Below, in pieces: positions 1-59,008 of a DNA stretch of 59,008 bases. Both the position numbers and the translations under genes were made by a program. Position 1 is the first letter of the stretch. Each line of letters begins with the position of its first letter. This DNA is from a virus. Location of the stretch: IMG/VR virus record IMGVR_UViG_3300044994_000135, positions 1 to 59,008 of that record, one strand, 5' to 3'. The notes under the pieces are model-generated. The model had not been told where the DNA came from. It saw nothing but the letters and a program-made list of their open reading frames with translations, and did not search any database.

Positions 1-177
1 CCTTTTCGGGCCCGTACACGTAAACGGCATAGTGCTTGACCATGCGGTTCACCGCGTTCTCGATCTCCTCGATCTTGCCCTGTACCAGCGACAGCAGCTC
101 GTCCTTCATCTCGCGGATGGTGTCGGCCCCGGCCACGGCCTTGCTGTTGGCCGCGAGCGACTGGATGCGGTTGAACC
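1..177. repeat. Terminal direct repeat, left copy
   Basis: Matches 58832-59008 along its whole length with two mismatches (position 29 A versus G at 58860; position 50 C versus T at 58881). It lies inside the portal gene and keeps its frame across the joined ends. This is what a circular or circularly permuted replicon looks like after assembly; the two substitutions would be strain variation in the sample or read error. Confidence 0.95.
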
Positions 178-1174
178 CCACCTTGAAGAGCCACTGAATG
201 GTGAGCTCGATGGCCCGCTCGTGCCCGGTCATGTCCGCCGGCTCGATCGTGGTGACCTGGGTCCCCTGCGGGACGATCAGCGCCGCGTTATCGCCCCACG
301 TCTTGACGTCCTCGTCCCCTACCGGGCCGGAGAACACGTGCCGCTGGAACGCCGAGTGGTTGAGCTGGTTGGAGTACGCGGACATGTAGTTGAAGAGCTG
401 GAGCTGCATCTCGGCCACGCCACGCACCCACGTCTCGTCGAAGCACCCGACCACGGGCAAGTGCTCCAGCTGCGGGATCCCCCGCTCCTCGACCAGCTCC
501 CACCTTTTGCCGTCGGTGACGCCCGCGTCTTTTTGCTTGTAAATCCGCAGCGTGATCCCGCCGCCCGGGGACTTCTTGAGCACGACCGAGCGCAGCTCCA
601 GCACCGGCTTCTGGGTCAGGTCCGAGCGGCGCTGCACCTCGTGGTACTCGTACCGGATCATCTCGAACTCCTGCTCGGCGTCCTCGCGCATCTGCCAGTC
701 GCGCAGGGCCAAGGGGCTGATCGAGTAAAAGAACGCCCGGTGCCCAGCCTCGTCGGCCTTGGTGTCGCCGTTAACCTTTGGCGCGAACGTGTACACCACG
801 CACTTGCCGTAGAGGATCAGGTCCAGAAACATGGACTTCTTGACGAACTCGGTCAGGCTGTTCCCCTTGCCGTCGACACTCTTGACGTGCTCGCCGAACA
901 GGTCCTTGACCTTCTGGTCAAGCTGCGGGTCTTCCTTGAAAAAGATCCCGGTCCAAACTCCGGTGACCATCTCCATCAGGTTTAGGTAACGCGAGCGCCG
1001 CGCACGCATCCTGCGGAGTAGGTTGCCGTACTTCGGGTGATTCTCGGCGAAATGTTCGATTAGGTATTCGGGGGAGGTCAGGACCGACTGCTTGCCCTCC
1101 TGCAGGTCGCGGAAGGTTTCCCACTCGCGGCGGTTCTCGACGTATTCGGGGTGGTCGTGAAGAGCTTCCATCAT
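1..1174 (-). CDS. Portal protein, N-terminal part (gene continues at 58831)
   Basis: Codes for the first ~391 residues of a 516-codon protein that finishes at 58455 once the ends are joined. It starts at ATG 1172-1174 (a second ATG follows directly), 20 bases after the large terminase stop. The product contains long helical stretches and a tail-barrel-like segment, including LEHLPVVGC, LFNYMSAYSNQL and AVAGADTIREMKDELLSLV. In siphoviruses the portal is the dodecameric channel at one head vertex that docks the terminase. The position between the large terminase and a Mu gpF-like head protein is diagnostic. No complete frame is visible within the linear window because the gene is cut at its edge. 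Confidence 0.88.
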   Translation of the reverse strand, partial: MMEALHDHPEYVENRREWETFRDLQEGKQSVLTSPEYLIEHFAENHPKYGNLLRRMRARRSRYLNLMEMVTGVWTGIFFKEDPQLDQKVKDLFGEHVKSVDGKGNSLTEFVKKSMFLDLILYGKCVVYTFAPKVNGDTKADEAGHRAFFYSISPLALRDWQMREDAEQEFEMIRYEYHEVQRRSDLTQKPVLELRSVVLKKSPGGGITLRIYKQKDAGVTDGKRWELVEERGIPQLEHLPVVGCFDETWVRGVAEMQLQLFNYMSAYSNQLNHSAFQRHVFSGPVGDEDVKTWGDNAALIVPQGTQVTTIEPADMTGHERAIELTIQWLFKVGFNRIQSLAANSKAVAGADTIREMKDELLSLVQGKIEEIENAVNRMVKHYAVYVYGPEK

Positions 1175-1193
1175 GCCGACGTCCAGAGTACCA

Positions 1194-2615
1194 CTAAAGC
1201 ACCGGGCCCGACAAAGATCCACCGCCGCCGTCAGGCTTGGTCAGGTCGAGGTGCTTGGTCATCTCGAAAACGTAGTACCGGGCGCTGTCGCCGTAGTGGG
1301 TCCAGGTGTCCTTGGGCGGCTTGTCGATGTCCCACGTGCCCTCCTTGAGGGCCGTCTTGCGGTAGCTGTCGAGTAGGTTCTTACACCGGTAGTGGACGAC
1401 ATAGAGCCCGTAATCCATGGCCTGCGCCATCTTCTCCAAGCTCTGCCGGACGCCCGGGTTGGCACGCGGGGTCTTCATGGTCACGCTCGTGAACCCCGCC
1501 GACCGCAGGTACTTCACGATCTGGTCGTAGTCGCACCCGGCGTCGGTGTTGTGCACGGGGTTATACCCGGAACGGTCTCCGTGGATCTCGATGGGCGTGT
1601 GCCGCCAAGTGTGCACGGGGAACTTCCGCGCGAACTCCATGACTGCCGCCTCCAGCCCGCGCGCCCTACCGTCGGTCTCGTCGAGCGCCACAAACCGGAA
1701 TAGCCGCTCCTGAGAGAACCTGCCGGCGTAGAACGGCTGGCGCTGGTGAACGGTCCACGCGAGCGGGGCGACATTAAAATCCCAGCAGAGGGCCAGTGGC
1801 AACTCAGGGATCGGGCGCACGTCGTCTCCAACGACGTTGCGGGACTCGTTGAAGTTCCAGTAGGCCGTGGACTTCTGGAACGGGACGAATAGCCCGTAGC
1901 GGTAACTCTGGAGCTTGGACGGGTCGTAGGAGTAGCGCTGGACGAGCGCCTCGATATAGCCGGGGGCGAGGTTATGGGCGTTGTGATCAGTAGGGACAAT
2001 AAACGCCCGGACATTGCGTTTCTCATCGAGACGGTCGTAGCCAGTGCCGGGGATGTCGGCTAGCTCGGCGTAGTGATTGATGCCCTCTGGAACTGAGTCG
2101 CCGAGGCCCTGAAGGCACTTCGCCCTCTTATCCCGAAGCCGGTCCATAATGCGGTCAAACACGTCCGCTCTCGAAGTGGCCACCTCTGACCACCGCCAAT
2201 GCGTCAGGCTGGCAGACACAAAATGCACCGGGTTGTCAGCCGAGAGGAAGCTGATCCGGTGGTTGAGCCCCATCTGCCGAAAATCGATTGAGTTTGGGGA
2301 GCTTAAACGAACGATAAAGTGCTGCTTCTCCTTCCACCCGTAAACATCTTGAGCAACCTTGAGTGTCAACTCCAGGAGGGTTTCACAGATCCGGTAATTA
2401 GGCGCAACGGTCCAAGATCTCGTTGGGTTCGGGTCCGACTTTGGCGCGCCATTATCCAGAACACGTTGGAGGTCCCAGATTTGCCCGCCGTAAGATTTCC
2501 CAGCTCCTACCCCCCCTCGAATGAAAGTCACGCGATTGGGAGTGCGATCATTCATCGCATCCCAACACCACCAAGGGACATTTATTCGACGTGCGGATTT
2601 AACACCGGCTACCAA
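1194..2615 (-). CDS. terL: Terminase large subunit (packaging ATPase/nuclease)
   Basis: A 473-residue packaging motor. The Walker A motif GGVGAGKS is near residues 34-41. The C-terminal RNase H-like nuclease half shows acidic strands such as LCWDFNVAPLAW and IEIHGDRSG. The downstream neighbour is the portal. The best start in this frame is TTG at 2613-2615, because a TGA stop lies only three codons upstream (2625-2627). The next ATG, in DAMNDRT, would be some 20 residues further in. A 30-codon frame in the same phase precedes the stop, so the true N terminus may be longer (see the 2625-2717 entry). Function is confident, start uncertain. Confidence 0.92.
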   Translation of the reverse strand: MVAGVKSARRINVPWWCWDAMNDRTPNRVTFIRGGVGAGKSYGGQIWDLQRVLDNGAPKSDPNPTRSWTVAPNYRICETLLELTLKVAQDVYGWKEKQHFIVRLSSPNSIDFRQMGLNHRISFLSADNPVHFVSASLTHWRWSEVATSRADVFDRIMDRLRDKRAKCLQGLGDSVPEGINHYAELADIPGTGYDRLDEKRNVRAFIVPTDHNAHNLAPGYIEALVQRYSYDPSKLQSYRYGLFVPFQKSTAYWNFNESRNVVGDDVRPIPELPLALCWDFNVAPLAWTVHQRQPFYAGRFSQERLFRFVALDETDGRARGLEAAVMEFARKFPVHTWRHTPIEIHGDRSGYNPVHNTDAGCDYDQIVKYLRSAGFTSVTMKTPRANPGVRQSLEKMAQAMDYGLYVVHYRCKNLLDSYRKTALKEGTWDIDKPPKDTWTHYGDSARYYVFEMTKHLDLTKPDGGGGSLSGPVL

Positions 2616-2624
2616 ACTGGGGGG

Positions 2625-2717
2625 TCAACGTAGACGGGCGTGACGTACTGATTCGATGACCTTCTCTCCCGGCGCGGCCACGCGCGGCCCGATTGTCGGC
2701 TCCGCTTTCTTCTTCAT
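2625..2717 (-). CDS. Short ORF in frame before terL (possible detached terL N terminus)
   Basis: Encodes about 30 residues (MKKKAEPTIGPRVAAPGEK...). Its ATG overlaps the stop of the upstream coupling-ATPase gene as ATGA, the usual coupled-start layout in this operon. It ends at TGA 2625-2627, in the same phase as terL, nine bases before the terL TTG. A run of six C follows the stop. Either this is a leader peptide, or terL really starts here and the stop is a sequence error or strain mutation. In a neighbouring phase the same DNA reads VTPVYVDPP, which would rejoin terL if one C were added to the run. Confidence 0.4.
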   Translation of the reverse strand: MKKKAEPTIGPRVAAPGEKVIESVRHARLR

Positions 2718-4579
2718 GGTCTCATCCTCAACCGCATCACGTTACCAATCCGCCGCCGGCCGCGCCGGGGCGGCTCTCCGTCGAGCTTCAGCGGCCCCTT
2801 CGGCGCTAACGGCTCCGGGGGGGCCGGAGAAACCGCACTCACCACTGCCCGCGCCCCCGGCTCCTGAACTACGGGCGGAGTATCGCCCGACCGCTCGCTC
2901 TGCGCAATGGCCCGGCGCACGCGCCCGGCGAGCGCCCACGGCTCGGGGGTGCTGTACCGCTCAAGCCGTACCGGCGCGATGGGCTTCCCCGGCCGCACGT
3001 CCGCCCAGAACAGCCGCGCCTTCTCGATTCGACCGCCGCCCATGTCCACCCACGCCACGCCGCGCTCGTTGGCCAGGCCGTGCGTGAGGTCCTCAGGGTG
3101 CACGATCGACCGGCGGTCCTCGCTCTCCCCGTCCACGCGCGAGCGGCTGGTGAACAGCCCGGCGTTGAGGTCGATGGGCCTCGCGGCGGACATGCCCAGC
3201 CCGCGCATGGTCGCGACGGAGCGGCTGCGGCGGACGGTGTCCCGCTCCCCGAACCACCCGCTCATGTCCCTGGCCGACTGCTCGTCGCCGAGGCGTAGGG
3301 CGATCTTGGTCCCGACGTTGGCCATGACGCGCTCGAAGAACTCCTGGCTCAGGCCGCTCGCCGGGTCCTTCAGGGCCCCGGTGCTCTGAGCGCCGAACAC
3401 GAACGCGAACCGGCCCTTGCGCGAGAGCTCGAATAGGCTCGCCCAGGTCGGCCCGAACGTGCACGCGGCCTCGTCGATGAGCACGAGGTGCGGCGACTCA
3501 AGCCGGTAGCCGGCGGAGATGATCTCGCCGATGGAGACCTCGAGGTCTTCGCGGATCATCCTGACAAGGCGGGCGCTGTTCTCCGCGTCCTCCAGCCGGG
3601 GCGTCACGAGATAAACCAGCTTTCGGGCCTTGATGGCCTCGGTCATCACCAGATCGGAATGCTCCGTGCAGAGCAGTCGCCCGTAGCTGGCCGCGAGCGC
3701 GTAGAACTCCGCCGCCACCCCGCGCAGGTTGTCCTGGATGGCCTGGGTGTCGAACGCCCCACGCGGGCCGCGGTAGGTGTTGGCGAGCGCCTCCAGGTCC
3801 CGCAGGTCCTCATCCCTTTGATGGGCCAGGAGCGTTTGCCGGATGATCGGGTACGCCGTCGGGAAGCTCCCCATGGCCACCGCGAGGTCCTCGACGGTCC
3901 ACGCGAGCGGCACGGCCTCCAGGGCCCGCACCACCCGGGAGACGGCATCGTGCGCGAGGCGGTCGTAATGTTTCGAGCTGACGAAGTCGGTCGTCAGGGG
4001 CAGGGCCGTCCGCAGGGCCTTGCGGGCCTTCACCTCCGGTCGTTGTCGGACACACGGCGCGAACGGGTTGTAGCTGCCGAGCTCTGGCCGGAGCGGGTCG
4101 ATCACGATCAGGTCCTCCGTACGGCCCGTGGCCTCGGCAATGGCCCGCACCTGGGCCAGGATGTCGGCGTCCCGCTTGGCGTCGAAGAACGTGCACCCGC
4201 CGCCCTGCGCCGCCTGCTGCCAGAACAGCCCGAGCATCCACAAGGTCTTGCCGGAACCCGTAGCCCCAAGGGCGGCCAGGTGCGTGCACGCTCGCTCGTG
4301 CGAGAGCCAGAGGGGCTCGCCGGTGTCGTGGTGGTACCCAATGAGGTAATGGTCCGGGCGAAACGAGGTAACAACGGCGCACGGCGCCCCATTCCAGTCT
4401 GGTGGTCGTTCGCGTTCGAGGCGCAGGTGGCACCCGAGCTTGTAGGCCAGTATGCCGAGGAGCAGCGTGACGGGCACGAGCGCCCAGACGGTGAACACGC
4501 CCGCCAGGAATGAGGCGGCGGTCAGGTGCGCGAGGACGGCTAGCTCGCGGCGCTGGGTGTCGGCGTAGCTCGCGCGCAC
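2714..4579 (-). CDS. VirD4/TraG/TraD-type coupling ATPase in the packaging operon
   Basis: A 621-residue protein with two hydrophobic N-terminal segments (about residues 13-48), then Walker A GATGSGKT (105-112), Walker B LVLIDE (365-370) and a sensor-like GAQST (396-400) before a Pro/Arg-rich basic tail. This is the layout of type IV coupling proteins: a membrane-anchored hexameric ATPase that hands DNA to a secretion channel (family knowledge). It lies between the small and large terminase genes, overlaps the next start as ATGA and overlaps its upstream neighbour by 40 bases, so it is co-transcribed with packaging genes. Its phage role is unknown. A FtsK/HerA-type packaging or entry role is a second possibility. 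Confidence 0.85.
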   Translation of the reverse strand: MRASYADTQRRELAVLAHLTAASFLAGVFTVWALVPVTLLLGILAYKLGCHLRLERERPPDWNGAPCAVVTSFRPDHYLIGYHHDTGEPLWLSHERACTHLAALGATGSGKTLWMLGLFWQQAAQGGGCTFFDAKRDADILAQVRAIAEATGRTEDLIVIDPLRPELGSYNPFAPCVRQRPEVKARKALRTALPLTTDFVSSKHYDRLAHDAVSRVVRALEAVPLAWTVEDLAVAMGSFPTAYPIIRQTLLAHQRDEDLRDLEALANTYRGPRGAFDTQAIQDNLRGVAAEFYALAASYGRLLCTEHSDLVMTEAIKARKLVYLVTPRLEDAENSARLVRMIREDLEVSIGEIISAGYRLESPHLVLIDEAACTFGPTWASLFELSRKGRFAFVFGAQSTGALKDPASGLSQEFFERVMANVGTKIALRLGDEQSARDMSGWFGERDTVRRSRSVATMRGLGMSAARPIDLNAGLFTSRSRVDGESEDRRSIVHPEDLTHGLANERGVAWVDMGGGRIEKARLFWADVRPGKPIAPVRLERYSTPEPWALAGRVRRAIAQSERSGDTPPVVQEPGARAVVSAVSPAPPEPLAPKGPLKLDGEPPRRGRRRIGNVMRLRMRP

Positions 4580-4785
4580 AACCGCATCCCAAACGATTCG
4601 AGTCTGATCGTAAACTCCTCGTGCCCCGCGAGCTCAGCCGCCAGCCGCTCACGGATGCCCTGGTCCGGGGTCGGCAAGAACAGCTCGCTCTGGGGTTGCC
4701 GGTGCCTCCACGCGAGCAGCGCGTAGCGCTTGAAGCTCTGGAAATACGTCTCGCTGTCGGGGAATGGGGCGTTCGCTACCGTCAT
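4540..4785 (-). CDS. Hypothetical protein, 81 aa
   Basis: A small protein with no recognised domain; the middle reads as an amphipathic, charged chain (ETYFQSFKRYALLAWRHRQ). It is coupled to its upstream neighbour by a 4-base ATGA overlap and runs 40 bases into the coupling-ATPase gene in another phase. That tight packing supports its being translated. A role linked to the ATPase is only inference. Confidence 0.6.
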   Translation of the reverse strand: MTVANAPFPDSETYFQSFKRYALLAWRHRQPQSELFLPTPDQGIRERLAAELAGHEEFTIRLESFGMRLCARATPTPSAAS

Positions 4786-4997
4786 TCGCCCTCTTCACCA
4801 GAACTCGCCGATGCCTCGGAAAATCCCGCCGAAGGCGTGTCCTTTTGGTCGAGACATTGGCCACGCTGGATCGCGGCCACGCAGTCGTTGAGCACGCGCC
4901 CGAGGTCGCCATAGCGGTACATCTGCTCGCTCACCGTGAACGAAACGACGGATTCACCGGTGGCGTTGTTGCGGAGGGTGAGGGTGTAGGTGGTCAT
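4782..4997 (-). CDS. Hypothetical protein, 71 aa
   Basis: Begins MTTYTLTLRNNATGES, which reads like a small beta-sheet protein, and ends in a Ser/Glu-rich acidic tail. ATGA overlaps join it to genes on both sides. The DNA coding its tail (4795-4827) resembles the non-coding stretch 24023-24056. No family recognised. Confidence 0.65.
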   Translation of the reverse strand: MTTYTLTLRNNATGESVVSFTVSEQMYRYGDLGRVLNDCVAAIQRGQCLDQKDTPSAGFSEASASSGEEGE

Positions 4998-5230
4998 TCA
5001 ACCTCTCTAAGTTGATCTTCAAGCGGGATCTCGCCATCGACAGGGATCGGACACCACGCATACAGGCCCGTTTTGGCTTCTGCTGGAAGAAACCCGTTTT
5101 CTGTTGTCCATGAGGCTATGGCGATCGTGCTTTTCCCGTCAAAGCTAGTTTGCCGGACAAGGAACAGGCCGAGTCGGCACTGCGGGACAGAATCGGGGAA
5201 CTTGCGCCAGTAGCACTCCGTGGTGGCCAT
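4994..5230 (-). CDS. Hypothetical protein, 78 aa
   Basis: The frame is open to 5344, but the first 38 residues overlap the methyltransferase gene and look like shadow coding, so the ATG at 5230 (MATTECYWRKFPDS) is preferred. It is Trp/Cys-containing and probably globular (FLVRQTSFDGKSTIAIASW). The stop overlaps the next start as ATGA. No function recognised. Confidence 0.6.
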   Translation of the reverse strand: MATTECYWRKFPDSVPQCRLGLFLVRQTSFDGKSTIAIASWTTENGFLPAEAKTGLYAWCPIPVDGEIPLEDQLREVE

Positions 5231-5270
5231 GCCCCGCAGATTCTCACGCCCGGCGCGGGGGCGCAAGGGG

Positions 5271-5936
5271 TCAAAAAGGGAGGACGCTTTGTGCCATTCG
5301 GCGGGCTGCGATCTCGCAATAGCGTTCTTCGCGTTCAATCCCAATAGCCTTCCTCCCTAAATCCTTAGCGGCGCGCAATGTTGTTCCTGACCCCATAAAG
5401 GGGTCGATGATCGTGTTCTGTTTTGATTTGAGTTTTATGTCTGCCTGCTGGATACACCACCGCATTACTTCAACTGGTTTCTGCGTTGGGTGATATCGTG
5501 TCTGCTTTATGCGCTGCAACATTCCATTCCACATAAACCGTATCAAGCGAATAGCCCCTGGAAGCGTGGTCCAAGCAATCTCAGCATCTGCGAAGTCTCC
5601 AGAGTTTTCTTTATCCCATATCAGCCAACATTGGTTCTGAGGGAGGATATCCGTGTAATAGTTCCCCCCAAACAGAATACAGTTCCTCCCAGCGCGCAGT
5701 ACCAGGGAAAGTAAATTGTCGTCAATTCGCTCATTGTCCCAAGTAGCCACTGCATAATCTTTTGGAAGAGCCGCGGATCTGCGACTCTTATTCTTTCCAG
5801 CCGCTTCGCCAATGCCATATGGAGGATCAGTAAGTACAAGATCAACGTCCCTGATAGTAGGCAAAATCTCCTGACAATCTCCGTGGTAGATTAAAACTGA
5901 CTCATCTTGAAAGTACGGCCTGGCTACCATGTCCAT
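5271..5936 (-). CDS. DNA methyltransferase, DPPY type (N6-adenine or N4-cytosine)
   Basis: A 221-residue methyltransferase with catalytic DPPY at 37-40 and the SAM-binding DPFMGSG at 178-184. The catalytic motif precedes the SAM motif, the beta-class order. No restriction endonuclease lies beside it, so it is an orphan enzyme, likely protecting phage DNA from host restriction or marking it for packaging or replication. The gene is visibly richer in A and T than its neighbours, suggesting recent acquisition. The target sequence cannot be read from the protein. Confidence 0.92.
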   Translation of the reverse strand: MDMVARPYFQDESVLIYHGDCQEILPTIRDVDLVLTDPPYGIGEAAGKNKSRRSAALPKDYAVATWDNERIDDNLLSLVLRAGRNCILFGGNYYTDILPQNQCWLIWDKENSGDFADAEIAWTTLPGAIRLIRFMWNGMLQRIKQTRYHPTQKPVEVMRWCIQQADIKLKSKQNTIIDPFMGSGTTLRAAKDLGRKAIGIEREERYCEIAARRMAQSVLPF

Positions 5937-5979
5937 GAAAGTGACATCTTGTTGCTAGGGGCGCAAGAACTATTTGCCG

Positions 5980-5989
5980 AACGCCGTTT
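5980..5989. promoter_or_regulatory. Palindromic AACGCCGTT box between terS and the methyltransferase
   Basis: Arms AACG and CGTT surround one central base. The same box recurs at 8469 and 34253, and in reverse at 20571, each outside genes or at a gene end. It could be an operator for a phage regulator; inferred from recurrence only. Confidence 0.3.
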
Positions 5990-6026
5990 AACGCAACAGC
6001 TCTAGATTACTCGTCAGGGCCGCGCG

Positions 6027-6464
6027 TCAGTGCTCCGTCGCCAGGCCGCCCTCGGCGTCCTCGGCGTCCTGCTCGTGCGGCGCGGGCTCGCGGACGAAGT
6101 ACACCTGCGTCGGCTTCGGCGCGTCGGGGTCTTCCATCTCGTTGGACTTGAGCCACTTGAGTTTGGCGATCTGGTCGTCGTACTTCTCGCGGTTGAGAGC
6201 CTTTAGTGAGAAGATGGCCGCCATCAGGTTCTCGGCGTGGGCGTACCCGAGCACCTGCTCGAAGAGGTCCTCCTCGATCTGCTTGTATGCCTCCTCGAAC
6301 GCCTCGGCGAACTTGGCGTCCTTCTCCCGCCAGTCGTAGACCGTGCGGCGGCTGACGCCACACAACTGACAGGCGCGGGACACGTTGCCACGGCGCTCGA
6401 CAAACGCTTTCAAGAACAGTTCTTGCTTGTCTCGGTTTCTAGGATTTGGTAATCTTTTCGGCAC
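6027..6464 (-). CDS. terS: Terminase small subunit (DNA-recognition helix-turn-helix)
   Basis: A 145-residue protein with an N-terminal helix-turn-helix (GNVSRACQLCGVSRRTVYDW, about residues 26-45), then a helical oligomerisation region and an acidic tail. Small terminases bind the pac or cos site and regulate the large subunit. The family call rests on this fold and on its place at the head of the packaging operon. Unusually, five genes separate it from terL, including a methyltransferase and a coupling ATPase. Confidence 0.8.
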   Translation of the reverse strand: MPKRLPNPRNRDKQELFLKAFVERRGNVSRACQLCGVSRRTVYDWREKDAKFAEAFEEAYKQIEEDLFEQVLGYAHAENLMAAIFSLKALNREKYDDQIAKLKWLKSNEMEDPDAPKPTQVYFVREPAPHEQDAEDAEGGLATEH

Positions 6465-6500
6465 TTTTTATACGCTGTGCATTTTAGGCGGTTAAGTTCA

Positions 6501-6728
6501 CTACTGCATTTGCGACTTGAGCACCGCCTCTTTGGCGAGCTCGGTGGTGGCGTTGGCCTGCTTGACGGCCTGGTCAGCAAGCCGCTGGATCTGCGCGGCG
6601 GTAATGCCAACGGCGGTGGCCAGGGCCATGATTTGCGTGTCGTGCCTCTGGAGTTTGCGCCAGATGAGCCACTCGAGCACGGCCACGGCCACGACGGCGA
6701 CAACTGCGACAGTCAGCACAATATCCAT
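6501..6728 (-). CDS. Small membrane protein, 75 aa
   Basis: An N-terminal hydrophobic segment (about residues 3-22, Val/Ala-rich) is followed by an amphipathic helix (HDTQIMALATAVGITAAQIQ) likely to form a coiled coil. This layout is seen in holin-associated or membrane-anchoring phage proteins. It sits between terS and the small 6733-7089 gene, not with the lysis genes, so a lysis role is uncertain. Confidence 0.6.
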   Translation of the reverse strand: MDIVLTVAVVAVVAVAVLEWLIWRKLQRHDTQIMALATAVGITAAQIQRLADQAVKQANATTELAKEAVLKSQMQ

Positions 6729-6732
6729 ACTG

Positions 6733-7089
6733 CTAGTCTGCCCGATCCAGCCCTGCCGGGCAACAGCCGAGCCCTGCGAGGATGCGCCAGCGGAGCCACT
6801 TCGGGCGGTGCGGGCTCAAAACGTGGCAGATCCAGAAAAAGCTCATGGGCTCCGAGGCGTCGTCGTACTCGGCGAAGAAGTCCCTGGCCGACTCGTAGTC
6901 CTCGTTCAGCAACGGGGATCCGGGCTTGGGCCCGCGCAGGTAGTCGCGGCACGCCACCCGCAGCACACTGGCCGCGAGCTGCGTGCACGCCGCCGTTTGT
7001 GGGTCGTACTGGTGGTCGGCAGTCTCAAAGAGCTGCGGGGCGTCCCACGCCTCTCCTTGGTGGGCGTCGTCCTCGAACCAGTCATCCAT
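6733..7089 (-). CDS. Hypothetical protein, 118 aa
   Basis: An acidic N terminus (MDDWFEDDAHQGEAWD) leads into a helical body with a short hydrophobic stretch (MSFFWICHVLSP). It overlaps the VRR-NUC gene upstream by 8 bases, indicating coupled translation. No recognised domain. Confidence 0.6.
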   Translation of the reverse strand: MDDWFEDDAHQGEAWDAPQLFETADHQYDPQTAACTQLAASVLRVACRDYLRGPKPGSPLLNEDYESARDFFAEYDDASEPMSFFWICHVLSPHRPKWLRWRILAGLGCCPAGLDRAD

Positions 7090-7525
7090 ACTGCCTCAGG
7101 GCCTCCGGGACGGCGACGCCGAGGTAGTCGCACACCGCCGCCCATGCGGACTCTGCCGAGGTGTGGACCTCGACCCGGTGGCCGCAGGAGCGGGCGAGCT
7201 CCATAAACTCGACTTGGTTGGGCCGAGGCTTTTCGCCTTGGCGCTTGAACTCGATGAAAAAGCCGTGGAACTGTTTGGTGGGGTAGAACATGTGCCAGTC
7301 GCTCGCCCCCCACCGGCACCCCTCAGCGCCGAAACGCACCTGCCGCTGGATGCGCGGCCCGACGGCCTGGTTTGGAATGGCGTAGTGGCACTTCTGGGCG
7401 GCGGGATGGGGGATGTGTTGCAGGCCGGAGATGAACCTCGCCTGGATGCTGTGCTCACTCGGCTGATTCGCCTTGCGATAGGACGGCTTGGCGGAACGTG
7501 CGGCGCGGGCTCTGTGACGGGTCAC
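7082..7525 (-). CDS. VRR-NUC domain nuclease
   Basis: A 147-residue protein whose C-terminal half carries a VRR-NUC PD-(D/E)XK core: GASDWHMFYP supplies the metal-binding Asp and GFFIEFKRQ the E-x-K pair, followed by RPNQVEFMELARSCGH. Phage members are structure-specific nucleases thought to trim junctions or process replication intermediates. It lies on the terS side of the origin-like region, opposite the primase-helicase, consistent with replication or pre-packaging DNA processing. Confidence 0.8.
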   Translation of the reverse strand: MTRHRARAARSAKPSYRKANQPSEHSIQARFISGLQHIPHPAAQKCHYAIPNQAVGPRIQRQVRFGAEGCRWGASDWHMFYPTKQFHGFFIEFKRQGEKPRPNQVEFMELARSCGHRVEVHTSAESAWAAVCDYLGVAVPEALRQYG

Positions 7526-7557
7526 CTACCGGGAGAGTGTGTCACGCCCGGCGGCGT

Positions 7558-7839
7558 TCACGCAAGGGGCCTCCAGTGGGTTATACGGTGCAGATTGACT
7601 GTACAGGCAACCTCGCCGTCTCGGATTACGACCCAATCCCCGTGTTGGGAGAGAACACCCTCGCCGATGGGCCTTACGCATGTAGAAGACCCCTTCATAC
7701 CCTCTGCGATAAAAACCCGGGAGTAAAAACCCGGGAGTCTGTCGTTTACCTGTATCCAGCCGTCAGAGTCATCCGTCTCTGCCGCGACGCTGACGGTCCG
7801 GTCGAGGGGTTTGGGTGGCGTGGGGGTAGTTTGGATCAT
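7558..7839 (-). CDS. DUF551-like protein, 93 aa
   Basis: The frame is open to 7956, but the extra N terminus translates a GC-rich tandem repeat, so the ATG at 7839 (MIQTTPTPPKPLDR) is preferred. The pattern DGWIQVNDRLPG ... ITHWRPLA matches the short DUF551 phage family: an opening W-I-x-V-x-D-R-L-P and a closing I-T-H-W-x-P-L. Function unknown in that family. A short direct repeat (CTCCCGGGTTTTTA twice) lies inside the gene at about 7713-7740. Confidence 0.65.
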   Translation of the reverse strand: MIQTTPTPPKPLDRTVSVAAETDDSDGWIQVNDRLPGFYSRVFIAEGMKGSSTCVRPIGEGVLSQHGDWVVIRDGEVACTVNLHRITHWRPLA

Positions 7840-7881
7840 ACCGCCGATGGTACCAGCCTCAGGTCTGTGGCGCAAGGGCCT

Positions 7882-7968
7882 CACGCCGCCCGCGCGTCCA
7901 GCAACCACGCCGCCCGCGCGTCCAGCAACCACGCCGCCAGGGCGTCCAGCAACCACGCCGCCAGGGCC
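7882..7968. repeat. 24-bp tandem repeat, four copies
   Basis: Copies begin at 7882, 7906, 7930 and 7954, each opening with CACGCCGCC, with small changes in the last two. It is the outermost array of the origin-like non-coding stretch. Open frames through it are low-complexity and are not credited as genes. Confidence 0.85.
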
Positions 7969-8114
7969 GCCTTGCGCTAGTCCGTGGCCGCGTGGGTGGG
8001 TTCAATTGCTTCGTCGGCCAGGCAGTATCGTCGCAGGACGGCGTCGCAGGACGGCGTGTCGGGTGTCGTTCAGGAGTTGGCGGAGGGTGCGGCGGCGGTC
8101 GGGGCGGGCGGTGT

Positions 8115-8165
8115 CCATGGCCTGCAGGACGCCATGGCCTGCAGGACGCCATGGCCTGCAGGACG
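8115..8165. repeat. 17-bp tandem repeat, three copies
   Basis: Three perfect copies of a unit containing the palindromes CCATGG and CTGCAG, followed by a partial copy. It lies between the 24-bp array and the AT-rich inverted repeat of the origin-like region. Confidence 0.85.
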
Positions 8166-8240
8166 CCATGCTCGGCGGCGGGGCGGTAGTAGCGCAATCG
8201 TATTACCACGAGGATCAAATACCGTTTCTTGAGGAGGAGG

Positions 8241-8460
8241 GGGGGTACAGTACGGTAACTTTTTCTATAAAATTTTTTCTCGGTCAGGATCATGGTAAGG
8301 ATCTGCCTATGGTAAGGATTATCCTTACCATAATCCTTACCAAGCCTTGCGTGAAAAGTGTATAAAATATAATGATATCAACTAGTTATCCCGATCCTTA
8401 CCATAATTCTTGCCTTACCAAGCAAAAAATCAGTAAAAAAAGTTACCGTACTGTACCCCC
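8241..8460. repeat. 24-bp perfect inverted repeat around an AT-rich core
   Basis: The left arm 8241-8264 is the exact reverse complement of 8437-8460. Partial symmetry continues inward, so the dyad spans about 220 bp. The enclosed DNA is much richer in A and T than its surroundings and contains six of the GGTAAGG boxes. This could be the unwinding element of a replication origin. Confidence 0.85.
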
Positions 8461-8670
8461 ATTGGTCGAACGCCGTTTGGCTATCTTGGTAAGGATCCGG
8501 GCACAAAATGCCCCTCTGACACACATCTTGGTAAGGATCCGGGCACAAAGCGACCCCACTTGGTAAGGATCCGGGCACAAAGCGACCCCACTTGGTAAGG
8601 ATTTGGGGTTCGATTCTGTCGGTTTTAGAGCGTGGTAAGGATCCTAGCCCTCCGTCAGTTGGCTCTTTGA

Positions 8671-8754
8671 GAGCCGTTGGCGGCTGTTAAATGTTCGGGA
8701 GCCGTTGGCGGCTGTTAAATGTTCGGGAGCCGTTGGCGGCTGTTAAATGTTCGG
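8671..8754. repeat. 28-bp tandem repeat, three copies
   Basis: Three perfect copies at 8671, 8699 and 8727, each holding a mini-hairpin GCCG-TTGG-CGGC. The stop codon of the primase-helicase gene lies in the last copy, so the gene runs into the array. There are no unique spacers, so it is not a CRISPR array. Confidence 0.9.
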
Positions 8755-11088
8755 GAGCCCGTCGTGGCCGTCGCTGTGATCCGCCCGCTCCGCCCGCATG
8801 GAGTCCATGTCGACCACCACGTGCGAGAACCCCACAAGTCTTTGGTCGATTTGCCGGACCTTGCGGTGTGCCCGCCCTTTGAGCTGCGAGCCGAACTCCT
8901 GCACGAAGTCTTGGCGCTTCATGGGTCGTGAGTGCGCGTCTTCGCAATACTTCACGTAGTCCCGGAACAGCTTGTCGATAGTGACGCTCTGCCCGTCGTC
9001 TGGCACGACGCGCACGTGCTCCGAGATGAACCCGCTCACGGTGTTGAGGGACTCTTGGATGTCCTGGATGGCCTCTAGTCCGCGCTTGGCCTGCCGGAAG
9101 CGTTCGCCGCCGATGATGGCCCGCGCCCCCTCCAACGCCCAGTTGAGGACGCCCGACATCTCGGCCAGCAGTGAGCCCAGAAGGTTCGGGTCTTCCTGGC
9201 CCACGAATGACCGTTTGAACGGGAACACCAACATGCGGTTGGTGAGCGCGCTGCGCGAGTTCACCAGCTCCGGGAACTCGTTGCAGATGAACACGATCTT
9301 CAGCGGCAGGAACAGGTTGAGCGCGTCTTGATTCTTTCGGTCGATCTGCTGCGGGTCATTGCCCACGATGGAGATGATGCGCTCGCAGGCCGTTTGAGCC
9401 TCCCTGCTCTTGCTCTGCACGTCGTTGAAGATGGCCAGCCGCTTGCCCAGGACGGGCTCTAGGCCGAATCGTTCGCCGAAGAGGGCCAGGGAGCACGCGG
9501 CGGTGTTATCGTGGCCTATCAGGGCCTCCAGGACCCGCGCAAGGGTACTTTTGCCCGAGCGGGACTCCCCGATGAGCACGGCGAACTTTTGCGCGCGCAT
9601 GTCATTGAGGAGGCAGTACCCGGCCCACAAGCGAAATTGGTGGACAAGCTCCTTGTCCCCTTCCCAGATCTGCTCAAGGAACGCCTCGAACCTCGGGCAG
9701 GTGGCGTTCGGATCGTAGTCGAACGGCAACGTTGTGAAGTTGAAGTAATCCGGCGTATGGTCCAAGAGTTCGCCCGTCGCCAGGTCGAGCAGCCCACTCC
9801 GCAAGCTGACGATTTGGGCGGGCGTGCCGTCGCGCCACATCCCCGGTCGAATGTTGGGCGTCCGCCCTTCGAGCCGGGTGCGGACGAGCTGCACCATGCT
9901 GGTGAGGTGCTGGAGTTTGACCTTGGAGAGCGTGACCCCGGCGTCACTGGCCTCGATGTCCCGCATGATGACGGCCATGAACTCCTTTTCGCGGATTGGT
10001 TGCCAGCATCGAGCGTGGTCGCTGTAGACGTAAAGTTGGCTTTTGTCACAAAGCACTCGCCCGGCCTGGCGCTCGATGAACAGGTCCGTGCACGGCAGCG
10101 GTCTCTTGAGATCGTAGAATTTCTGACGCAATTCGGGCTCGACCACGGCGTCGGCGGCCACTACGGGGAATCCGGCGGCGGCGCTCTTGGAACCGAAATC
10201 ACCCTTCCCGTACCGGTAAGCGTTCTCGACCTTGCGGCGGAGCTCGCTCTCGTGCCACGGCGGCGAGCATCGCGGGTTGTAGACCTCCCTGAGGGCTGTC
10301 ACGGCCTGGTCGAACGAGAGGCCGAAATCGCGGCAGAGGCACGCCGCTCGAAAGGTCGTGGCGTCCCCGCTCTGACCCTGAACGGCTCTGGGGAAGGCGT
10401 TGGAGAGAATTTCACGCACGCGGACTACGTCCACCAAGGGGGCTTCAATCCCTTCTATGAGATTCATACCATCGACGGATGGTGTGGCTAGCGGCGGCGG
10501 GGCCTTGCCCATTAGTTCCTGGACCAGCCACGCCGGGAGCTCGTCGGCTTCACCGGCGAGGACGTCTAGCAGGCTTAATCCATTATCGAATCGGTACTGG
10601 TCGCCGTAGCGGTGTACGCTCGGCCAGGTGACCACCTGGTGCCCGCCGTCGGCCAGGATATCCACACCCTTAACGAACCCCACGCGGGAGGGCAGGTTGT
10701 CCATGTCCTTGGGGTATCGGAACCACAAATGCATACTTTTGTCGCCGCGACGCTCAGTGACGTGGTACCCGAGGCCGTCTTGGTGCTCCTGGTACCAAGC
10801 GAGCCCGCGGTCGCCGTCGAGGTCCACGCACACCACACCCGACGCCCGGCCAGTAATAACGCCGAGGTTGCATTTGTGGTTTTTGGGCTTGCCCATGATC
10901 TCGGCGAACTCTTCGGCTGAGTGGCGGAGTTTCTGCCAGCCCATGATCTTGGGGGCCTTGCCCGCGCCCGGTCCGCCGGATGTGGGTGAGCTGACGACCA
11001 CGACGGCCATACCTGCGGCGATGTACTGGAGGCCAACGGAGAGGGGTGTCGCGTTTTCGATGTGGGCGGCGGGCGATGAGCTATCCAT
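8743..11088 (-). CDS. Primase-polymerase / SF3 helicase replication protein
   Basis: A 781-residue fusion. The N-terminal prim-pol domain shows VVCVDLDGD (about 85-93) and VDILADGGHQVVTWPS (142-157). A PriCT-like linker (LSFDQAVTALREVYNP) and a D5-type region follow, then an SF3 helicase with Walker A GESRSGKS (507-514) and the downstream FNDVQSK and FICNEFPEL motifs. It would melt the origin, prime and unwind, giving phage or plasmid replication independent of host DnaA/DnaB loading. It lies directly beside the iteron region. The short RHH gene upstream overlaps its start by 8 bases. Confidence 0.92.
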   Translation of the reverse strand: MDSSSPAAHIENATPLSVGLQYIAAGMAVVVVSSPTSGGPGAGKAPKIMGWQKLRHSAEEFAEIMGKPKNHKCNLGVITGRASGVVCVDLDGDRGLAWYQEHQDGLGYHVTERRGDKSMHLWFRYPKDMDNLPSRVGFVKGVDILADGGHQVVTWPSVHRYGDQYRFDNGLSLLDVLAGEADELPAWLVQELMGKAPPPLATPSVDGMNLIEGIEAPLVDVVRVREILSNAFPRAVQGQSGDATTFRAACLCRDFGLSFDQAVTALREVYNPRCSPPWHESELRRKVENAYRYGKGDFGSKSAAAGFPVVAADAVVEPELRQKFYDLKRPLPCTDLFIERQAGRVLCDKSQLYVYSDHARCWQPIREKEFMAVIMRDIEASDAGVTLSKVKLQHLTSMVQLVRTRLEGRTPNIRPGMWRDGTPAQIVSLRSGLLDLATGELLDHTPDYFNFTTLPFDYDPNATCPRFEAFLEQIWEGDKELVHQFRLWAGYCLLNDMRAQKFAVLIGESRSGKSTLARVLEALIGHDNTAACSLALFGERFGLEPVLGKRLAIFNDVQSKSREAQTACERIISIVGNDPQQIDRKNQDALNLFLPLKIVFICNEFPELVNSRSALTNRMLVFPFKRSFVGQEDPNLLGSLLAEMSGVLNWALEGARAIIGGERFRQAKRGLEAIQDIQESLNTVSGFISEHVRVVPDDGQSVTIDKLFRDYVKYCEDAHSRPMKRQDFVQEFGSQLKGRAHRKVRQIDQRLVGFSHVVVDMDSMRAERADHSDGHDGLPNI

Positions 11089-11278
11089 TCTCTGGCTTAT
11101 CCGCGCTGACGTGTTTGTTGCTAGTGACCGAATTAAACAGCGCGCGGATTGCCTCGGCGATTACGTGGTTCTGAGAAATTTTGAGCATCACCGAGAGAGA
11201 TTTGAGTTTATCCCAGTCTGGCGGGTGGAGGCGAATTGTCGTCCCCTTGCGGCCCCGGGTCCATGGTCTTTGTGGCAT
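11081..11278 (-). CDS. Ribbon-helix-helix DNA-binding protein, 65 aa
   Basis: Start taken at ATG 11278 (MPQRPWTRG), which has a GAGGA ribosome site; a TTG five codons upstream is less likely. The body fits CopG/Arc folds: a basic strand (GRKGTTIRLHPPDWDKLK) followed by two helices (SQNHVIAEAIRALF). It overlaps the replication gene and lies beside a divergent promoter region, so it may repress replication genes or itself, like plasmid copy-number regulators. Confidence 0.7.
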   Translation of the reverse strand: MPQRPWTRGRKGTTIRLHPPDWDKLKSLSVMLKISQNHVIAEAIRALFNSVTSNKHVSADKPENG

Positions 11279-11358
11279 TTCTGATCCTCGCAAAACATTT
11301 ATGGTTGCTAACGACTCCGCATTATGCTACACAACCGTACAGGTAGCAACATTTAATT
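11279..11358. promoter_or_regulatory. Divergent intergenic promoter/operator region
   Basis: An 80-base, relatively AT-rich gap between the leftward replication operon and the rightward SNF2 operon. It contains an imperfect inverted pair, GGTTGCTAAC and GGTAGCAAC, about 40 bases apart, which could bind the adjacent RHH protein. Promoter boxes were not assigned with confidence. Confidence 0.45.
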
Positions 11359-12768
11359 ATGCGGGACGAGCGATTATTACCATTCCAGCAAAACGGCGTA
11401 TCAAAGCTCGTCCAGCTTCTCAGGGCGAACGGCTCCGCGCTGCTGGCCGATCCGCCGGGCGCGGGCAAGAGCGCCCAGGCGGTCCGCGTGCTGCTCGAAC
11501 TCCGGGCGGGGAGCGTGCTGATTCTGTGTCCGGCGTCGCTGCGGATTATGTGGCGGCGCGAGCTGGAGAAGTGGGGCTGGTTCAACGCGACCACCGTTCT
11601 CGCCTCAGCCAGTGGGGTTAATGGGGCGCCGCTCCCCCCGAGCGCGATTTGCTCCTACGACCTGGCGGCCCGCGAACCCGTGCTGTCGGCCCTGTCGGCG
11701 CGGGAGTGGGACGTGCTCGTCCTGGACGAGTCGCACTACTGCCGCAGCCCCGACGCGGCCAGAACTAAGGCCGCCCTGATCACCCTCTGGAGCCGCGCCC
11801 GGTACCGACTGGCCCTCACGGGCACGCCGGTTCCCAACGGGCGCGCGTCGGAGGCCTGGCCGCTCTTCGCCCGCATGGCCCCGGACCTGTTCACGCCGTG
11901 GGCGGCGTTCGCCGAGCGGTACTGCGTGCGCGTCGAGACGGAGTACGGCGTGACCTACCCCCGGAGCCGCAACCTGGAAGAGCTCGGCCGGCTGGCCCGG
12001 GAGCGGTTCATGGTGCGGCGGTCGCGGGAGGAGTGCATGGTCGACCTTCCGCCCTTGCGGCGTGAGATCGTCCCGCTGGCTATCCCGGAGGAGCAGGTTC
12101 GTGAGGTGCAGGCGGGCCTCAACGACATCTCGCCGGAGATGCTGGCCGACGTCGTTCGGGCGGTGGACGCCGGGCTGACCGTCCTCAACTACGGCGGCAT
12201 GTCCTACGTGCGCCGGGTGCTCGGGGAGCTCAAGGCCCCCGCCGCGATCGAGTTTATCCGCACGCTCAGAGAGAGGGACGATGGCGCGCGAAAATCCCTG
12301 GTGGTGTTCGCGCACCACCGGACCGTTGTGTCCGCGCTCGCGGCGGCGCTGGCCGAGGATGCGGCGGTCGTTACGGTCACGGGCGACGACTCGGCGGCGG
12401 ACCGCCAGGCCGCCGTGGACGCCTTTCAGGCCGGAAGCGCCGAGGTGCTGGTGGCGTCGATTACTGCGGCGTCGACCGGCCTGACGCTGACCCGGGCCAG
12501 CACGGTCGTGTTCGTCGAGGCCGACTGGGTTCCGTCGACCAACGAACAGGCCGAGGGCCGCGTGCTGCGGCGGACGCAGAACGCCATGCTCTGCCGGGCG
12601 CTGTACCTGGTGGTGCCGGGCAGTATGGACGACGCGGTCACGTCCGCCGTCGTCAGAAAACAGAGGGATATTTCACGGCTACTCGGCGAACCCGTCGAGG
12701 GGCCACGAGAGAGCTCGCCGGGTAACGCCAGTGAGGGTTTCACGGCGTACCCGGTGAGTAAATTGTAA
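11359..12768 (+). CDS. SNF2-family helicase/ATPase
   Basis: A 469-residue compact SNF2 ATPase: LPFQQNGVSKLV (Q-motif region), Walker A DPPGAGKS, DESH box (VLVLDESHY), LTGTPVPN (motif III), and the C-terminal lobe with STGLTLTRASTVVFVE and the arginine-finger-like EGRVLRRTQ. Phage members are thought to remodel forks or displace host proteins; the closest model is SMARCAL1-like annealing helicase activity. First gene of a rightward operon with the ssDNA-binding protein and DUF2800 nuclease. Confidence 0.9.
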   Translation: MRDERLLPFQQNGVSKLVQLLRANGSALLADPPGAGKSAQAVRVLLELRAGSVLILCPASLRIMWRRELEKWGWFNATTVLASASGVNGAPLPPSAICSYDLAAREPVLSALSAREWDVLVLDESHYCRSPDAARTKAALITLWSRARYRLALTGTPVPNGRASEAWPLFARMAPDLFTPWAAFAERYCVRVETEYGVTYPRSRNLEELGRLARERFMVRRSREECMVDLPPLRREIVPLAIPEEQVREVQAGLNDISPEMLADVVRAVDAGLTVLNYGGMSYVRRVLGELKAPAAIEFIRTLRERDDGARKSLVVFAHHRTVVSALAAALAEDAAVVTVTGDDSAADRQAAVDAFQAGSAEVLVASITAASTGLTLTRASTVVFVEADWVPSTNEQAEGRVLRRTQNAMLCRALYLVVPGSMDDAVTSAVVRKQRDISRLLGEPVEGPRESSPGNASEGFTAYPVSKL

Positions 12769-12786
12769 AACGCAAGGAAACGCAAC

Positions 12787-13368
12787 ATGGCACCAACGGG
12801 AAAACACGAGACTAAGTTCGGTAAATCAATAGTGACGCCAAGGGGGCGGATGAGCTACCCGCACCTGTTCGAGCCCAACACCAAGGGCGAGTATCCGTCG
12901 AACAAATTCGAGTTGACGCTCCTCATCCCCAAAACGGCCAATATCGAGCCGCTCAGGGCGGCGGTGCAGGCGGTGATCCGCGATGCGTTTCCGGGACGGA
13001 ACCTGACCCCGGAGCAACTGGCGTTCCCGCCGATCCGCGACGGCGACGCCGAGCAGAAGGGCGGTGAGTACGCCGGCCACTGGTTTCTGAAGGCGAAAAG
13101 CAGCCGCGCCCCGGCGCTGATCGGCGCGGACACCTCCGCGCTTTCGGGGGCCTCGGCCACGGCGGCGGTCTACGGCGGGGCGCTCTGCCACGTCAAGCTC
13201 AAGCCGTTCAGCTACGTGCAAGCCGGGCGGCCGGGGGTCACGTGGTCGCTGGAGGCGGTACAGTGCTTGCCGGGCGGCGAGCGCTTCGGCGGCGGGGGCG
13301 GGAACCCGGCCGAAGGCTTCGAGGCGTTCGAGGACTCAATGTCGTCGTCGTCGGAGGATAACTTCTAG
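12787..13368 (+). CDS. DUF2815-type phage ssDNA-binding protein
   Basis: 193 residues with an OB-fold-like body (NKFELTLLIPKTANIEPLR) and a flexible, Gly-rich then acidic tail ending SSSEDNF, as in single-strand binding proteins that recruit partners with their C terminus. The start has AAGGAAA upstream. It lies between the SNF2 helicase and the DUF2800 protein, a triad common in phages with this replication style. Confidence 0.75.
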   Translation: MAPTGKHETKFGKSIVTPRGRMSYPHLFEPNTKGEYPSNKFELTLLIPKTANIEPLRAAVQAVIRDAFPGRNLTPEQLAFPPIRDGDAEQKGGEYAGHWFLKAKSSRAPALIGADTSALSGASATAAVYGGALCHVKLKPFSYVQAGRPGVTWSLEAVQCLPGGERFGGGGGNPAEGFEAFEDSMSSSSEDNF

Positions 13369-14261
13369 TGTCCCCCGACGCGCACGAGAGGACTCACGCC
13401 CTGTGCAGCGCCAGCGGCGCGGAGCGATGGATGGCCTGCCCCGGCAGTGTGTACGCCGGGAGGGGCCTCCCGCCCGCGCCGCCCTCGAGGTACGCCGAGG
13501 AGGGCACGCGGGCGCACGGGCTGGCCGAGCGGATGCTGAGCATCCTGAAGAGGACCGGCCAGCCGCCGACGGAGGCCCAATTCCAGGAGTGGGCGGCGGG
13601 GGAGTACGCCGACACCGCGGGGGTTGCCGATAACGGCGACACGTTGACTATGGTCGACTACTGCCGGAGTTACCTCGCGGTCTGTATGGAGGAACTCGGG
13701 AATTTTCGGCCCGACACGCTGCGGTGGCACATAGAGCGCCGCCTGGTTCTGTCGCAAGATTTGGCTATGTTCGGCACGGCCGATCTACTGGCCACCGGGC
13801 GCAACGTACGCACCGAGGGTGGCGACTGGGAGGGGCTCATCGCCGATCTGAAATACGGCAAGGGCAAGCCCGTCTCGGCCGTCAACAACCCGCAGCTTGC
13901 CTATTATGCCGTGGCCCTGAAGCGCATGTCGGATAAGCCGCTCCAGCGGGTTAAGGTGGTGGTGGTGCAGCCGCGAGTGCCCTCGCGGTGGTACACCACG
14001 GTCACCTACACGCTGGAGGAGCTCGCGCAGTGGGAGGACCGGCTCATCTCGGCGGGCGAGGAGGCCATGCGGATGTTCCTGGGCCTGACCCCGCCGCGGT
14101 ACGAGGCCGGGCGGCATTGCTGGTGGTGCCCGGCGCGGCAGAAGTGCGCAACGTACGCCGCGCACGGGGCAACTGAGGGATTTACGGACGTAACCAGCGA
14201 AACGAGTTTAACAACCACAACCAAAACCACGGAGGCCTATGACCCAACAAACACTGACTAA
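13368..14261 (+). CDS. DUF2800 PD-(D/E)XK nuclease-like protein
   Basis: A 297-residue protein starting at GTG 13368, which overlaps the previous stop by one base. HALCSASGAERWMACPGS at the N terminus and the C-terminal CWWCPARQKC resemble RecB/Cas4-like enzymes with Cys-bound metal. The nuclease core is suggested by MFGTADLLATG and IADLKYGKG (D then D-x-K). Family role: DNA end resection or recombination in phage replication modules. Confidence 0.75.
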   Translation: MSPDAHERTHALCSASGAERWMACPGSVYAGRGLPPAPPSRYAEEGTRAHGLAERMLSILKRTGQPPTEAQFQEWAAGEYADTAGVADNGDTLTMVDYCRSYLAVCMEELGNFRPDTLRWHIERRLVLSQDLAMFGTADLLATGRNVRTEGGDWEGLIADLKYGKGKPVSAVNNPQLAYYAVALKRMSDKPLQRVKVVVVQPRVPSRWYTTVTYTLEELAQWEDRLISAGEEAMRMFLGLTPPRYEAGRHCWWCPARQKCATYAAHGATEGFTDVTSETSLTTTTKTTEAYDPTNTD

Positions 14262-14472
14262 CGCCGTCAAGAACGGCCTGAACCTGCGGGCGTACCTCAC
14301 GCTGCCGCCGCACGACGTGAGCATTGAGGAGGAGGTGCGAGGTGTGATCCTGGCAGCGCGAAGGCGCACGTGCAGCCCGCAGGAGGCCGAGCAGGCGATC
14401 TTGCGCATCCTGGGGCGGGAGCTTGACGCGCTCGAGAGCGCCGTGCGGGAGGCGCTGTGCGAGCGGAAGTAG
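14239..14472 (+). CDS. Hypothetical protein, 77 aa
   Basis: A helical, charged small protein (EEEVRGVILAARRRTCSPQEAEQAILRILGREL). It overlaps the DUF2800 gene by 23 bases and the next gene by 16, an operon-style arrangement. No recognised family. Confidence 0.6.
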   Translation: MTQQTLTNAVKNGLNLRAYLTLPPHDVSIEEEVRGVILAARRRTCSPQEAEQAILRILGRELDALESAVREALCERK

Positions 14473-14828
14473 ATCAGGACTTTCCCGGCGGCCTCGCCGC
14501 CGGGCGGCTCCCCGAGCTGCGGCTGCTCATCGGGGTTTTCTGGCGTGCGGTGCAGGACGCGCACGGCGACGCGCGGAGGGGGGTCTCTGCCGACGATCGG
14601 CAGGAGGCCCGGCGGTGGCTGTACGACGAGGAGTACGACCAGTGGTTGCGCGGGCAGGCCTGGCCGTGCTGTGTGTCGCGCCTAGCCGAGGAGCTGGAGA
14701 TTGATGTGAATTTTCTGCGGAAGGCGGTGCGCGCGCGCGGTATGGCCGGGCAGCTCGGGCACATGCAGCTCGGCGGGCGGGGGCTCTCGAAGAGCGTGCG
14801 GGTCGCGGAAACGGCGGTTGACAAATAG
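14457..14828 (+). CDS. Hypothetical protein, 123 aa
   Basis: Starts at GTG 14457 inside the previous gene. The C-terminal part (CCVSRLAEELEIDVNFLRKAVR) looks like a short helix-turn-helix, and a Trp-rich charged segment (RRWLYDEEYDQWLRGQAW) precedes it. It could be a small DNA-binding accessory of the replication operon; function not recognised. Confidence 0.6.
   Translation: MRAEVDQDFPGGLAAGRLPELRLLIGVFWRAVQDAHGDARRGVSADDRQEARRWLYDEEYDQWLRGQAWPCCVSRLAEELEIDVNFLRKAVRARGMAGQLGHMQLGGRGLSKSVRVAETAVDK
14818..14823 (+). promoter_or_regulatory. TTGACA box upstream of the nonapeptide-repeat gene
   Basis: A consensus -35-like hexamer in the context GTTGACAA at the end of the previous gene, before the 14886 start. 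Similar GTTGACTA boxes precede the genes at 17338 and 18649. No clear -10 box is seen. Confidence 0.3.
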
Positions 14829-14885
14829 TTGATGCGATGTGGCGCGAGGTGCGCTATGGTTGGCGGGTGATGGGTTGGGAGGAAT

Positions 14886-16148
14886 ATGACGACGAAAGAT
14901 AAGAGCGAAGTAGAATTATTGATCGAGGCGATGGCGGATATCTTCAACATCGCCACGGACGGCTTCAGTGAGTTCTCGAAGGACGCGAGAGAAACCGCCT
15001 CGGGAAAATTCAGCAAGGCGGCGTCCTCGGGTGACTACAGCGCGGCGGCGTCCTCGGGTGACTACAGCGCGGCGGCGGTGTCGGGTTACTCCAGCACGGC
15101 CGCGTCCTCGGGTTACTCCAGCAAGGCGGCGGTGTCGGGTGACTACAGCACGGCGGCGGGGGCGGGTGACTCCAGCAAGGCGGCGGCGGCGGGTTACTCC
15201 AGCACGGCGGCGTCCTCGGGTTCCTCCAGCAAGGCGGCGTCGGCGGGTTCCTCCAGCGCGGCGGCGTCCTCGGGTTACTCTAGCGCGGCGGCGTCCTCGG
15301 GTGACTACAGCGCGGCGGCGTCCTCGGGTAACTACAGCAAGGCGGCGGCGACGGGTGACTCCAGCAAGGCCGCGTCCTCGGGTTACTCCAGCAAGGCGGC
15401 GGTGTCGGGGGACTCCAGCACGGCGGCGGTGTCGGGTAACTACAGCACGGCGGCGGCGGCGGGTGACTCCAGCAAGGCGGCGGCGGTGGGTTACTCCAGC
15501 AAGGCGGCGGCGGCGGGTGACTACAGCACGGCGGCGGTGTCGGGTAACTACAGCACGGCGGCGTCCTCGGGGAACTACAGCGCATGTGCCGCCGTTGGTT
15601 ATCGCGCCGCTGTCAAGGGCGACATGGGCAATCTGCTGATGGCGTCGGAATACGTCCGCAAGGACGGTGAATTTGTGCCTGTTGGCGGAAAAGCCGATCT
15701 CGTTGACGGCAAGAAGCTAAAGCCCGACCGCTGGTATATCGTTGAGCAAGGAGAGTGGGTCGAGGTTGATTTCTCTGACGGTATTTTCTCCCGCGTCATA
15801 TCGCACAAGGCCGGAGTGAAGAAGGTACGAACGGATGATGGCCAAGTTCTGTTCGTCGTTCAGGACGACAAAGGGAATACAGCGCACGGGGAAACGATCG
15901 CCAAGGCCCGCAAGGATTTGGTTTACAAGGCCGTCGCGAAGTTCGACGACCCGATCCCGAAAAAGGCCACGGGCAAAGAATGGGTCGCGATCTATCGGGC
16001 GGTCACCGGAGCGTGCGCGGCGGGGGTGAAGCTGTTTGTCGAGCAGACGGGCACGGACCTGGAGCAGGTCTACACCGCCAAAGCGGTTGCGGAGTTGGCG
16101 CGGGGGCAGTACGGGGCGGAGCAGTTTGGGAAGAAGGTTGGGGCATGA
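14886..16148 (+). CDS. Nonapeptide-repeat beta-solenoid protein
   Basis: 420 residues. A short acidic N terminus leads into about 22 tandem nine-residue units of the form S-x-A-A-x-S-G-x-Y/S (about residues 40-235), coded by 27-bp repeats. Regular G and S positions predict a beta-solenoid like the head repeats of trimeric adhesins. A non-repetitive C-terminal domain of about 180 residues begins GYRAAVKGDMGN and contains KPDRWYIVEQGEWVEVD. There is no signal peptide. Role unknown; binding or scaffolding is plausible. The DNA repeats make it prone to length change. Confidence 0.8.
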   Translation: MTTKDKSEVELLIEAMADIFNIATDGFSEFSKDARETASGKFSKAASSGDYSAAASSGDYSAAAVSGYSSTAASSGYSSKAAVSGDYSTAAGAGDSSKAAAAGYSSTAASSGSSSKAASAGSSSAAASSGYSSAAASSGDYSAAASSGNYSKAAATGDSSKAASSGYSSKAAVSGDSSTAAVSGNYSTAAAAGDSSKAAAVGYSSKAAAAGDYSTAAVSGNYSTAASSGNYSACAAVGYRAAVKGDMGNLLMASEYVRKDGEFVPVGGKADLVDGKKLKPDRWYIVEQGEWVEVDFSDGIFSRVISHKAGVKKVRTDDGQVLFVVQDDKGNTAHGETIAKARKDLVYKAVAKFDDPIPKKATGKEWVAIYRAVTGACAAGVKLFVEQTGTDLEQVYTAKAVAELARGQYGAEQFGKKVGA

Positions 16149-16234
16149 TCGCAGCAATTTTGTGCCACTGGCTCACGCTCGCGGCGGGCTTTCTTTTCGG
16201 GGCGATACTGGGGGCGATATGGGCAGGAAGATGA
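16145..16234 (+). CDS. Single-pass membrane miniprotein, 29 aa
   Basis: MIAAILCHWLTLAAGFLFGA and a few more residues: almost entirely one membrane helix. ATGA overlaps at both ends tie it to the repeat-protein gene before it and the gene after it, which supports translation despite its size. Confidence 0.5.
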   Translation: MIAAILCHWLTLAAGFLFGAILGAIWAGR

Positions 16235-16458
16235 TCACGCAAACGGCCTACGACGATCTGCGGCGGGAGTACGACGAGCTCTGGCGCGAGAACGAGCGGC
16301 GGGGCGAGATCATCGCCCGTCACGTGCTCGGGTGGGAGCGGTACCTGCTGCGGAACAAGGAGCAATGGGCCTACGCGCCCTCGGCGGGGGCGGCGGACAA
16401 GATCTTGATCGGCGAGCGAATCAGCAAGTTTGTGGACGAGGCGATCAAGAAGCTATGA
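16231..16458 (+). CDS. Hypothetical protein, 75 aa
   Basis: Charged helical N terminus (YDDLRREYDELWRENERRGE), likely coiled coil. Start chosen at the ATGA overlap; an in-frame ATG lies 12 bases earlier. It overlaps the next gene as ATGA. No family recognised. Confidence 0.6.
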   Translation: MITQTAYDDLRREYDELWRENERRGEIIARHVLGWERYLLRNKEQWAYAPSAGAADKILIGERISKFVDEAIKKL

Positions 16459-16658
16459 GCGAAGAAGGGCCATTCGTCCGCGAAGCGCTGTCGGCGCTCG
16501 CGGAGCTTGCGGCGCGAGCGGCGCAAGCCCCGGAGGCGGACGCTGAGCGCGTGGGGCGGCTGCGGCAGGTTGTGGAGGAGCGGATCCGGCACTCGGAGCG
16601 CGTGAACTGGCAGGATGTGGTTGAGCGAATGAGGGCCAATGAAGCAGCAGCCGATTAG
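16455..16658 (+). CDS. Hypothetical protein, 67 aa
   Basis: Ala/Glu/Arg-rich helical protein (LAELAARAAQAPEADAERVG), coupled by ATGA to the preceding gene and overlapping the next by 20 bases. No family recognised. Confidence 0.55.
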   Translation: MSEEGPFVREALSALAELAARAAQAPEADAERVGRLRQVVEERIRHSERVNWQDVVERMRANEAAAD

Positions 16659-16848
16659 CTGGGACGCGGACGGCAACCCGATGCATTGTCGGCGATACAT
16701 GATCGGCGTGCAGTATGTATGGAACCACCCGGAGCACTACGACGGCGTGAGCGAGTGGCGGTGCGATGTGTGCGGTACGCGGTTCGGCCGGTGGACGCGA
16801 AGGGAGTTGAAGGACGGGGAGGTGGAGAAAAAGTATGGACGCGAATAG
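16639..16848 (+). CDS. Small zinc-ribbon-like protein, 69 aa
   Basis: Contains WRCDVCGTRFGRW, a single C-x-x-C knuckle, plus Cys and His in MHCRRYM and NHPEHY that could complete a metal site. Typical of small phage early proteins that touch DNA or host factors; specific function unknown. Confidence 0.6.
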   Translation: MKQQPISWDADGNPMHCRRYMIGVQYVWNHPEHYDGVSEWRCDVCGTRFGRWTRRELKDGEVEKKYGRE

Positions 16849-17275
16849 ACCCCTCATCATCCCCCGCGACGCCGAGCCCGGCTGGCGCTGGGTGCTCCCC
16901 AGGGGGGTGACGCTCACGCTCGGCGAGGACCGCCAACTCCGCGATGCCGCTGGAACGATCTATGCGGCGATGGACGAGCGGCTCATGACCGACAACGACA
17001 ACCGCGCCGGGGCCGCGGGCGTGTACCTCCCGGCGGACTCGCCGTTCTCGCAGGTGGCCCGACCGCATGAGTTCCAGACGTCGTCGACGACGTATCAGAA
17101 ATACAACACGAACCTCGACGCCATTGAGTCCTACATCGGGCACCTGCGCGCGGTCATGAAGCCGACGCGCTGGAACCGCTTTCGGATCGCCGTGGCGCGG
17201 TTGGTGTTGTTGCGGTTTCAGGACGGTTTCTGGGACAACCCGCGCACGCTCTGGAAGAAAGAGCCGCTGCCGTAA
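16835..17275 (+). CDS. Hypothetical protein, 146 aa
   Basis: Start overlaps the previous gene by 14 bases. Begins with a beta-rich stretch (GWRWVLPRGVTLTLGEDRQL) and ends with a basic helix pair (MKPTRWNRFRIAVARLVLLRF). No signal peptide or motif recognised. Last gene before a GTTGACTA box. Confidence 0.6.
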   Translation: MDANRPLIIPRDAEPGWRWVLPRGVTLTLGEDRQLRDAAGTIYAAMDERLMTDNDNRAGAAGVYLPADSPFSQVARPHEFQTSSTTYQKYNTNLDAIESYIGHLRAVMKPTRWNRFRIAVARLVLLRFQDGFWDNPRTLWKKEPLP

Positions 17276-17284
17276 AGATATTTG

Positions 17285-17290
17285 TTGACT
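17285..17290 (+). promoter_or_regulatory. TTGACT box upstream of the metzincin gene
   Basis: Lies in the 62-base gap before the protease start in the context GTTGACTA, with a GCGCG...GGTGC stretch downstream similar to that before the 14886 gene. Promoter role inferred from recurrence. Confidence 0.3.
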
Positions 17291-17337
17291 ACTGCTCGCG
17301 CGCTGGTGCACAGTTCACGGCGTAGGAGAACCACATC

Positions 17338-17913
17338 ATGATGATCACACTTGGCCTTTACGTTCTTGAATTGTTCACGCCGGGAGATTCGCCCACACGG
17401 GGCGAGACGCGGCGGCTGATCCGCGAGAGCACGCGGCAGATCCAGCAGGAGCTCGGCGTGAACCTCGTCGTCCGTTGGCACAAGCGCGTCCGCGTGCCCC
17501 GCGACCGCGCCATCGGCCCGTGGCGGTATCTGAACATCAGCCGGGAGCTACCCGAGGACCGCGTCGGGCCGTTCCTGGAGATTCAGCCGCCGGTGTTCCT
17601 TTCTCGCAAGGGCCCGCCGCTGGTGTTCGGCCAGGGCTACATCTGTAGTCCGGCGTATGGGAGCGCGGTGGCGGCCGTCGCTCGGCGATCGGAGACTCGC
17701 GGAAACATGCTGCCGCTGGCCAGGGCCACCATCACGCACGAGCTCGGTCATATCCTGGGCGCGATGCACACCACCGACAACACCGGCATGATGGCCGCTG
17801 CAATCCTGCCGAACATGGTCGAGGCGGGCAAGGCGATCCCGCCGTTCACCGAGGAGAGCCGGGAGCAGGTACGGCGGTGCTTGCGGAGCGAGTTGTTCGA
17901 GTGGACGAGATGA
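17338..17913 (+). CDS. Metzincin-type zinc metalloprotease
   Basis: A 191-residue protein with the full metzincin signature HELGHILGAMH (134-144): three zinc His and the catalytic Glu. A Met pair follows at 151-152 as a possible Met-turn. A hydrophobic N terminus (MMITLGLYVLELF) is too short for a clear signal peptide. Family knowledge: secreted or periplasmic proteolysis. In a phage it could mature virion proteins, cut surface proteins or be cargo. Confidence 0.82.
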   Translation: MMITLGLYVLELFTPGDSPTRGETRRLIRESTRQIQQELGVNLVVRWHKRVRVPRDRAIGPWRYLNISRELPEDRVGPFLEIQPPVFLSRKGPPLVFGQGYICSPAYGSAVAAVARRSETRGNMLPLARATITHELGHILGAMHTTDNTGMMAAAILPNMVEAGKAIPPFTEESREQVRRCLRSELFEWTR

Positions 17914-18266
17914 CGATCGGGACAGAAGGAGCAGATCTACTTATGAGCGAAACCCGGCGACTGATGAAGTTAACCAAAGAAGAAGAGAAGATTATACGCG
18001 ACATTCGAGCAATGAAGTCGACTCCCCCCGAAGGGCCGTTGCCAGTCGATTGTTTGCGCCACTTACTTAATGGCGGGTGGGTGTCATGGCCGGAGTATTC
18101 GAATTGCGATTTCGTGATCAAGCTCATGGGCGGAGAAGTGTTCTATGGCGATAACAAGGGTTCCGGCACGAAGAATTGGAGAAGGTTTACTCGGTTCAAT
18201 ACCGGGTGGTTTCTCGATCGTGAAACGTCGGTGAGATGCAGATTGATCGATCCGAAGGTCAAGTGA
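17910..18266 (+). CDS. Hypothetical protein, 118 aa
   Basis: Start set at the ATGA overlap with the protease stop (frame open 33 bases earlier). Charged helical N-terminal half, then WVSWPEYSNCDFVIKLMGG and Trp/Arg-rich C terminus. Base composition is more AT-rich than its neighbours. No family recognised. Confidence 0.55.
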   Translation: MTIGTEGADLLMSETRRLMKLTKEEEKIIRDIRAMKSTPPEGPLPVDCLRHLLNGGWVSWPEYSNCDFVIKLMGGEVFYGDNKGSGTKNWRRFTRFNTGWFLDRETSVRCRLIDPKVK

Positions 18267-18394
18267 GTAGCGAGCAGAAGACGCCGGAGCAGGCGGCGGA
18301 GGAGTATGTCGATAATCTCGAATCTCAGCAACCAGGTTGTTTTAATCAATCGTACGGCGAGGGCGATGAGAGCGGCGCTGAAGCGGTTAGCTGA
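18263..18394 (+). CDS. GTG-start short ORF, 43 aa (possible frameshifted N terminus)
   Basis: GTG overlaps the previous stop as GTGA, the coupling style of this region, and encodes SSEQKTPEQAAEEYVDNLESQ before a stop at 18394. The 18306-18563 frame overlaps it in another phase. Either this is a tiny gene, or the two are halves of one gene broken by a frameshift. Confidence 0.35.
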   Translation: MSSEQKTPEQAAEEYVDNLESQQPGCFNQSYGEGDESGAEAVS

Positions 18395-18563
18395 GCCGGG
18401 AATATACCTAGGCTGGCTTAGAGGAGGAGAGGACTACGAAATCTATGCGGAGAAGGATGGCGAAGTGATCGCCATCTTCGACCTGCGCGACTGCTACAGG
18501 AAACGAAGGCCGCTGAAGGGCATCGGGAAAAAGTTGGCGAAGATGACGCGGACGGGGAAGTAG
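18306..18563 (+). CDS. Hypothetical protein, 85 aa
   Basis: The second half (YEIYAEKDGEVIAIFDLRD, then a basic tail) reads like a real small domain. The first 25 residues overlap the 18263 ORF and may be shadow coding. No strong ribosome site is visible at its ATG. Confidence 0.45.
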   Translation: MSIISNLSNQVVLINRTARAMRAALKRLAEPGIYLGWLRGGEDYEIYAEKDGEVIAIFDLRDCYRKRRPLKGIGKKLAKMTRTGK

Positions 18564-18648
18564 GTAACGAGTATCTGAAAACTGTTGATCGACCCCGCAC
18601 AACTCCCCCCGGTTGACTACCCCCCGGCCTCGGGCGCAAGCTTGAGGA

Positions 18649-20082
18649 ATGAGAACAATCATTGTCCTTCTTGCCACTATCACCGCAGTCCACGCCCAGC
18701 CCGTCACCCCAATCCGGGTGAGCAGCCTGGCCGACAGCGGGCCGGGGTCGCTCAGGGCGTGCGTCGAAGCCTCCGGCGGGGCACGGGCGTGCGTGTTCGA
18801 GGTCTCCGGGCGCATCCGCCTGCAGTCGTCTCTCAGGCTGACGCGGCCCGAAACGCACATCCTCGGCCAGACCGCGCCGTCGCCGGGCGTGCTGCTCACT
18901 AATGCCGGAGTGGCCGTTGAGGCCGACGGCTGCTCGGTTGAGCACGTTGCGATCCGGCCAGGGGATGGGCCCAGCGCGCAGAAGCCCGGCGAAAGGGACG
19001 CGCTGAAGGTGCTCGCCGACGACGTGCGGGTGCGGGGCGTGTCGCTATCCTGGGCCACCGACGAGAACCTCTCCGTCTACGGCGAGCGCGTGACCGTCAC
19101 CGACAGTATTATCGCCGAGGGCCTCCACCGCTCGATTCACCCCGAGGGGCAGCACAGCATGGGGGCGCTCGTCGGCGAGCGGTCGCGGCGGGTGGTGTTT
19201 CAGCGGAATGTGCTCATGTCGAACAGGGACCGGCACGTGCGGTGGAAATCCAACACCTCCGGGGCGATGGTCAATAACGTCGTTTATAACTGGGGCGGCG
19301 GCACTTCTGGCTGGAACGTCAACAACGTCACTGCTGCGTCAACGGACCTGCCGATTTTGCAGGATTTTGTCGGTAACGTGTACCTGCCCGGGCCGGATAC
19401 GCTCTCGCGTAACGCGGGCGGCTTTTACGCCGACAAGGGCGTCACCGCGCTTGGCTCGTGGTTTTTTATCCGCGACAATTTGACCCCGACCAGGCCCACG
19501 GGGGCAGAGCCCGAGTGGGCGGTTGCGAACGTCGCGCAGAGCGTTCACGGGGTTCCGGTGCCGCTGTTCGAGGGCCACTACCCGTTGCCGCTAACCCCGG
19601 CGACCGAGGCTCTGAGCGCGGCAGTCAGGCACGCGGGCGCGAGGCCCTGGGACCGCTCACTGGTTGACCTGCGGTTGCTCGGCGAGCTTGTCGGTCGTGC
19701 CGGTCGGATCCCGGACTGCGTTGAGGTCTGTGCCTCGCCAGATTTGCGGCGGGTGCCCGAGGGCGGCTACCCGGCCGTGGCTGAGAACTTCCGGCCACTG
19801 GGGGCGCTGCCGGAGGTGTTCGCCGACGTGGCCGCGATGCGGCAGTGGGCGGCGGGGTTTGAGGGGGGCTTGACGGGGCCGGTGCCCACGCCCACCATTT
19901 TCCTGACGCCAGGAAATAGCCCGACGCCGACCAGGACGCCGACGCCTAGGTCAACGAAAACGCCGACGCCGACCAGGACGCCGACGCCTAGGTCAACGTG
20001 CACGCCGACACCGACCAGGACGCCGACGCCGACGCCGACGCCGACGCTGAGAATGTGCTGGCTGCCGTGTCCGCCGCCCTAG
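18649..20082 (+). CDS. Secreted pectate-lyase-like beta-helix protein
   Basis: 477 residues. N-terminal signal peptide (MRTIIVLLATITAVHAQ), then a right-handed parallel beta-helix of the polysaccharide-lyase kind: SLRACVEASG, CVFEVSGRI, ILGQTAPSPGVLL, and rung-like V-x-V repeats to about residue 300. A Thr/Pro linker of repeated TPTRTPTP units and a Cys-containing tail finish it. It resembles bacterial exported pectate lyases more than tail spikes, which lack signal peptides. A TTGACT box at 18613 lies 36 bases before the ATG. Likely host-fitness cargo or a surface depolymerase. Confidence 0.75.
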   Translation: MRTIIVLLATITAVHAQPVTPIRVSSLADSGPGSLRACVEASGGARACVFEVSGRIRLQSSLRLTRPETHILGQTAPSPGVLLTNAGVAVEADGCSVEHVAIRPGDGPSAQKPGERDALKVLADDVRVRGVSLSWATDENLSVYGERVTVTDSIIAEGLHRSIHPEGQHSMGALVGERSRRVVFQRNVLMSNRDRHVRWKSNTSGAMVNNVVYNWGGGTSGWNVNNVTAASTDLPILQDFVGNVYLPGPDTLSRNAGGFYADKGVTALGSWFFIRDNLTPTRPTGAEPEWAVANVAQSVHGVPVPLFEGHYPLPLTPATEALSAAVRHAGARPWDRSLVDLRLLGELVGRAGRIPDCVEVCASPDLRRVPEGGYPAVAENFRPLGALPEVFADVAAMRQWAAGFEGGLTGPVPTPTIFLTPGNSPTPTRTPTPRSTKTPTPTRTPTPRSTCTPTPTRTPTPTPTPTLRMCWLPCPPP

Positions 20083-20336
20083 GCCCTCGGCCCGGTCCGG
20101 TCAAAGAACCGCTCGTGGAGCCGCACAATTGCCGCCCCGCAGGTGGCGCCGCGAACGGAAACTAGCGAGGTGTCAGCGCCGGGTTCGGTGATAGACGCCA
20201 GCCACACGGCGCGGCCCCGGTGGCGGAATTTGTGGAGGGTGAGTTCGAGGTTTTCGCGCTCGGTTACAGCGTAGAGGACAAGCAGCTTGCCGACCGAATC
20301 GGTCGTTAGTTGCGGGAGTGTTGCGCGAGCAATCAT
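20079..20336 (-). CDS. Hypothetical protein, 85 aa
   Basis: A lone leftward gene among rightward ones. The product reads as a small mixed alpha/beta domain (LELTLHKFRHRGRAVWLASI; GAAIVRLHERFF). Its start overlaps the start of the rightward 20335 ORF, and its end overlaps the beta-helix gene end by 4 bases. Confidence 0.5.
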   Translation of the reverse strand: MIARATLPQLTTDSVGKLLVLYAVTERENLELTLHKFRHRGRAVWLASITEPGADTSLVSVRGATCGAAIVRLHERFFDRTGPRA

Positions 20337-20610
20337 GTGCTGCGATTATCACACGCGAGGTGCCGATCTGGATAGCGTTCCGCAAAAGTCGCCACTCGAG
20401 CTCGATACGCAGATAGCCGTGGCGGCGGTATTGGCCGCGTGTTACCGCACGCTCGCGCTCCAGCTCGCCGCCCTGGAGGGCCGGAAACACCGCGATGCTG
20501 CGGTCGAGGCTCGCGTAGCCGGCCAACTCACCGGGATCCAGCGCTGCGCCCGTTTGTTAGTTGACGATAAAACGGCGTTTCTGCGGTACGAAAACGCTAA
20601 GTCCTTGTAA
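20335..20610 (+). CDS. Hypothetical protein, 91 aa
   Basis: ATG 20335 overlaps the divergent start at 20336, an arrangement that normally allows only one of the two or a later start here. The body is helical (TQIAVAAVLAACYRTLALQL). The last codons cover one AACGGCGTT box. Followed by an AT-rich gap. Confidence 0.45.
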   Translation: MCCDYHTRGADLDSVPQKSPLELDTQIAVAAVLAACYRTLALQLAALEGRKHRDAAVEARVAGQLTGIQRCARLLVDDKTAFLRYENAKSL

Positions 20611-20725
20611 TCACTAGTAAATAAAAGTTACGAAAATCATTGACATTATGTTAATAATAAGTGCATCATATCTGTATTGATGATGAGCGGTCGCGATGAT
20701 GCGGCCGCGAAACTGGAGGACAACG
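20611..20725 (+). promoter_or_regulatory. AT-rich promoter region before the 20726 operon
   Basis: A 115-base gap of unusually low GC. TTGACA stands at 20640-20645, with AT-rich hexamers such as TCATAT at 20666. The spacer is about 20 bases, longer than ideal. A GGAGG ribosome site precedes the ATG at 20726. Probably drives the run of small genes to the sigma factor. Confidence 0.5.
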
Positions 20726-20974
20726 ATGGGCACCAAACAATACGTAGCAATCTCAACAGTAGATGGCGTGGCCTACGGGCTTGGCGAAACCCCAACCCAC
20801 GCCTGCGAGGACGCGCTCGCGAGTCTCGGTCTGACCGCTGAGAGCGCCGAGGCCGACCAGGTTTGGGAAACCCTGGAGGCACACCTCGCGTCCGCCGAGG
20901 TCGTCGCAAAACTCCGCTGGAGTTCACACGTGCAGCCGGTGATAGTCGACGGTGTGGCGGTGTTGGGAGCGTAG
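20726..20974 (+). CDS. Hypothetical protein, 82 aa
   Basis: Start ATG 20726 has TGGAGGACA upstream; the frame is open to an earlier ATG at 20696 that lacks a site. Small alpha/beta protein (QYVAISTVDGVAYGLGETPT). No family recognised. Followed closely by the 20984 gene. Confidence 0.6.
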   Translation: MGTKQYVAISTVDGVAYGLGETPTHACEDALASLGLTAESAEADQVWETLEAHLASAEVVAKLRWSSHVQPVIVDGVAVLGA

Positions 20975-20983
20975 GAGGCGACG

Positions 20984-21256
20984 ATGAGCGATTCAAAAAC
21001 CTACTGGGTTACCGTGACCCGCACGATCGTTGCCGTTGACCACCGCGTGATCACGGCGGCGAGCGAGGCGGAGGCCCGGCGGATAGCCGCCGAGCGCTTT
21101 CTCGTCGTGCCGGAGTCGTGCGTGGTGCAAGAGGAACGTATCGACTGCCAGCCGCAGCCGACGGACCGCGAATTGTGGGAGGATATGCAAGCGTCCGAGG
21201 GCTGCGGGTACGCCGACGAGGTGAACGAGGCTGAGTTCAGCGAGGAGCGAGCATGA
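20984..21256 (+). CDS. Hypothetical protein, 90 aa
   Basis: Begins with a beta strand and a charged helix (TYWVTVTRTIVAVDHRVI; ASEAEARRIAAERF), a layout common in short phage and plasmid proteins, and ends acidic. ATGA overlap with the next gene. Confidence 0.6.
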   Translation: MSDSKTYWVTVTRTIVAVDHRVITAASEAEARRIAAERFLVVPESCVVQEERIDCQPQPTDRELWEDMQASEGCGYADEVNEAEFSEERA

Positions 21257-21525
21257 GCGGATATCGGTGTACCGGGTGCAGTGGGCGGTTTCATTGCGGG
21301 GATATCGCCGGATACAACTCGCTGCGGATTGAGGGGGGATTGCGCGCGGAGTGCTGCGACGATTCTCTCTCGGCGGTCGTCCGCCGAGTCGTCCGGGAGC
21401 TTCCGGAGGGCGTAGTTACCGCGCTCGATTTTAACGGCGGAGTGGCCCACTGGCCGCCACAGCCGGGGGACGACCCGTGGTGGCTGGATTGGGCAAACGA
21501 AATCGTGGAGGAGCACAGAACGTGA
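21253..21525 (+). CDS. Small Cys-containing protein, 90 aa
   Basis: Opens MSGYRCTGCSGRFHCGDIAG, a C-x-x-C-x5-C group that could bind metal, with a further CC pair later. Overlaps the next gene as GTGA. Function unknown. Confidence 0.55.
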   Translation: MSGYRCTGCSGRFHCGDIAGYNSLRIEGGLRAECCDDSLSAVVRRVVRELPEGVVTALDFNGGVAHWPPQPGDDPWWLDWANEIVEEHRT

Positions 21526-21860
21526 ACACGCAAACCGAAACCCCCCAGCCGAGCGGCGGCCCTACCTGCGGCAGGCCGCCGCGCCTTGCCAGTAACTGCC
21601 ACGCCGCCACCCCCGGCGCGATCGGGGTTCTGAGCCTCGCCGGACTCACGCCGGGGCAGTTATTAGACCGGCACTTTTCCGGGGACTGGGGCGATATTTC
21701 CGACGACGACCGGGCGGCAAACGACGCGGCGCTCGCGGGTGGCTCGCGTATTCTGTCGGCCTACCAGACCACGGCGGGGCGGGTCTGGTGCGTCACGGAT
21801 GCGGCCGGCGACGACGGGACGCGAGAACTGACAACGCTGTTGCTACCGGAGGAGTATTGA
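21522..21860 (+). CDS. Plasmid-type hypothetical protein, 112 aa
   Basis: GTG start overlapping the previous stop. The conserved-looking core HFSGDWGDISDDDRAAND followed by ILSAYQT and a terminal LLLPEEY matches a protein type often seen on plasmids and phages, with no established function. Its end overlaps the sigma-factor start as TTGA. Confidence 0.65.
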   Translation: MNTQTETPQPSGGPTCGRPPRLASNCHAATPGAIGVLSLAGLTPGQLLDRHFSGDWGDISDDDRAANDAALAGGSRILSAYQTTAGRVWCVTDAAGDDGTRELTTLLLPEEY

Positions 21861-22546
21861 GCGCCGCCGAGGGGCTAATCCTGGAGTTCTGGCCGCACTT
21901 CGACACGTACCTCCGCGGCCTCTTCCGGCGCCAGCGCTACCCGGAGCACCTGCGCGACGATGCCCGGTCTCTGGCGATGCTCCGGCTCTGGCAATCGGCG
22001 CTGCGGTACGTGGCCAAAAGCCCCGAGACGACCCCCTGGCCGGTCTACGCCAAGGTGGCTATCAAATACGCCCTCCGCCGCACGCGCCGGCTGGCCCTGC
22101 GCGGCTGGGTGGTCCCGGACTCCGGCGCTGTGCTCGGGGCCTCCGGGGTCCCGTACCAACGCCAGCTGGGCATCCCCGAGTTCGTGACCAGCCACGACCC
22201 GCACCCGCACATTGACGCCCGTTTGGATGTTCGTCGCGCCGTGGCCGAGTTGCCGCCGAGGTACCGGCACGTCGTGAGCCGGTACCACTTCGACGGCTGG
22301 ACGTTCGCCGAAATCGCCGAGGAGCAGAACGGGGTTACCCGGCAGTGTACCCACCAGATGCTCCGCCGGGCCCACGGCTGGATGCGCGAGAGGGTACAAA
22401 AGGAGTGTTGCCACACGCCTGCACTGTCTCTGACGCAACGCGGCAGGCGTGCTAAACTGGACGCACGACACAGGCGCGTCAAGCCGGTGCAGCCGGGTGC
22501 ATCGAGAGGTGCCCGCCTGGTTGCGATGGCGAGCCGATCGGTGTGA
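21857..22546 (+). CDS. Sigma-70-family transcription factor
   Basis: About 229 residues from a TTG start that overlaps the previous stop and has GGAGGAG upstream. The C-terminal region-4 helix-turn-helix is clear: AVAELPPRYRHVVSRYHFDG then TFAEIAEEQNG. A region-2-like segment (YLRGLFRRQRYPEHLRDDA) lies near the N terminus. It could redirect RNA polymerase to phage promoters. The last ~45 residues are Arg-rich and may be read-through into DNA that also holds a promoter and the start of a structured RNA. Confidence 0.75.
   Translation: MSAAEGLILEFWPHFDTYLRGLFRRQRYPEHLRDDARSLAMLRLWQSALRYVAKSPETTPWPVYAKVAIKYALRRTRRLALRGWVVPDSGAVLGASGVPYQRQLGIPEFVTSHDPHPHIDARLDVRRAVAELPPRYRHVVSRYHFDGWTFAEIAEEQNGVTRQCTHQMLRRAHGWMRERVQKECCHTPALSLTQRGRRAKLDARHRRVKPVQPGASRGARLVAMASRSV
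22430..22458 (+). promoter_or_regulatory. Sigma-70-like promoter for the structured-RNA region
   Basis: CTGACG (22430-22435), a 17-base spacer, then TAAACT (22453-22458). Each box matches four of six consensus bases. The predicted transcription start is near 22465, just before the hairpin-dense region. Confidence 0.45.
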
Positions 22547-23120
22547 GAGGTACAGGCGACGCGGGTGCTGAGTGCGTGTTGCCCGTGGGCTACGGCGCGG
22601 GAGTATCGCGACGGAATACACGGCCCGGCGCGGCGGTCGGTGGGGTCATGCCCCCCATCGGTGAGCGAGCCCGACCCGGATAGGTTTCAGAGAGTCGATG
22701 CCGAGCAGCGAACGGTACGGGAGAGATGGCGGTAAGGCCCGATTTGCGCGTTACAAGCCTGAAATCTCGGCGGGGTATTCCCGCCGAGGATAGTGCCCGC
22801 GCGAGGGATCTCGCGGGATACTCCTCCGCCCCCGTGGTCGAGGAAGCCACTAGCGACGAGACTCTGATTCCGTTTGAAGCGCACTCAGTCAAAGCGGGAT
22901 CGTTTCGCGTGCGCGGTTTATCTGGATATACCGCAAGGTTTTTCATGTCGACGACGGCGGCGGCGCGGTTCTGGTCGGGCAACCGACCGGGCATGTTGCA
23001 CGCGGGCGAACGGAGGGGGCGAGTAGGGGACTCGGCGGGCAAGGCAGTCCGTATGGGCGAAAGCCCCCACCGGTTTTGATGCGGCCGATTCGCGGGTGCG
23101 CGCGCTACCGGAAAGGAGCA
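22465..23120 (+). ncRNA. Candidate large structured RNA (~650 nt)
   Basis: No convincing gene lies in this gap; frames on both strands give low-complexity proteins. The DNA is dense in stable hairpins: 22638-22645/22653-22660 (8 bp), 22766-22774/22780-22788 (9 bp perfect), 22800-22805/22810-22815 (6 bp), 22913-22934 (5+3 bp), 22971-22990 (8 bp closing a GCAA tetraloop) and 23055-23066 (4 bp closing GAAA). GNRA loops and this density are typical of large ribozymes and phage RNAs such as GOLLD or ROOL. Group II intron was considered, but no domain V was found. The boundaries are guesses; an upstream promoter fits the 5' end. Confidence 0.55.
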
Positions 23121-23201
23121 AATGCGTCGCACCCCGATCGAGCCCCTGGCAGGTGTCCCGGCGTTTCGAGAATATCGTCTAAATAATTCTCACTTTGGTC
23201 T

Positions 23202-23927
23202 ATGCAGGATTACCTCGTCAAGGACACCCACGCGCTCGTCCAGCAACTGGCGATGCGGCTGCTCAACCACGGGTACCACTTCTATTCCACCTCCTGGATC
23301 CCGGAGAGCAAGGACCCGCGCGCCGTCGACGTGAAGTTACTGCTCCGCTACGGCGGCTACCTGAGCAAGTTCGCCGTCCACCGGCGGCACAAGCAGCACG
23401 GTGCCGCGAAGGTGCGTTACTTGCGGTGCGGGCGGCTGGTGGTGCTGGTCGCCACCGCGGGGGGCTCCCCATTTTGGGACTGCGAGGGCAGGAACATCCG
23501 CGACGCCCGCGAGAGCCCGCTGCACGTCGCGGGCTACGCCCTCTCCCCCACGAGGGTGCGGCTCCACCGCGAGGTCTACAACCGCCTGGCGCGGCAGTAC
23601 CTCGACGGGTGGGCCGTCCGCCGGTCGGCGGCGTGGCTCGAAGAGAAGCTCCGCGCGCTGCCGTTCGACCCGGGGTACGCCGGGGTGCGGGCGCAGGTGG
23701 TGACCCTGGCCCGCGCGCTGAACGTCCGCCGCAAGGCCGCCCGCCTGCCCCCGGTCGCCATCGAGAACTGTTTCCGCACCAAGCGGCTCGCGCCACGCAA
23801 GGTCTACCTGCCGATCCCGGACGACGTGCGGCAGGCCGTTGAGCTATACGCGCCGACGCGCTACTCTCGGGATAGCTCCGACGAAACGGAAGCGAGCTCT
23901 GCTGGGAAGCAACTCGCCGAGGGATAG
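23202..23927 (+). CDS. Unrecognised 241-aa protein downstream of the structured RNA
   Basis: A basic protein with no domain I can name. N-terminal part: LLNHGYHFYSTSWIPESKDP, then RYGGYLSKFAVHRRHKQHG, a beta-rich core (VRYLRCGRLVVLVAT; RESPLHVAGYALS) and a helical, Arg-rich second half. The many Arg, Lys and His residues suit RNA or DNA binding. Its ATG lacks a ribosome site. A better site (AAAGGAG before ATG 23122) opens a different phase, so a frameshifted or leader-coupled start is possible. A hairpin (23168-23173/23186-23191) lies just upstream. Confidence 0.65.
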   Translation: MQDYLVKDTHALVQQLAMRLLNHGYHFYSTSWIPESKDPRAVDVKLLLRYGGYLSKFAVHRRHKQHGAAKVRYLRCGRLVVLVATAGGSPFWDCEGRNIRDARESPLHVAGYALSPTRVRLHREVYNRLARQYLDGWAVRRSAAWLEEKLRALPFDPGYAGVRAQVVTLARALNVRRKAARLPPVAIENCFRTKRLAPRKVYLPIPDDVRQAVELYAPTRYSRDSSDETEASSAGKQLAEG

Positions 23928-24254
23928 TCGGGGCCGAGTGACGGTGAAGAGCTTTTAGACTTTGAGGAGTTTAAGGAGCCCGCACACTGCAAGGCCGGTC
24001 CTTCCGTGTGCGGGGGCTCACCTCACCAGAACTCTCCGGATGCCTCAAAAAATCCCTCTTGTGTAGTTTCGGTTGCTCTTTACATCCTCGTTGCGAGTAG
24101 AAGAAAAGTTTTTATCGTCGTCCCCGCCTTTCGCCCGTGCCGTGCCTCTCGGTGCGCGTCAGGGCCGAGGGGCGGATGACGCCTGAAAGGTTTTTACAAC
24201 CGGCAGATTGCCGCCCCTCGGTCCCCGTTACCCAACGCGCCGAGGAGGTGCAAA
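23928..24254. other. Non-coding gap with hairpin and degenerate gene-end repeat
   Basis: Holds a long imperfect hairpin (23976-24019). A stretch at 24023-24056 resembles 4795-4827, the 3' end of the 71-aa gene; reversed, it would encode GFFEASGEFW, comparable to GFSEASASSG there. It is probably a decayed gene remnant. The rest shows no gene. Confidence 0.5.
23976..24019 (+). terminator. Terminator-like hairpin after the 241-aa gene
   Basis: GAGCCCGCACAC pairs with GTGTGCGGGGGCTC around an inner AAGG/CCTT stem. There is no U-tract, so termination efficiency is uncertain; it may instead belong to an RNA. Confidence 0.45.
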
Positions 24255-25040
24255 ATGTCGGAAGCGAAGTTGATCCTGCACAAGGGTGCGCGACAGGTGT
24301 CGCCGGACGAGCTGCGCGAGGTTCGGCCTCCGCAACCCGTCGGTCGGTGGCACCCGATCTCGCACCACCGCGTGCTGTCCGTCGTGACCCAGACGCTCAT
24401 TGAAGCGGGGTACGCGACGGAGAAGTCCCAGCTCGGGCTGTCCCCGGACGGCCACCGGTTCTTCGGCGTTCTGCGGCTGACGCACCAGATCGCTCACGGC
24501 GTGACGCTGGCCGTCGGGGTGCGAAACAGCAGCGACAAGACGTTCCCGCTGGGGTTCGTCGCCGGGTCCTCGGTTCTCGTTTGCGACAACTTGGCGTTCC
24601 GCTCGGAACTCCTCGTCCGCAAGAAGCACACCCGGTTCGGCGAGCAGCGGTTCGTGACGGCCATCGCCGGGGCGGTCGGGGCGCTGAAGTCGTTCCAGGA
24701 GGCGGAAGCCGAACGGATCGAGCGCTTCACCCGCGCGGAACTCACCGACGACCAAGCCGACGCGCTCATCCTCCGGGCGTACGAGCGCGGCATCATCGGG
24801 GCGCGCGACCTGCCGCGGCTCATCCGCGAGTGGCGCACCCCGGCGCACGCCGACTTCAAGCCGCGCACCGTGTGGTCCCTGTTCAACGCCTTCACCGAGG
24901 CGCTGAAGGAGCGCGTGACGGCGCGCCCGAGCGAGTACGCGCTCCAGACGATGCGGCTGAACGGCCTGATCGACGCGCACCTGCCCGCGCGGCCCGCCGT
25001 GCTGTCCCTCCCGGAGGCCCCGCCCACCGTGGCGGTGTGA
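24255..25040 (+). CDS. DUF932 protein (TIGR03299-like phage/plasmid protein)
   Basis: 261 residues with the family pattern: ISHHRVLSVVTQTLIEAG, VRNSSDKTFPLGFVAGSSVLVCDN and RTVWSLFNAFTEALKE. The family is widespread on plasmids and phages, has no proven activity, and is often suggested to act in DNA maintenance. A GAGGAGG site precedes the ATG. It opens the plasmid-like block; a six-copy 17-bp array follows its stop. Confidence 0.8.
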   Translation: MSEAKLILHKGARQVSPDELREVRPPQPVGRWHPISHHRVLSVVTQTLIEAGYATEKSQLGLSPDGHRFFGVLRLTHQIAHGVTLAVGVRNSSDKTFPLGFVAGSSVLVCDNLAFRSELLVRKKHTRFGEQRFVTAIAGAVGALKSFQEAEAERIERFTRAELTDDQADALILRAYERGIIGARDLPRLIREWRTPAHADFKPRTVWSLFNAFTEALKERVTARPSEYALQTMRLNGLIDAHLPARPAVLSLPEAPPTVAV

Positions 25041-25138
25041 TCTCCGGGGCGGCGTGATCTCCGGGGCGGCGTGATCTCCGGGGCGGCGTGATCTCCGGGG
25101 CGGCGTGATCTCCGGGGCGGCGTGATCTCCGGGGGCGG
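25037..25138. repeat. 17-bp tandem repeat, six copies
   Basis: Copies of GTGATCTCCGGGGCGGC start every 17 bases from 25037; the last is slightly altered. The first overlaps the DUF932 stop codon. It is a different sequence from the 17-bp array at 8115. Confidence 0.9.
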
Positions 25139-25243
25139 GCACGGACGCCCGCCCCTCTCTTCGCCCAGGTTCTCTCACAACCCCCAACCCCCACGCGGAC
25201 ACCACCACATGTCCCATCCCCTCAGAAACGGAGTGCGTGCCAC

Positions 25244-25630
25244 ATGGCTGGTAAAAAACGCGGTGACGTCGGCCAACCGGCCGAAGCGGAAGCCCAAGGC
25301 CAGCAGGCCGCCCAGCAGCAAACCGGCGAACGCCGACCGCCCGCGCACGAGGTCCAGTTGGGCCGCGTGAAGGCCGTGGTCTGGGAAAACCACTCTGACG
25401 CCCACGGGCGGTGGTTCTCGATCACGTGCGGTCGCAGCTACAAGGACAACTCCGGGAACTGGCGCACCGCGCAGAGCTTCGGTCGGGATGACCTGCTGGT
25501 CCTCGCCGAGTGCCTGCGGCAGTGCTACCTGTGGGTCGCCGACGCCATGCTTGACGCCGGGAACGGCACAAACAGCAACGGCAACGGCGGCACGCGGGGG
25601 CAACAAGGCAGCGCGGACATTCCCTTCTGA
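25244..25630 (+). CDS. PC4-like single-strand-binding-type protein, 128 aa
   Basis: A disordered Gln/Ala-rich N terminus precedes a compact domain: VQLGRVKAVVWENHSD, RWFSITCGRSYKDNSGNW and SFGRDDLLVLAECLRQC. These strand-strand-helix features recall PC4/p15-type proteins common on planctomycete and plasmid DNA, which bind single strands. The tail is Asn/Gly-rich and ends ADIPF like SSB tips. It could coat transferred or replicating DNA near the relaxase block. Confidence 0.6.
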   Translation: MAGKKRGDVGQPAEAEAQGQQAAQQQTGERRPPAHEVQLGRVKAVVWENHSDAHGRWFSITCGRSYKDNSGNWRTAQSFGRDDLLVLAECLRQCYLWVADAMLDAGNGTNSNGNGGTRGQQGSADIPF

Positions 25631-26145
25631 CGACTTCTGACGACTTCTGACGACGATGCGAAGCGCGAGCAGCAGTGGAGCCGCTTTGCGGCGGGGAGGG
25701 GTTGCGTTTTCGGGTACCCAATCGGGTTTTCCGTTTTCACAACCCAAGGCGTCATCCGGACCCCTCCCTGTTGTCTCCGAGCAGTAAGTTTGTACAATGG
25801 GCGCGCCTAGGCGGCGCAAAGGGCCAGGATCAGATCTTTGTCAACTCACGTAACGCCAGCTGACGCGACTGGACACTTAGTTTTTGCGACACTCACTTTG
25901 GCCTTCTTTTGAATAAGATTCAAAGCTCTCAGCATCATTTGAAACTCAAAGACGCCATCAAATTTTTTTAAGTTATTTTCTAATTATAATTTGAATATGT
26001 AAGTATATTTCCTTATATTGTTCTCAAATCGCGCTACTCTCCAGTAACTCGAAAACGCGGAAGGTGCGCATTCCCCCAATAATCTCCTGCCGCCGAGGGA
26101 AGGCCCCGACAGCGGCCTTCAGACTTTCAAGTAGGACCACACCCC
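25631..26145. other. Non-coding gap with AT-rich inverted repeats (candidate oriT)
   Basis: Opens with three copies of a TGACGACTTC-like repeat. From about 25870 to 26060 the DNA is strikingly AT-rich. TTTGAAT (25908-25914) and ATTCAAA (25918-25924) form a perfect 7-bp hairpin with a 3-base loop. TTTGAA recurs at 25938 and 25990. A relaxase operon begins just downstream, so this is the best oriT candidate; promoter and operator use are equally possible. No gene is seen. Confidence 0.5.
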
Positions 26146-26924
<779 letters not shown>

Positions 26925-26928
<4 letters not shown>

Positions 26929-28097
26929 GCACCACCTTTACGGGCATCGACGGCGTGACCACCTACCGCGTGGACCTGGACGACCCGCCGTTGGTTCAGG
27001 GCGGCGAGAAGGCGATCCACCCGGTGAAGAACCATGCGGGCGAGGGCCTCTGCGCGGCGGTGTTCCACGCGCGCCCGGTGGACAAGCGGGTGGCGCTGAA
27101 ACTGGAGACGCTGCTCTGTCTGCGCCTCGACCCCCGGAAGTTCGTGGCCATCGAGGACCTGCTGATCGACTCGACCGACGGTCGGTGCCACGGGTACGTG
27201 ATGCACTGGCGACCGGACGCCATCCCGCTCTCGTTGTGCCGCCCGGAGACGCTGTGGGCGCGCGTGGAGCTCATGCGACAGGTGGCGGAGATCTTCGCCG
27301 CGTGCGACCGCATGGCCGCGCCGTCGGTGGTGATGACGGACCCGAAGGCCGACGGGTTCATCGAGCTCCCCGACGGCACCGTGCTGATGGTGGACGTGGA
27401 CAGCCTGGCGCTCTGCGGGACCGGCGTGCGAGACCCCGACGACCCGAGCGAGCTGATCGAGGTGCTGCCCGGCGGGCCGGGGACGGACGGCTACCGCAGC
27501 CCTGAGCGGCTGCTGTTCCCGGAGTCGACGCCGGTGCGCGGGGACGCCCACTTCGCGCTCGCCGTGATCATGTTCGAGCTGGTGGCGGGCTTTCACCCGT
27601 CGGCCATGGTCGGCGCTCCGTGCAAGCTGCGAACGCTCGACGAGCGGGTAGCCTCCGGGCTGTTCGTGCCGTTCCTAGACGACCCCGAAGCCGCCATGGG
27701 CGGGGGCAAGGTGCCGCGCTATGACCCGGCGTGGAAGGAGCTCCCGGCGGAGTTCCGGGAGTTCTTCAGGAACGCCCTCTTGTGCGCCCCGGGGGACCGG
27801 CCCACCGCCGAGAAGTGGTGCTCGTACCTGACCAACCTGCCCCGGCGGCACTGTCCGCCCCCGCCCCCGCCCCCGCCCCCGCCGCCGTCCCTCCCTCTGC
27901 CTGCGCCGCCACCAGTCGACACACCGCCGCACCCCCCGCGGGCGCGTGTCTGGCCCCCCGCGGCGCTGGCTCTCGCGGTCGCCTTGGCCGGCGCGCTCGC
28001 GGCCTGGTGGGTTTTGGTGCGTACGCCGGCGACCATCGAGCAGATCCCCGATCCCGTAGTGCCCGCTGTTTTCCCGGCTACCCCCCTCAAGGAGTAA
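26925..28097 (+). CDS. YegI-like Ser/Thr kinase-fold membrane protein
   Basis: 390 residues. Kinase-like features: VALKLE (N-lobe Lys), LMVDVDS at the metal-binding DFG position and GTDGYRSPERLLF (activation-segment end). The usual HRD/D-x-x-x-x-N loop reads TDPKADGFIE and may be degenerate, so activity is uncertain. A run of 11 Pro, then a single membrane helix (AALALAVALAGALAAWWVLV) ends the chain. It could anchor a vWA-kinase signalling unit at the membrane near the DNA-transfer machinery. An upstream extension of the frame is a shadow. Confidence 0.75.
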
Positions 28098-28103
28098 CCC
28101 GCC

Positions 28104-28370
28104 ATGGTCGCTCGCGTCCCTAGCCCCAAGACCAAGCGCACCAACAACGTGATGGTCCGCCTCAGCTCCCCCGAGCTGGAGGCCGTTCTCGCCGCCAAGC
28201 CCGACGACGTGCCGCTGGCCGTGTACCTGCGGGAGCGCATCACCCGCTCGGCGGACCTGCGCCTGGTGGCGGCGTTCATCGTCGCCGCGCTGTCGCCCGA
28301 CCTGACGCTCGAGGCGACGCTCAAGCTGTTCGACGAAACCATGGGGGGGCTCGGCCATGAGTGTGACTAA
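28104..28370 (+). CDS. MobC-like ribbon-helix-helix relaxosome accessory, 88 aa
   Basis: Basic N terminus, then an RHH pattern: NNVMVRLSSPELEAVLAAKP and AVYLRERI. MobC/TraY-type proteins bind oriT and help the relaxase. It overlaps the relaxase gene by 14 bases, which strongly supports the call. Confidence 0.7.
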   Translation: MVARVPSPKTKRTNNVMVRLSSPELEAVLAAKPDDVPLAVYLRERITRSADLRLVAAFIVAALSPDLTLEATLKLFDETMGGLGHECD

Positions 28371-30039
28371 GGCCACCGCGCGTTACGGCTACGCCCCGGA
28401 CATGAACCGCGAGGGGGAGCTGACCGGCGAGCCCGTCGGGGTGTACACGGCGCAGACCAAGAGGTTCGAGCCGACGGGGCTCACGTTCGCCGAGGCCCTG
28501 GCGGCGCACGGCATCCAGCGGGACGACAGGGTGACGCACTTGTGCAGCACGCTCGATAAGCCCGCGTCGCTGCTCTGCGCCGGCGTGTTCTTCCCGCCGG
28601 ACAAGGCGATGGAGCTGCGGCAGGTGGCGCGGGAGAAGGTGCACGAGCTGCTCGAAATCTGCGCCGCGAACGGCGAGATCCGCAAGGGGGCCGACGGCAA
28701 GGTGCGCCTCGACGCCGTGCCCGTGGCCATCGTCACGGTGGTCCACGACCGCACCTACACGGAGCGCAAGGACGGCACGGTCGAGGACCTCCCGCACTGG
28801 CACGTGCACGCGTTCAAGGCCACCACGTGCGTCACCGAGGACGGTCGCACGGGGCAGGACGCCAGCTTGCGGGACAACTACTACCGCACGCAGACGGCCC
28901 GCGCCGCCGAGCTCAGCAAGGCCGTGCAGGACGCCGCGGTGGCGATGGGCGTTGAGACCAGGGTGACCCGCGACGGCCGCGGCTGGGGCGTGGTCGGCTA
29001 CCCGGACGCGTTCGTCAAGGCGATGTGCTCGGGCAAGGACCGCATCGACCGCGCGATCCTGGAGCGGGGGCTCGAAGGGACGAAGTTTGCCCGCGAGCGC
29101 GACCAGGCGGCGCGGGACCGGCCTGACCGGGCGCGCCCGCCGATGGACCAGATCCCGCCGCTGGAGGAGTCGCGGGCGCGGTGGGAGCAGAAGGGCCGCG
29201 AGTTCGGCTGCGAGCCGCTGAAGCTCCGCCCCCCGGAGAAACTGCCGGACGCGCGCGCCTCGCAATATCTGGCGGCCGAGATCGTGCACAAGGCCGTGGT
29301 GAGGGCCGCCGCCGAGACGGCCAGTGCCGGGGCCGGGTTCTCGGACGTGCAACTGCGGCAGGCGGCGTTCGAGGTGTCGTTCGCCTACCCGCAGGTGACT
29401 GCCCCGCAGGTGGCCGAGGCCGTGCGGCGGGTGCTCGACAAGCCCAAGATTCACGGCCTGGAGCGCGTGGACGGTGCGGCGCAGTTCAAGCTCGTGCAGC
29501 CGGAGCTGAAGAAGGAGGCCGCCGCCGTTGCCGTTGCCGCCGGGCCGCCGCCGAAGCTGCCCAAAGCGCCGCCGCCGCAACCGCCGGAGGCTCTGCGCCC
29601 GCCGCGCCCCGGGGACGCGATCAAGGAGCGCAAGAGCACCCCCGACCGCAAGCCCGCGCCGCCGCCGGTCATCAAGCTCGACGCCGACCGCCCGGACCAG
29701 CTCGGCCGGTTCCTCAAAGAGCAGCGGCGGTACTCGCTGATTCGCCGTCACGCCGAGGCCATCTTTCGCGGCGTCATCACCGAGTACGGCGACATGCACG
29801 CCATGCTCGACAGAGCCCAGCGGAACTTCCGCGAGTACACCCGCGAGAACGCCCCGCGCCTGCCCAAGCGGACCGAGATCGTGGTGAGTAACGCGCAGAA
29901 ACTGGACCTCACGCAACTGCGGGCGCTCGTGCGCCTGGAGCGCGAGCACGGCCGCGGCGTGACGGTGCGGCTGACGTACCCCGAGCAGCGGCGCAAGGAG
30001 CCCGAAAAGCCCCAACGGAAGCAGGAGCCCCAACGATGA
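28357..30039 (+). CDS. MobF (TrwC/TraI)-type relaxase
   Basis: 560 residues. Three-His metal site: VVHDRTY (H130) and HWHVHAF (H149, H151), matching H-x-H-A of TrwC. Candidate catalytic Tyr are Y10, Y12 and Y30. The MobF-style segments THLCSTLDKPASLL, LRDNYYRTQTARAAEL and GRGWGVVGYPDAF also fit. It lacks the C-terminal helicase of TrwC/TraI (usually ~1000 aa); the rest is Pro-rich, then basic. It would nick oriT and carry the strand out. ATGA overlap with the coupling-ATPase gene. Confidence 0.82.
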   Translation: MSVTKATARYGYAPDMNREGELTGEPVGVYTAQTKRFEPTGLTFAEALAAHGIQRDDRVTHLCSTLDKPASLLCAGVFFPPDKAMELRQVAREKVHELLEICAANGEIRKGADGKVRLDAVPVAIVTVVHDRTYTERKDGTVEDLPHWHVHAFKATTCVTEDGRTGQDASLRDNYYRTQTARAAELSKAVQDAAVAMGVETRVTRDGRGWGVVGYPDAFVKAMCSGKDRIDRAILERGLEGTKFARERDQAARDRPDRARPPMDQIPPLEESRARWEQKGREFGCEPLKLRPPEKLPDARASQYLAAEIVHKAVVRAAAETASAGAGFSDVQLRQAAFEVSFAYPQVTAPQVAEAVRRVLDKPKIHGLERVDGAAQFKLVQPELKKEAAAVAVAAGPPPKLPKAPPPQPPEALRPPRPGDAIKERKSTPDRKPAPPPVIKLDADRPDQLGRFLKEQRRYSLIRRHAEAIFRGVITEYGDMHAMLDRAQRNFREYTRENAPRLPKRTEIVVSNAQKLDLTQLRALVRLEREHGRGVTVRLTYPEQRRKEPEKPQRKQEPQR

Positions 30040-31736
30040 CGCCGACGAATCCGTACGCGCCCGAGTTCCAGCAACTCCGCGGCCCGCAGTTGCTCCACCG
30101 GCTAATGGTGGACGGGGGCCACCCGACCATCCTGATCGCGGGAAGCGTGCCGTGGCCGTTCGGGTGGACGAACAAGGGCATCATCTATCTCGGCGTCCCC
30201 GGCTGCGGGAAGTCGGTCGCCATCAAAGCGCAGCGGGCCTCGCTCTCGCCGTACTACCGGCAGCGCGGGGCGCTGTTCCGCGAGTTCGTGATCGACCCGA
30301 CCGGCACGTACTGGGACCACGCCGCGCGGACGCTCCCGCCGGGCGTGCCGATGCTCAACCTCTCGCCGCACTTTGAGGGGTCGCGGTTCTGGGACGTGGC
30401 CCGCGAGACGAACAACGAGCCCGTGATGCTGATGAACCTCGTCGACGGCCTCATGGGCGTTCACGAGCAGAGCGGGGGCATGACCAGCTCCGACCCGTTC
30501 TGGCCCCGGAAGGCCCGCGTGGTGGTGCAGCATCTGATGACCGTGTTCGCCGAGCGCGCCGGCCCGCGCTGGCGGCTGGCCGACGTGGTGCGGGCGCTGT
30601 GGTACCCGGAGTTCCTCGCGCCCATCCTCGCGCAGTCCGCGAGCACGCGCGGCAGCGCGGCGCACGAGATCACCGGCAAGATGGGCAAGGGCATCACGGC
30701 CACGGCCTCGGCGGAGCTGAACCAGCTGGGGATGGTGGCGGCGTTCAGCGACTCGTGCGGGAAGGGGTTCACGTTCCGCGAGCAGTTCGACCGGAGCGTG
30801 TTCATGCACCTGGCGTTCGACCCGAACATCGCCGAGGGGTACAGCCGGTACTCGGCGGCCATGGCCCACATGCTGTACCTGGTCGCGTGCAGGCACGGCA
30901 GCGAGCTCAACCGCACGTTCGTCTTCGCCGACGAGGCCCGCGAGATGCGGAACTTCCGCATCCCGGAGATGCTGGCACGGGGTCGGCAGTTCGGGCTCTC
31001 GCTCACCCTGGCGGCGCAGGGCATCGAGGGCCTTGTTTCGCAATGGGGGGAGAAGGCGACCAAGGAGATGATGGGCCTTATGCAGACCATCGTGGCGTTC
31101 GCCAGCACGCCCGACACCGCCGAGTACCTGTGCAAGATGCTCGGCAAGCGCGATGGCATCGAGACCAACCACACGACCGGGACCTCCGAGGCGCGAGGCC
31201 GCACCGAGGGCCAGTCCTTCAGTGACTCGAGCTCGCAGACGCACAGCTTCACGTGGAACGGCGCACGGCACCTCACACCAGACCACTTCCCGCCGCGCAT
31301 CGTGCCGTCGCCCGCGGCGAACGCCCACCCGTGGGCGCCAAACGTGCGCTGGATTCACACCGGGTCGAACGTCTCGAACTCGCGCAGCTACACAAGCAGT
31401 GGCAGCATCAGCACGACCACGACCACCAGCGCCTCGTGGACGGCCAAGCTCTCCACGCGCGACACGCTCGTGCCGTGGGACCTCGTCGGCCAGCGGATGC
31501 CCGACCCCCACATCGACGAGCTGGACTGCTACGTGATCAGCCGCGAACTCGGCGGCGTTGGCAAGGCTCGCTCCCGCTGGCTGCACGTCCTGGCCGCCGA
31601 CCGTCTGCGTGCGCACGCCCCGTCGCTCGTGCCCAAGCCCCCCGCGCACGGCACGCTCCGACGGTTCACCCGAGACGACCTTCAGCGGCTGGGTCTGGAC
31701 CTGACCGACGAGCTGCTCGCGGCCTTTAATTCTTAA
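30036..31736 (+). CDS. TraG/TraD-like coupling ATPase without membrane anchor
   Basis: 566 residues. Walker A GVPGCGKS (53-60), Walker B TFVFADE (294-300), and ARGRQFGLSLTLAAQG (314-329), the conserved stretch of T4 coupling proteins. No N-terminal membrane segment is visible, unlike the 2714-4579 protein. A Ser/Thr-rich stretch lies near residues 400-475. It is translationally coupled to the relaxase, so it probably receives the relaxosome. The channel would have to come from a resident conjugative system. Confidence 0.83.
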   Translation: MTPTNPYAPEFQQLRGPQLLHRLMVDGGHPTILIAGSVPWPFGWTNKGIIYLGVPGCGKSVAIKAQRASLSPYYRQRGALFREFVIDPTGTYWDHAARTLPPGVPMLNLSPHFEGSRFWDVARETNNEPVMLMNLVDGLMGVHEQSGGMTSSDPFWPRKARVVVQHLMTVFAERAGPRWRLADVVRALWYPEFLAPILAQSASTRGSAAHEITGKMGKGITATASAELNQLGMVAAFSDSCGKGFTFREQFDRSVFMHLAFDPNIAEGYSRYSAAMAHMLYLVACRHGSELNRTFVFADEAREMRNFRIPEMLARGRQFGLSLTLAAQGIEGLVSQWGEKATKEMMGLMQTIVAFASTPDTAEYLCKMLGKRDGIETNHTTGTSEARGRTEGQSFSDSSSQTHSFTWNGARHLTPDHFPPRIVPSPAANAHPWAPNVRWIHTGSNVSNSRSYTSSGSISTTTTTSASWTAKLSTRDTLVPWDLVGQRMPDPHIDELDCYVISRELGGVGKARSRWLHVLAADRLRAHAPSLVPKPPAHGTLRRFTRDDLQRLGLDLTDELLAAFNS

Positions 31737-31753
31737 CCCGGAGTTGGCACCCC

Positions 31754-32488
31754 ATGAAGACCTTTTTCTCCATCATCTTCGGGGTTGCGCTCGCCTGCTG
31801 CGCGAGCGCCCTGGGGATGCTCGGCGGCTGCGTCAAAAAGCCCGAACCGCCGCCGCCGGAGAACGTCGGGGACCCGAACGCCTCCGTCAAGAAGACGAAC
31901 GAGGTGATCCGCGGCAACCTGCGCGCCATCCGCGAGCGGCTCTCCGCCGCGCGGAGCGAGTACAAGCTCAACGCCGACATCGGGAGTGACCTCCTGGGCG
32001 CGACCGAGGAGTTGCTCAAGCTCTCCGGCACCGCCCGCGACGACTGCGACCGCATGATCCGGGCCGCCGACGACATCCGCTGGGACCTGCCGCGAGCGGC
32101 CATCGGGTACAAGGCCAACGCCGACCGCTGCCGCCTGGACGCCGAGCGCACCAACGACGAGCGCATGCGGGGCATCCACCTGCAAACGGCGGCGATGATG
32201 GACCGGTACGCCGCCGAGGTCCCACGCCGGATGAAGGTGACCGAGGAGTTCCTGGCGTCGGCCAAGCAGACCCGCGCGCTGCTGGCCGAGAGCGAGCGCA
32301 CCTTGCGCGTGCAGTGGGAGGCCATGGTCATCGGCACGACAGGGGCGGAAAAGCCCGCCGTGCGGATCGAGACCAAGGTTTACATGGCGCAGTTCGAGCA
32401 GTTCTTGAGCGTGGTCGAGCGGTTCTACCGGGAGTTCGGCGAGCCGCCCCCGGTGGTAGCGTCCCCGGCGGCCCCGCCGCAGGGCTGA
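31754..32488 (+). CDS. Exported lipoprotein, 244 aa
   Basis: Signal peptide (MKTFFSIIFGVALACC) and lipobox LGGC with lipid-bearing Cys at 26, then a long charged helical body (coiled coil likely) and a Pro/Ala tail. Last gene of the relaxase operon, so a surface role in transfer, exclusion or entry block is possible; no family recognised. Followed by a strong hairpin. Confidence 0.7.
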   Translation: MKTFFSIIFGVALACCASALGMLGGCVKKPEPPPPENVGDPNASVKKTNEVIRGNLRAIRERLSAARSEYKLNADIGSDLLGATEELLKLSGTARDDCDRMIRAADDIRWDLPRAAIGYKANADRCRLDAERTNDERMRGIHLQTAAMMDRYAAEVPRRMKVTEEFLASAKQTRALLAESERTLRVQWEAMVIGTTGAEKPAVRIETKVYMAQFEQFLSVVERFYREFGEPPPVVASPAAPPQG

Positions 32489-32508
32489 GGGCATCAGGGC
32501 AAGAAAAA

Positions 32509-32550
32509 GCCCCGGCCGCCGATCCCTGGGGTAGGACCGGAGGCCGGGGC
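32509..32550. terminator. Bidirectional terminator between lipoprotein and integrase
   Basis: A 9-bp GC-rich stem: GCCCCGGCC (32509-32517) pairs with GGCCGGGGC (32542-32550). It lies between two converging genes and is preceded by an A-run that gives U for leftward transcripts. Confidence 0.7.
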
Positions 32551-32619
32551 GGGTTTGGAGAGAACCCATGAACAACTTGGACAACCCGGCGCTGATGAGA
32601 CGCCGTGCGGGGGAGAGTA

Positions 32620-33639
32620 TCAGCTCACCACCTGCTGCGCAACATCTCGCATGTGTTTTACCCGCTCTTGCAACTGCGAATAGTGCCTCATAACCATGTC
32701 CGTGCTGGTGTGCCCGACCAGCTCGGCCACCTTAACCGCGTCCACGCCCCGTTCCAGGGCGTCGGTGACGTAGGCCCGGCGGTAGCTCGTGGCGGTGAAG
32801 TGGCCGAGCTCCGGGAACTTCTTGCGGAGGTTGCGGAACCGGATGCGGATGGAGTTGCGGTTCCAGGGGCTCCCGCGACTGTTGAGGAACAGCGGCCCGT
32901 CGGGGTGAGCGCGGACCAGCTCGCGGGTGATCTCCAGCATCCCGGCGGTGAGGTACACCACGCGGGGCTTGCCGGTCTTGTTGGCGGTCTTGTGCTTCGG
33001 GAGCGTCCACGTCCCTTGCGTGAGATCGACGTGCTCAGCGGTGAGGACACACAACTCCCCGGGCCGACACCCGGTCTGTTCGAGCGCCGTCAGGACGAGC
33101 TGAAAAGCCGTGTCCTTGATGGCCTTGAAGATCTTGCCCCGCTCATCCACCGTCAAGTATGCGAGCACACGGTTAGGAGCGGGGACGTCGATCCCGTGAA
33201 TGGGGTTACGCTGGAGTTTCCGTCGCTTAACCGCCCAGTTGAACATTCGCAGGAGAGAGCGGAGGGCGTGCCGCCGGGAGCGCTTCCAGGAGGGGTTCTC
33301 TTCCACCCACGATTCGACCAGTTCGATCGTGATGCGATGGGGCGGTGTTTCGCGGACTCGCTTGTATCCGAGGAACGACCGCAGAAAGTGCCGGACTTGA
33401 TCGTAGGTTTGAGCTTCGCGGTGTTTCTTGAGCCAGGCCAGGTACTCCGCCGCGAGGCAGCCGGTAGTGCCCTTCGACTCTTCGTCTGGAACGTGCCGCT
33501 CGGCCATGAGCCGGTGGTACTCTCTCTCGGCAGCGGGCTTGTTGTCGCGTCCCCGAGCGAGCGGCGTCTGCACGCCGTCGATCCAAACGCACCAGGTGTC
33601 CCGAGCCGTCCAGAACCAGGGCTTGCGAGGTCGGGCCAT
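32620..33639 (-). CDS. int: Tyrosine recombinase (phage integrase)
   Basis: 339 residues. Catalytic pattern: TGCRPGEL (first Arg), FTATSYRRAYVT (the box usually written H-x-x-R, here T-x-x-R), LVGHTSTDMVMRHY (His and nucleophile Tyr). The N-terminal SAM-like DNA-binding domain spans about 60-150. Loss of the first His is seen in some active family members. It reads away from the attP candidate that begins just upstream of its start. Confidence 0.9.
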   Translation of the reverse strand: MARPRKPWFWTARDTWCVWIDGVQTPLARGRDNKPAAEREYHRLMAERHVPDEESKGTTGCLAAEYLAWLKKHREAQTYDQVRHFLRSFLGYKRVRETPPHRITIELVESWVEENPSWKRSRRHALRSLLRMFNWAVKRRKLQRNPIHGIDVPAPNRVLAYLTVDERGKIFKAIKDTAFQLVLTALEQTGCRPGELCVLTAEHVDLTQGTWTLPKHKTANKTGKPRVVYLTAGMLEITRELVRAHPDGPLFLNSRGSPWNRNSIRIRFRNLRKKFPELGHFTATSYRRAYVTDALERGVDAVKVAELVGHTSTDMVMRHYSQLQERVKHMRDVAQQVVS

Positions 33640-33677
33640 ATGCGGATCTCCTCCGTAGAAGGGAATCCGCCGTCGAG

Positions 33678-34041
33678 TTCCGTGACAAGATTCCGTGACA
33701 TATGCTACGTCGGCACAATCGCGAAACGTTGAAAAGTGCTTGTTTTCTAGGGCTTTTCTGCGTTACTGTCGAGTTACTTCGGGGAGACTTCTTTTGGTCC
33801 CGAACCAAGCGCTCTACCAAGCTGAGCTACAGCCCGCGATCTCAAGCACCCACGTTTTCGGCGGCGTTCCCAAGGGTTTGGTTACTCGGACGCCGATATC
33901 TTACCGCCCGACGGGCACGAAACCAGCCCAAAAATTCCCCGGGGAGAAACTCGGCGGTTCCGGGCGGTTTCGCGCGGTCTTCTGGCGGTTACGTGTCAGT
34001 TTCTCGGCGGTTCCGTGCGGGTTCCGTGTCACTTCCGTGAC
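33678..34041. other. attP: Candidate attP with tRNA-Pro(CGG) 5' fragment and arm repeats
   Basis: Leftward 33836-33791 is the first 46 nt of a tRNA-Pro: acceptor strand, D-arm and anticodon arm with loop TTCGGGA (anticodon CGG). The T-arm and 3' end are missing, so it is not a gene. Integrase arm-type repeats flank it: TTCCGTGAC at 33678 and 33691 on the left, and TTCCGTG(C/T/A) forms at 34011, 34022 and 34033 on the right, 11 bases apart. Integration into a host tRNA-Pro would rebuild the tRNA with a phage-supplied 5' half. Confidence 0.75.
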
Positions 34042-34207
34042 GCCGGTGCCCATCCGCCGCGTCGAGCTCCGGGTCAGGCGGCTCGCACCTCGGCGGGCAC
34101 GCGCAGTGTTTGCGACACCGGAAACACACGTAGCACGGCGACCACACGCACGAGCAAACGCCGTGGAGCCCCCGGAGCATGCAGCAGGCGCAGCGATAGG
34201 TCCTCAT
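33989..34207 (-). CDS. Cys-rich small ORF, 72 aa
   Basis: MRTYRCACCMLRGLHGVC and a further row of Cys give about 11 Cys in the first 45 residues, enough for two zinc sites; the tail is low-complexity. A G-rich stretch precedes the ATG. The 3' end overlaps the attP right-arm repeats, which weakens the case. Could be an excisionase-like or regulatory protein, or chance. Confidence 0.35.
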   Translation of the reverse strand: MRTYRCACCMLRGLHGVCSCVWSPCYVCFRCRKHCACPPRCEPPDPELDAADGHRRHGSDTEPARNRRETDT

Positions 34208-34252
34208 CCCCCCATTCAAGCGCCCGATCCGCCGTCGCGCAAGGCCAGTCTG

Positions 34253-34262
34253 AACGCCGTTT
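34253..34262. promoter_or_regulatory. AACGCCGTT palindromic box before the 34398 gene
   Basis: Same box as at 5980 and 8469, here in a gap right of attP. Upstream of the 34398 gene, which also has a small GGGCC/GGCCC hairpin (34366-34370/34378-34382) before its ribosome site. Confidence 0.3.
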
Positions 34263-34397
34263 TACATTTTCCTCCACGAGCGCTCAACCAGTTAGCGTCT
34301 CTCAAACGCTGTTTATCGTAAAAACATGTGGCCTTCGCGCCGGACGATCGATCTTAATCACTGAGGGGCCGACGGATGGCCCGAAGGAGGAAAACGC

Positions 34398-34658
34398 ATG
34401 AAAACAATACCTGAGAAACTGCTGGAAACAATCCTGCACCACACCCGCAGCTATGAGGCGGCCAAGCGCGAGCGTGACATGGAGCGGATGCGGAGCATCG
34501 GCGACTACCTGCACGGTCTGCAAGACGGGCTGGCGCTCTGCATCGACCCGGGCCTCGTGAGAGCGGTGTTTCGCGGGGCGCGGCAGATCGTCGAGACGGA
34601 AACGCCCGACGGCGCGTTCGTCCCGGCGGCCAACGGCGGCCTGCACCGGGTAGCGTAG
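34398..34658 (+). CDS. Hypothetical protein, 86 aa
   Basis: Good ribosome site (GGAGGAAA). A charged helical protein (YEAAKRERDMERMRSIGDYL) ending in a small beta part. No family recognised. First gene right of attP. Confidence 0.65.
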   Translation: MKTIPEKLLETILHHTRSYEAAKRERDMERMRSIGDYLHGLQDGLALCIDPGLVRAVFRGARQIVETETPDGAFVPAANGGLHRVA

Positions 34659-34665
34659 TAAAAAA

Positions 34666-34688
34666 TTGGGATCGAGGCTTGATCCCAA
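34666..34688 (+). terminator. Short terminator-like hairpin
   Basis: TTGGGATC pairs with GATCCCAA around a 7-base loop, 7 bases after the 34398 gene stop, within an A/T-rich context. Confidence 0.5.
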
Positions 34689-34725
34689 AATTGAAATATA
34701 AATGACTGATTGGATGGAGAACAAC

Positions 34726-34989
34726 ATGAACAACTTAATCCCAGAAAATATCGACGAGAACCTGAAGCGCTGGACCGTGATCGGCTCGGTCGCCGGAGCG
34801 GTGATCGTCAACCTGGCGGCGTGCAGCGGGTTCGAGGTCGGCGGGAAGCTTGGCGTTTACCGCGTTGATACACGCTCGGAAGTACAACAGACGTTCCGCA
34901 GCAACCTCCCGCTCAAGTGCTACCTGTGGGCCGATTGCACCGGGCAGGCACAAGCGGCAGACGAGGCCGAATTCCCGAGAACGAAATAA
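34726..34989 (+). CDS. Small membrane-associated protein, 87 aa
   Basis: ATG 34726 has GGAG at good spacing; in-frame ATGs at 34702 and 34714 lack one. One hydrophobic segment (WTVIGSVAGAVIVNLAACSG) follows a polar N terminus, then a soluble Cys-containing C terminus. It leads into the small lysis-like cluster. Confidence 0.55.
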   Translation: MNNLIPENIDENLKRWTVIGSVAGAVIVNLAACSGFEVGGKLGVYRVDTRSEVQQTFRSNLPLKCYLWADCTGQAQAADEAEFPRTK

Positions 34990-35001
34990 TAGGGGGCAGC
35001 C

Positions 35002-35184
35002 ATGTTTGATGAAATCAAGAAGAACATTTTCACCGTCCACGGCGTGCTGACCACGATGATCCACGTGTTCCTGGCGGTCGGGTTTGTGACCACCTGGGTG
35101 ATCGTGCAGGTCCACGTTTTCGGCAACGACCCAACGGCGGTGCTGCAAGGGCCCACGGCCTCAGCGCCGAAGGGCAAGAAATGA
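35002..35184 (+). CDS. Small membrane protein, 60 aa (holin-like)
   Basis: A single long hydrophobic helix (VLTTMIHVFLAVGFVTTWVI) with a charged N terminus and a Lys tail. It overlaps the transglycosylase gene as ATGA; that pairing fits a holin or pinholin, but size and single helix are not decisive. Confidence 0.5.
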   Translation: MFDEIKKNIFTVHGVLTTMIHVFLAVGFVTTWVIVQVHVFGNDPTAVLQGPTASAPKGKK

Positions 35185-35759
35185 AGGCCGGGAAGCCCGG
35201 CAACAACGGCGGGGGCCTCTTGGCCCTCGCCGCCATCGGGGCGGTGTTCTGCTCCCCGCCGAAGTTCAGCGGCGGCTGGGCCGGCCCCCTCGATGGGGGC
35301 TTTGCCCACACGCGCTGGCACATCCTGCGATTTTACGGCGCGAAGGCCGAGCCGAGCAGGGCGACGATCAAAACCGAGGTGGTGCGGGCGGCTAGGAAAT
35401 ACGCCATCAGCCCGAAGCTGCTCGACGCCGTCGTACGGACCGAGAGCGCGTACAAGACCCGCGCCGTCTCGAGGGCTGGGGCGATCGGGCTAGGTCAGGT
35501 CATGTCGTCGAACTCGCTGGCGTGCGGCTTGTCGTCGGCGGACCAGTTGTTTGACCCGGTGCGCAACCTCGACTGCTCCGCGCGGATACTGTCCGAGAAT
35601 CTGCGACTGTTCGGCGGCAACGTGGACCACGCGCTCATGGCCTATAATTGGGGGGCGGGCAGGGTTAGGGCCTGGCTCAAGTCCGGGCAGTCGAGGAGCC
35701 GCGTACCCGCCGAGACACGGGCGTACGTCCCGCAGGTGCGAGCTCACATGGGTTCGTGA
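35181..35759 (+). CDS. Lytic transglycosylase (SLT/VirB1-like)
   Basis: 192 residues. N-terminal hydrophobic segment (GGGLLALAAIGAVFC), then the SLT fold: SPKLLDAVVRTESAYKTRAV (catalytic Glu), GAIGLGQVM and AYNWGAG. It cuts peptidoglycan; in a phage it helps entry or lysis, and in conjugation VirB1 opens the wall for the channel. Both roles are possible here, since a relaxase block is nearby. Confidence 0.85.
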   Translation: MKAGKPGNNGGGLLALAAIGAVFCSPPKFSGGWAGPLDGGFAHTRWHILRFYGAKAEPSRATIKTEVVRAARKYAISPKLLDAVVRTESAYKTRAVSRAGAIGLGQVMSSNSLACGLSSADQLFDPVRNLDCSARILSENLRLFGGNVDHALMAYNWGAGRVRAWLKSGQSRSRVPAETRAYVPQVRAHMGS

Positions 35760-35772
35760 TATACTGCCCGCC

Positions 35773-36207
35773 GTGCCCCGGCGGGTTTTCGACCCCTCCG
35801 CACCTCTACGAAAATGCCGTGACTGCTCAAGGCAGTTCAACCCCTACTATTTCCCGTACGACGGCTGCCGGTGTCGGCGATGCCACAGCAACCACCGCCA
35901 CCGCGAGTACACGCGCTCGGGGCGGCGCAAGTACGACGCCGACAGCAAGCGCCGGAGTAACTACCGGCTGCGGTACGGCGTCGAGCTGGAGTGGGTCGAG
36001 CGGCGCACCGAGGAGCTCGGCGGGTTGTGTTCGATCTGCCGCGAAGAGCCCACGAGCCGGAAGTTGATGGTGGACCACTGCCACGCCACCGGGGCGGTGC
36101 GGGACCTCCTGTGCGTCCGGTGCAACAACACCCTCGGCTGGGTCGGCGACTCCGTGGACGTACTGCAACGGATGATCGAGTACCTTGAACGCTACAGGCC
36201 CAAATAG
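35773..36207 (+). CDS. Recombination endonuclease VII
   Basis: 144 residues from GTG 35773. Two zinc-binding pairs (CRDC 15-18; CRRC about 34-37), then the HNH-like core LCSICREEP, MVDHCHATG and LCVRCNNTLG (about 86-120). Family enzyme of phage T4 resolves branched DNA before packaging. The gene meets the leftward 36192 gene tail to tail with a 16-base overlap. Confidence 0.88.
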   Translation: MPRRVFDPSAPLRKCRDCSRQFNPYYFPYDGCRCRRCHSNHRHREYTRSGRRKYDADSKRRSNYRLRYGVELEWVERRTEELGGLCSICREEPTSRKLMVDHCHATGAVRDLLCVRCNNTLGWVGDSVDVLQRMIEYLERYRPK

Positions 36208-36419
36208 CCCGCGGCGTCATTCAGGTACGCGATGGCCTGCAGGAGCAGGGCGTGCGCGTCGGCGAGCCACGCGGCCTCGGGGAACAACGGGCGCAAGCCC
36301 TCCACCATGGCGATTAGCGCGGCAAGGACAACGGACAGGGCGACGATCCAGTGCTTGCGACTCTTGAGCCGCTTGACGACGGGGAACCGAGCGAGGACGA
36401 AGGCGAGGATCTTTTTCAT
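36192..36419 (-). CDS. Small membrane protein, 75 aa (lysis-region)
   Basis: Basic N terminus, a membrane segment (HWIVALSVVLAALIAMVEGL) and a second weaker hydrophobic stretch (ALLLQAIAYL). Location downstream of the endolysin operon suits a holin or antiholin. Its start codon and ribosome site are tandemly duplicated just upstream. Confidence 0.6.
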   Translation of the reverse strand: MKKILAFVLARFPVVKRLKSRKHWIVALSVVLAALIAMVEGLRPLFPEAAWLADAHALLLQAIAYLNDAAGYLGL

Positions 36420-36461
36420 GGCTCCATTATCTGAGGATCTTTTTCATGGCTCCATTATCTC
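36406..36461. repeat. 28-bp tandem duplication over a translation start
   Basis: Two perfect copies (36406-36433, 36434-36461). Each, read leftward, carries AGATAATGGAGCC and ATGAAAAAGATC. The outer copy encodes only MKKILR before a stop, so it forms a mini-ORF in front of the 36192-36419 gene. Confidence 0.9.
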
Positions 36462-36465
36462 ACGA

Positions 36466-37773
36466 CTAGCCCTCGATGCGATAACCCGGCTCGGGCAGCA
36501 CCCGGCAGCCCGCCGAGGACTTGAGCACGGCGTTGCTCACCGGCACCAACGCGGCCTGCTGCGTGCTGGAGCGGTAAATCCCCCGCCCTTGTGGGTCGCC
36601 GCGCATCTCGGCGGCGTAGGTCAGTCGGGCTAGTACCTTGCCATCCCTGATCAGCGTGTACCCCCCGGCGGGGCGCTCGCCCCTGGGCACGACCAGGGCG
36701 ATCCCCAAGTGGGAGTCGCTCTGTTTCCACACGAACCCGCCGCCGAAGCCCAATCGGGCCGTGCAGCCCGTCAGGTCTCCGGGGTTGACCGCCTGCGGTG
36801 CTGGCGACGCCAGACCGCCAGGGCGAAGATACCGCGCGAACTGCTCGAAGTACGCGGCGTTCGGCGCGGTCGTACGCGCACGCGGGTCTTGGAAAACGGG
36901 AGAATGGTGATCGAGTAAGTTGAACTTGAAGTCCCACAGGTGGGCGGCCTCGCAGGCGCGGTACCGCTTGGCGTAGGCCCGGACGTCGATCTTCGCGGCG
37001 GGTTCGCCGTCAGTGTCCGCAATGCACGGGCGGCGCAGAGTCGCCTTCGAGCCGTGCCGCTCGCAGACGACCCCCCGCAGACAGCGCGGGCGGAAGACCG
37101 AATCCACCAGCTTACACTGCGGGAAGTGCTCGCCAGCCATCGCCAGCAGGGCCTTGCGCGCCGGATCGCTGAGGTCACACTCCAGACAGGGCGAGACGTA
37201 ACATTCGACCGGACCACCGCGAGCCCTTTTGAGTTGTGCAGCCGTTCGCTTCATTATCTCACGAAACTTTCCCATGAGCACGGGGTCTCTCTGCTCCACC
37301 TTGCGGGACGCCGAGGAGACGGTCTCGCCCGCGAACGGCTCGTACGGGCCGCAGCGGCGGTTCCGCAAACACGGCCCGTTGGCGATGTGAACACGCACCT
37401 GCTTGGGGCGGCTGTCCTGGAGTAGGCGCTCGGCGCACGGGCAGCGCTCGCCGAAGGTGTGCGCCAACCACCCGAAGCGCAGAACCTCCACGCCGCGAAA
37501 GGCGCGGACGGTTTCCTCGCAGGGCCACTTGGGGTGACAGATGCCGAGCAGGCTTAGCCCAAGCTTGTTCACTTCCGGCGTCGGCTGCGGGGGCGCCGTG
37601 GTCACGGCTTCCGCGATTGGATTCACGCCGAAGTTAGCTAGGGCCACCACCACCGGCGGGTCGCGGTGGAACTCCCAGTTGCGGTACCGCATGGGCCCGA
37701 TGGTTGTGGTGGGCTGTTCGCGGTTCGAGCAGGCTGCTAAAAGTGCCAAAGCTGCCAAAAAGAAAACCGGCAT
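36466..37773 (-). CDS. Cys-rich exported lipoprotein-like protein, 435 aa
   Basis: Start set at ATG 37773 (MPVFFLAALALLAACSNRE), a signal peptide with a lipobox-like LAAC; the frame runs on upstream but overlaps the endolysin gene. The mature part has roughly 17 Cys, several in close pairs (CPCAER, CHPKWPCEE, ECDL), so disulfides are likely. A barrel-like region is followed by a beta C-terminal domain (GFGGGFVWKQSDSHLG). It follows the endolysin, so a lysis or envelope role is plausible. No family recognised. Confidence 0.7.
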   Translation of the reverse strand: MPVFFLAALALLAACSNREQPTTTIGPMRYRNWEFHRDPPVVVALANFGVNPIAEAVTTAPPQPTPEVNKLGLSLLGICHPKWPCEETVRAFRGVEVLRFGWLAHTFGERCPCAERLLQDSRPKQVRVHIANGPCLRNRRCGPYEPFAGETVSSASRKVEQRDPVLMGKFREIMKRTAAQLKRARGGPVECYVSPCLECDLSDPARKALLAMAGEHFPQCKLVDSVFRPRCLRGVVCERHGSKATLRRPCIADTDGEPAAKIDVRAYAKRYRACEAAHLWDFKFNLLDHHSPVFQDPRARTTAPNAAYFEQFARYLRPGGLASPAPQAVNPGDLTGCTARLGFGGGFVWKQSDSHLGIALVVPRGERPAGGYTLIRDGKVLARLTYAAEMRGDPQGRGIYRSSTQQAALVPVSNAVLKSSAGCRVLPEPGYRIEG

Positions 37774-37778
37774 ACCTT

Positions 37779-38309
37779 TCACCCCCTCCGAAACAGGCTC
37801 GCGATCCGCTCCGAGCGCTTGCCGACCTGCCTGGCCCAGAGGCTTTTGAGGACGTTCGCGGCCACGGCCTCCCACTCCTCGCGCATCATCAAGCGGATCG
37901 AGTTGCGAAAGCCCTTGAAGCGGTTCGGCCCGAGGTTGAACAGCATGTTCAGGACGGCCCGCTGTCGCCCGCCGCTCCAGTTGCGCCACCGCTCGCCGAA
38001 TATGGCGTCGGCGTGCCTGCACACGGCGGCGATGTCGTTGTCGAGTAGGTGTTGGATCTCGTCCCGGTTCAGCGGAACGGCCTTGAGCGCCGTCACCTGC
38101 TCGGCGAGCGACCGCCCGATCGCTCGGCGCTTGTTGAGCATGACCATCTCCTCGACGGTGAAGCGGTTGTCCTCGAAGTTGCGGCCCGCGCCGATTGACC
38201 ACTTGCCCGCCGAGCACTTGTACGGGTGCGGGACAACGCCCTCGTCGCGCTCTAGGTCACGGACGAGCGCCGCGCGGGTGGCCGGTGCGAGACCATCGGC
38301 GGGACTCAT
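37779..38309 (-). CDS. Endolysin, T4-type lysozyme (GH24-like)
   Basis: 176 residues from ATG 38309; ATGA overlap with the holin-like gene. DLERDEGVVPHPYKCSAGKW places the catalytic Glu before the lysozyme motif; the usual E-C/D-T triad reads E, C, S here (WSIGAGRN). RQRAVLNMLFNLGPNRFKGF is the typical second half. No signal peptide, so it needs the adjacent holin. Confidence 0.88.
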   Translation of the reverse strand: MSPADGLAPATRAALVRDLERDEGVVPHPYKCSAGKWSIGAGRNFEDNRFTVEEMVMLNKRRAIGRSLAEQVTALKAVPLNRDEIQHLLDNDIAAVCRHADAIFGERWRNWSGGRQRAVLNMLFNLGPNRFKGFRNSIRLMMREEWEAVAANVLKSLWARQVGKRSERIASLFRRG

Positions 38310-38677
38310 GGGCCATCCGCCGCGCGGGTCTTTGCGCCGATCTGCAAGCTGCTCGGGGTCAGGTGCAGCTCGCTCTTGAGGATGGCCACGGCGTACAGGC
38401 CGAACATAACGGCCATGGTCACCACCACCACCAGGAACGCCGGGAGCGGGACTTTCCACCTGTCGGTGGCCTTGTCGATCAGCCCTTCGAGGCTCTCGGC
38501 GATGCGGGCGGTGTTGTCTGCGGTCCTGTTCATCGGGCTCTCTAGCTCCTGGATCTCGCGGCGGATCTCCCCCAGCTGTTCTCGGACCTCATAAATCCCA
38601 TCCATAAGATCCTCGTTCGTCACACCCGGGCCGTTCAGGTACCTGGGCCGGTTCAGCCTCCCGGGCTCGTCGCTCAT
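38306..38677 (-). CDS. Holin-like membrane/coiled-coil protein, 123 aa
   Basis: Start chosen at ATG 38677 (MSDEPGRLNRPRY). Coiled coil in the N-terminal half (MDGIYEVREQLGEIRREIQE), then one strong membrane helix (PAFLVVVVTMAVMFGLYAVA). It immediately precedes and overlaps the endolysin, which supports a holin or anchoring role. Confidence 0.65.
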   Translation of the reverse strand: MSDEPGRLNRPRYLNGPGVTNEDLMDGIYEVREQLGEIRREIQELESPMNRTADNTARIAESLEGLIDKATDRWKVPLPAFLVVVVTMAVMFGLYAVAILKSELHLTPSSLQIGAKTRAADGP

Positions 38678-38985
38678 AGGGCGTCGACTTCCAACAAAAA
38701 GTCGTCCTCCAGTATCGAGCCGTCGGAGAGCGTGGTGGTGATGGTCACCTTGTAATCGACGCCGGAGGTTCCGGAGCGCACGCCCACGCGGACCTGCGTC
38801 CCGCGGACGGTGCATGAGGTGTTCGAGATGACGGTGGCCGTGGCGTCCACGCCCCCGGGGTAGGTGGCCGCCGACGCCGTGGCCGAGGATATGGTGGGGT
38901 TGCCGGGCGGGAGCTTGCCGTAAAAGTCCAGCGCGACCGTGAATTCTTCCGAGGGCTGTTTCGTGACGCTCTGTAGTGCTGCCAT
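38674..38985 (-). CDS. Hypothetical virion-associated beta protein, 103 aa
   Basis: Ser/Thr-rich beta-strand pattern (VDATATVISNTSCTVRGTQV; YKVTITTTLSDGSI) like small Ig-like phage tail decorations. Coupled to the holin-like gene by ATGA. Function inferred from position and composition. Confidence 0.55.
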   Translation of the reverse strand: MAALQSVTKQPSEEFTVALDFYGKLPPGNPTISSATASAATYPGGVDATATVISNTSCTVRGTQVRVGVRSGTSGVDYKVTITTTLSDGSILEDDFLLEVDAL

Positions 38986-38989
38986 GGTG

Positions 38990-39640
38990 CTACTCTGCCA
39001 ATTTTACCACATGCCGGGGGGTGGCCGTTAATGCCCTGGAGCGCGTCCGGGCCGACACCCACACCACACGCTCGGGCTGGTCGGGCTCGGTCGGGCGGCT
39101 GCGGCCCTTGGGGCTCACGAACCAGCGGCGGGCAGCGGGAGAGAGGACGTGCCGGGGGTCGCCGAGCACGGCGTGGATAAGGTCGTCATCGAGCGCCTCG
39201 GCAGCCGTCACGCTCTCCGAGGCGGTGGCAGCCATCGCGAGCGCTGCGGCCAGGCTCTCGGCAGCCGTCACGCTCTCCGAGGCGGTGGCAGCCATCGCGA
39301 GCGCTGCGGCCAGGCTGTCCGTGCCGGTCACGCTCTCGCTGACCGTCTCGGCGAGGGCCAGGCCGCCGGTCACCGCGTCGGCGGCGGTGACGCCATCGGA
39401 TGTCGTCGTGACGAAGGCCGCGACGGCGGCGGCGGACTCGGCGGCGGTGGCGGCGTCGGAGGTGGTCGTAACAGCCGTGAGGACCGCCGCCACGCTCTCG
39501 GCACTGGCGACCGATTCTGAGATCGTGTCGTTGTAGTTGGTGCCGGTCGGAACGGCCTCGACCGGCACGAGCCCGACCTCGACCGCCGCGCCGTCGAACA
39601 AGATCCCGCGAGTGCTGAAGCCCGCGTTAAAAAGCGCCAT
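38990..39640 (-). CDS. Ala/Ser/Thr-rich repeat protein of the tail region, 216 aa
   Basis: N-terminal domain of about 40 residues, then a long low-complexity repeat of ESV-A-TAAES-type units (about residues 40-150), and a basic C terminus. Two repeats are an exact 60-bp DNA duplication (39197-39256 and 39257-39316). Probably an extended stalk of a tail appendage. Confidence 0.6.
   Translation of the reverse strand: MALFNAGFSTRGILFDGAAVEVGLVPVEAVPTGTNYNDTISESVASAESVAAVLTAVTTTSDAATAAESAAAVAAFVTTTSDGVTAADAVTGGLALAETVSESVTGTDSLAAALAMAATASESVTAAESLAAALAMAATASESVTAAEALDDDLIHAVLGDPRHVLSPAARRWFVSPKGRSRPTEPDQPERVVWVSARTRSRALTATPRHVVKLAE
39197..39316. repeat. 60-bp tandem duplication inside the 38990 gene
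   Basis: Two identical 60-bp copies in frame, adding 20 residues each. Suggests length variation of the encoded stalk. Confidence 0.9.
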
Positions 39641-39643
39641 GGG

Positions 39644-40450
39644 CTAATCCTCCGAGAAGGAGAACGTGCCGTTCAGGATGCCCGTGGAGGTGGTGGCGGA
39701 GAGCGTCACCCAGAACAGGCAGGCGTCGTCAACGACCTCGGCGAACTGCCCGTGCAGGGTCAGCAGCGCGTCGTGCACGTGCGGGTACATGTGCTCGACG
39801 ATGGGGATCGCCACCAAGGGCTTGAAGAGCGTGACGCCGAAGTCCCCGGCGGTCCCGGTGCTTGCCAGCACGGTGACCGAGGCGACCGCACGGACGCCGG
39901 TGTCGCCCTGCTGGAGCGGGAGCACGATCAGCCGGTAGATCTCGCGGTTGTTGGTGCCACCAAAGACCGTGGCAACGCTCGTTTGTCCTGACGTGTTAGC
40001 CTGATTCGTGTAACTGGCGGTGACCGTCGTCGCCGTTGTGCCGATCTGGGTGTAAATCTCAAGGCCCATCATGACGCCGACCCCGTCGGTGTACCGGGTG
40101 AGCGCTGCCGTCGGCAGGTTGGTCGTCTGCGCGGTCGTGACCGTGGCCGAGAGCCCCCCCTGGTGGCTCAGGCGGTCGCAGAGGACGAGCAGCCCGCCGC
40201 GCTGCCGGACGAGTTCCGCGCCGAGCATCCGCAGGGCCGTGCCACCTCCGTTGATCATGTCCGGTAACGCCCCCGTGGTGGTGCGAGTGGGGGCTTCCGC
40301 CGTGGTCGGGGTGTTCGCGGCAAACGGCGTCTGGGTCCACAGCGAGTACATGCGCCCGGCGACGGTGCTGAGCGAGTTCTTGGTGACGAACGAGCGGAAG
40401 AGCGGGGCGTTCAGCTCGGTGACGTAGGTGGCGTAGTCCGTGATCGCCAT
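39644..40450 (-). CDS. Phage structural protein, 268 aa (paralogue of 40458-41297)
   Basis: Shares the pattern of its neighbour: AGRMYSLWTQTPFAA versus AGRMTSLWRYEGSPA, GVRAVASVTVLASTGTAG versus GVRAVASVTLAASTGTAG, then an INGG/PGG-like and beta-rich body. The pair looks like a gene duplication within the tail or fibre cluster. Virion role inferred from location. Confidence 0.65.
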   Translation of the reverse strand: MAITDYATYVTELNAPLFRSFVTKNSLSTVAGRMYSLWTQTPFAANTPTTAEAPTRTTTGALPDMINGGGTALRMLGAELVRQRGGLLVLCDRLSHQGGLSATVTTAQTTNLPTAALTRYTDGVGVMMGLEIYTQIGTTATTVTASYTNQANTSGQTSVATVFGGTNNREIYRLIVLPLQQGDTGVRAVASVTVLASTGTAGDFGVTLFKPLVAIPIVEHMYPHVHDALLTLHGQFAEVVDDACLFWVTLSATTSTGILNGTFSFSED

Positions 40451-40457
40451 CGCCCCG

Positions 40458-41297
40458 CTACGCCTCGATCATCGAGAGGGTGCCGAACACCTGCGGGGCC
40501 GTGGTGCCGTTCGCCAAGAACATGAACGAGAGGCAAGCGCCGGTCTGGATCTCGATCGGGCCGGGGTTTTCCGCGATAAGGTTGCGGGATACCCCGGCGC
40601 CACTGATCGGGACCGGGATGACCAAGAGCGGGCGAATGATATTCACGCCGAAGTTCCCGGCGGTGCCGGTGCTGGCTGCAAGGGTGACGCTTGCCACGGC
40701 GCGGACGCCCGTGCCCCCGGTGGCGAGTGGGAGTACGATGGCCCGCTGGGCCTCGCTGAGACCGGTGCCGCCGATCCCCGTGGCGGTCGACGTGGCGCTG
40801 TTGTTGTCCTGGTCGGTATAGGCTGCGGTGATCGTCGTGGCCGTCCCCCCGATGGCGGTATACACCTCGATCATGATCATGTTGCCGACGGACGCCGCCC
40901 CGGTGTATCGGGTGAGTGAGCCGCCGACCGTCTGGGCGGTGGTCGTGGTGCCGGATAGGCCCGAGATACTCAGCAGCCGGTCGTAGAGGATGAGAGTGCC
41001 CGACGCCGAGGCCACGGCTGTGGCCCCGATGAGCCACTTCTGCCGCCCGCCGCCGGGGTTGGCCTGCTTGAGCCCGCCGTCGGTGGTGTTGTTCGGGTTC
41101 ATGACCCCCCCGGGGGCCGCGCCGCCCGCCGGGCTGCCCTCGTACCGCCAGAGGCTCGTCATCCGCCCGGCGACCGTCGCCGCCGCCGCCCCCGCGCCGA
41201 CCCGCGAGTCGCGATAAAAGAACAGCAGCTCCGGGGTCCCGGAGGACCCCCCGGTGCAGCGGTTCACGATATCACTGAGGTCGGCGAGGGCTGTCAT
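40458..41297 (-). CDS. Phage structural protein, 279 aa (paralogue of 39644-40450)
   Basis: Start at ATG 41297; the longer open frame upstream is a shadow. Beta-rich (MIEVYTAIGGTATTITAAYT) with the same motif order as the downstream paralogue. Likely a tail fibre, cement or accessory virion protein. Confidence 0.65.
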   Translation of the reverse strand: MTALADLSDIVNRCTGGSSGTPELLFFYRDSRVGAGAAAATVAGRMTSLWRYEGSPAGGAAPGGVMNPNNTTDGGLKQANPGGGRQKWLIGATAVASASGTLILYDRLLSISGLSGTTTTAQTVGGSLTRYTGAASVGNMIMIEVYTAIGGTATTITAAYTDQDNNSATSTATGIGGTGLSEAQRAIVLPLATGGTGVRAVASVTLAASTGTAGNFGVNIIRPLLVIPVPISGAGVSRNLIAENPGPIEIQTGACLSFMFLANGTTAPQVFGTLSMIEA

Positions 41298-41872
41298 TAT
41301 AAAACGTTGAGGGTTGGAGTCACCGACAACGTATCGCCGTTTGCCACGGAGCGGCTCGCGTCGAAGTCGCCCGCCGAGTAAAGAACGCCCGAAGTGCCGG
41401 TGCTGACCGTGCACACGAACGCGCCCGCGACGGTCGCTGAACCAGTGATGCTGTACGATACGGCGGTGGCGGTGTTGGAGCCGGATGACGTGGTGCCCCA
41501 GGTGATCGCCGGGCGGTTGCCCGCGTACGGGGTGACCTCCGACCACCCGGAGTGGGAGGCGAGGGTGTCGCTCGCGGCGGCGGAGCCCGCGCCCTTGAGC
41601 CCCAAGTACCACGCGGCGGTGTACGAAGAGCCTTTCAGGTACTTGTCCAAGATGTCGGTCTTGCCTTGCGTGGTGACCAGGTTCTCGAAGGTCTCGCTCC
41701 ACTTCTCGACGCCATCGGGGCCGATGCACCGCATGCGGTAGGTAATGTGCGGAGCTTTGATGTCTCCGAGACTGACAGCCGGGCGCATGATAGCCCCGGT
41801 CTTTAGTTGCATGTCCGATGAAACTCGATCGTTCATATCCCTCTTGGTGAAAACTTTAACACTCGTACTCAA
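41297..41872 (-). CDS. Tail-fibre-region protein, 191 aa
   Basis: Contains LVTTQGKTDILDKYLKGSSY and WYLGLKGAGSAAASDTLASH, patterns seen in proteins of phage fibre/receptor-binding clusters. Beta-rich Ser/Thr tail. Its stop overlaps the next start by one base; its start overlaps the preceding gene by 17. Confidence 0.6.
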   Translation of the reverse strand: MSTSVKVFTKRDMNDRVSSDMQLKTGAIMRPAVSLGDIKAPHITYRMRCIGPDGVEKWSETFENLVTTQGKTDILDKYLKGSSYTAAWYLGLKGAGSAAASDTLASHSGWSEVTPYAGNRPAITWGTTSSGSNTATAVSYSITGSATVAGAFVCTVSTGTSGVLYSAGDFDASRSVANGDTLSVTPTLNVL

Positions 41873-42566
41873 ACTGCCCCGACAGCGCCCGCCCGGCGGC
41901 CAGGCTGATGTTGGCCTGGTCGTACCGCTCGCAGATGGCGACCGTCGTAGACGACCAGCGCATGAAGCCCGCGACCGTCCCGGCCTCGCCGATGACGCAG
42001 TGGCCCAAGGCCCCGCCGGAGTCGGTGTTTGCGGCGGTGACCGGAAGGGTGAACGTGAGCCCGGTGCTGGCCGTGCCGCCGGTGGTGCCGTTGGCGTTGA
42101 TGATGCCCCGGACGCGTTTTCCGTGCCGCTGATACTTGGCGTAGACGGTCGTAACCGAGGTGAAGGTCATCGAGCCCGTCGCCCCGTACGTCGGCGTCCA
42201 CGTGGCCCACCCCCCGCCGTGGTTGAGCAGGATCATGTCGGTGTTGTTGTAAAACAAATATGCGTAGACGTTGGTGACCAGCTCCCCGCCGACCAGGTTA
42301 TGCCCGAGGTATTTGATGGTCTTTGGGCCGAGACTGTTGACGTTCAGCGTCGCGCTGCCGGTGTTGGTGTGGTTCGGGAACAGGATGAACACCTGCCCGC
42401 CCTCGTACGCCGTGGGGGCCGGCGATACCGTGGCGGTGTAGTTGTTGGACGAGCCGGAGGTGCCCCCGGCGAAGCGGCGGGTGAGAAGGCCGTCGATGGC
42501 CGCCGCGACGTTCGTCGCGCTGTAGAGCGTTGGGTTCCTGAGTGAGAAGTCGTCGGCGTACGTCAT
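41856..42566 (-). CDS. Tail fibre/receptor-binding protein, 236 aa
   Basis: ATG 42566 preferred (MTYADDFSLRNPT); an ATG five codons earlier overlaps the upstream gene more. N-terminal part carries NPTLYSATNVAAAIDGLL and a fibre-like NYTATVSP...ALNVNSLGPK motif typical of attachment domains; the C-terminal half is a beta-rich head. Strong candidate for host recognition. Confidence 0.65.
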   Translation of the reverse strand: MTYADDFSLRNPTLYSATNVAAAIDGLLTRRFAGGTSGSSNNYTATVSPAPTAYEGGQVFILFPNHTNTGSATLNVNSLGPKTIKYLGHNLVGGELVTNVYAYLFYNNTDMILLNHGGGWATWTPTYGATGSMTFTSVTTVYAKYQRHGKRVRGIINANGTTGGTASTGLTFTLPVTAANTDSGGALGHCVIGEAGTVAGFMRWSSTTVAICERYDQANISLAAGRALSGQFEYEC

Positions 42567-42567
42567 G

Positions 42568-44958
42568 TCATGTCGGGTCAAACTGCTGGTTCCTGAGCAC
42601 CAGCACGGTCAATCTTATCATGGGCGAGTGCCCGAGCGGTAATTGGTAGGTGACCGACTCGACCAGCCCGCGGTAGGTGTGGGACACCACCAGCTCGTAC
42701 CCCTGGGCGCTGGTCGCCCGGCCCACGGTGCCGTCGGTGACCACGGCGTCCGTGCCGTCGGGGTTGGTGCCGTAGAACGCCGGGAACTCCGTGCTCGTGA
42801 ACTCGATCACGTCGAACAGCTTGATCGCCGAGTACTTGCTCCACGGCACCCGGAACTCGGCGTAGGTGAGCGGCCTGCCGTACCTGGCCAGCAGGTATTC
42901 AGCGACCAAGGACATCCGCGCCGACGAGCTGCCGTTACCCAGGTAGCCGTTGTCGAGCGCGTAGACGTCCGCCGGGAAGGGCGAGATCGTGTAGTTGGTT
43001 TCAGCGGGCGGGAGGTCGCCGTAGAGCGCGCGGGCCTCGGCGGTCATCGCGGCCACCGGCGGGTACAGGCCGTCGGTCCCGTTGAAGTCTTCGGAGAACT
43101 GGTACCCGAAGCCGTCCTGGTTGTCGGCGCGACCGTTCTCGAAGTCCCGACCGGTGAACCGGTAGCCGCGGAAGCCGTTCGCCGTCACGCGGGACATGAC
43201 GGTCTCGACGCCCTCCTGCCGCCAGCCGAGCGGGATGAGGTCGGCGTTGGGGATCTTCGCGGTCACGGTGTGCGAGATGCCCCACGGATACATGAACATC
43301 TTGCCGTTAGGGAGCGTGCCGACCCGCGAGGCCGTGCCGCGACACACCTCGGTCAGAAAGTCCGTGTAGGTGATGCGGGAGTCGAACACCCCCCGCGGCG
43401 TGCGGGCGCGGGCGTTGACGCTGTTGATGTCGTAGAGATGCCAGTAGTGCGTCGAGAGCGTCGTGGTGTCCCACTCCGTGGGGTCGGTCCACGCCGTGCC
43501 GTTCCAGTTGTAGCCCAGGACCTTCACGAGGTCGGCGGTGCTGGTGTACAGCGCGCCGCCGGAGTACGTGCACTGCCCGCGTATCAACGCGACCAGGATC
43601 GGGAAGTTGTCGAAGTGCGGGTTCTGTTGGCCACTGTCGGGGGTGAACTGCGTGAGGTCCAGCCGCGAGTAGGTCAGCCCCGCCGGGGTGTAAGCTTCGA
43701 CGTGCTCGGTGAAGGAGTAGGTGGTCTCGTGAAGCTTGTAGAGGATCCGCGTGCTCGGGAAGACCACCTTGTACTGAGCGTAGGAGTCGTTACCGTTGGT
43801 GCCGGCGTCCGTGCCGTCCTTGCGGTATTCGATGGTATTGCCCGACCCGTAGTGGATGGTGAGGTCGTCGGCGGTAACGCCCGTGGCCTCGTAGCCCAGA
43901 AAATACTCGTAGTTTGCGTCGAGATACAGGGGACGATCAAAGGAAACATTGATCGGGAAGTTTGTTGTCCCCGCGTTGTTCTGGGTGTCGTATATCGAAA
44001 GGTCGAGTGTCGCCACCGCCGCTCGCTCGTCGATCACCGTCCCGCCACCCGGCATGGTGACCATAATGAATACCGTAAGTTTCGCCGTCGAGACTGTGCC
44101 CGTACCATTCCCCTTTGCGCGAAGCTGTACCCCCGTGATGATTCTGACGCTGTTGATGTTTAGCTTCCAAGCCCGCGAATTGTACTGATTGAGCGAATAC
44201 GACCCTGCTGGTGTAGTGCCGCTGTAATCGGTGTTGGCGGTCGTGTCCACCAACGCCCACTTGTTATCGTTGTCCTTTGTGTACACCCTGGCCCAGGTTA
44301 ATCTGTTCTTCGTGAGCTGGTACAGGCACGTCCCCACGGCGTACCTGGGCTCGGTCGCGCCGTCGGCGGTGATGCGGATGGGGATCACCTCCTGATTGTC
44401 CCCGATGATCAGCGGCACCGCACGCCCGAGCGAGCTGTCGGGCGCGTTCGCCATGCCGCTCACGGTGCGGTTGACCTCCAGCGTGAGCACCTTCTCCCGG
44501 TAGCGGACCGGCCGCACCTCGAACGTGAGCGAGTGCGCCCCGTCCTCGATCGACGACGACCAGCGCGTACAGATGCCTTGAAAAACTTGCGTCCACGAGC
44601 TCACGGTGTCGCTGTCGGTCGCGAGCTTGGCCGTGTACACCGCCACCGACTGTTCGACGGGCGAGTAGCGTTCCAGGATGTCCGAAAACTTGCGGTTGAG
44701 CCCGAACGTGCCGGGGCGGTTGTCGATCGAGAACGAGGAGAACGAGCTGCTCGGCAGAAACTCCCCGGCGTTGAACGATACCTCGCCCAGATCGGTCAGG
44801 AGCGGCCAGAACGAGTTTTGCGTGCTTGAGTTCTTCAGGGACTTCTGGACGAACGAGTAGGTCTTGCTGGTGGTGCTCGCCGTGGCCGGGGTGTAGAGCT
44901 TCACCGTCAGGTCGACGCGGACGTGGTAGTTGTACGGGACGTTCAGCGTGGTCGGCAC
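42568..44958 (-). CDS. Tail tip / central baseplate protein, 796 aa
   Basis: The second largest virion gene, right after the two tail-tip genes. The N-terminal third resembles tail-hub folds (GEVSFNAGEFLPSSSFSSFS; RYREKVLTLEVNR); later parts are beta-rich (IEYRKDGTDAGTNGNDSY). It closes the tail tube and links to the fibres, by position. No peptidase motif seen. Confidence 0.65.
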   Translation of the reverse strand: MPTTLNVPYNYHVRVDLTVKLYTPATASTTSKTYSFVQKSLKNSSTQNSFWPLLTDLGEVSFNAGEFLPSSSFSSFSIDNRPGTFGLNRKFSDILERYSPVEQSVAVYTAKLATDSDTVSSWTQVFQGICTRWSSSIEDGAHSLTFEVRPVRYREKVLTLEVNRTVSGMANAPDSSLGRAVPLIIGDNQEVIPIRITADGATEPRYAVGTCLYQLTKNRLTWARVYTKDNDNKWALVDTTANTDYSGTTPAGSYSLNQYNSRAWKLNINSVRIITGVQLRAKGNGTGTVSTAKLTVFIMVTMPGGGTVIDERAAVATLDLSIYDTQNNAGTTNFPINVSFDRPLYLDANYEYFLGYEATGVTADDLTIHYGSGNTIEYRKDGTDAGTNGNDSYAQYKVVFPSTRILYKLHETTYSFTEHVEAYTPAGLTYSRLDLTQFTPDSGQQNPHFDNFPILVALIRGQCTYSGGALYTSTADLVKVLGYNWNGTAWTDPTEWDTTTLSTHYWHLYDINSVNARARTPRGVFDSRITYTDFLTEVCRGTASRVGTLPNGKMFMYPWGISHTVTAKIPNADLIPLGWRQEGVETVMSRVTANGFRGYRFTGRDFENGRADNQDGFGYQFSEDFNGTDGLYPPVAAMTAEARALYGDLPPAETNYTISPFPADVYALDNGYLGNGSSSARMSLVAEYLLARYGRPLTYAEFRVPWSKYSAIKLFDVIEFTSTEFPAFYGTNPDGTDAVVTDGTVGRATSAQGYELVVSHTYRGLVESVTYQLPLGHSPMIRLTVLVLRNQQFDPT

Positions 44959-44959
44959 C

Positions 44960-45736
44960 CTACGGCATCTCCTGGAAAGTCATGGCGGCGTCGAACACGT
45001 TGTTAGCCGTGATGGCGGTCGAGAACGCCTCGACGCGGCCGAACAGCACGCGGTGGTTGAACAGCAGCTCGTGATAGTCCTTGGTGAAGAGTATCACGGG
45101 GGCCCACTGCCGCCGAGCGCCGATGGTGTTCGCCATGTTGCGGGCGTTGGCCTCGGTCAGCCCTCGCCACTGCAGCTCGACGGTGTAGAGCGCGCGCCGC
45201 CGCCCGTGTGACGGCTTGGTGCGGGTGACGGTGACCGCCGTCGGGTCCAGGCCGGGGTCGATGGCCTTGCCGAGGAACGCTTTCGCGTGCGGGTAGAAAG
45301 ACTGCCCGGTGGCGCTGTAGGCGATGTACCACCACCGCCGCGCCGGGGTCTCCGCGAACGTCGCCAGGTAGTCGTCGAGGCCGGGACCCATGAGGTTGCC
45401 CGTGACGAACGTGGCCGAGTCGATGACGAGCGCCTCGGTCGCCGCCGCGTAGTCGTCGCTCGTGTGGTGCCGCACGCGGATGGTGTTCACGAGTGCCCTC
45501 ATGAGCATGGAGGCTTTGCCCAGGTACAGGAAGTCGGCGGCCCTGGTGACCGCCGCCCCCAGGTCGAAAGTCAGTTGCACCAGGCCGGAGTTGGTCGACA
45601 CCTTGCGGAAAAAATCGGCCTTGTGCGAGCCGAACAGGTTGAGCAGCGGGTACCCGCTCTCCGCCCCGTGGCCGGCGATCGTGTACGTCACGGCCTCTGC
45701 CGGGATGCCCGCCGTGCCGATCAGAAGATTCGTCAT
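44960..45736 (-). CDS. Distal tail protein, 258 aa (paralogue of 45733-46563)
   Basis: Start ATG 45736 overlaps the upstream stop as ATGA. Shares layout with the upstream gene: opening strand and SGYPLLNLFGSHKADFF versus DPDYPVENYFTGERSAY, then DFLYLGK versus DHLIIGG, ending in F-Q-E-M/F-E-E-M. Two Dit-like or minor tail proteins made by duplication is the best reading. Confidence 0.6.
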   Translation of the reverse strand: MTNLLIGTAGIPAEAVTYTIAGHGAESGYPLLNLFGSHKADFFRKVSTNSGLVQLTFDLGAAVTRAADFLYLGKASMLMRALVNTIRVRHHTSDDYAAATEALVIDSATFVTGNLMGPGLDDYLATFAETPARRWWYIAYSATGQSFYPHAKAFLGKAIDPGLDPTAVTVTRTKPSHGRRRALYTVELQWRGLTEANARNMANTIGARRQWAPVILFTKDYHELLFNHRVLFGRVEAFSTAITANNVFDAAMTFQEMP

Positions 45737-46563
45737 ATCATCTCCTCGAACACCAGCCGCACGTTGTTCCAGTCGTTGTAAACGCGGTTGATGCTGCACT
45801 CGTCGGCGATAATCCGCACGTGCAGCAGGGAGTTGCCGAACAGGACTTCGGTGTAGGTGGCGGCGTGCAGAAAGAACGTGTGCCGGTAGGGGTCCTTGAG
45901 CAGCTTCTCGGACACGTCCACCACCTGCGCGTCGGTCAGCCCGTCGTACTCCACCGCCACCCGGTGGACCTCGTGCGTCAGGCGGTCCATGGTCCGCTGC
46001 CCGCGCGGGAACTGCCACGTGCTCAAGCCAGGGTCTATGACCGAGTGCTCGTACGAGTCGGGCTCTTTGCCGAAGTCGAGCCAGTTGCCGAGGTGGAATT
46101 TGGAGCACGCCGCCTTGCTGTTCGCGCCCTCGAAGTAGATCGTCCAGTATCGGTAAGTGCCCGACGCGGGGCCGACGTCGGAGTTGAACGAAGAGGTGAA
46201 CAGGATGTCGTGGCCGTGGGGACCGGCGAAGGTCTTGTTCTGAAACTGGTTGAGCGTGCCCAGATGATTGATCGAGCTGCTGGCGAGCGTCACGCGGGCG
46301 CGGGCGCGGACGCTGTATAGCCCTTCGGCCTTCAGAATGTTGCAGCCGCCGATGATGAGGTGGTCGTAGGTCTTGGTCACGCCGGGGCCGAGGTCGAAGA
46401 AGAAGTTGATGCCGATCGAAGTCTGACTCGCGAGCTGCCCGTACGCGCTGCGCTCGCCGGTGAAATAATTCTCCACCGGGTAGTCCGGGTCCATGGGCAG
46501 CCCGGTCCAGTAGTGCAGGGCGCTCACCGGCATGTCGGGGTAGCTGATGAGGAAGCTGGTCAT
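45733..46563 (-). CDS. Distal tail protein, 276 aa (paralogue of 44960-45736)
   Basis: First gene after the tape measure, the usual place of Dit. MTSFLISYPDMPVSALHYWT, FFFDLGPGVTKTYDHLIIGG and WQFPRGQRTMDRL are visible; shares its overall plan with the next gene. Overlaps the tape-measure stop by one base. Confidence 0.62.
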   Translation of the reverse strand: MTSFLISYPDMPVSALHYWTGLPMDPDYPVENYFTGERSAYGQLASQTSIGINFFFDLGPGVTKTYDHLIIGGCNILKAEGLYSVRARARVTLASSSINHLGTLNQFQNKTFAGPHGHDILFTSSFNSDVGPASGTYRYWTIYFEGANSKAACSKFHLGNWLDFGKEPDSYEHSVIDPGLSTWQFPRGQRTMDRLTHEVHRVAVEYDGLTDAQVVDVSEKLLKDPYRHTFFLHAATYTEVLFGNSLLHVRIIADECSINRVYNDWNNVRLVFEEMI

Positions 46564-49500
46564 TAGGCGGCCGCCCCCGCCGTGTTAGCGATGCGCCGGA
46601 GTTGCTCGAACCGCCTGCGGTCCGCCGGCGAGAGGCGGCCCTTCTTGCGGAGGTTGGACAGGCGGGTGAACTCCCGTTGTTCCGCGCTCGACAGGCCCGG
46701 ACTTCCGCCGGTCGGCGGCGTTACCGTCGGGGTGGTCTCGGCGACGTTCACTTTGTCACCGAACCCGAACTTGTCGATGATGGCCTGGACGAGAGCGTCG
46801 AACGTCGAGGAGGTGAACCGCAACTCGATGTCCACCCCCTTCCTAAGCTCATTAAGCTGCTGGTTGATTATTGCGATGTCGTCTGCTGTCTGCTTGAGCG
46901 CGTCGGACGTACTGTCGAAATTTGCGAGGATATTGATCTTGGTGTCGTCGCTCGCGTTCTCCAGGTCGGTCAGCGAGGCGATGCCCGCCGAGTCCAGCGC
47001 GCCGAAAAAGCTGTTCACGATGCGCGGGTCGAACGCGCTCAGCAAGGACGCCCGAAGGTCCTGGATGCCCGCCTGCGGGACGGTGGCCGAGAAGTCCTGG
47101 AGCGCCTTGCGGGCGAAATCGAAGTTACCCTTGAGGGCCTGGACCTCCTCGTTGGTGGCCCCGCTGTTCACCGCGCTATCGAACGCGGCGCGGGCCTTGT
47201 CGAACTCCTTGGTGAGCCGCTGGAACTCGGCCAGGCGGTCGGGGGCGCTCTTCTCCAAGAACTGTTCTTGCGCCTCGATGGCCAGGTCGCGCAGGGCGTC
47301 GAGCGAGAACGCCCCGCCGTTCTCGCCACCGCGCAGGATGTTGCGGAACGCCCCGGTTACGTCGCCGGTCACTCCGGGGATACCGCCCTCGGCGATGTCC
47401 TTCAATTTCCTCAGCTCGGCGGCCGCTTCGTTGACGCCGAGCTTCCCGGCCTTGAACGAGTTGATGATGCTCTTCCCGGCGTCCTCGGCGCTGATGCCGA
47501 GCTCGCGCATGGCGATCCCGAGGGCGTTGGCGTCGTTCAGGAACGGTTGGAGGAGTTCCGGGTTAAACGGCTTCTTGCCCTCGGTGCCGCCGCTCTTGCC
47601 GTTTAAGGCCGCTTGTAGCCTCTCGATCTCCTGCGCCAGGTTGCCGAGCACGCCGAAGTTCGGCTTGGCCTTGGCGAGTTCCTTGTTGTAGGCGTTCTGG
47701 GCCCGCTTGAGCTCTTCCACCTTGCGGCGGGTGTCGTCGTAGAGGTTCGAGAGCTGCCGCCCGGCCTCGCGGTTGTCCAGTTGCCCCGAGTTGAGTTGGT
47801 CCAGGATGCGCTTGTAATCGGCGGACGCTACGGTGAGCCGCCGCACCTCTTGCAGCAGTTGCTCGCGCTCGCGTTTGCGCCGATCACGCTCCTGCTCGGC
47901 CTTGCTCTGCGCGGCCGATCTGCCGGACGAGGCGCTGCTGCCCCGGCTTATTGGCACGGGGCTGGCAAAGTTCTTCTGCGTGCCGACCTCATTCTCGGGC
48001 GGTGTCACTGCGGCGTTGGTCGGGGCCCCGCCGGCTAGAATTTGCTGAACGTTCGCCGCAAACGAAATCAGCTTCTCCTCTCCGGCGTTGATCAGCTCCT
48101 CGATCGAGTTAATCCCCGACTGCTTGAGCGCCTGGAAGAACAGCGTGATCTTGTCCGCGCCCAGGCCGAACGCCCTCACTAGACGCTGCACCAACTCCTC
48201 GTAGGTGATCCCGAGCTCTTTCGCCTCCCCCCCCACGCCGCGCAGGGAGTTGAACAAGATCTGGCCCGGGTTGTCGGCCTTCAGCGCCGTTCGGAATTTG
48301 TCGATCGCCTGGTCCACGGCGCCGACCGCGCCGGGGATGCCGACCTCAAGAACGTCCCGAAGGCCGACGAGCGCGTTCTGCGTCTCCTGGATGGACAGCT
48401 CACCCTTCTTGAACGCCTGGAGGATCGCGTTGCCAAGCTCTTCGAAGCTCTTGCCGGTCTGTTCAACCAGCGCTTGCAAGTTCAGCAGCTCGCCGCCGAT
48501 GTTGTTGGCGAACACCGCCGCGAGCTGCCCGCCGATGTCCTCGGACACCCCGAGCAGTTGCTCGAACGCCGCGCCGACGCCCGCGAACGCGACTTGGGCC
48601 TCTCCGGGCAAGGTGCTCAGAAAGCTGAACGGGTTGTTCGCGCCCTTTGCGCCGAACTCCAGGTTCTCGCCGCCGAAGAGCGTGTCCCCCTGGAACACCA
48701 GGTCCTTGATCTGCTTGACCTCGTTGCCGACGATGATCGACAGGCGGTTGGCGTCGAAGATGTCGGCAAAGAACTTGTCGGCGGCCTTACGGGCTTTGGT
48801 GGCCGCGGAGTCTTCGAGGGCGCTTGAAATGGTTTTTTCCAGGACCGCGCCAAGGATCGGGCCTGTTATCGAGCCGAACAAGCTCTGAGAGATTTGATTG
48901 ACCGCCGGGCCTACATCGCTACTATCAAAACCATCCAAGATTGCCTTCGCGATCTGCTGAGAGATTATCTCGCCAACTCGCGCCAGTGCGGCGATCAACC
49001 CGCCCTCAAGGCCGCTCGCGAAGATCGCGGCAAAGTCGGCGCCAGCGGCTTGAGCAGAAAAGCCATTGGGATTGTCGCTAAAAAGTTGTCCGAGTATATC
49101 CTCCTGCGAAACCCCGGCGCGGAGCTTCCTGATCAGCGAGTCCGCCAAGGAATCGCCAGTACCCCCGCTCTGCGCCTTATCCAGCTCCTTGCGGAAGGTC
49201 TCGACCAGGAATTGCGCCGCCTTGCGGGCGTCCTCGGGGTCGCTGATGCCCTCAAGGATCTTATCCTTGAGGGCGAGCACGGACTGGATGACGTCCGAGC
49301 CGTTATTCCCCGCGTCCTCGAACGCCTTCCTCACCTCGTCGATGATAGTAAACTGCGTCGGAGTGAATCGCCCGAATAGCTCGTTGATCTGTACGTCGGC
49401 GTCGTTGCTGATTTTGCGGAGCTCCTCGGCCAATTTCTCGGCGGCGTCACCCGCTTTGTTGATTTTACTCGCGCTACTCTCGCCGTCCTGGCCGAGCTTG

Positions 49501-50615
49501 ATCAGCACATTCCCGGCCTTCGCGCCCTCCGTCTGCAACTTGGCGAGCTTCTGCCGCGAGACTTCTTCGACGGCCTTACCGAAGCTTGGCATCTCGCGGT
49601 TCTTAAGTTGTCTCAAGATCTGCCCGAGGATGGCGAAGCCGTCCGAGAGTTGCTCCAGCTCGGCGCGCGCGACGCGAATCGCCTTGTTCGTGAACTCGAT
49701 GAACGCCGTAATCGCCCCGACGATGGCCCCCTTCACCGCGAGGATCGCACCCTTCACGGCCTCGGTGACAATGCGAAGCAATTCGCTTTCGTCCAGGGCT
49801 CGCTTCAGTTCGAGCGAAAGGTTAGCCGAGGCGGCGGCGTACCTTTTAGCCGCTTCGGTGACGTTTTTTGCCGCGTCCGCCGCTCGCTGCTCGGCGTCGG
49901 TGAACTCCCGCAAAACAAGGTTCCCGCCCTGGATGGTGCCGAACTTCTTGGCCAGGTTTTCGTTCCCGGTGAGGAGCGCCCGCGCCAGTTGCTCGGTCGC
50001 CTGCACGGCATCGCCACCGGTTGCGTTGGCGTACCGCTTGGCCGCCGCCGCGATCTCGTCGAACGTGCCCGGGTCAAAACCTTGTGCGAAGAGTTTGTTC
50101 GCCGTGGCGAGTAGTTGCGCGTTGTCGAGCGCTTGGCCGTAAGCGGCGCTCAGGCGGTTCTGCAAAACATCGGCGAGCACCCCCGCCTGGTCGGCGTTAT
50201 CGCGGAACGCATCGGCGATATCGCCGAAATCGTTCCCTTCGGCGGCCAGCGATATGAGCTTGTTGAGCGCGAGATTCGCGCCGCCGAGTGCGAGTGTAAC
50301 CCCCCCGATGGCGATCGCGACGGGGCCGGCCTTACTGGCAATTGAGCTGAGAGATCCTGCGACTAACGTCGCGCGGGCGTTGGTTTCGACGAACTTCTTC
50401 GAGAGGTCCGACACCGCCCCGATGGGGTTGCGAATTGACTCGGCGAGTTTGGAGATGGAGCCGTCGAGGATCTTCCCGCTCTTGGCGGCTTGGTCAGCTA
50501 TCCCGCTGAATTGTTTGGATAGGTCGGTAATCGCGCGCTTGGCCTGCTCGGCCTCAACCGTGACCTTTATCTGAACATCATTCCCCGACGTGCCGCCCGA
50601 CCCGAACGCGCCCAA
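46563..50615 (-). CDS. Tape measure protein, 1350 aa
   Basis: By far the longest gene. Long coiled-coil and alanine-rich helices, a hydrophobic stretch (AGPVAIAIGGVTLALGGANL) and repeated segments such as the related SFKAGKLGVNEAAAELRKL and AFKKGELSIQETQNALVGL. Starts at TTG 50615 directly after the tail-chaperone stop. At about 0.15 nm per residue the tail would be near 200 nm, a siphovirus-like length. No peptidase domain identified. Confidence 0.92.
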   Translation of the reverse strand: MGAFGSGGTSGNDVQIKVTVEAEQAKRAITDLSKQFSGIADQAAKSGKILDGSISKLAESIRNPIGAVSDLSKKFVETNARATLVAGSLSSIASKAGPVAIAIGGVTLALGGANLALNKLISLAAEGNDFGDIADAFRDNADQAGVLADVLQNRLSAAYGQALDNAQLLATANKLFAQGFDPGTFDEIAAAAKRYANATGGDAVQATEQLARALLTGNENLAKKFGTIQGGNLVLREFTDAEQRAADAAKNVTEAAKRYAAASANLSLELKRALDESELLRIVTEAVKGAILAVKGAIVGAITAFIEFTNKAIRVARAELEQLSDGFAILGQILRQLKNREMPSFGKAVEEVSRQKLAKLQTEGAKAGNVLIKLGQDGESSASKINKAGDAAEKLAEELRKISNDADVQINELFGRFTPTQFTIIDEVRKAFEDAGNNGSDVIQSVLALKDKILEGISDPEDARKAAQFLVETFRKELDKAQSGGTGDSLADSLIRKLRAGVSQEDILGQLFSDNPNGFSAQAAGADFAAIFASGLEGGLIAALARVGEIISQQIAKAILDGFDSSDVGPAVNQISQSLFGSITGPILGAVLEKTISSALEDSAATKARKAADKFFADIFDANRLSIIVGNEVKQIKDLVFQGDTLFGGENLEFGAKGANNPFSFLSTLPGEAQVAFAGVGAAFEQLLGVSEDIGGQLAAVFANNIGGELLNLQALVEQTGKSFEELGNAILQAFKKGELSIQETQNALVGLRDVLEVGIPGAVGAVDQAIDKFRTALKADNPGQILFNSLRGVGGEAKELGITYEELVQRLVRAFGLGADKITLFFQALKQSGINSIEELINAGEEKLISFAANVQQILAGGAPTNAAVTPPENEVGTQKNFASPVPISRGSSASSGRSAAQSKAEQERDRRKREREQLLQEVRRLTVASADYKRILDQLNSGQLDNREAGRQLSNLYDDTRRKVEELKRAQNAYNKELAKAKPNFGVLGNLAQEIERLQAALNGKSGGTEGKKPFNPELLQPFLNDANALGIAMRELGISAEDAGKSIINSFKAGKLGVNEAAAELRKLKDIAEGGIPGVTGDVTGAFRNILRGGENGGAFSLDALRDLAIEAQEQFLEKSAPDRLAEFQRLTKEFDKARAAFDSAVNSGATNEEVQALKGNFDFARKALQDFSATVPQAGIQDLRASLLSAFDPRIVNSFFGALDSAGIASLTDLENASDDTKINILANFDSTSDALKQTADDIAIINQQLNELRKGVDIELRFTSSTFDALVQAIIDKFGFGDKVNVAETTPTVTPPTGGSPGLSSAEQREFTRLSNLRKKGRLSPADRRRFEQLRRIANTAGAAA

Positions 50616-51322
50616 CTACCGCCCGCCGCTCCGCGCCTTCTGCCTGGTCTTCTCGCTCTTGGCCTTCCAGTCTTGGTAGTTCTGCAGCACTCGTTTCGCC
50701 TCCAGGATGGTCGCCGCCGACTCCTGTTCGAGCCCGGAGTCGGCGATCAGTCGCTCGGTCAGTTTACCATAACCGCCGCCGAACATGAGCATCTCCGCCT
50801 GCAGGAACGCGTGGACGCGCTCGCCCAACTTGCGGTCGGGCGCCACGTCGGCATACGGGCACCCCTTGCGCGTGAGGCACAAAGGGCGCACCGGCTTTTT
50901 CTTGTCGAGCATCCGCGCGGTACACGCGCCGCACTCCAGGTCGGGGTCGTACAACCGCCCTTCGAGCAGCTTGATGAAGCGGCGGTTTACCCGTTTTTTG
51001 CGTCAGCGCCATTATTTTCGAGCACGTTGCGGCACGCCTCCACCCAGGCGTTCAGCACCCGGCGGAAGAAGAGCGGCGAGTGGTCCCCGGCCTTGAGCGA
51101 CTCCACCGTGACGGGCGTGCCGTCCTTCTTCGAGAGCCCCTCGACGCCGATGAGGTAGCGGTCCCAGAGCTTTGCGGCTTGCTTATCCGAGGGCAGGTCC
51201 TTGCCGTCCTCGTCCTTGTTCAAGCCCTCCAGGAACACCAGGATGTCGGCCTCGGGGTGCTTGAACGTGAGCTTCCCGTCCGCGCCGAACTTGACCACGA
51301 TGTCTTCGTCTATAATCGCCAT
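50616..51322 (-). CDS. Tail assembly chaperone G-T fusion via -1 frameshift, 235 aa
   Basis: Made when ribosomes slip back one base at 50993-50999 near the end of the 111-aa chaperone frame: 110 residues of that frame, then 125 residues in the -1 frame (RVNRRFIKLLEGRL..., including CGACTARM with a Cys knuckle). This is the gpG-gpGT arrangement of lambda-like tails, and the gene pair precedes the tape measure, where it is expected. The -1 frame has no good start of its own. Confidence 0.85.
50987..51322 (-). CDS. Tail assembly chaperone G, 111 aa
   Basis: Zero-frame product: small, acidic helical protein (IVVKFGADGKLTFKHPEADI; LPSDKQAAKLWDRYLIGVEG). Chaperones of this type keep the tape measure soluble before tube assembly. 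Ends ADAKNG just after the slippery site. Confidence 0.8.
   Translation of the reverse strand: MAIIDEDIVVKFGADGKLTFKHPEADILVFLEGLNKDEDGKDLPSDKQAAKLWDRYLIGVEGLSKKDGTPVTVESLKAGDHSPLFFRRVLNAWVEACRNVLENNGADAKNG
50993..50999 (-). promoter_or_regulatory. Slippery heptamer A AAA AAC for -1 frameshifting
   Basis: In the phase GC[A AAA AAC], the exact X-XXY-YYZ form needed for tandem -1 slippage, with the zero-frame stop one codon later. Downstream structure was not assessed. Confidence 0.85.
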
Positions 51323-51353
51323 ACTTTAACCTACCTACACAACTGGCCGCGCC

Positions 51354-51389
51354 GTGGGTGCCGGGAGAGAATCCCCCGGGGCACCCCAC
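51354..51389 (-). terminator. Hairpin between tail tube and chaperone genes
   Basis: GTGGGTGCC pairs with GGCACCCCAC with one bulged base, around an inner GGG/CCC stem. Lies in the 88-base gap after the tail-tube stop. No U-tract, so it may attenuate rather than stop transcription, matching the high need for tail tube. Confidence 0.5.
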
Positions 51390-51410
51390 AGCGTAGCACC
51401 CGAAAAACTA

Positions 51411-52463
51411 CTACGGCAACAGCGTCGTCGAGAGGGTGTTGACGATCTCGACGTACGGTCGCGTGGAGGTCATGCCCGTCGGGTTGGCCGCCGCCTGGAG
51501 CACCTGGAACGACACCGACACGGGGTTACGGCCCTCGCTCGTGAGCGCGAAGTTGGGCGCGTCCACCATCACCATGCGGGGGACGAGGACCGTGAACCGC
51601 TTGTTCACGCCGGTGCCGATCTGCGTGCCCTCGACGGAGAACCGCGCCTTGCGGGCCGTCTCCGCCGTCCAGAGCGTGTACAGCGAGTGGTCGTTGAGCT
51701 GCTTGAACTCCATGGAGAGTGAGCCGGTGATGAGCCCCGAGGAGACCGGGGCGCTAAAGCCCGCCGCCTCTTTGATCTCGGGCACCAGCTCGAACGGTCG
51801 CTCCATGTTGAACTGCAGGCTGGTGATGGCCAGCTTGTCGGCGCCTGCCAGCGCCGCGCCAGACTGCGCGTTCTCGCGGTAGCTGTCGTCCTGGTCCACG
51901 ATGACCAGCTCGGGCGTGCCCTCGGTGAACGTGGTGGCGTCAAGCACGGCGTTGGTGTTCACCGTCGTGGAGAGCTCCAGGGTGTTGGCCAGGAGGGACG
52001 CGGTGAAGTCGATGTAGCCGCGGACGCCCGTGGTCGAAACCCCCCACGCCGTGACGTAACACGTCGGCAGCTCGTGGACGAGGGCGCTGGTCGATTCATA
52101 GGCCAGGGTGACGAACTTCGAGAGGGTGTCGGCCACGGTGATCGTGTGCCGGTAGTCGCCCTGGCCCCCCGTGACCTCCGTCGGGGCGCCCGAGGTGCCC
52201 ATAAACACGGCGATGAGCGTGTCGCACCCGTTGCGGTATCCGAGGTCGGACGTGACCGACGCCGTGTAGAGGGTGTTCCCCCGCGCCACGTTGGCGTTCA
52301 TCACCCGGCCCGAGCCGATCGAGCGGTCGGTCAGTGTGTCCGTTGCGGCCTCGATGCTGATCTCGCCCGCGAACCGGTTCCCCGCCCCGGCGGCAACCGC
52401 CGTGCCCCACGTGCTCGCCGCCCGGACTGCGCCGGTTGCGAAAGCTCCTTGAATTGCTGCCAT
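51411..52463 (-). CDS. Major tail tube protein, 350 aa
   Basis: Starts MAAIQGAFATGAVRAASTWG and alternates strands and Gly turns throughout (SITSLQFNMERPFELVPEI; SLSMEFKQLNDHSLYTLW). Directly before the chaperones and tape measure, the standard site for the tube subunit. Longer than simple tube proteins, so it may carry an extra Ig-like decoration domain. Confidence 0.72.
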   Translation of the reverse strand: MAAIQGAFATGAVRAASTWGTAVAAGAGNRFAGEISIEAATDTLTDRSIGSGRVMNANVARGNTLYTASVTSDLGYRNGCDTLIAVFMGTSGAPTEVTGGQGDYRHTITVADTLSKFVTLAYESTSALVHELPTCYVTAWGVSTTGVRGYIDFTASLLANTLELSTTVNTNAVLDATTFTEGTPELVIVDQDDSYRENAQSGAALAGADKLAITSLQFNMERPFELVPEIKEAAGFSAPVSSGLITGSLSMEFKQLNDHSLYTLWTAETARKARFSVEGTQIGTGVNKRFTVLVPRMVMVDAPNFALTSEGRNPVSVSFQVLQAAANPTGMTSTRPYVEIVNTLSTTLLP

Positions 52464-52475
52464 AACTTGAAATCC

Positions 52476-52955
52476 TTAAACGAAAATAGCCTTAAATCCG
52501 AGATATGTGACCGCCCCGCGCCAGCACTGGCGACCGTCCACGGTGGTCACGTCGATCCGCTCGGGCTCTCCGCCCGAGTAGTAGTCTACCGTATTGTCCC
52601 AGTTGGCCGTTAGCGCCGTGCGGACCAGGTCGTCGATGCTCTCCAGGCGGTCGGCGAGCGTGTTGTACGTGCTCTCGGCCACGTCGGTCTGCTGCAGGTA
52701 GTAGGTGAGCCGGACCTCGAACGTCTGGTCGATGTTGGCCATGGGGTCGAACGCCTGTTTGCGGCGGACGAGGCACACCATGAAGTTCACGAGCGGCATC
52801 GAGCCGTCGCCGGGGTTGTGGATGAGCCGCGAGGCGTCGAGCTGGGTGTCGGCCAGCACGTCGTACAGGTAGACGCGGGAGGTCATGGCCGCGACCGTCG
52901 CCGAGTCGAAGATGTTCTCCTGCCACGCCGTGCGCACCGCCAGACCGGTCGTCAT
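52476..52955 (-). CDS. Tail terminator-like protein, 159 aa
   Basis: FMVCLVRRKQAFDPMANIDQ then FEVRLTYYLQQTDVAE, an alpha/beta plan like lambda gpU-type terminators, between the connector and tube genes. Overlaps the upstream gene as ATGA. Confidence 0.6.
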   Translation of the reverse strand: MTTGLAVRTAWQENIFDSATVAAMTSRVYLYDVLADTQLDASRLIHNPGDGSMPLVNFMVCLVRRKQAFDPMANIDQTFEVRLTYYLQQTDVAESTYNTLADRLESIDDLVRTALTANWDNTVDYYSGGEPERIDVTTVDGRQCWRGAVTYLGFKAIFV

Positions 52956-53683
52956 CGGAGCATGATCAGCGTCCCGCCGCCAGCCGTGGTGGTGTCGGGC
53001 AGGCCGTCGCCGTCGGAGTCGTACCCGAGCTTGATGCCCTCGAACACCAGCGCGAACTCCCGCTCAAGGGCCTCGTGCTTCACCCAGTGCTTGTCCCCGT
53101 TCTCTTGCGAGGCGACGAACAGCAGCATCGAGAGGGCCTTGAGCGTCACCGCGAGCTTTAGCTCGTCGGGCCGGTTGACGCGCGCCCACTTATACCCGGC
53201 GCGATCCAGCTTGTTCTTCACGTGCAGGATGGCCTGCGCGATGTAGCGCTCCCGCTGGGTGTCGGTGGAGTAGCTGTCGATGTGCGGGTAGTGGTCGCGG
53301 AGGTCGTTCTGCGTCACGTTCAGCGGCCTGTCCTGCGACAGCACCCGCTCAAGAGTTAGGGGCTTCAGAACCGTTTGGATCTGCTCGGTCGCCTGCAGCC
53401 GGAAGTTGATCGCGATGTAGTAGTCTTCGACGCCCGCCGAGCCCGTCGGGTCCGGGTCGTCAATGGCCGGGATGGTGAAGTGGAACGACTGCCGCTCGGC
53501 GTCCCACGCCCACGAGCTGATCGTGACCACCGCGCCAGTCCCCGCCGCCGCCTGGTTGCGGGTCGGCTGGGTGTCGAACACGTAGATCGCCGGGGTCTGG
53601 ACGGTCAGCAGCGTGCTCGGGACCTCGTTGTCCACGAGCGGTTGGAACCAGTAGGTGATGTTCTTGCCGAACGGGTAGCCCAC
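52952..53683 (-). CDS. Head-tail connector region protein, 243 aa
   Basis: Mixed fold with N-terminal beta part (TYWFQPLVDNEVPSTLLTVQ) and a helical C-terminal half (QRERYIAQAILHVKNKLDRA). The tail end YDSDGDGLPD is a calcium-binding-like loop as in dockerin or TSP3 repeats, unusual in this position. Adaptor role from synteny. Confidence 0.55.
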   Translation of the reverse strand: MGYPFGKNITYWFQPLVDNEVPSTLLTVQTPAIYVFDTQPTRNQAAAGTGAVVTISSWAWDAERQSFHFTIPAIDDPDPTGSAGVEDYYIAINFRLQATEQIQTVLKPLTLERVLSQDRPLNVTQNDLRDHYPHIDSYSTDTQRERYIAQAILHVKNKLDRAGYKWARVNRPDELKLAVTLKALSMLLFVASQENGDKHWVKHEALEREFALVFEGIKLGYDSDGDGLPDTTTAGGGTLIMLR

Positions 53684-53690
53684 TGGTCAG

Positions 53691-53897
53691 TTACTCCTCG
53701 CCCTCGCCCTCGTCCTCGCCGGTCTCCAGCGCGGGCGCGTCCTCGCCGGTCTCCAGCGCGGGCGCGTCGAGCGCTCGGTCGACGGCCTGCCGCCTCACCA
53801 GCGCCTCGACGTCGGCGAGTAACTCGGCGGGGATCTCGCCCTCCCTGCCGTCCTTAAACGCGTCAATGTGCTCGCTTCGGATCTTGCCCTTGCTCAT
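53691..53897 (-). CDS. Hypothetical acidic protein, 68 aa
   Basis: Start at ATG 53897 (MSKGKIRSEHID); coupled by ATGA to the upstream gene. Acidic tail built from ETGEDAPAL repeats. No family recognised. Confidence 0.55.
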   Translation of the reverse strand: MSKGKIRSEHIDAFKDGREGEIPAELLADVEALVRRQAVDRALDAPALETGEDAPALETGEDEGEGEE

Positions 53898-54091
53898 ATC
53901 TTGTTGTCCCTCTTGTCTCTCTCCGCGCACTCCTCGGCCTGCTTGCGGAACTGCTCGGTGCTTTTGACGCCCTCGCCCCGCTGCTCGGCAGCCCGCCGGG
54001 CATGGGCCATGGTCCTGTCGATGGCCTCGCGCACCTCGCGCTCGCTCATCCGCTCCTTGGCGACCTCGACCGCGGTGATTCTCATGTTCAT
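53894..54091 (-). CDS. Hypothetical helical protein, 65 aa
   Basis: Almost wholly charged helix (AKERMSEREVREAIDRTMAH). Resembles the 54911-55114 product in composition. ATGA overlaps on both sides. Confidence 0.55.
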   Translation of the reverse strand: MNMRITAVEVAKERMSEREVREAIDRTMAHARRAAEQRGEGVKSTEQFRKQAEECAERDKRDNKI

Positions 54092-54444
54092 AACTCATCG
54101 ACCCTCGATAAAAGCTCCGGGTGCGCGTACACGCACTTCTCGGCCACCTCGGGCCGCACGTGCCCGCCCTGGAGCAACCGCTCGATGTGCCCGCAGAAAA
54201 AGGGCCGGAGCGTCGGCGTGCCCGTCAGGTCCTTGAACACCTTGCTGCGGAAGGTGCCAATCGAAACGACCGGCACATCGGCCATCGGCCCGGAGTACCG
54301 CTCGCGATACACCGAGCACGAGTTGTCCGAGTTGAGCCGCGGGCACCTGACCGGGGCGGGCTCGTAGGGGTCGTGGCAGTAGCAACAAGACGCCTTGCAG
54401 ATCTCTTTGCAGTACCGAACGACCTTCGGATCGCTGTCGTCCAC
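54088..54444 (-). CDS. Cys-cluster protein, 118 aa
   Basis: Contains CKEICKASCCYC, a dense Cys group, plus VRCPRLNSDNSCSVY, similar in style to iron- or zinc-chelating YkgJ-type motifs. Unexpected in a head-gene cluster; a metal-binding regulator or assembly factor is possible. Confidence 0.6.
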   Translation of the reverse strand: MDDSDPKVVRYCKEICKASCCYCHDPYEPAPVRCPRLNSDNSCSVYRERYSGPMADVPVVSIGTFRSKVFKDLTGTPTLRPFFCGHIERLLQGGHVRPEVAEKCVYAHPELLSRVDEL

Positions 54445-54465
54445 AACCCCTACCGGAACGGCTCA

Positions 54466-54888
54466 TCAGATTATGATGCTCTCGACTTTCGCTTCCCACT
54501 TCCACGACTCGGCCGCGATGCCGGTCACCCGGAGCTCGACCGTCTGATCGGTGGTGTTCGCCGCGAAGACGATCGCCGGAGTCCCGGCAGAGTCCTCGGC
54601 GATGGTGCCCTGCGGCGACCCGACCGCCGTCACGTTACCCGCCGACTGTCTGCGGAAGGCGGCGCTCACGTGGATGTACGCCGCTGAGGTCGCCGCATCG
54701 ATCTTGCCGATCACGAACCCGCGAACGGCGATGGCCTCTCCCACGGCGATCGGGCGACTGCGCCAGATGACCGTCACGGTCGCGTCGCTCGTGGCGACCT
54801 TCCGCTGGTCCTCAACGCACCCCTCCTTGTAGGAGCCGCCTTCGGCTACAACTGCCCGGCTGTCGTTCTGGTTGAATGGAGTTCCCAT
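54466..54888 (-). CDS. Head-associated structural protein, 140 aa
   Basis: Small beta-rich protein (ATVTVIWRSRPIAVGEAIAV; AYIHVSAAFRRQ; TVELRVTGIAAESWKWEAKV). Close to the coat gene; a decoration or head-completion role is plausible. No named family. Confidence 0.5.
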   Translation of the reverse strand: MGTPFNQNDSRAVVAEGGSYKEGCVEDQRKVATSDATVTVIWRSRPIAVGEAIAVRGFVIGKIDAATSAAYIHVSAAFRRQSAGNVTAVGSPQGTIAEDSAGTPAIVFAANTTDQTVELRVTGIAAESWKWEAKVESIII

Positions 54889-54910
54889 AAAGATCCCTTA
54901 TTAAATGGCG

Positions 54911-55114
54911 CTACCCGCGCCGTGAGTCCAAATCCTTGTCCGCCCTGTCCGCGATACGATCCACCTGTTGCCGGATCTCGCGCTCGGTCACGTGGGTGTT
55001 GCCCATGCGCACGGCGGTCTCCTTGCAGTCGCGGTAGAGTGTCTCGCGGGCCGCCTTCCGCATGTCATCGGTGCTGTACCCCGTGGGCCTCTCGCCCTCT
55101 GGTCGCCTAAGCAT
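54911..55114 (-). CDS. Hypothetical helical protein, 67 aa
   Basis: Charged helices (DMRKAARETLYRDCKETAVR; VTEREIRQQVDRIADRAD). Overlaps the upstream gene by 8 bases. The second helix resembles REVREAIDRTMAH of the 53894-54091 protein. Confidence 0.55.
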   Translation of the reverse strand: MLRRPEGERPTGYSTDDMRKAARETLYRDCKETAVRMGNTHVTEREIRQQVDRIADRADKDLDSRRG

Positions 55115-55532
55115 CGGCTGCCTTCTTTTCTGCCGCCTTTGCGCTGCGCTGCAAACGCTCCTCCAAGCTCGCTGGCCTCGTACGCTCGGCGGCCTCCATT
55201 TCCCGCTTTAGATCCTCGCGGGCCATCTTCCGCATGGCCAGTTGGTTGTCGATGTGGTTTCGGATCTGCGTGTGCTCGTCAACCATGTTCTCGGCGGTCG
55301 AGATGCCCCCGATGCCGTCGTTCCTGAGGAGGTTGCCGTAGCCCAGAATCGGCCAGCCCTTCATCTCGTACTTCTGCACGTTGGCGTAAGTGCCGGCGGA
55401 GGATTCAAGGTTGAAAAAGAACACGTCTTTGAACTCCTTCCCCTTGACCCCTTTATTGCGGGTGGCAAGAAAGGCCACGAACGGGTACCGCGGCTTTTCC
55501 ATATTCTCGTAATCGATCAATTCTGAAGACAT
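55107..55532 (-). CDS. Hypothetical protein, 141 aa
   Basis: ATG 55532 chosen (MSSELIDYENMEKP); the open frame continues to 55568. Mixed N-terminal half (PFVAFLATRNKGVKGKEFKD) and a long charged helix at the end. Coat-operon position suggests a head accessory. Confidence 0.55.
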   Translation of the reverse strand: MSSELIDYENMEKPRYPFVAFLATRNKGVKGKEFKDVFFFNLESSAGTYANVQKYEMKGWPILGYGNLLRNDGIGGISTAENMVDEHTQIRNHIDNQLAMRKMAREDLKREMEAAERTRPASLEERLQRSAKAAEKKAADA

Positions 55533-55554
55533 AACCTCTGACTCACACAAAACG

Positions 55555-55587
55555 GGCGGGGCGCTCACGCACAGGCAGCGCCCCGCC
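55555..55587 (-). terminator. Intrinsic terminator after the major capsid gene
   Basis: An 11-bp stem, GGCGGGGCGCT (55555-55565) with AGCGCCCCGCC (55577-55587), followed in the leftward direction by a U-run. Expected behind a highly expressed coat gene to limit downstream transcription. Confidence 0.75.
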
Positions 55588-55608
55588 GGGTTAACAACTA
55601 ACTACCGA

Positions 55609-56490
55609 TTAGGCCACGTCGCTCTTCAGGCAGACGCCCGCAGAGTCGACGTACTCCCCGACCTGGTACCACATCATCGTCTTGATGTTCAGGATGCTGT
55701 TGGCGAACTCGGTCTGTTCGGCGATCGAAGTCTCGAACGCCGGCTCGTCCCCGCTCGGGTAGAGGGCCGCGATGGCAAACTGCGGAGCCCACACCCCCCC
55801 GACGTGGTTGGTGTTGGAGTCGGCGAGCGCCGTGTTCCCGGACTCGTACAGCTCGATCCCGAGCATCGTGCCGAGGAAGCCCGGGACGGCTTGAGCGCCG
55901 TTCAGAGCTCGCTCGGGGTTGAACTGCGGGTTGGCGTAGAACGACCCGCTGGAGTTGCGGATATCATTGCCGATCTCGTAGGACTGCTTGTAGTTGAGCA
56001 CCCCGACAAGCCGCTGCGACGGGATGTTCCCGGCGCGGACCAGGTAGGCCGCTTCGAGGATCTTCGCCACCGTCATTGTCGCGCCCGCGTCGACGACTTG
56101 CGAGAAGCCGGCTGCCAGGGCGAGGACGTCCTGGTCGAACTTCTTCGCGCACGCCTGGGCGCTGAGGGACGCCAACCGGTTCGGGTCAGCCCCCGCCGCG
56201 AACCGCACGCTCTCGATGGAGGGGCGGAGCAGCACAACGGCCTTTTGCAGAGTCAGCGTCACCTTAGTGTCGGTGAGCGTCTGGCTCGTCGCCGCGCCGA
56301 TCTCGGCCACCACCGAGGCGGTGATGCTGCCGGACTTCGGCAGGTCCTTGACGCGGGTGTTGGGGGCTCCGACGTTGAACGGAGCGACCAGCCGTGGCGC
56401 GATTACCTGGCTGGTGAACATTGGCACGATGGCGGCGTCCACTGCCGCCGCCAACGTGATCATGTTGGAATACTGGGTTTCGTTAGCCAT
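55609..56490 (-). CDS. Major capsid protein, 293 aa
   Basis: Reads as an HK97-fold coat protein: helical and strand mix (TLTLQKAVVLLRPSIESVRF), spine-like KKFDQDVLALAAGFSQVVDA, and a C-terminal part AEQTEFANSILNIKTMMWYQ. Preceded by a scaffold gene and followed by a strong terminator, the standard coat context. Confidence 0.82.
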   Translation of the reverse strand: MANETQYSNMITLAAAVDAAIVPMFTSQVIAPRLVAPFNVGAPNTRVKDLPKSGSITASVVAEIGAATSQTLTDTKVTLTLQKAVVLLRPSIESVRFAAGADPNRLASLSAQACAKKFDQDVLALAAGFSQVVDAGATMTVAKILEAAYLVRAGNIPSQRLVGVLNYKQSYEIGNDIRNSSGSFYANPQFNPERALNGAQAVPGFLGTMLGIELYESGNTALADSNTNHVGGVWAPQFAIAALYPSGDEPAFETSIAEQTEFANSILNIKTMMWYQVGEYVDSAGVCLKSDVA

Positions 56491-56512
56491 AAAATCTCCT
56501 TAAAAGGCCCCT

Positions 56513-57325
56513 TTAGACCTTTGGTGAAAAATTGTTCATAAAGTTTTCGAGCGCCTTCGGGTTCGAGCGGAAGAACTCCGTCTGCCTGTCCTTCGGCCAG
56601 AGCGCGAAGTCCGCCGGCGTGCTCGTCTGCCCGTTGGTGACGGCGGGCTTGGTCCCGGAGGCCGGCTTGGTGCCGCCCACGGCCTCGCTCACGAACATGC
56701 GGGGCGCGACCTTGGCCAGCTCCTCGGCCCACTCCTCGGGCTGCATGTACTCCCCAGGGTTGACGCGGGAATAGCGGATCGTCCCCTTCTCGTCGCGGAT
56801 GACGATCTCGCCGTCCTGCATATCCATGAACCGCTCGACGTCCGCCTGGACGAACCGGTGGAACTCGGGGTGCAGTTTCGGCCCGATGCGGCCCATCACG
56901 TTCTTGGTGACGCGCTCAGTCTTGAGCTCCGACTTCAGCCTGGCGTTCTCCTCCTCGAGTGCCGCCTTCTCGGCGCCCAGGTCCTTGCGGAGCTTGGCCT
57001 CGCGCGCGGCGTACTGCCGTTCCATCTCCTCGGGGTTGTTCTTGGCCCTTTCGGCCATGAGCTGCTCGCGCTCGGCCTTGAGCGCCTTGTACTCCTCGAA
57101 ATCGATGCCGTTGAGCTGCGCCTTGATGGCGTCGAGCTGCTTTTTCGTGTCGACCAGCTCGCCCTCGAATCGCCGGGCGCGCTCTAACGCCTTCTCGTAC
57201 TTGGCAGCGTCAACGGTCTGAGTGGCGGATGTTCCTTCTCCGCTCGCGCTCGCGCTCGCGCTCGCGTCGCCTTGTGCCTGGGGGGTGGTGGGTGAACTTG
57301 CTGATGATGCCGTATCGCCGGACAT
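56513..57325 (-). CDS. Scaffolding protein, 270 aa
   Basis: Ser/Ala-rich disordered N terminus, then an extended coiled coil (AKYEKALERARRFEGELVDT; EEENARLKSELK) and a C-terminal helix-turn (STPADFALWPKDRQTEFFRS) that could bind coat. Directly upstream of the coat gene. Confidence 0.8.
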   Translation of the reverse strand: MSGDTASSASSPTTPQAQGDASASASASGEGTSATQTVDAAKYEKALERARRFEGELVDTKKQLDAIKAQLNGIDFEEYKALKAEREQLMAERAKNNPEEMERQYAAREAKLRKDLGAEKAALEEENARLKSELKTERVTKNVMGRIGPKLHPEFHRFVQADVERFMDMQDGEIVIRDEKGTIRYSRVNPGEYMQPEEWAEELAKVAPRMFVSEAVGGTKPASGTKPAVTNGQTSTPADFALWPKDRQTEFFRSNPKALENFMNNFSPKV

Positions 57326-57332
57326 AAACCTT

Positions 57333-57752
57333 CTACTTCGCTTCCCGCATTGCCTTCACTATCCGCCGTACCTGCTCATCGGCCAACCCGAAGAACCTGC
57401 GGCGCACTTGGTTCCCGGCCGCCTTCAACGCCTCGCGGGCGGAGTTGAAGAAAATGCGGCCCTCGCTCCCGTTGGAGGTGCGCTTGACCTCGTGGGTGAT
57501 GGCCGACAACATGTTGCCGGAAAACTCTAAATTGGGCGGGCTGACCTGGCGGCCCGCGCTCTGCCGAAACCTGGCGTACGCCGGGGAGTACGGCGCGAAC
57601 GGGCCGCCGTCGACGTCCTTCCCGCTCCTCGTGCGGCGGATGATGCGGGTAGCCTCGTCGGCGAGCTGCTGCTCGAACGCCCCGAGGCACCTCTCGATCT
57701 GAGCTTGGGGGAGAGAGACGAAAACGTGCTGGTTCTTGATGTCGATCCCCAT
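57333..57752 (-). CDS. Phage virion morphogenesis protein, 139 aa
   Basis: Start ATG 57752 (MGIDIKNQHVFV), one base overlapping the head-protein stop region. RTRSGKDVDGGPFAPYSPAY, then NLEFSGNMLSAITHEVKRTS matches gpG/HK97-gp10-like head or tail-completion proteins. Lies between minor head and scaffold genes. Confidence 0.65.
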   Translation of the reverse strand: MGIDIKNQHVFVSLPQAQIERCLGAFEQQLADEATRIIRRTRSGKDVDGGPFAPYSPAYARFRQSAGRQVSPPNLEFSGNMLSAITHEVKRTSNGSEGRIFFNSAREALKAAGNQVRRRFFGLADEQVRRIVKAMREAK

Positions 57753-58558
57753 CAGGATGGATCGGCCTCCGCGTTTCGCTCTGTCATGATCTCGTCTGCC
57801 AACTCGTCCGAAATGGGCCGCCAGTGGTGGCGGCAGTTGTACCCGCCGCCGTAGACCTCGACCGGTAGGCCCTGGCCGTTGTCCATCGCGCGGATCTCTT
57901 CGAGTGAGTATACCCGATCCACGTGCTCGGCGCAAAACGGGCGGGTCCGCTCGTCGTCCGGGCCGACGTACAGGAACTTGGTGATCCCGGCTTTCTCGGC
58001 CTTCTTGATGTGCGTGAGCCGCTGGAACGCCATCCCGGCTGTGTTGAGCTCGGTCTTCACGTGCCGGAACGCGGCGTCGCCCAGGTTGTCGATGATGGCG
58101 TCCGGGTCCGGGCGCTTTCCGAGCACTACCGAATCCAGCACCGCCGACCGCACGTCGCCGAGGTAGTTCCGAATGGTGCGGGAGGCCATATCCAGGCGGT
58201 CATCGGCCAGCGCCTCGAGGCTCCTCCTGGCGAACCCGCCGAGCGGGGCTTTCAGCCCGGTGGTGTCGGTGAACTCGCCGGCGGCGATGAGGAACCTCCC
58301 GGCGAGCACCTCGCGGATGCCCCCAAGCCGCTCCGCCGCTGCGGTCGACGAGAGCGCCTCGTCCAGGTCCGCCAGTGCGCGCGCGGCCTCACGCACGGTG
58401 GCCTCCGTGGGGATGTCCCGCACGCTGCGTCGCACGTACCGTTCAACGAACCGCCTAAGCGCCTCGACCAGCCGGTCCACCTGGCCCTCGGCCAGCGCGA
58501 GCTGGTCTTTCGCCCTGCGGTTCAGCCGACTGACTATCCTGCTGCCCCTGTCCGCCAT
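57752..58558 (-). CDS. Minor head protein (Mu gpF/SPP1 gp7-like), 268 aa
   Basis: Helical N terminus, then the conserved C-terminal pattern KFLYVGPDDERTRPFCAEHV ... GGYNCRHHWRPIS. Such proteins are injected or line the portal region. Its start lies 104 bases inside the portal C-terminal coding region, an unusually long overlap. Confidence 0.82.
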   Translation of the reverse strand: MADRGSRIVSRLNRRAKDQLALAEGQVDRLVEALRRFVERYVRRSVRDIPTEATVREAARALADLDEALSSTAAAERLGGIREVLAGRFLIAAGEFTDTTGLKAPLGGFARRSLEALADDRLDMASRTIRNYLGDVRSAVLDSVVLGKRPDPDAIIDNLGDAAFRHVKTELNTAGMAFQRLTHIKKAEKAGITKFLYVGPDDERTRPFCAEHVDRVYSLEEIRAMDNGQGLPVEVYGGGYNCRHHWRPISDELADEIMTERNAEADPS

Positions 58559-59008
58559 CTTCCTCTAGTGCCGACATCAGCGCGCCGTTTGGCCCGACCG
58601 TGACCTCCGGACGAGCCGGCTCGTCCGGAAGAGCTTCGATGTCTTTCAGGATCCGCTCCTCGTCCTTGTCCGGGAGGTCCATCTTCTGGGCGAACTTCTT
58701 GAGGACGGCCTTGCGCCAGCTCGGGATCTCGTCAATGTCCCGCCGAACAAGGGTAACCATCTCGATGAGCTGCTCCACGTCCTCGATCGACACATCGCGG
58801 GAGAACGTCACCCTGCCGTCGAACTTCGCGCCCTTTTCGGGCCCGTACACGTAAACGGCGTAGTGCTTGACCATGCGGTTTACCGCGTTCTCGATCTCCT
58901 CGATCTTGCCCTGTACCAGCGACAGCAGCTCGTCCTTCATCTCGCGGATGGTGTCGGCCCCGGCCACGGCCTTGCTGTTGGCCGCGAGCGACTGGATGCG
59001 GTTGAACC
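58455..59008 (-). CDS. Portal protein, C-terminal part
   Basis: Continuation of the gene at 1-1174; 59008 joins position 177 by identity. After AVAGADTIREMKDELLSLV, the chain runs through VNRMVKHYAVYVYGPEKGA and EDVEQLIEMVTLVRRDID (crown/stem-like helices) to a Gly/Pro/Arg-rich tail ending RAGRGPGGPAGRGA. Confidence 0.88.
   Translation of the reverse strand, partial: FNRIQSLAANSKAVAGADTIREMKDELLSLVQGKIEEIENAVNRMVKHYAVYVYGPEKGAKFDGRVTFSRDVSIEDVEQLIEMVTLVRRDIDEIPSWRKAVLKKFAQKMDLPDKDEERILKDIEALPDEPARPEVTVGPNGALMSALEEDGGQGQQDSQSAEPQGERPARAGRGPGGPAGRGA
58832..59008. repeat. Terminal direct repeat, right copy
   Basis: Same sequence as 1-177 with two substitutions. Evidence for circularity or terminal redundancy of the assembled genome. 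Confidence 0.95.

Follow-up and report, generated by a model that had tools for sequence, protein, structure and literature searches.

A conjugative-type relaxase and coupling ATPase in an apparently complete tailed phage genome

Introduction

Why would a tailed phage that appears to encode its own virions also carry a relaxase and a coupling ATPase of the conjugative type? The question is raised by the IMG/VR record IMGVR_UViG_3300044994_000135, whose 59,008 nucleotides were analysed in full and are referred to here as the window (G000 among the related records). According to an original prediction, three overlapping genes of the window encode a MobC-like protein, a MobF relaxase lacking the usual C-terminal helicase and a TraG-like ATPase, and share a circular replicon with head, tail, packaging and lysis genes, with no VirB4 channel gene; a mobilizable phage-plasmid was suggested. 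Here, we describe what profile searches, gene context and related viruses add to this picture.

Results

The window as a phage genome

The window ends in repeats of 177 bp (175/177 identical). When the ends are joined with a single copy of the repeat, an intact portal ORF spans the junction. The portal product matches phrog_145 (1.6e-38) and shares 34% identity over 477 residues with a protein of G011, a related virus described below. Besides the terminase large subunit and the major capsid protein (Table 1), the window encodes a scaffold, a small-terminase-like protein, an SLT transglycosylase and an endolysin-like protein, which supports the predicted head, packaging and lysis context of a tailed phage. 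Judged by these genes, the virion set looks complete and the phage is apparently complete. Its replication set comprises a Prim-Pol/D5 primase-helicase, a helicase, an SSB and an exonuclease. Of note, the phage also encodes a sigma-70 region 4-like protein (21788-22546, + strand).

Searches for VirB4-type ATPases with PF19044 and PF03135 gave no match across the window or a second phage, G002, in line with the predicted absence of a VirB4 channel gene. On the other hand, the label "phage-plasmid" is not supported: ParA (PF13614) had no match in the window or in G002, and a tyrosine integrase adjoins the transfer genes instead.

Table 1. Features of the window discussed in the text.
Feature	Position	Strand	Basis
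Terminase large subunit	1194..2615	-	phrog_10250 1.2e-9; 40% to G011 counterpart
Second TraG/VirD4-like ATPase, N-terminal TM segment	2714..4579	-	TrwB_AAD_bind 6e-6, TraG-D_C 9e-6
DUF932 gene, upstream of module in both phages	24255-25040	+	45% to G002
Non-coding region upstream of run: putative promoter, candidate oriT region	25631..26145	.	low GC, sigma-70-like sites
vWA-like protein, first gene of run	26146..26928	+	MIDAS-like DASGSM motif, seen in sequence
Protein-kinase-like protein, C-terminal TM segment	26925..28097	+	TM 342-360
Small DNA-binding accessory protein candidate, TrwA/MobC position	28104..28370	+	position and pattern only
MobF/TrwC-type relaxase, HUH domain only, no helicase	28357..30039	+	Pfam TrwC, NCBIfam MobF, H...HxH
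TrwB/TraG-type coupling ATPase without N-terminal membrane anchor	30036..31736	+	TrwB_AAD_bind, TraG-D_C, Walker A
Putative lipoprotein, last gene of run	31754..32488	+	N-terminal hydrophobic segment, then lipobox-like LGGC
17-nt inverted repeat after run, possible terminator	32509..32550	.	folds at -34 kcal/mol
Tyrosine recombinase (phage integrase), convergent with run	32620..33639	-	Phage_integrase 3.4e-19; phrog_1 2.4e-44
Non-coding region beside integrase, candidate attP arm sites	33640..34301	.	four TTCCGTGACA-like 10-mers
Major capsid protein	55609..56490	-	phrog_267 3.8e-6; Pelagibacter phage capsid proteins, tblastn 1e-8

The transfer genes within a six-gene run

The coordinates of the three predicted ORFs proved exact. 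They overlap by 14 and 4 nt and form the middle of a longer, operon-like run of six genes on the same strand (26146-32488), with spacings of -4, +6, -14, -4 and +17 nt. GC3 codon bias is strong for the relaxase and the coupling ATPase (0.93-0.94), and the block has a GC content of about 0.68-0.73 vs 0.65. Ahead of the run, the non-coding region holds sigma-70-like sites and, from 25937, the 80-bp stretch with the lowest GC content in the genome (20%). The inverted repeat behind the run is strong but has no T run and was not matched by a simple terminator scan.

The small protein at the head of the trio (88 aa) is ribbon-helix-helix-like by pattern and matched no Pfam family; it is treated here as an accessory protein candidate, assigned by pattern and position, for which the name "MobC-like" would claim too much. 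A RecA-like identity was considered for it and rejected, as the PDB matches were artificial RecA repeat fusions and no stretch passed alone, so that these matches were taken as chance.

Directly upstream of the transfer genes lies the pair of vWA-like and kinase-like genes (26146-28097), which was not seen in G002 and is reminiscent of TerY-P type pairs. A Pfam search with the vWA-like product gave no match, and the kinase-like product gave a weak Pkinase match below the cut-off (E=0.017). The pair is probably co-transcribed with the transfer genes. The putative lipoprotein that closes the run matched no Pfam family.

A divergent MobF/TrwC relaxase

The HMMER check of the relaxase supports its predicted identity: residues 65-281 match Pfam TrwC at 5.4e-10 (39.8 bits, cut-off 25), while the match to NCBIfam MobF (3.3e-9) stays, at 36.7 bits, far below the equivalog cut-off of 100. 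The three-histidine metal site (H130, H149 and H151) aligns with the H...HxH motif of TrwC and TraI and has a matching counterpart in the G002 relaxase. Y10 and Y12 of the window protein, and Y12 of the G002 protein, lie in the stretch expected to hold the catalytic tyrosines and are candidates for them; the alignment is loose here and shows no double YY pairs. Beyond residue 282 of the 560-aa protein, neither Pfam nor NCBIfam gave a helicase domain match, so the missing C-terminal helicase had been read correctly. A single-sequence structure prediction for the relaxase domain was of low quality (pLDDT 48), and a fold search with it gave no match.

Neither tblastn searches with the relaxase against phages and plasmids nor a peptide-pattern search of viral contigs with relaxase and coupling ATPase found close relatives. 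The R388 TrwC domain, searched against 50,697 phage records, retrieved only two unannotated faecal "Bacteriophage sp." records; one of these was opened and is marked UNVERIFIED. The TrwC/MobF match of the relaxase and the TrwB/TraG match of the ATPase are not due to chance, and the relaxase is a divergent protein of the MobF/TrwC type.

A coupling ATPase without a membrane anchor

The coupling ATPase exceeds the Pfam cut-offs for TrwB_AAD_bind (8e-19) and TraG-D_C (8e-14), which upholds its assignment, and it retains the TraG/TraD TraM-recognition region. A profile built from the coupling ATPases of both phages matches TrwB (1e9r) at 3e-4. Neither phage protein has an N-terminal TM segment, and Walker A starts at residue 53 in the window and 20 in G002 vs residues 112-205 in those plasmid relatives in which it could be located. 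This absence of an N-terminal membrane anchor from both phage ATPases is new here.

Most of the plasmid relatives inspected are coupling proteins encoded next to a MobF relaxase; one had no relaxase annotated in the stretch shown, and its plasmid is typed MOBF. Attempts to place the window and G002 proteins in a coupling-ATPase tree gave long branches and no resolved position. Searches for the coupling ATPase by tblastn in phages and by peptide pattern in genome contigs returned nothing close, and R388 TrwB had no match among the 50,697 phage records.

A corresponding arrangement in a second phage

A corresponding arrangement lies in G002 (IMGVR_UViG_3300034200_001057; 61,470 bp, GC 0.49), retrieved by a helicase search, which shares the primase, helicase, SSB, exonuclease, DUF932 protein, lysozyme and others with the window at ~30-48% protein identity (about 40% for the early genes). 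The G002 head genes differ from those of the window and match large-terminase, portal and major-head PHROGs. The G002 module reads, on the minus strand, RHH-like protein, relaxase, 3-TM protein, coupling ATPase, excisionase and integrase, all in one direction and overlapping or separated by a 2-nt gap, and it follows homologues of the window genes at 24255 (DUF932) and 25244, i.e. it occupies the syntenic site. Its small gene at the corresponding place encodes 92 aa with a weak match to RHH families, its relaxase matches TrwC (4e-16, 53.9 bits; unreported by hmmscan with its filters) and also lacks a C-terminal helicase, and its coupling ATPase gives a TrwB-type match (1e-19). The protein next to that ATPase has 107 aa and three TM segments; the excisionase-like gene encodes an HTH protein.

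Pairwise BLAST did not align the two relaxases (E about 2), which are linked through the TrwC profile; a common ancestor of the cassette is therefore unproven, and the two phages may have acquired the module independently.

G011 (51,734 bp), by comparison, matches the window in early and virion genes (e.g. 40% for the terminase and 56% for a late-region protein); its early-to-late junction is uninterrupted, and module and integrase are both absent. A relaxase or TrwB-type ATPase occurs in only 2/28 related virus records, namely the window and G002, most of the others being fragments, and the same two are the only ones of 11 related records with the integrase. The module is thus an accessory cassette, linked to an integrase and found in two phages at the same syntenic site. 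Att-type direct repeats bounding it were not found above chance in the window or G002. Beside the window's integrase, TTCCGTGACA-like 10-mers occur as two pairs (at 33678 and 33691, and at 34022 and 34033; 33678-34042 overall) and are possible arm-type integrase sites.

L020, a contig belonging to an "Actinomycetes" MAG, carries related genes for primase, helicase, SSB and exonuclease and is a further relative, probably a phage. It was the only relative found in genome contigs, and its MAG gave no TraG-D_C or TrwC match.

A second TraG-like ATPase

Also new here is a second TraG-like ATPase of the window, which adjoins the large terminase gene and has one N-terminal TM segment. A Leptolyngbya plasmid protein is 48% identical to it over 78%, and a tree places it together with the TraG protein from a Pseudomonas MPF_F plasmid. 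It also matches PADLOC mad8 (7e-10), and because of this resemblance a role in defence is possible. On the Leptolyngbya plasmid, pLBX, a protelomerase gene lies beside the relative of this ATPase (L053, 12658-14442).

Discussion

With somewhat better than even confidence, we read the locus as part of a temperate tailed phage that carries a mobilization cassette like that of an integrative mobilizable element (IME) and is able to use a helper channel. In such a scheme, the relaxase and the small DNA-binding protein would nick one strand of the excised or prophage DNA at a phage oriT. As removal of the TM domain from TrwB or MobB abolishes transfer, a soluble coupling ATPase must find a membrane anchor, which a membrane partner could provide; the separate 3-TM protein is the natural candidate in G002, and in the window, where no comparable gene stands out, the partner might be the kinase-like TM protein, the lipoprotein or perhaps the second of the two TraG-like ATPases. 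Once anchored, the ATPase would pass the relaxase and its bound DNA on to a type IV channel supplied by a conjugative element in the same cell. From the gene set we infer nicking at an oriT, docking, transfer and a benefit to the phage, which would leave by two routes: as virions after lysis, or by hitch-hiking on conjugation out of a lysogen whose host is not killed. In G002, where excisionase and integrase directly follow the transfer genes, excision may be coupled to mobilization.

Alternatively, the two enzymes might have been recruited to DNA processing within the phage cycle: the relaxase would start rolling-circle replication or make the nick from which packaging begins, and the soluble ATPase would move DNA inside the cell. 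Relaxases and rolling-circle initiators belong to one HUH superfamily, neither phage's coupling ATPase carries a membrane anchor, and the module goes with an early-gene set and not with a particular virion type, all of which fits such a role. Yet both phages already have a primase-helicase of the Prim-Pol/D5 type, a helicase, an SSB and an exonuclease, the window has its own terminase and portal, and G011, with matching replication and virion genes, is without the module; besides, a TraM-recognition region is retained in the ATPase. We regard this account as unlikely, and extend the same low expectation to the block being a separate IME, a mere passenger inserted in the phage with no role for it. 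That would explain why the gene content equals an IME core, the integrase occurs only in the two module-bearing phages and the block is richer in GC, and very divergent relaxases are what separate acquisitions should leave behind; it sits poorly with the lack of flanking direct repeats above chance in either genome and with the use of one site, after DUF932 and a small neighbour, in both.

Could the genes be decaying leftovers without function? The divergent relaxase, its uncertain tyrosines and the missing helicase and TM anchor would be compatible with decay, but the three intact overlapping ORFs, the GC3 bias of relaxase and ATPase, the intact H..HxH and Walker motifs and a gene order kept in a distant phage speak against it, and we hold it to be quite improbable. 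Least credible is a chimeric metagenome assembly that joined plasmid to phage DNA. Although this genome is known from a single record, such a joining is very improbable because the independent G002, with its different GC content, has the corresponding arrangement at the syntenic site, between homologous phage genes.

Returning to the phage with a mobilization cassette, a stronger version of this reading is that, in a lineage of tailed temperate phages, the cassette is maintained in working order beside a full virion programme, with dual travel and, in one member, excision and mobilization in one operon. This we consider a real prospect that falls short of even. A phage that joins an apparently full virion set to a relaxase and a coupling ATPase, as observed twice with different capsids, would speak for stable dual-route transmission, by which the phage genome could reach cells without its receptor. 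It also makes testable whether a prophage can leave a living host by conjugation.

Among known systems, the R388 Trw region (trwA-trwB-trwC, MOBF) likewise combines a small DNA-binding protein, a TrwB-type ATPase and a TrwC relaxase, with the order small protein-ATPase-relaxase in R388 and small protein-relaxase-ATPase in the window. Unlike in R388, the window relaxase is a 560-aa protein without helicase, the ATPase has no TM domain and the genes are phage-borne. T4CPs without a TM domain are known, and some interact with small membrane proteins (PMC7434980); the soluble coupling ATPase resembles these (e.g. TraJ of pIP501), and in G002 a small 3-TM gene lies next to it, yet here the ATPase is phage-encoded and paired with a MobF-type relaxase. 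The presence of an integrase and a relaxase without a mating channel (VirB4-type families searched genome-wide) recalls the iMOB elements defined in this way (PMC11389934), which differ from the window genome in that the latter has a full-looking virion gene set and its own coupling ATPase.

Phage and plasmid-transfer genes are also mixed in phage-plasmids and P1-derived mobilizable plasmids. Pfeifer and Rocha detected mob/oriT in the majority of P1-derived plasmids and in just two of the P1-like phage-plasmids (PMC10879196), and two P1-related oriT-bearing elements without virion proteins have been classed as plasmids (PMC12977533). In P1-like elements, the best-studied group of such mixtures, mobilization genes are nearly confined to members that have lost their phage functions, whereas the virion set of the window is apparently full, ParA was not found and an integrase is present. 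The combination of phage, relaxase and coupling ATPase looks rare, as far as the open-access literature and the 50,697 phage records show, because the latter yielded next to nothing with R388 TrwC and TrwB as queries. Mobilizable elements are already known as a kind, and the function of the cassette here is a predicted one; carriage of such a cassette by a complete-looking phage appears, from its sequence, to be both real and uncommon.
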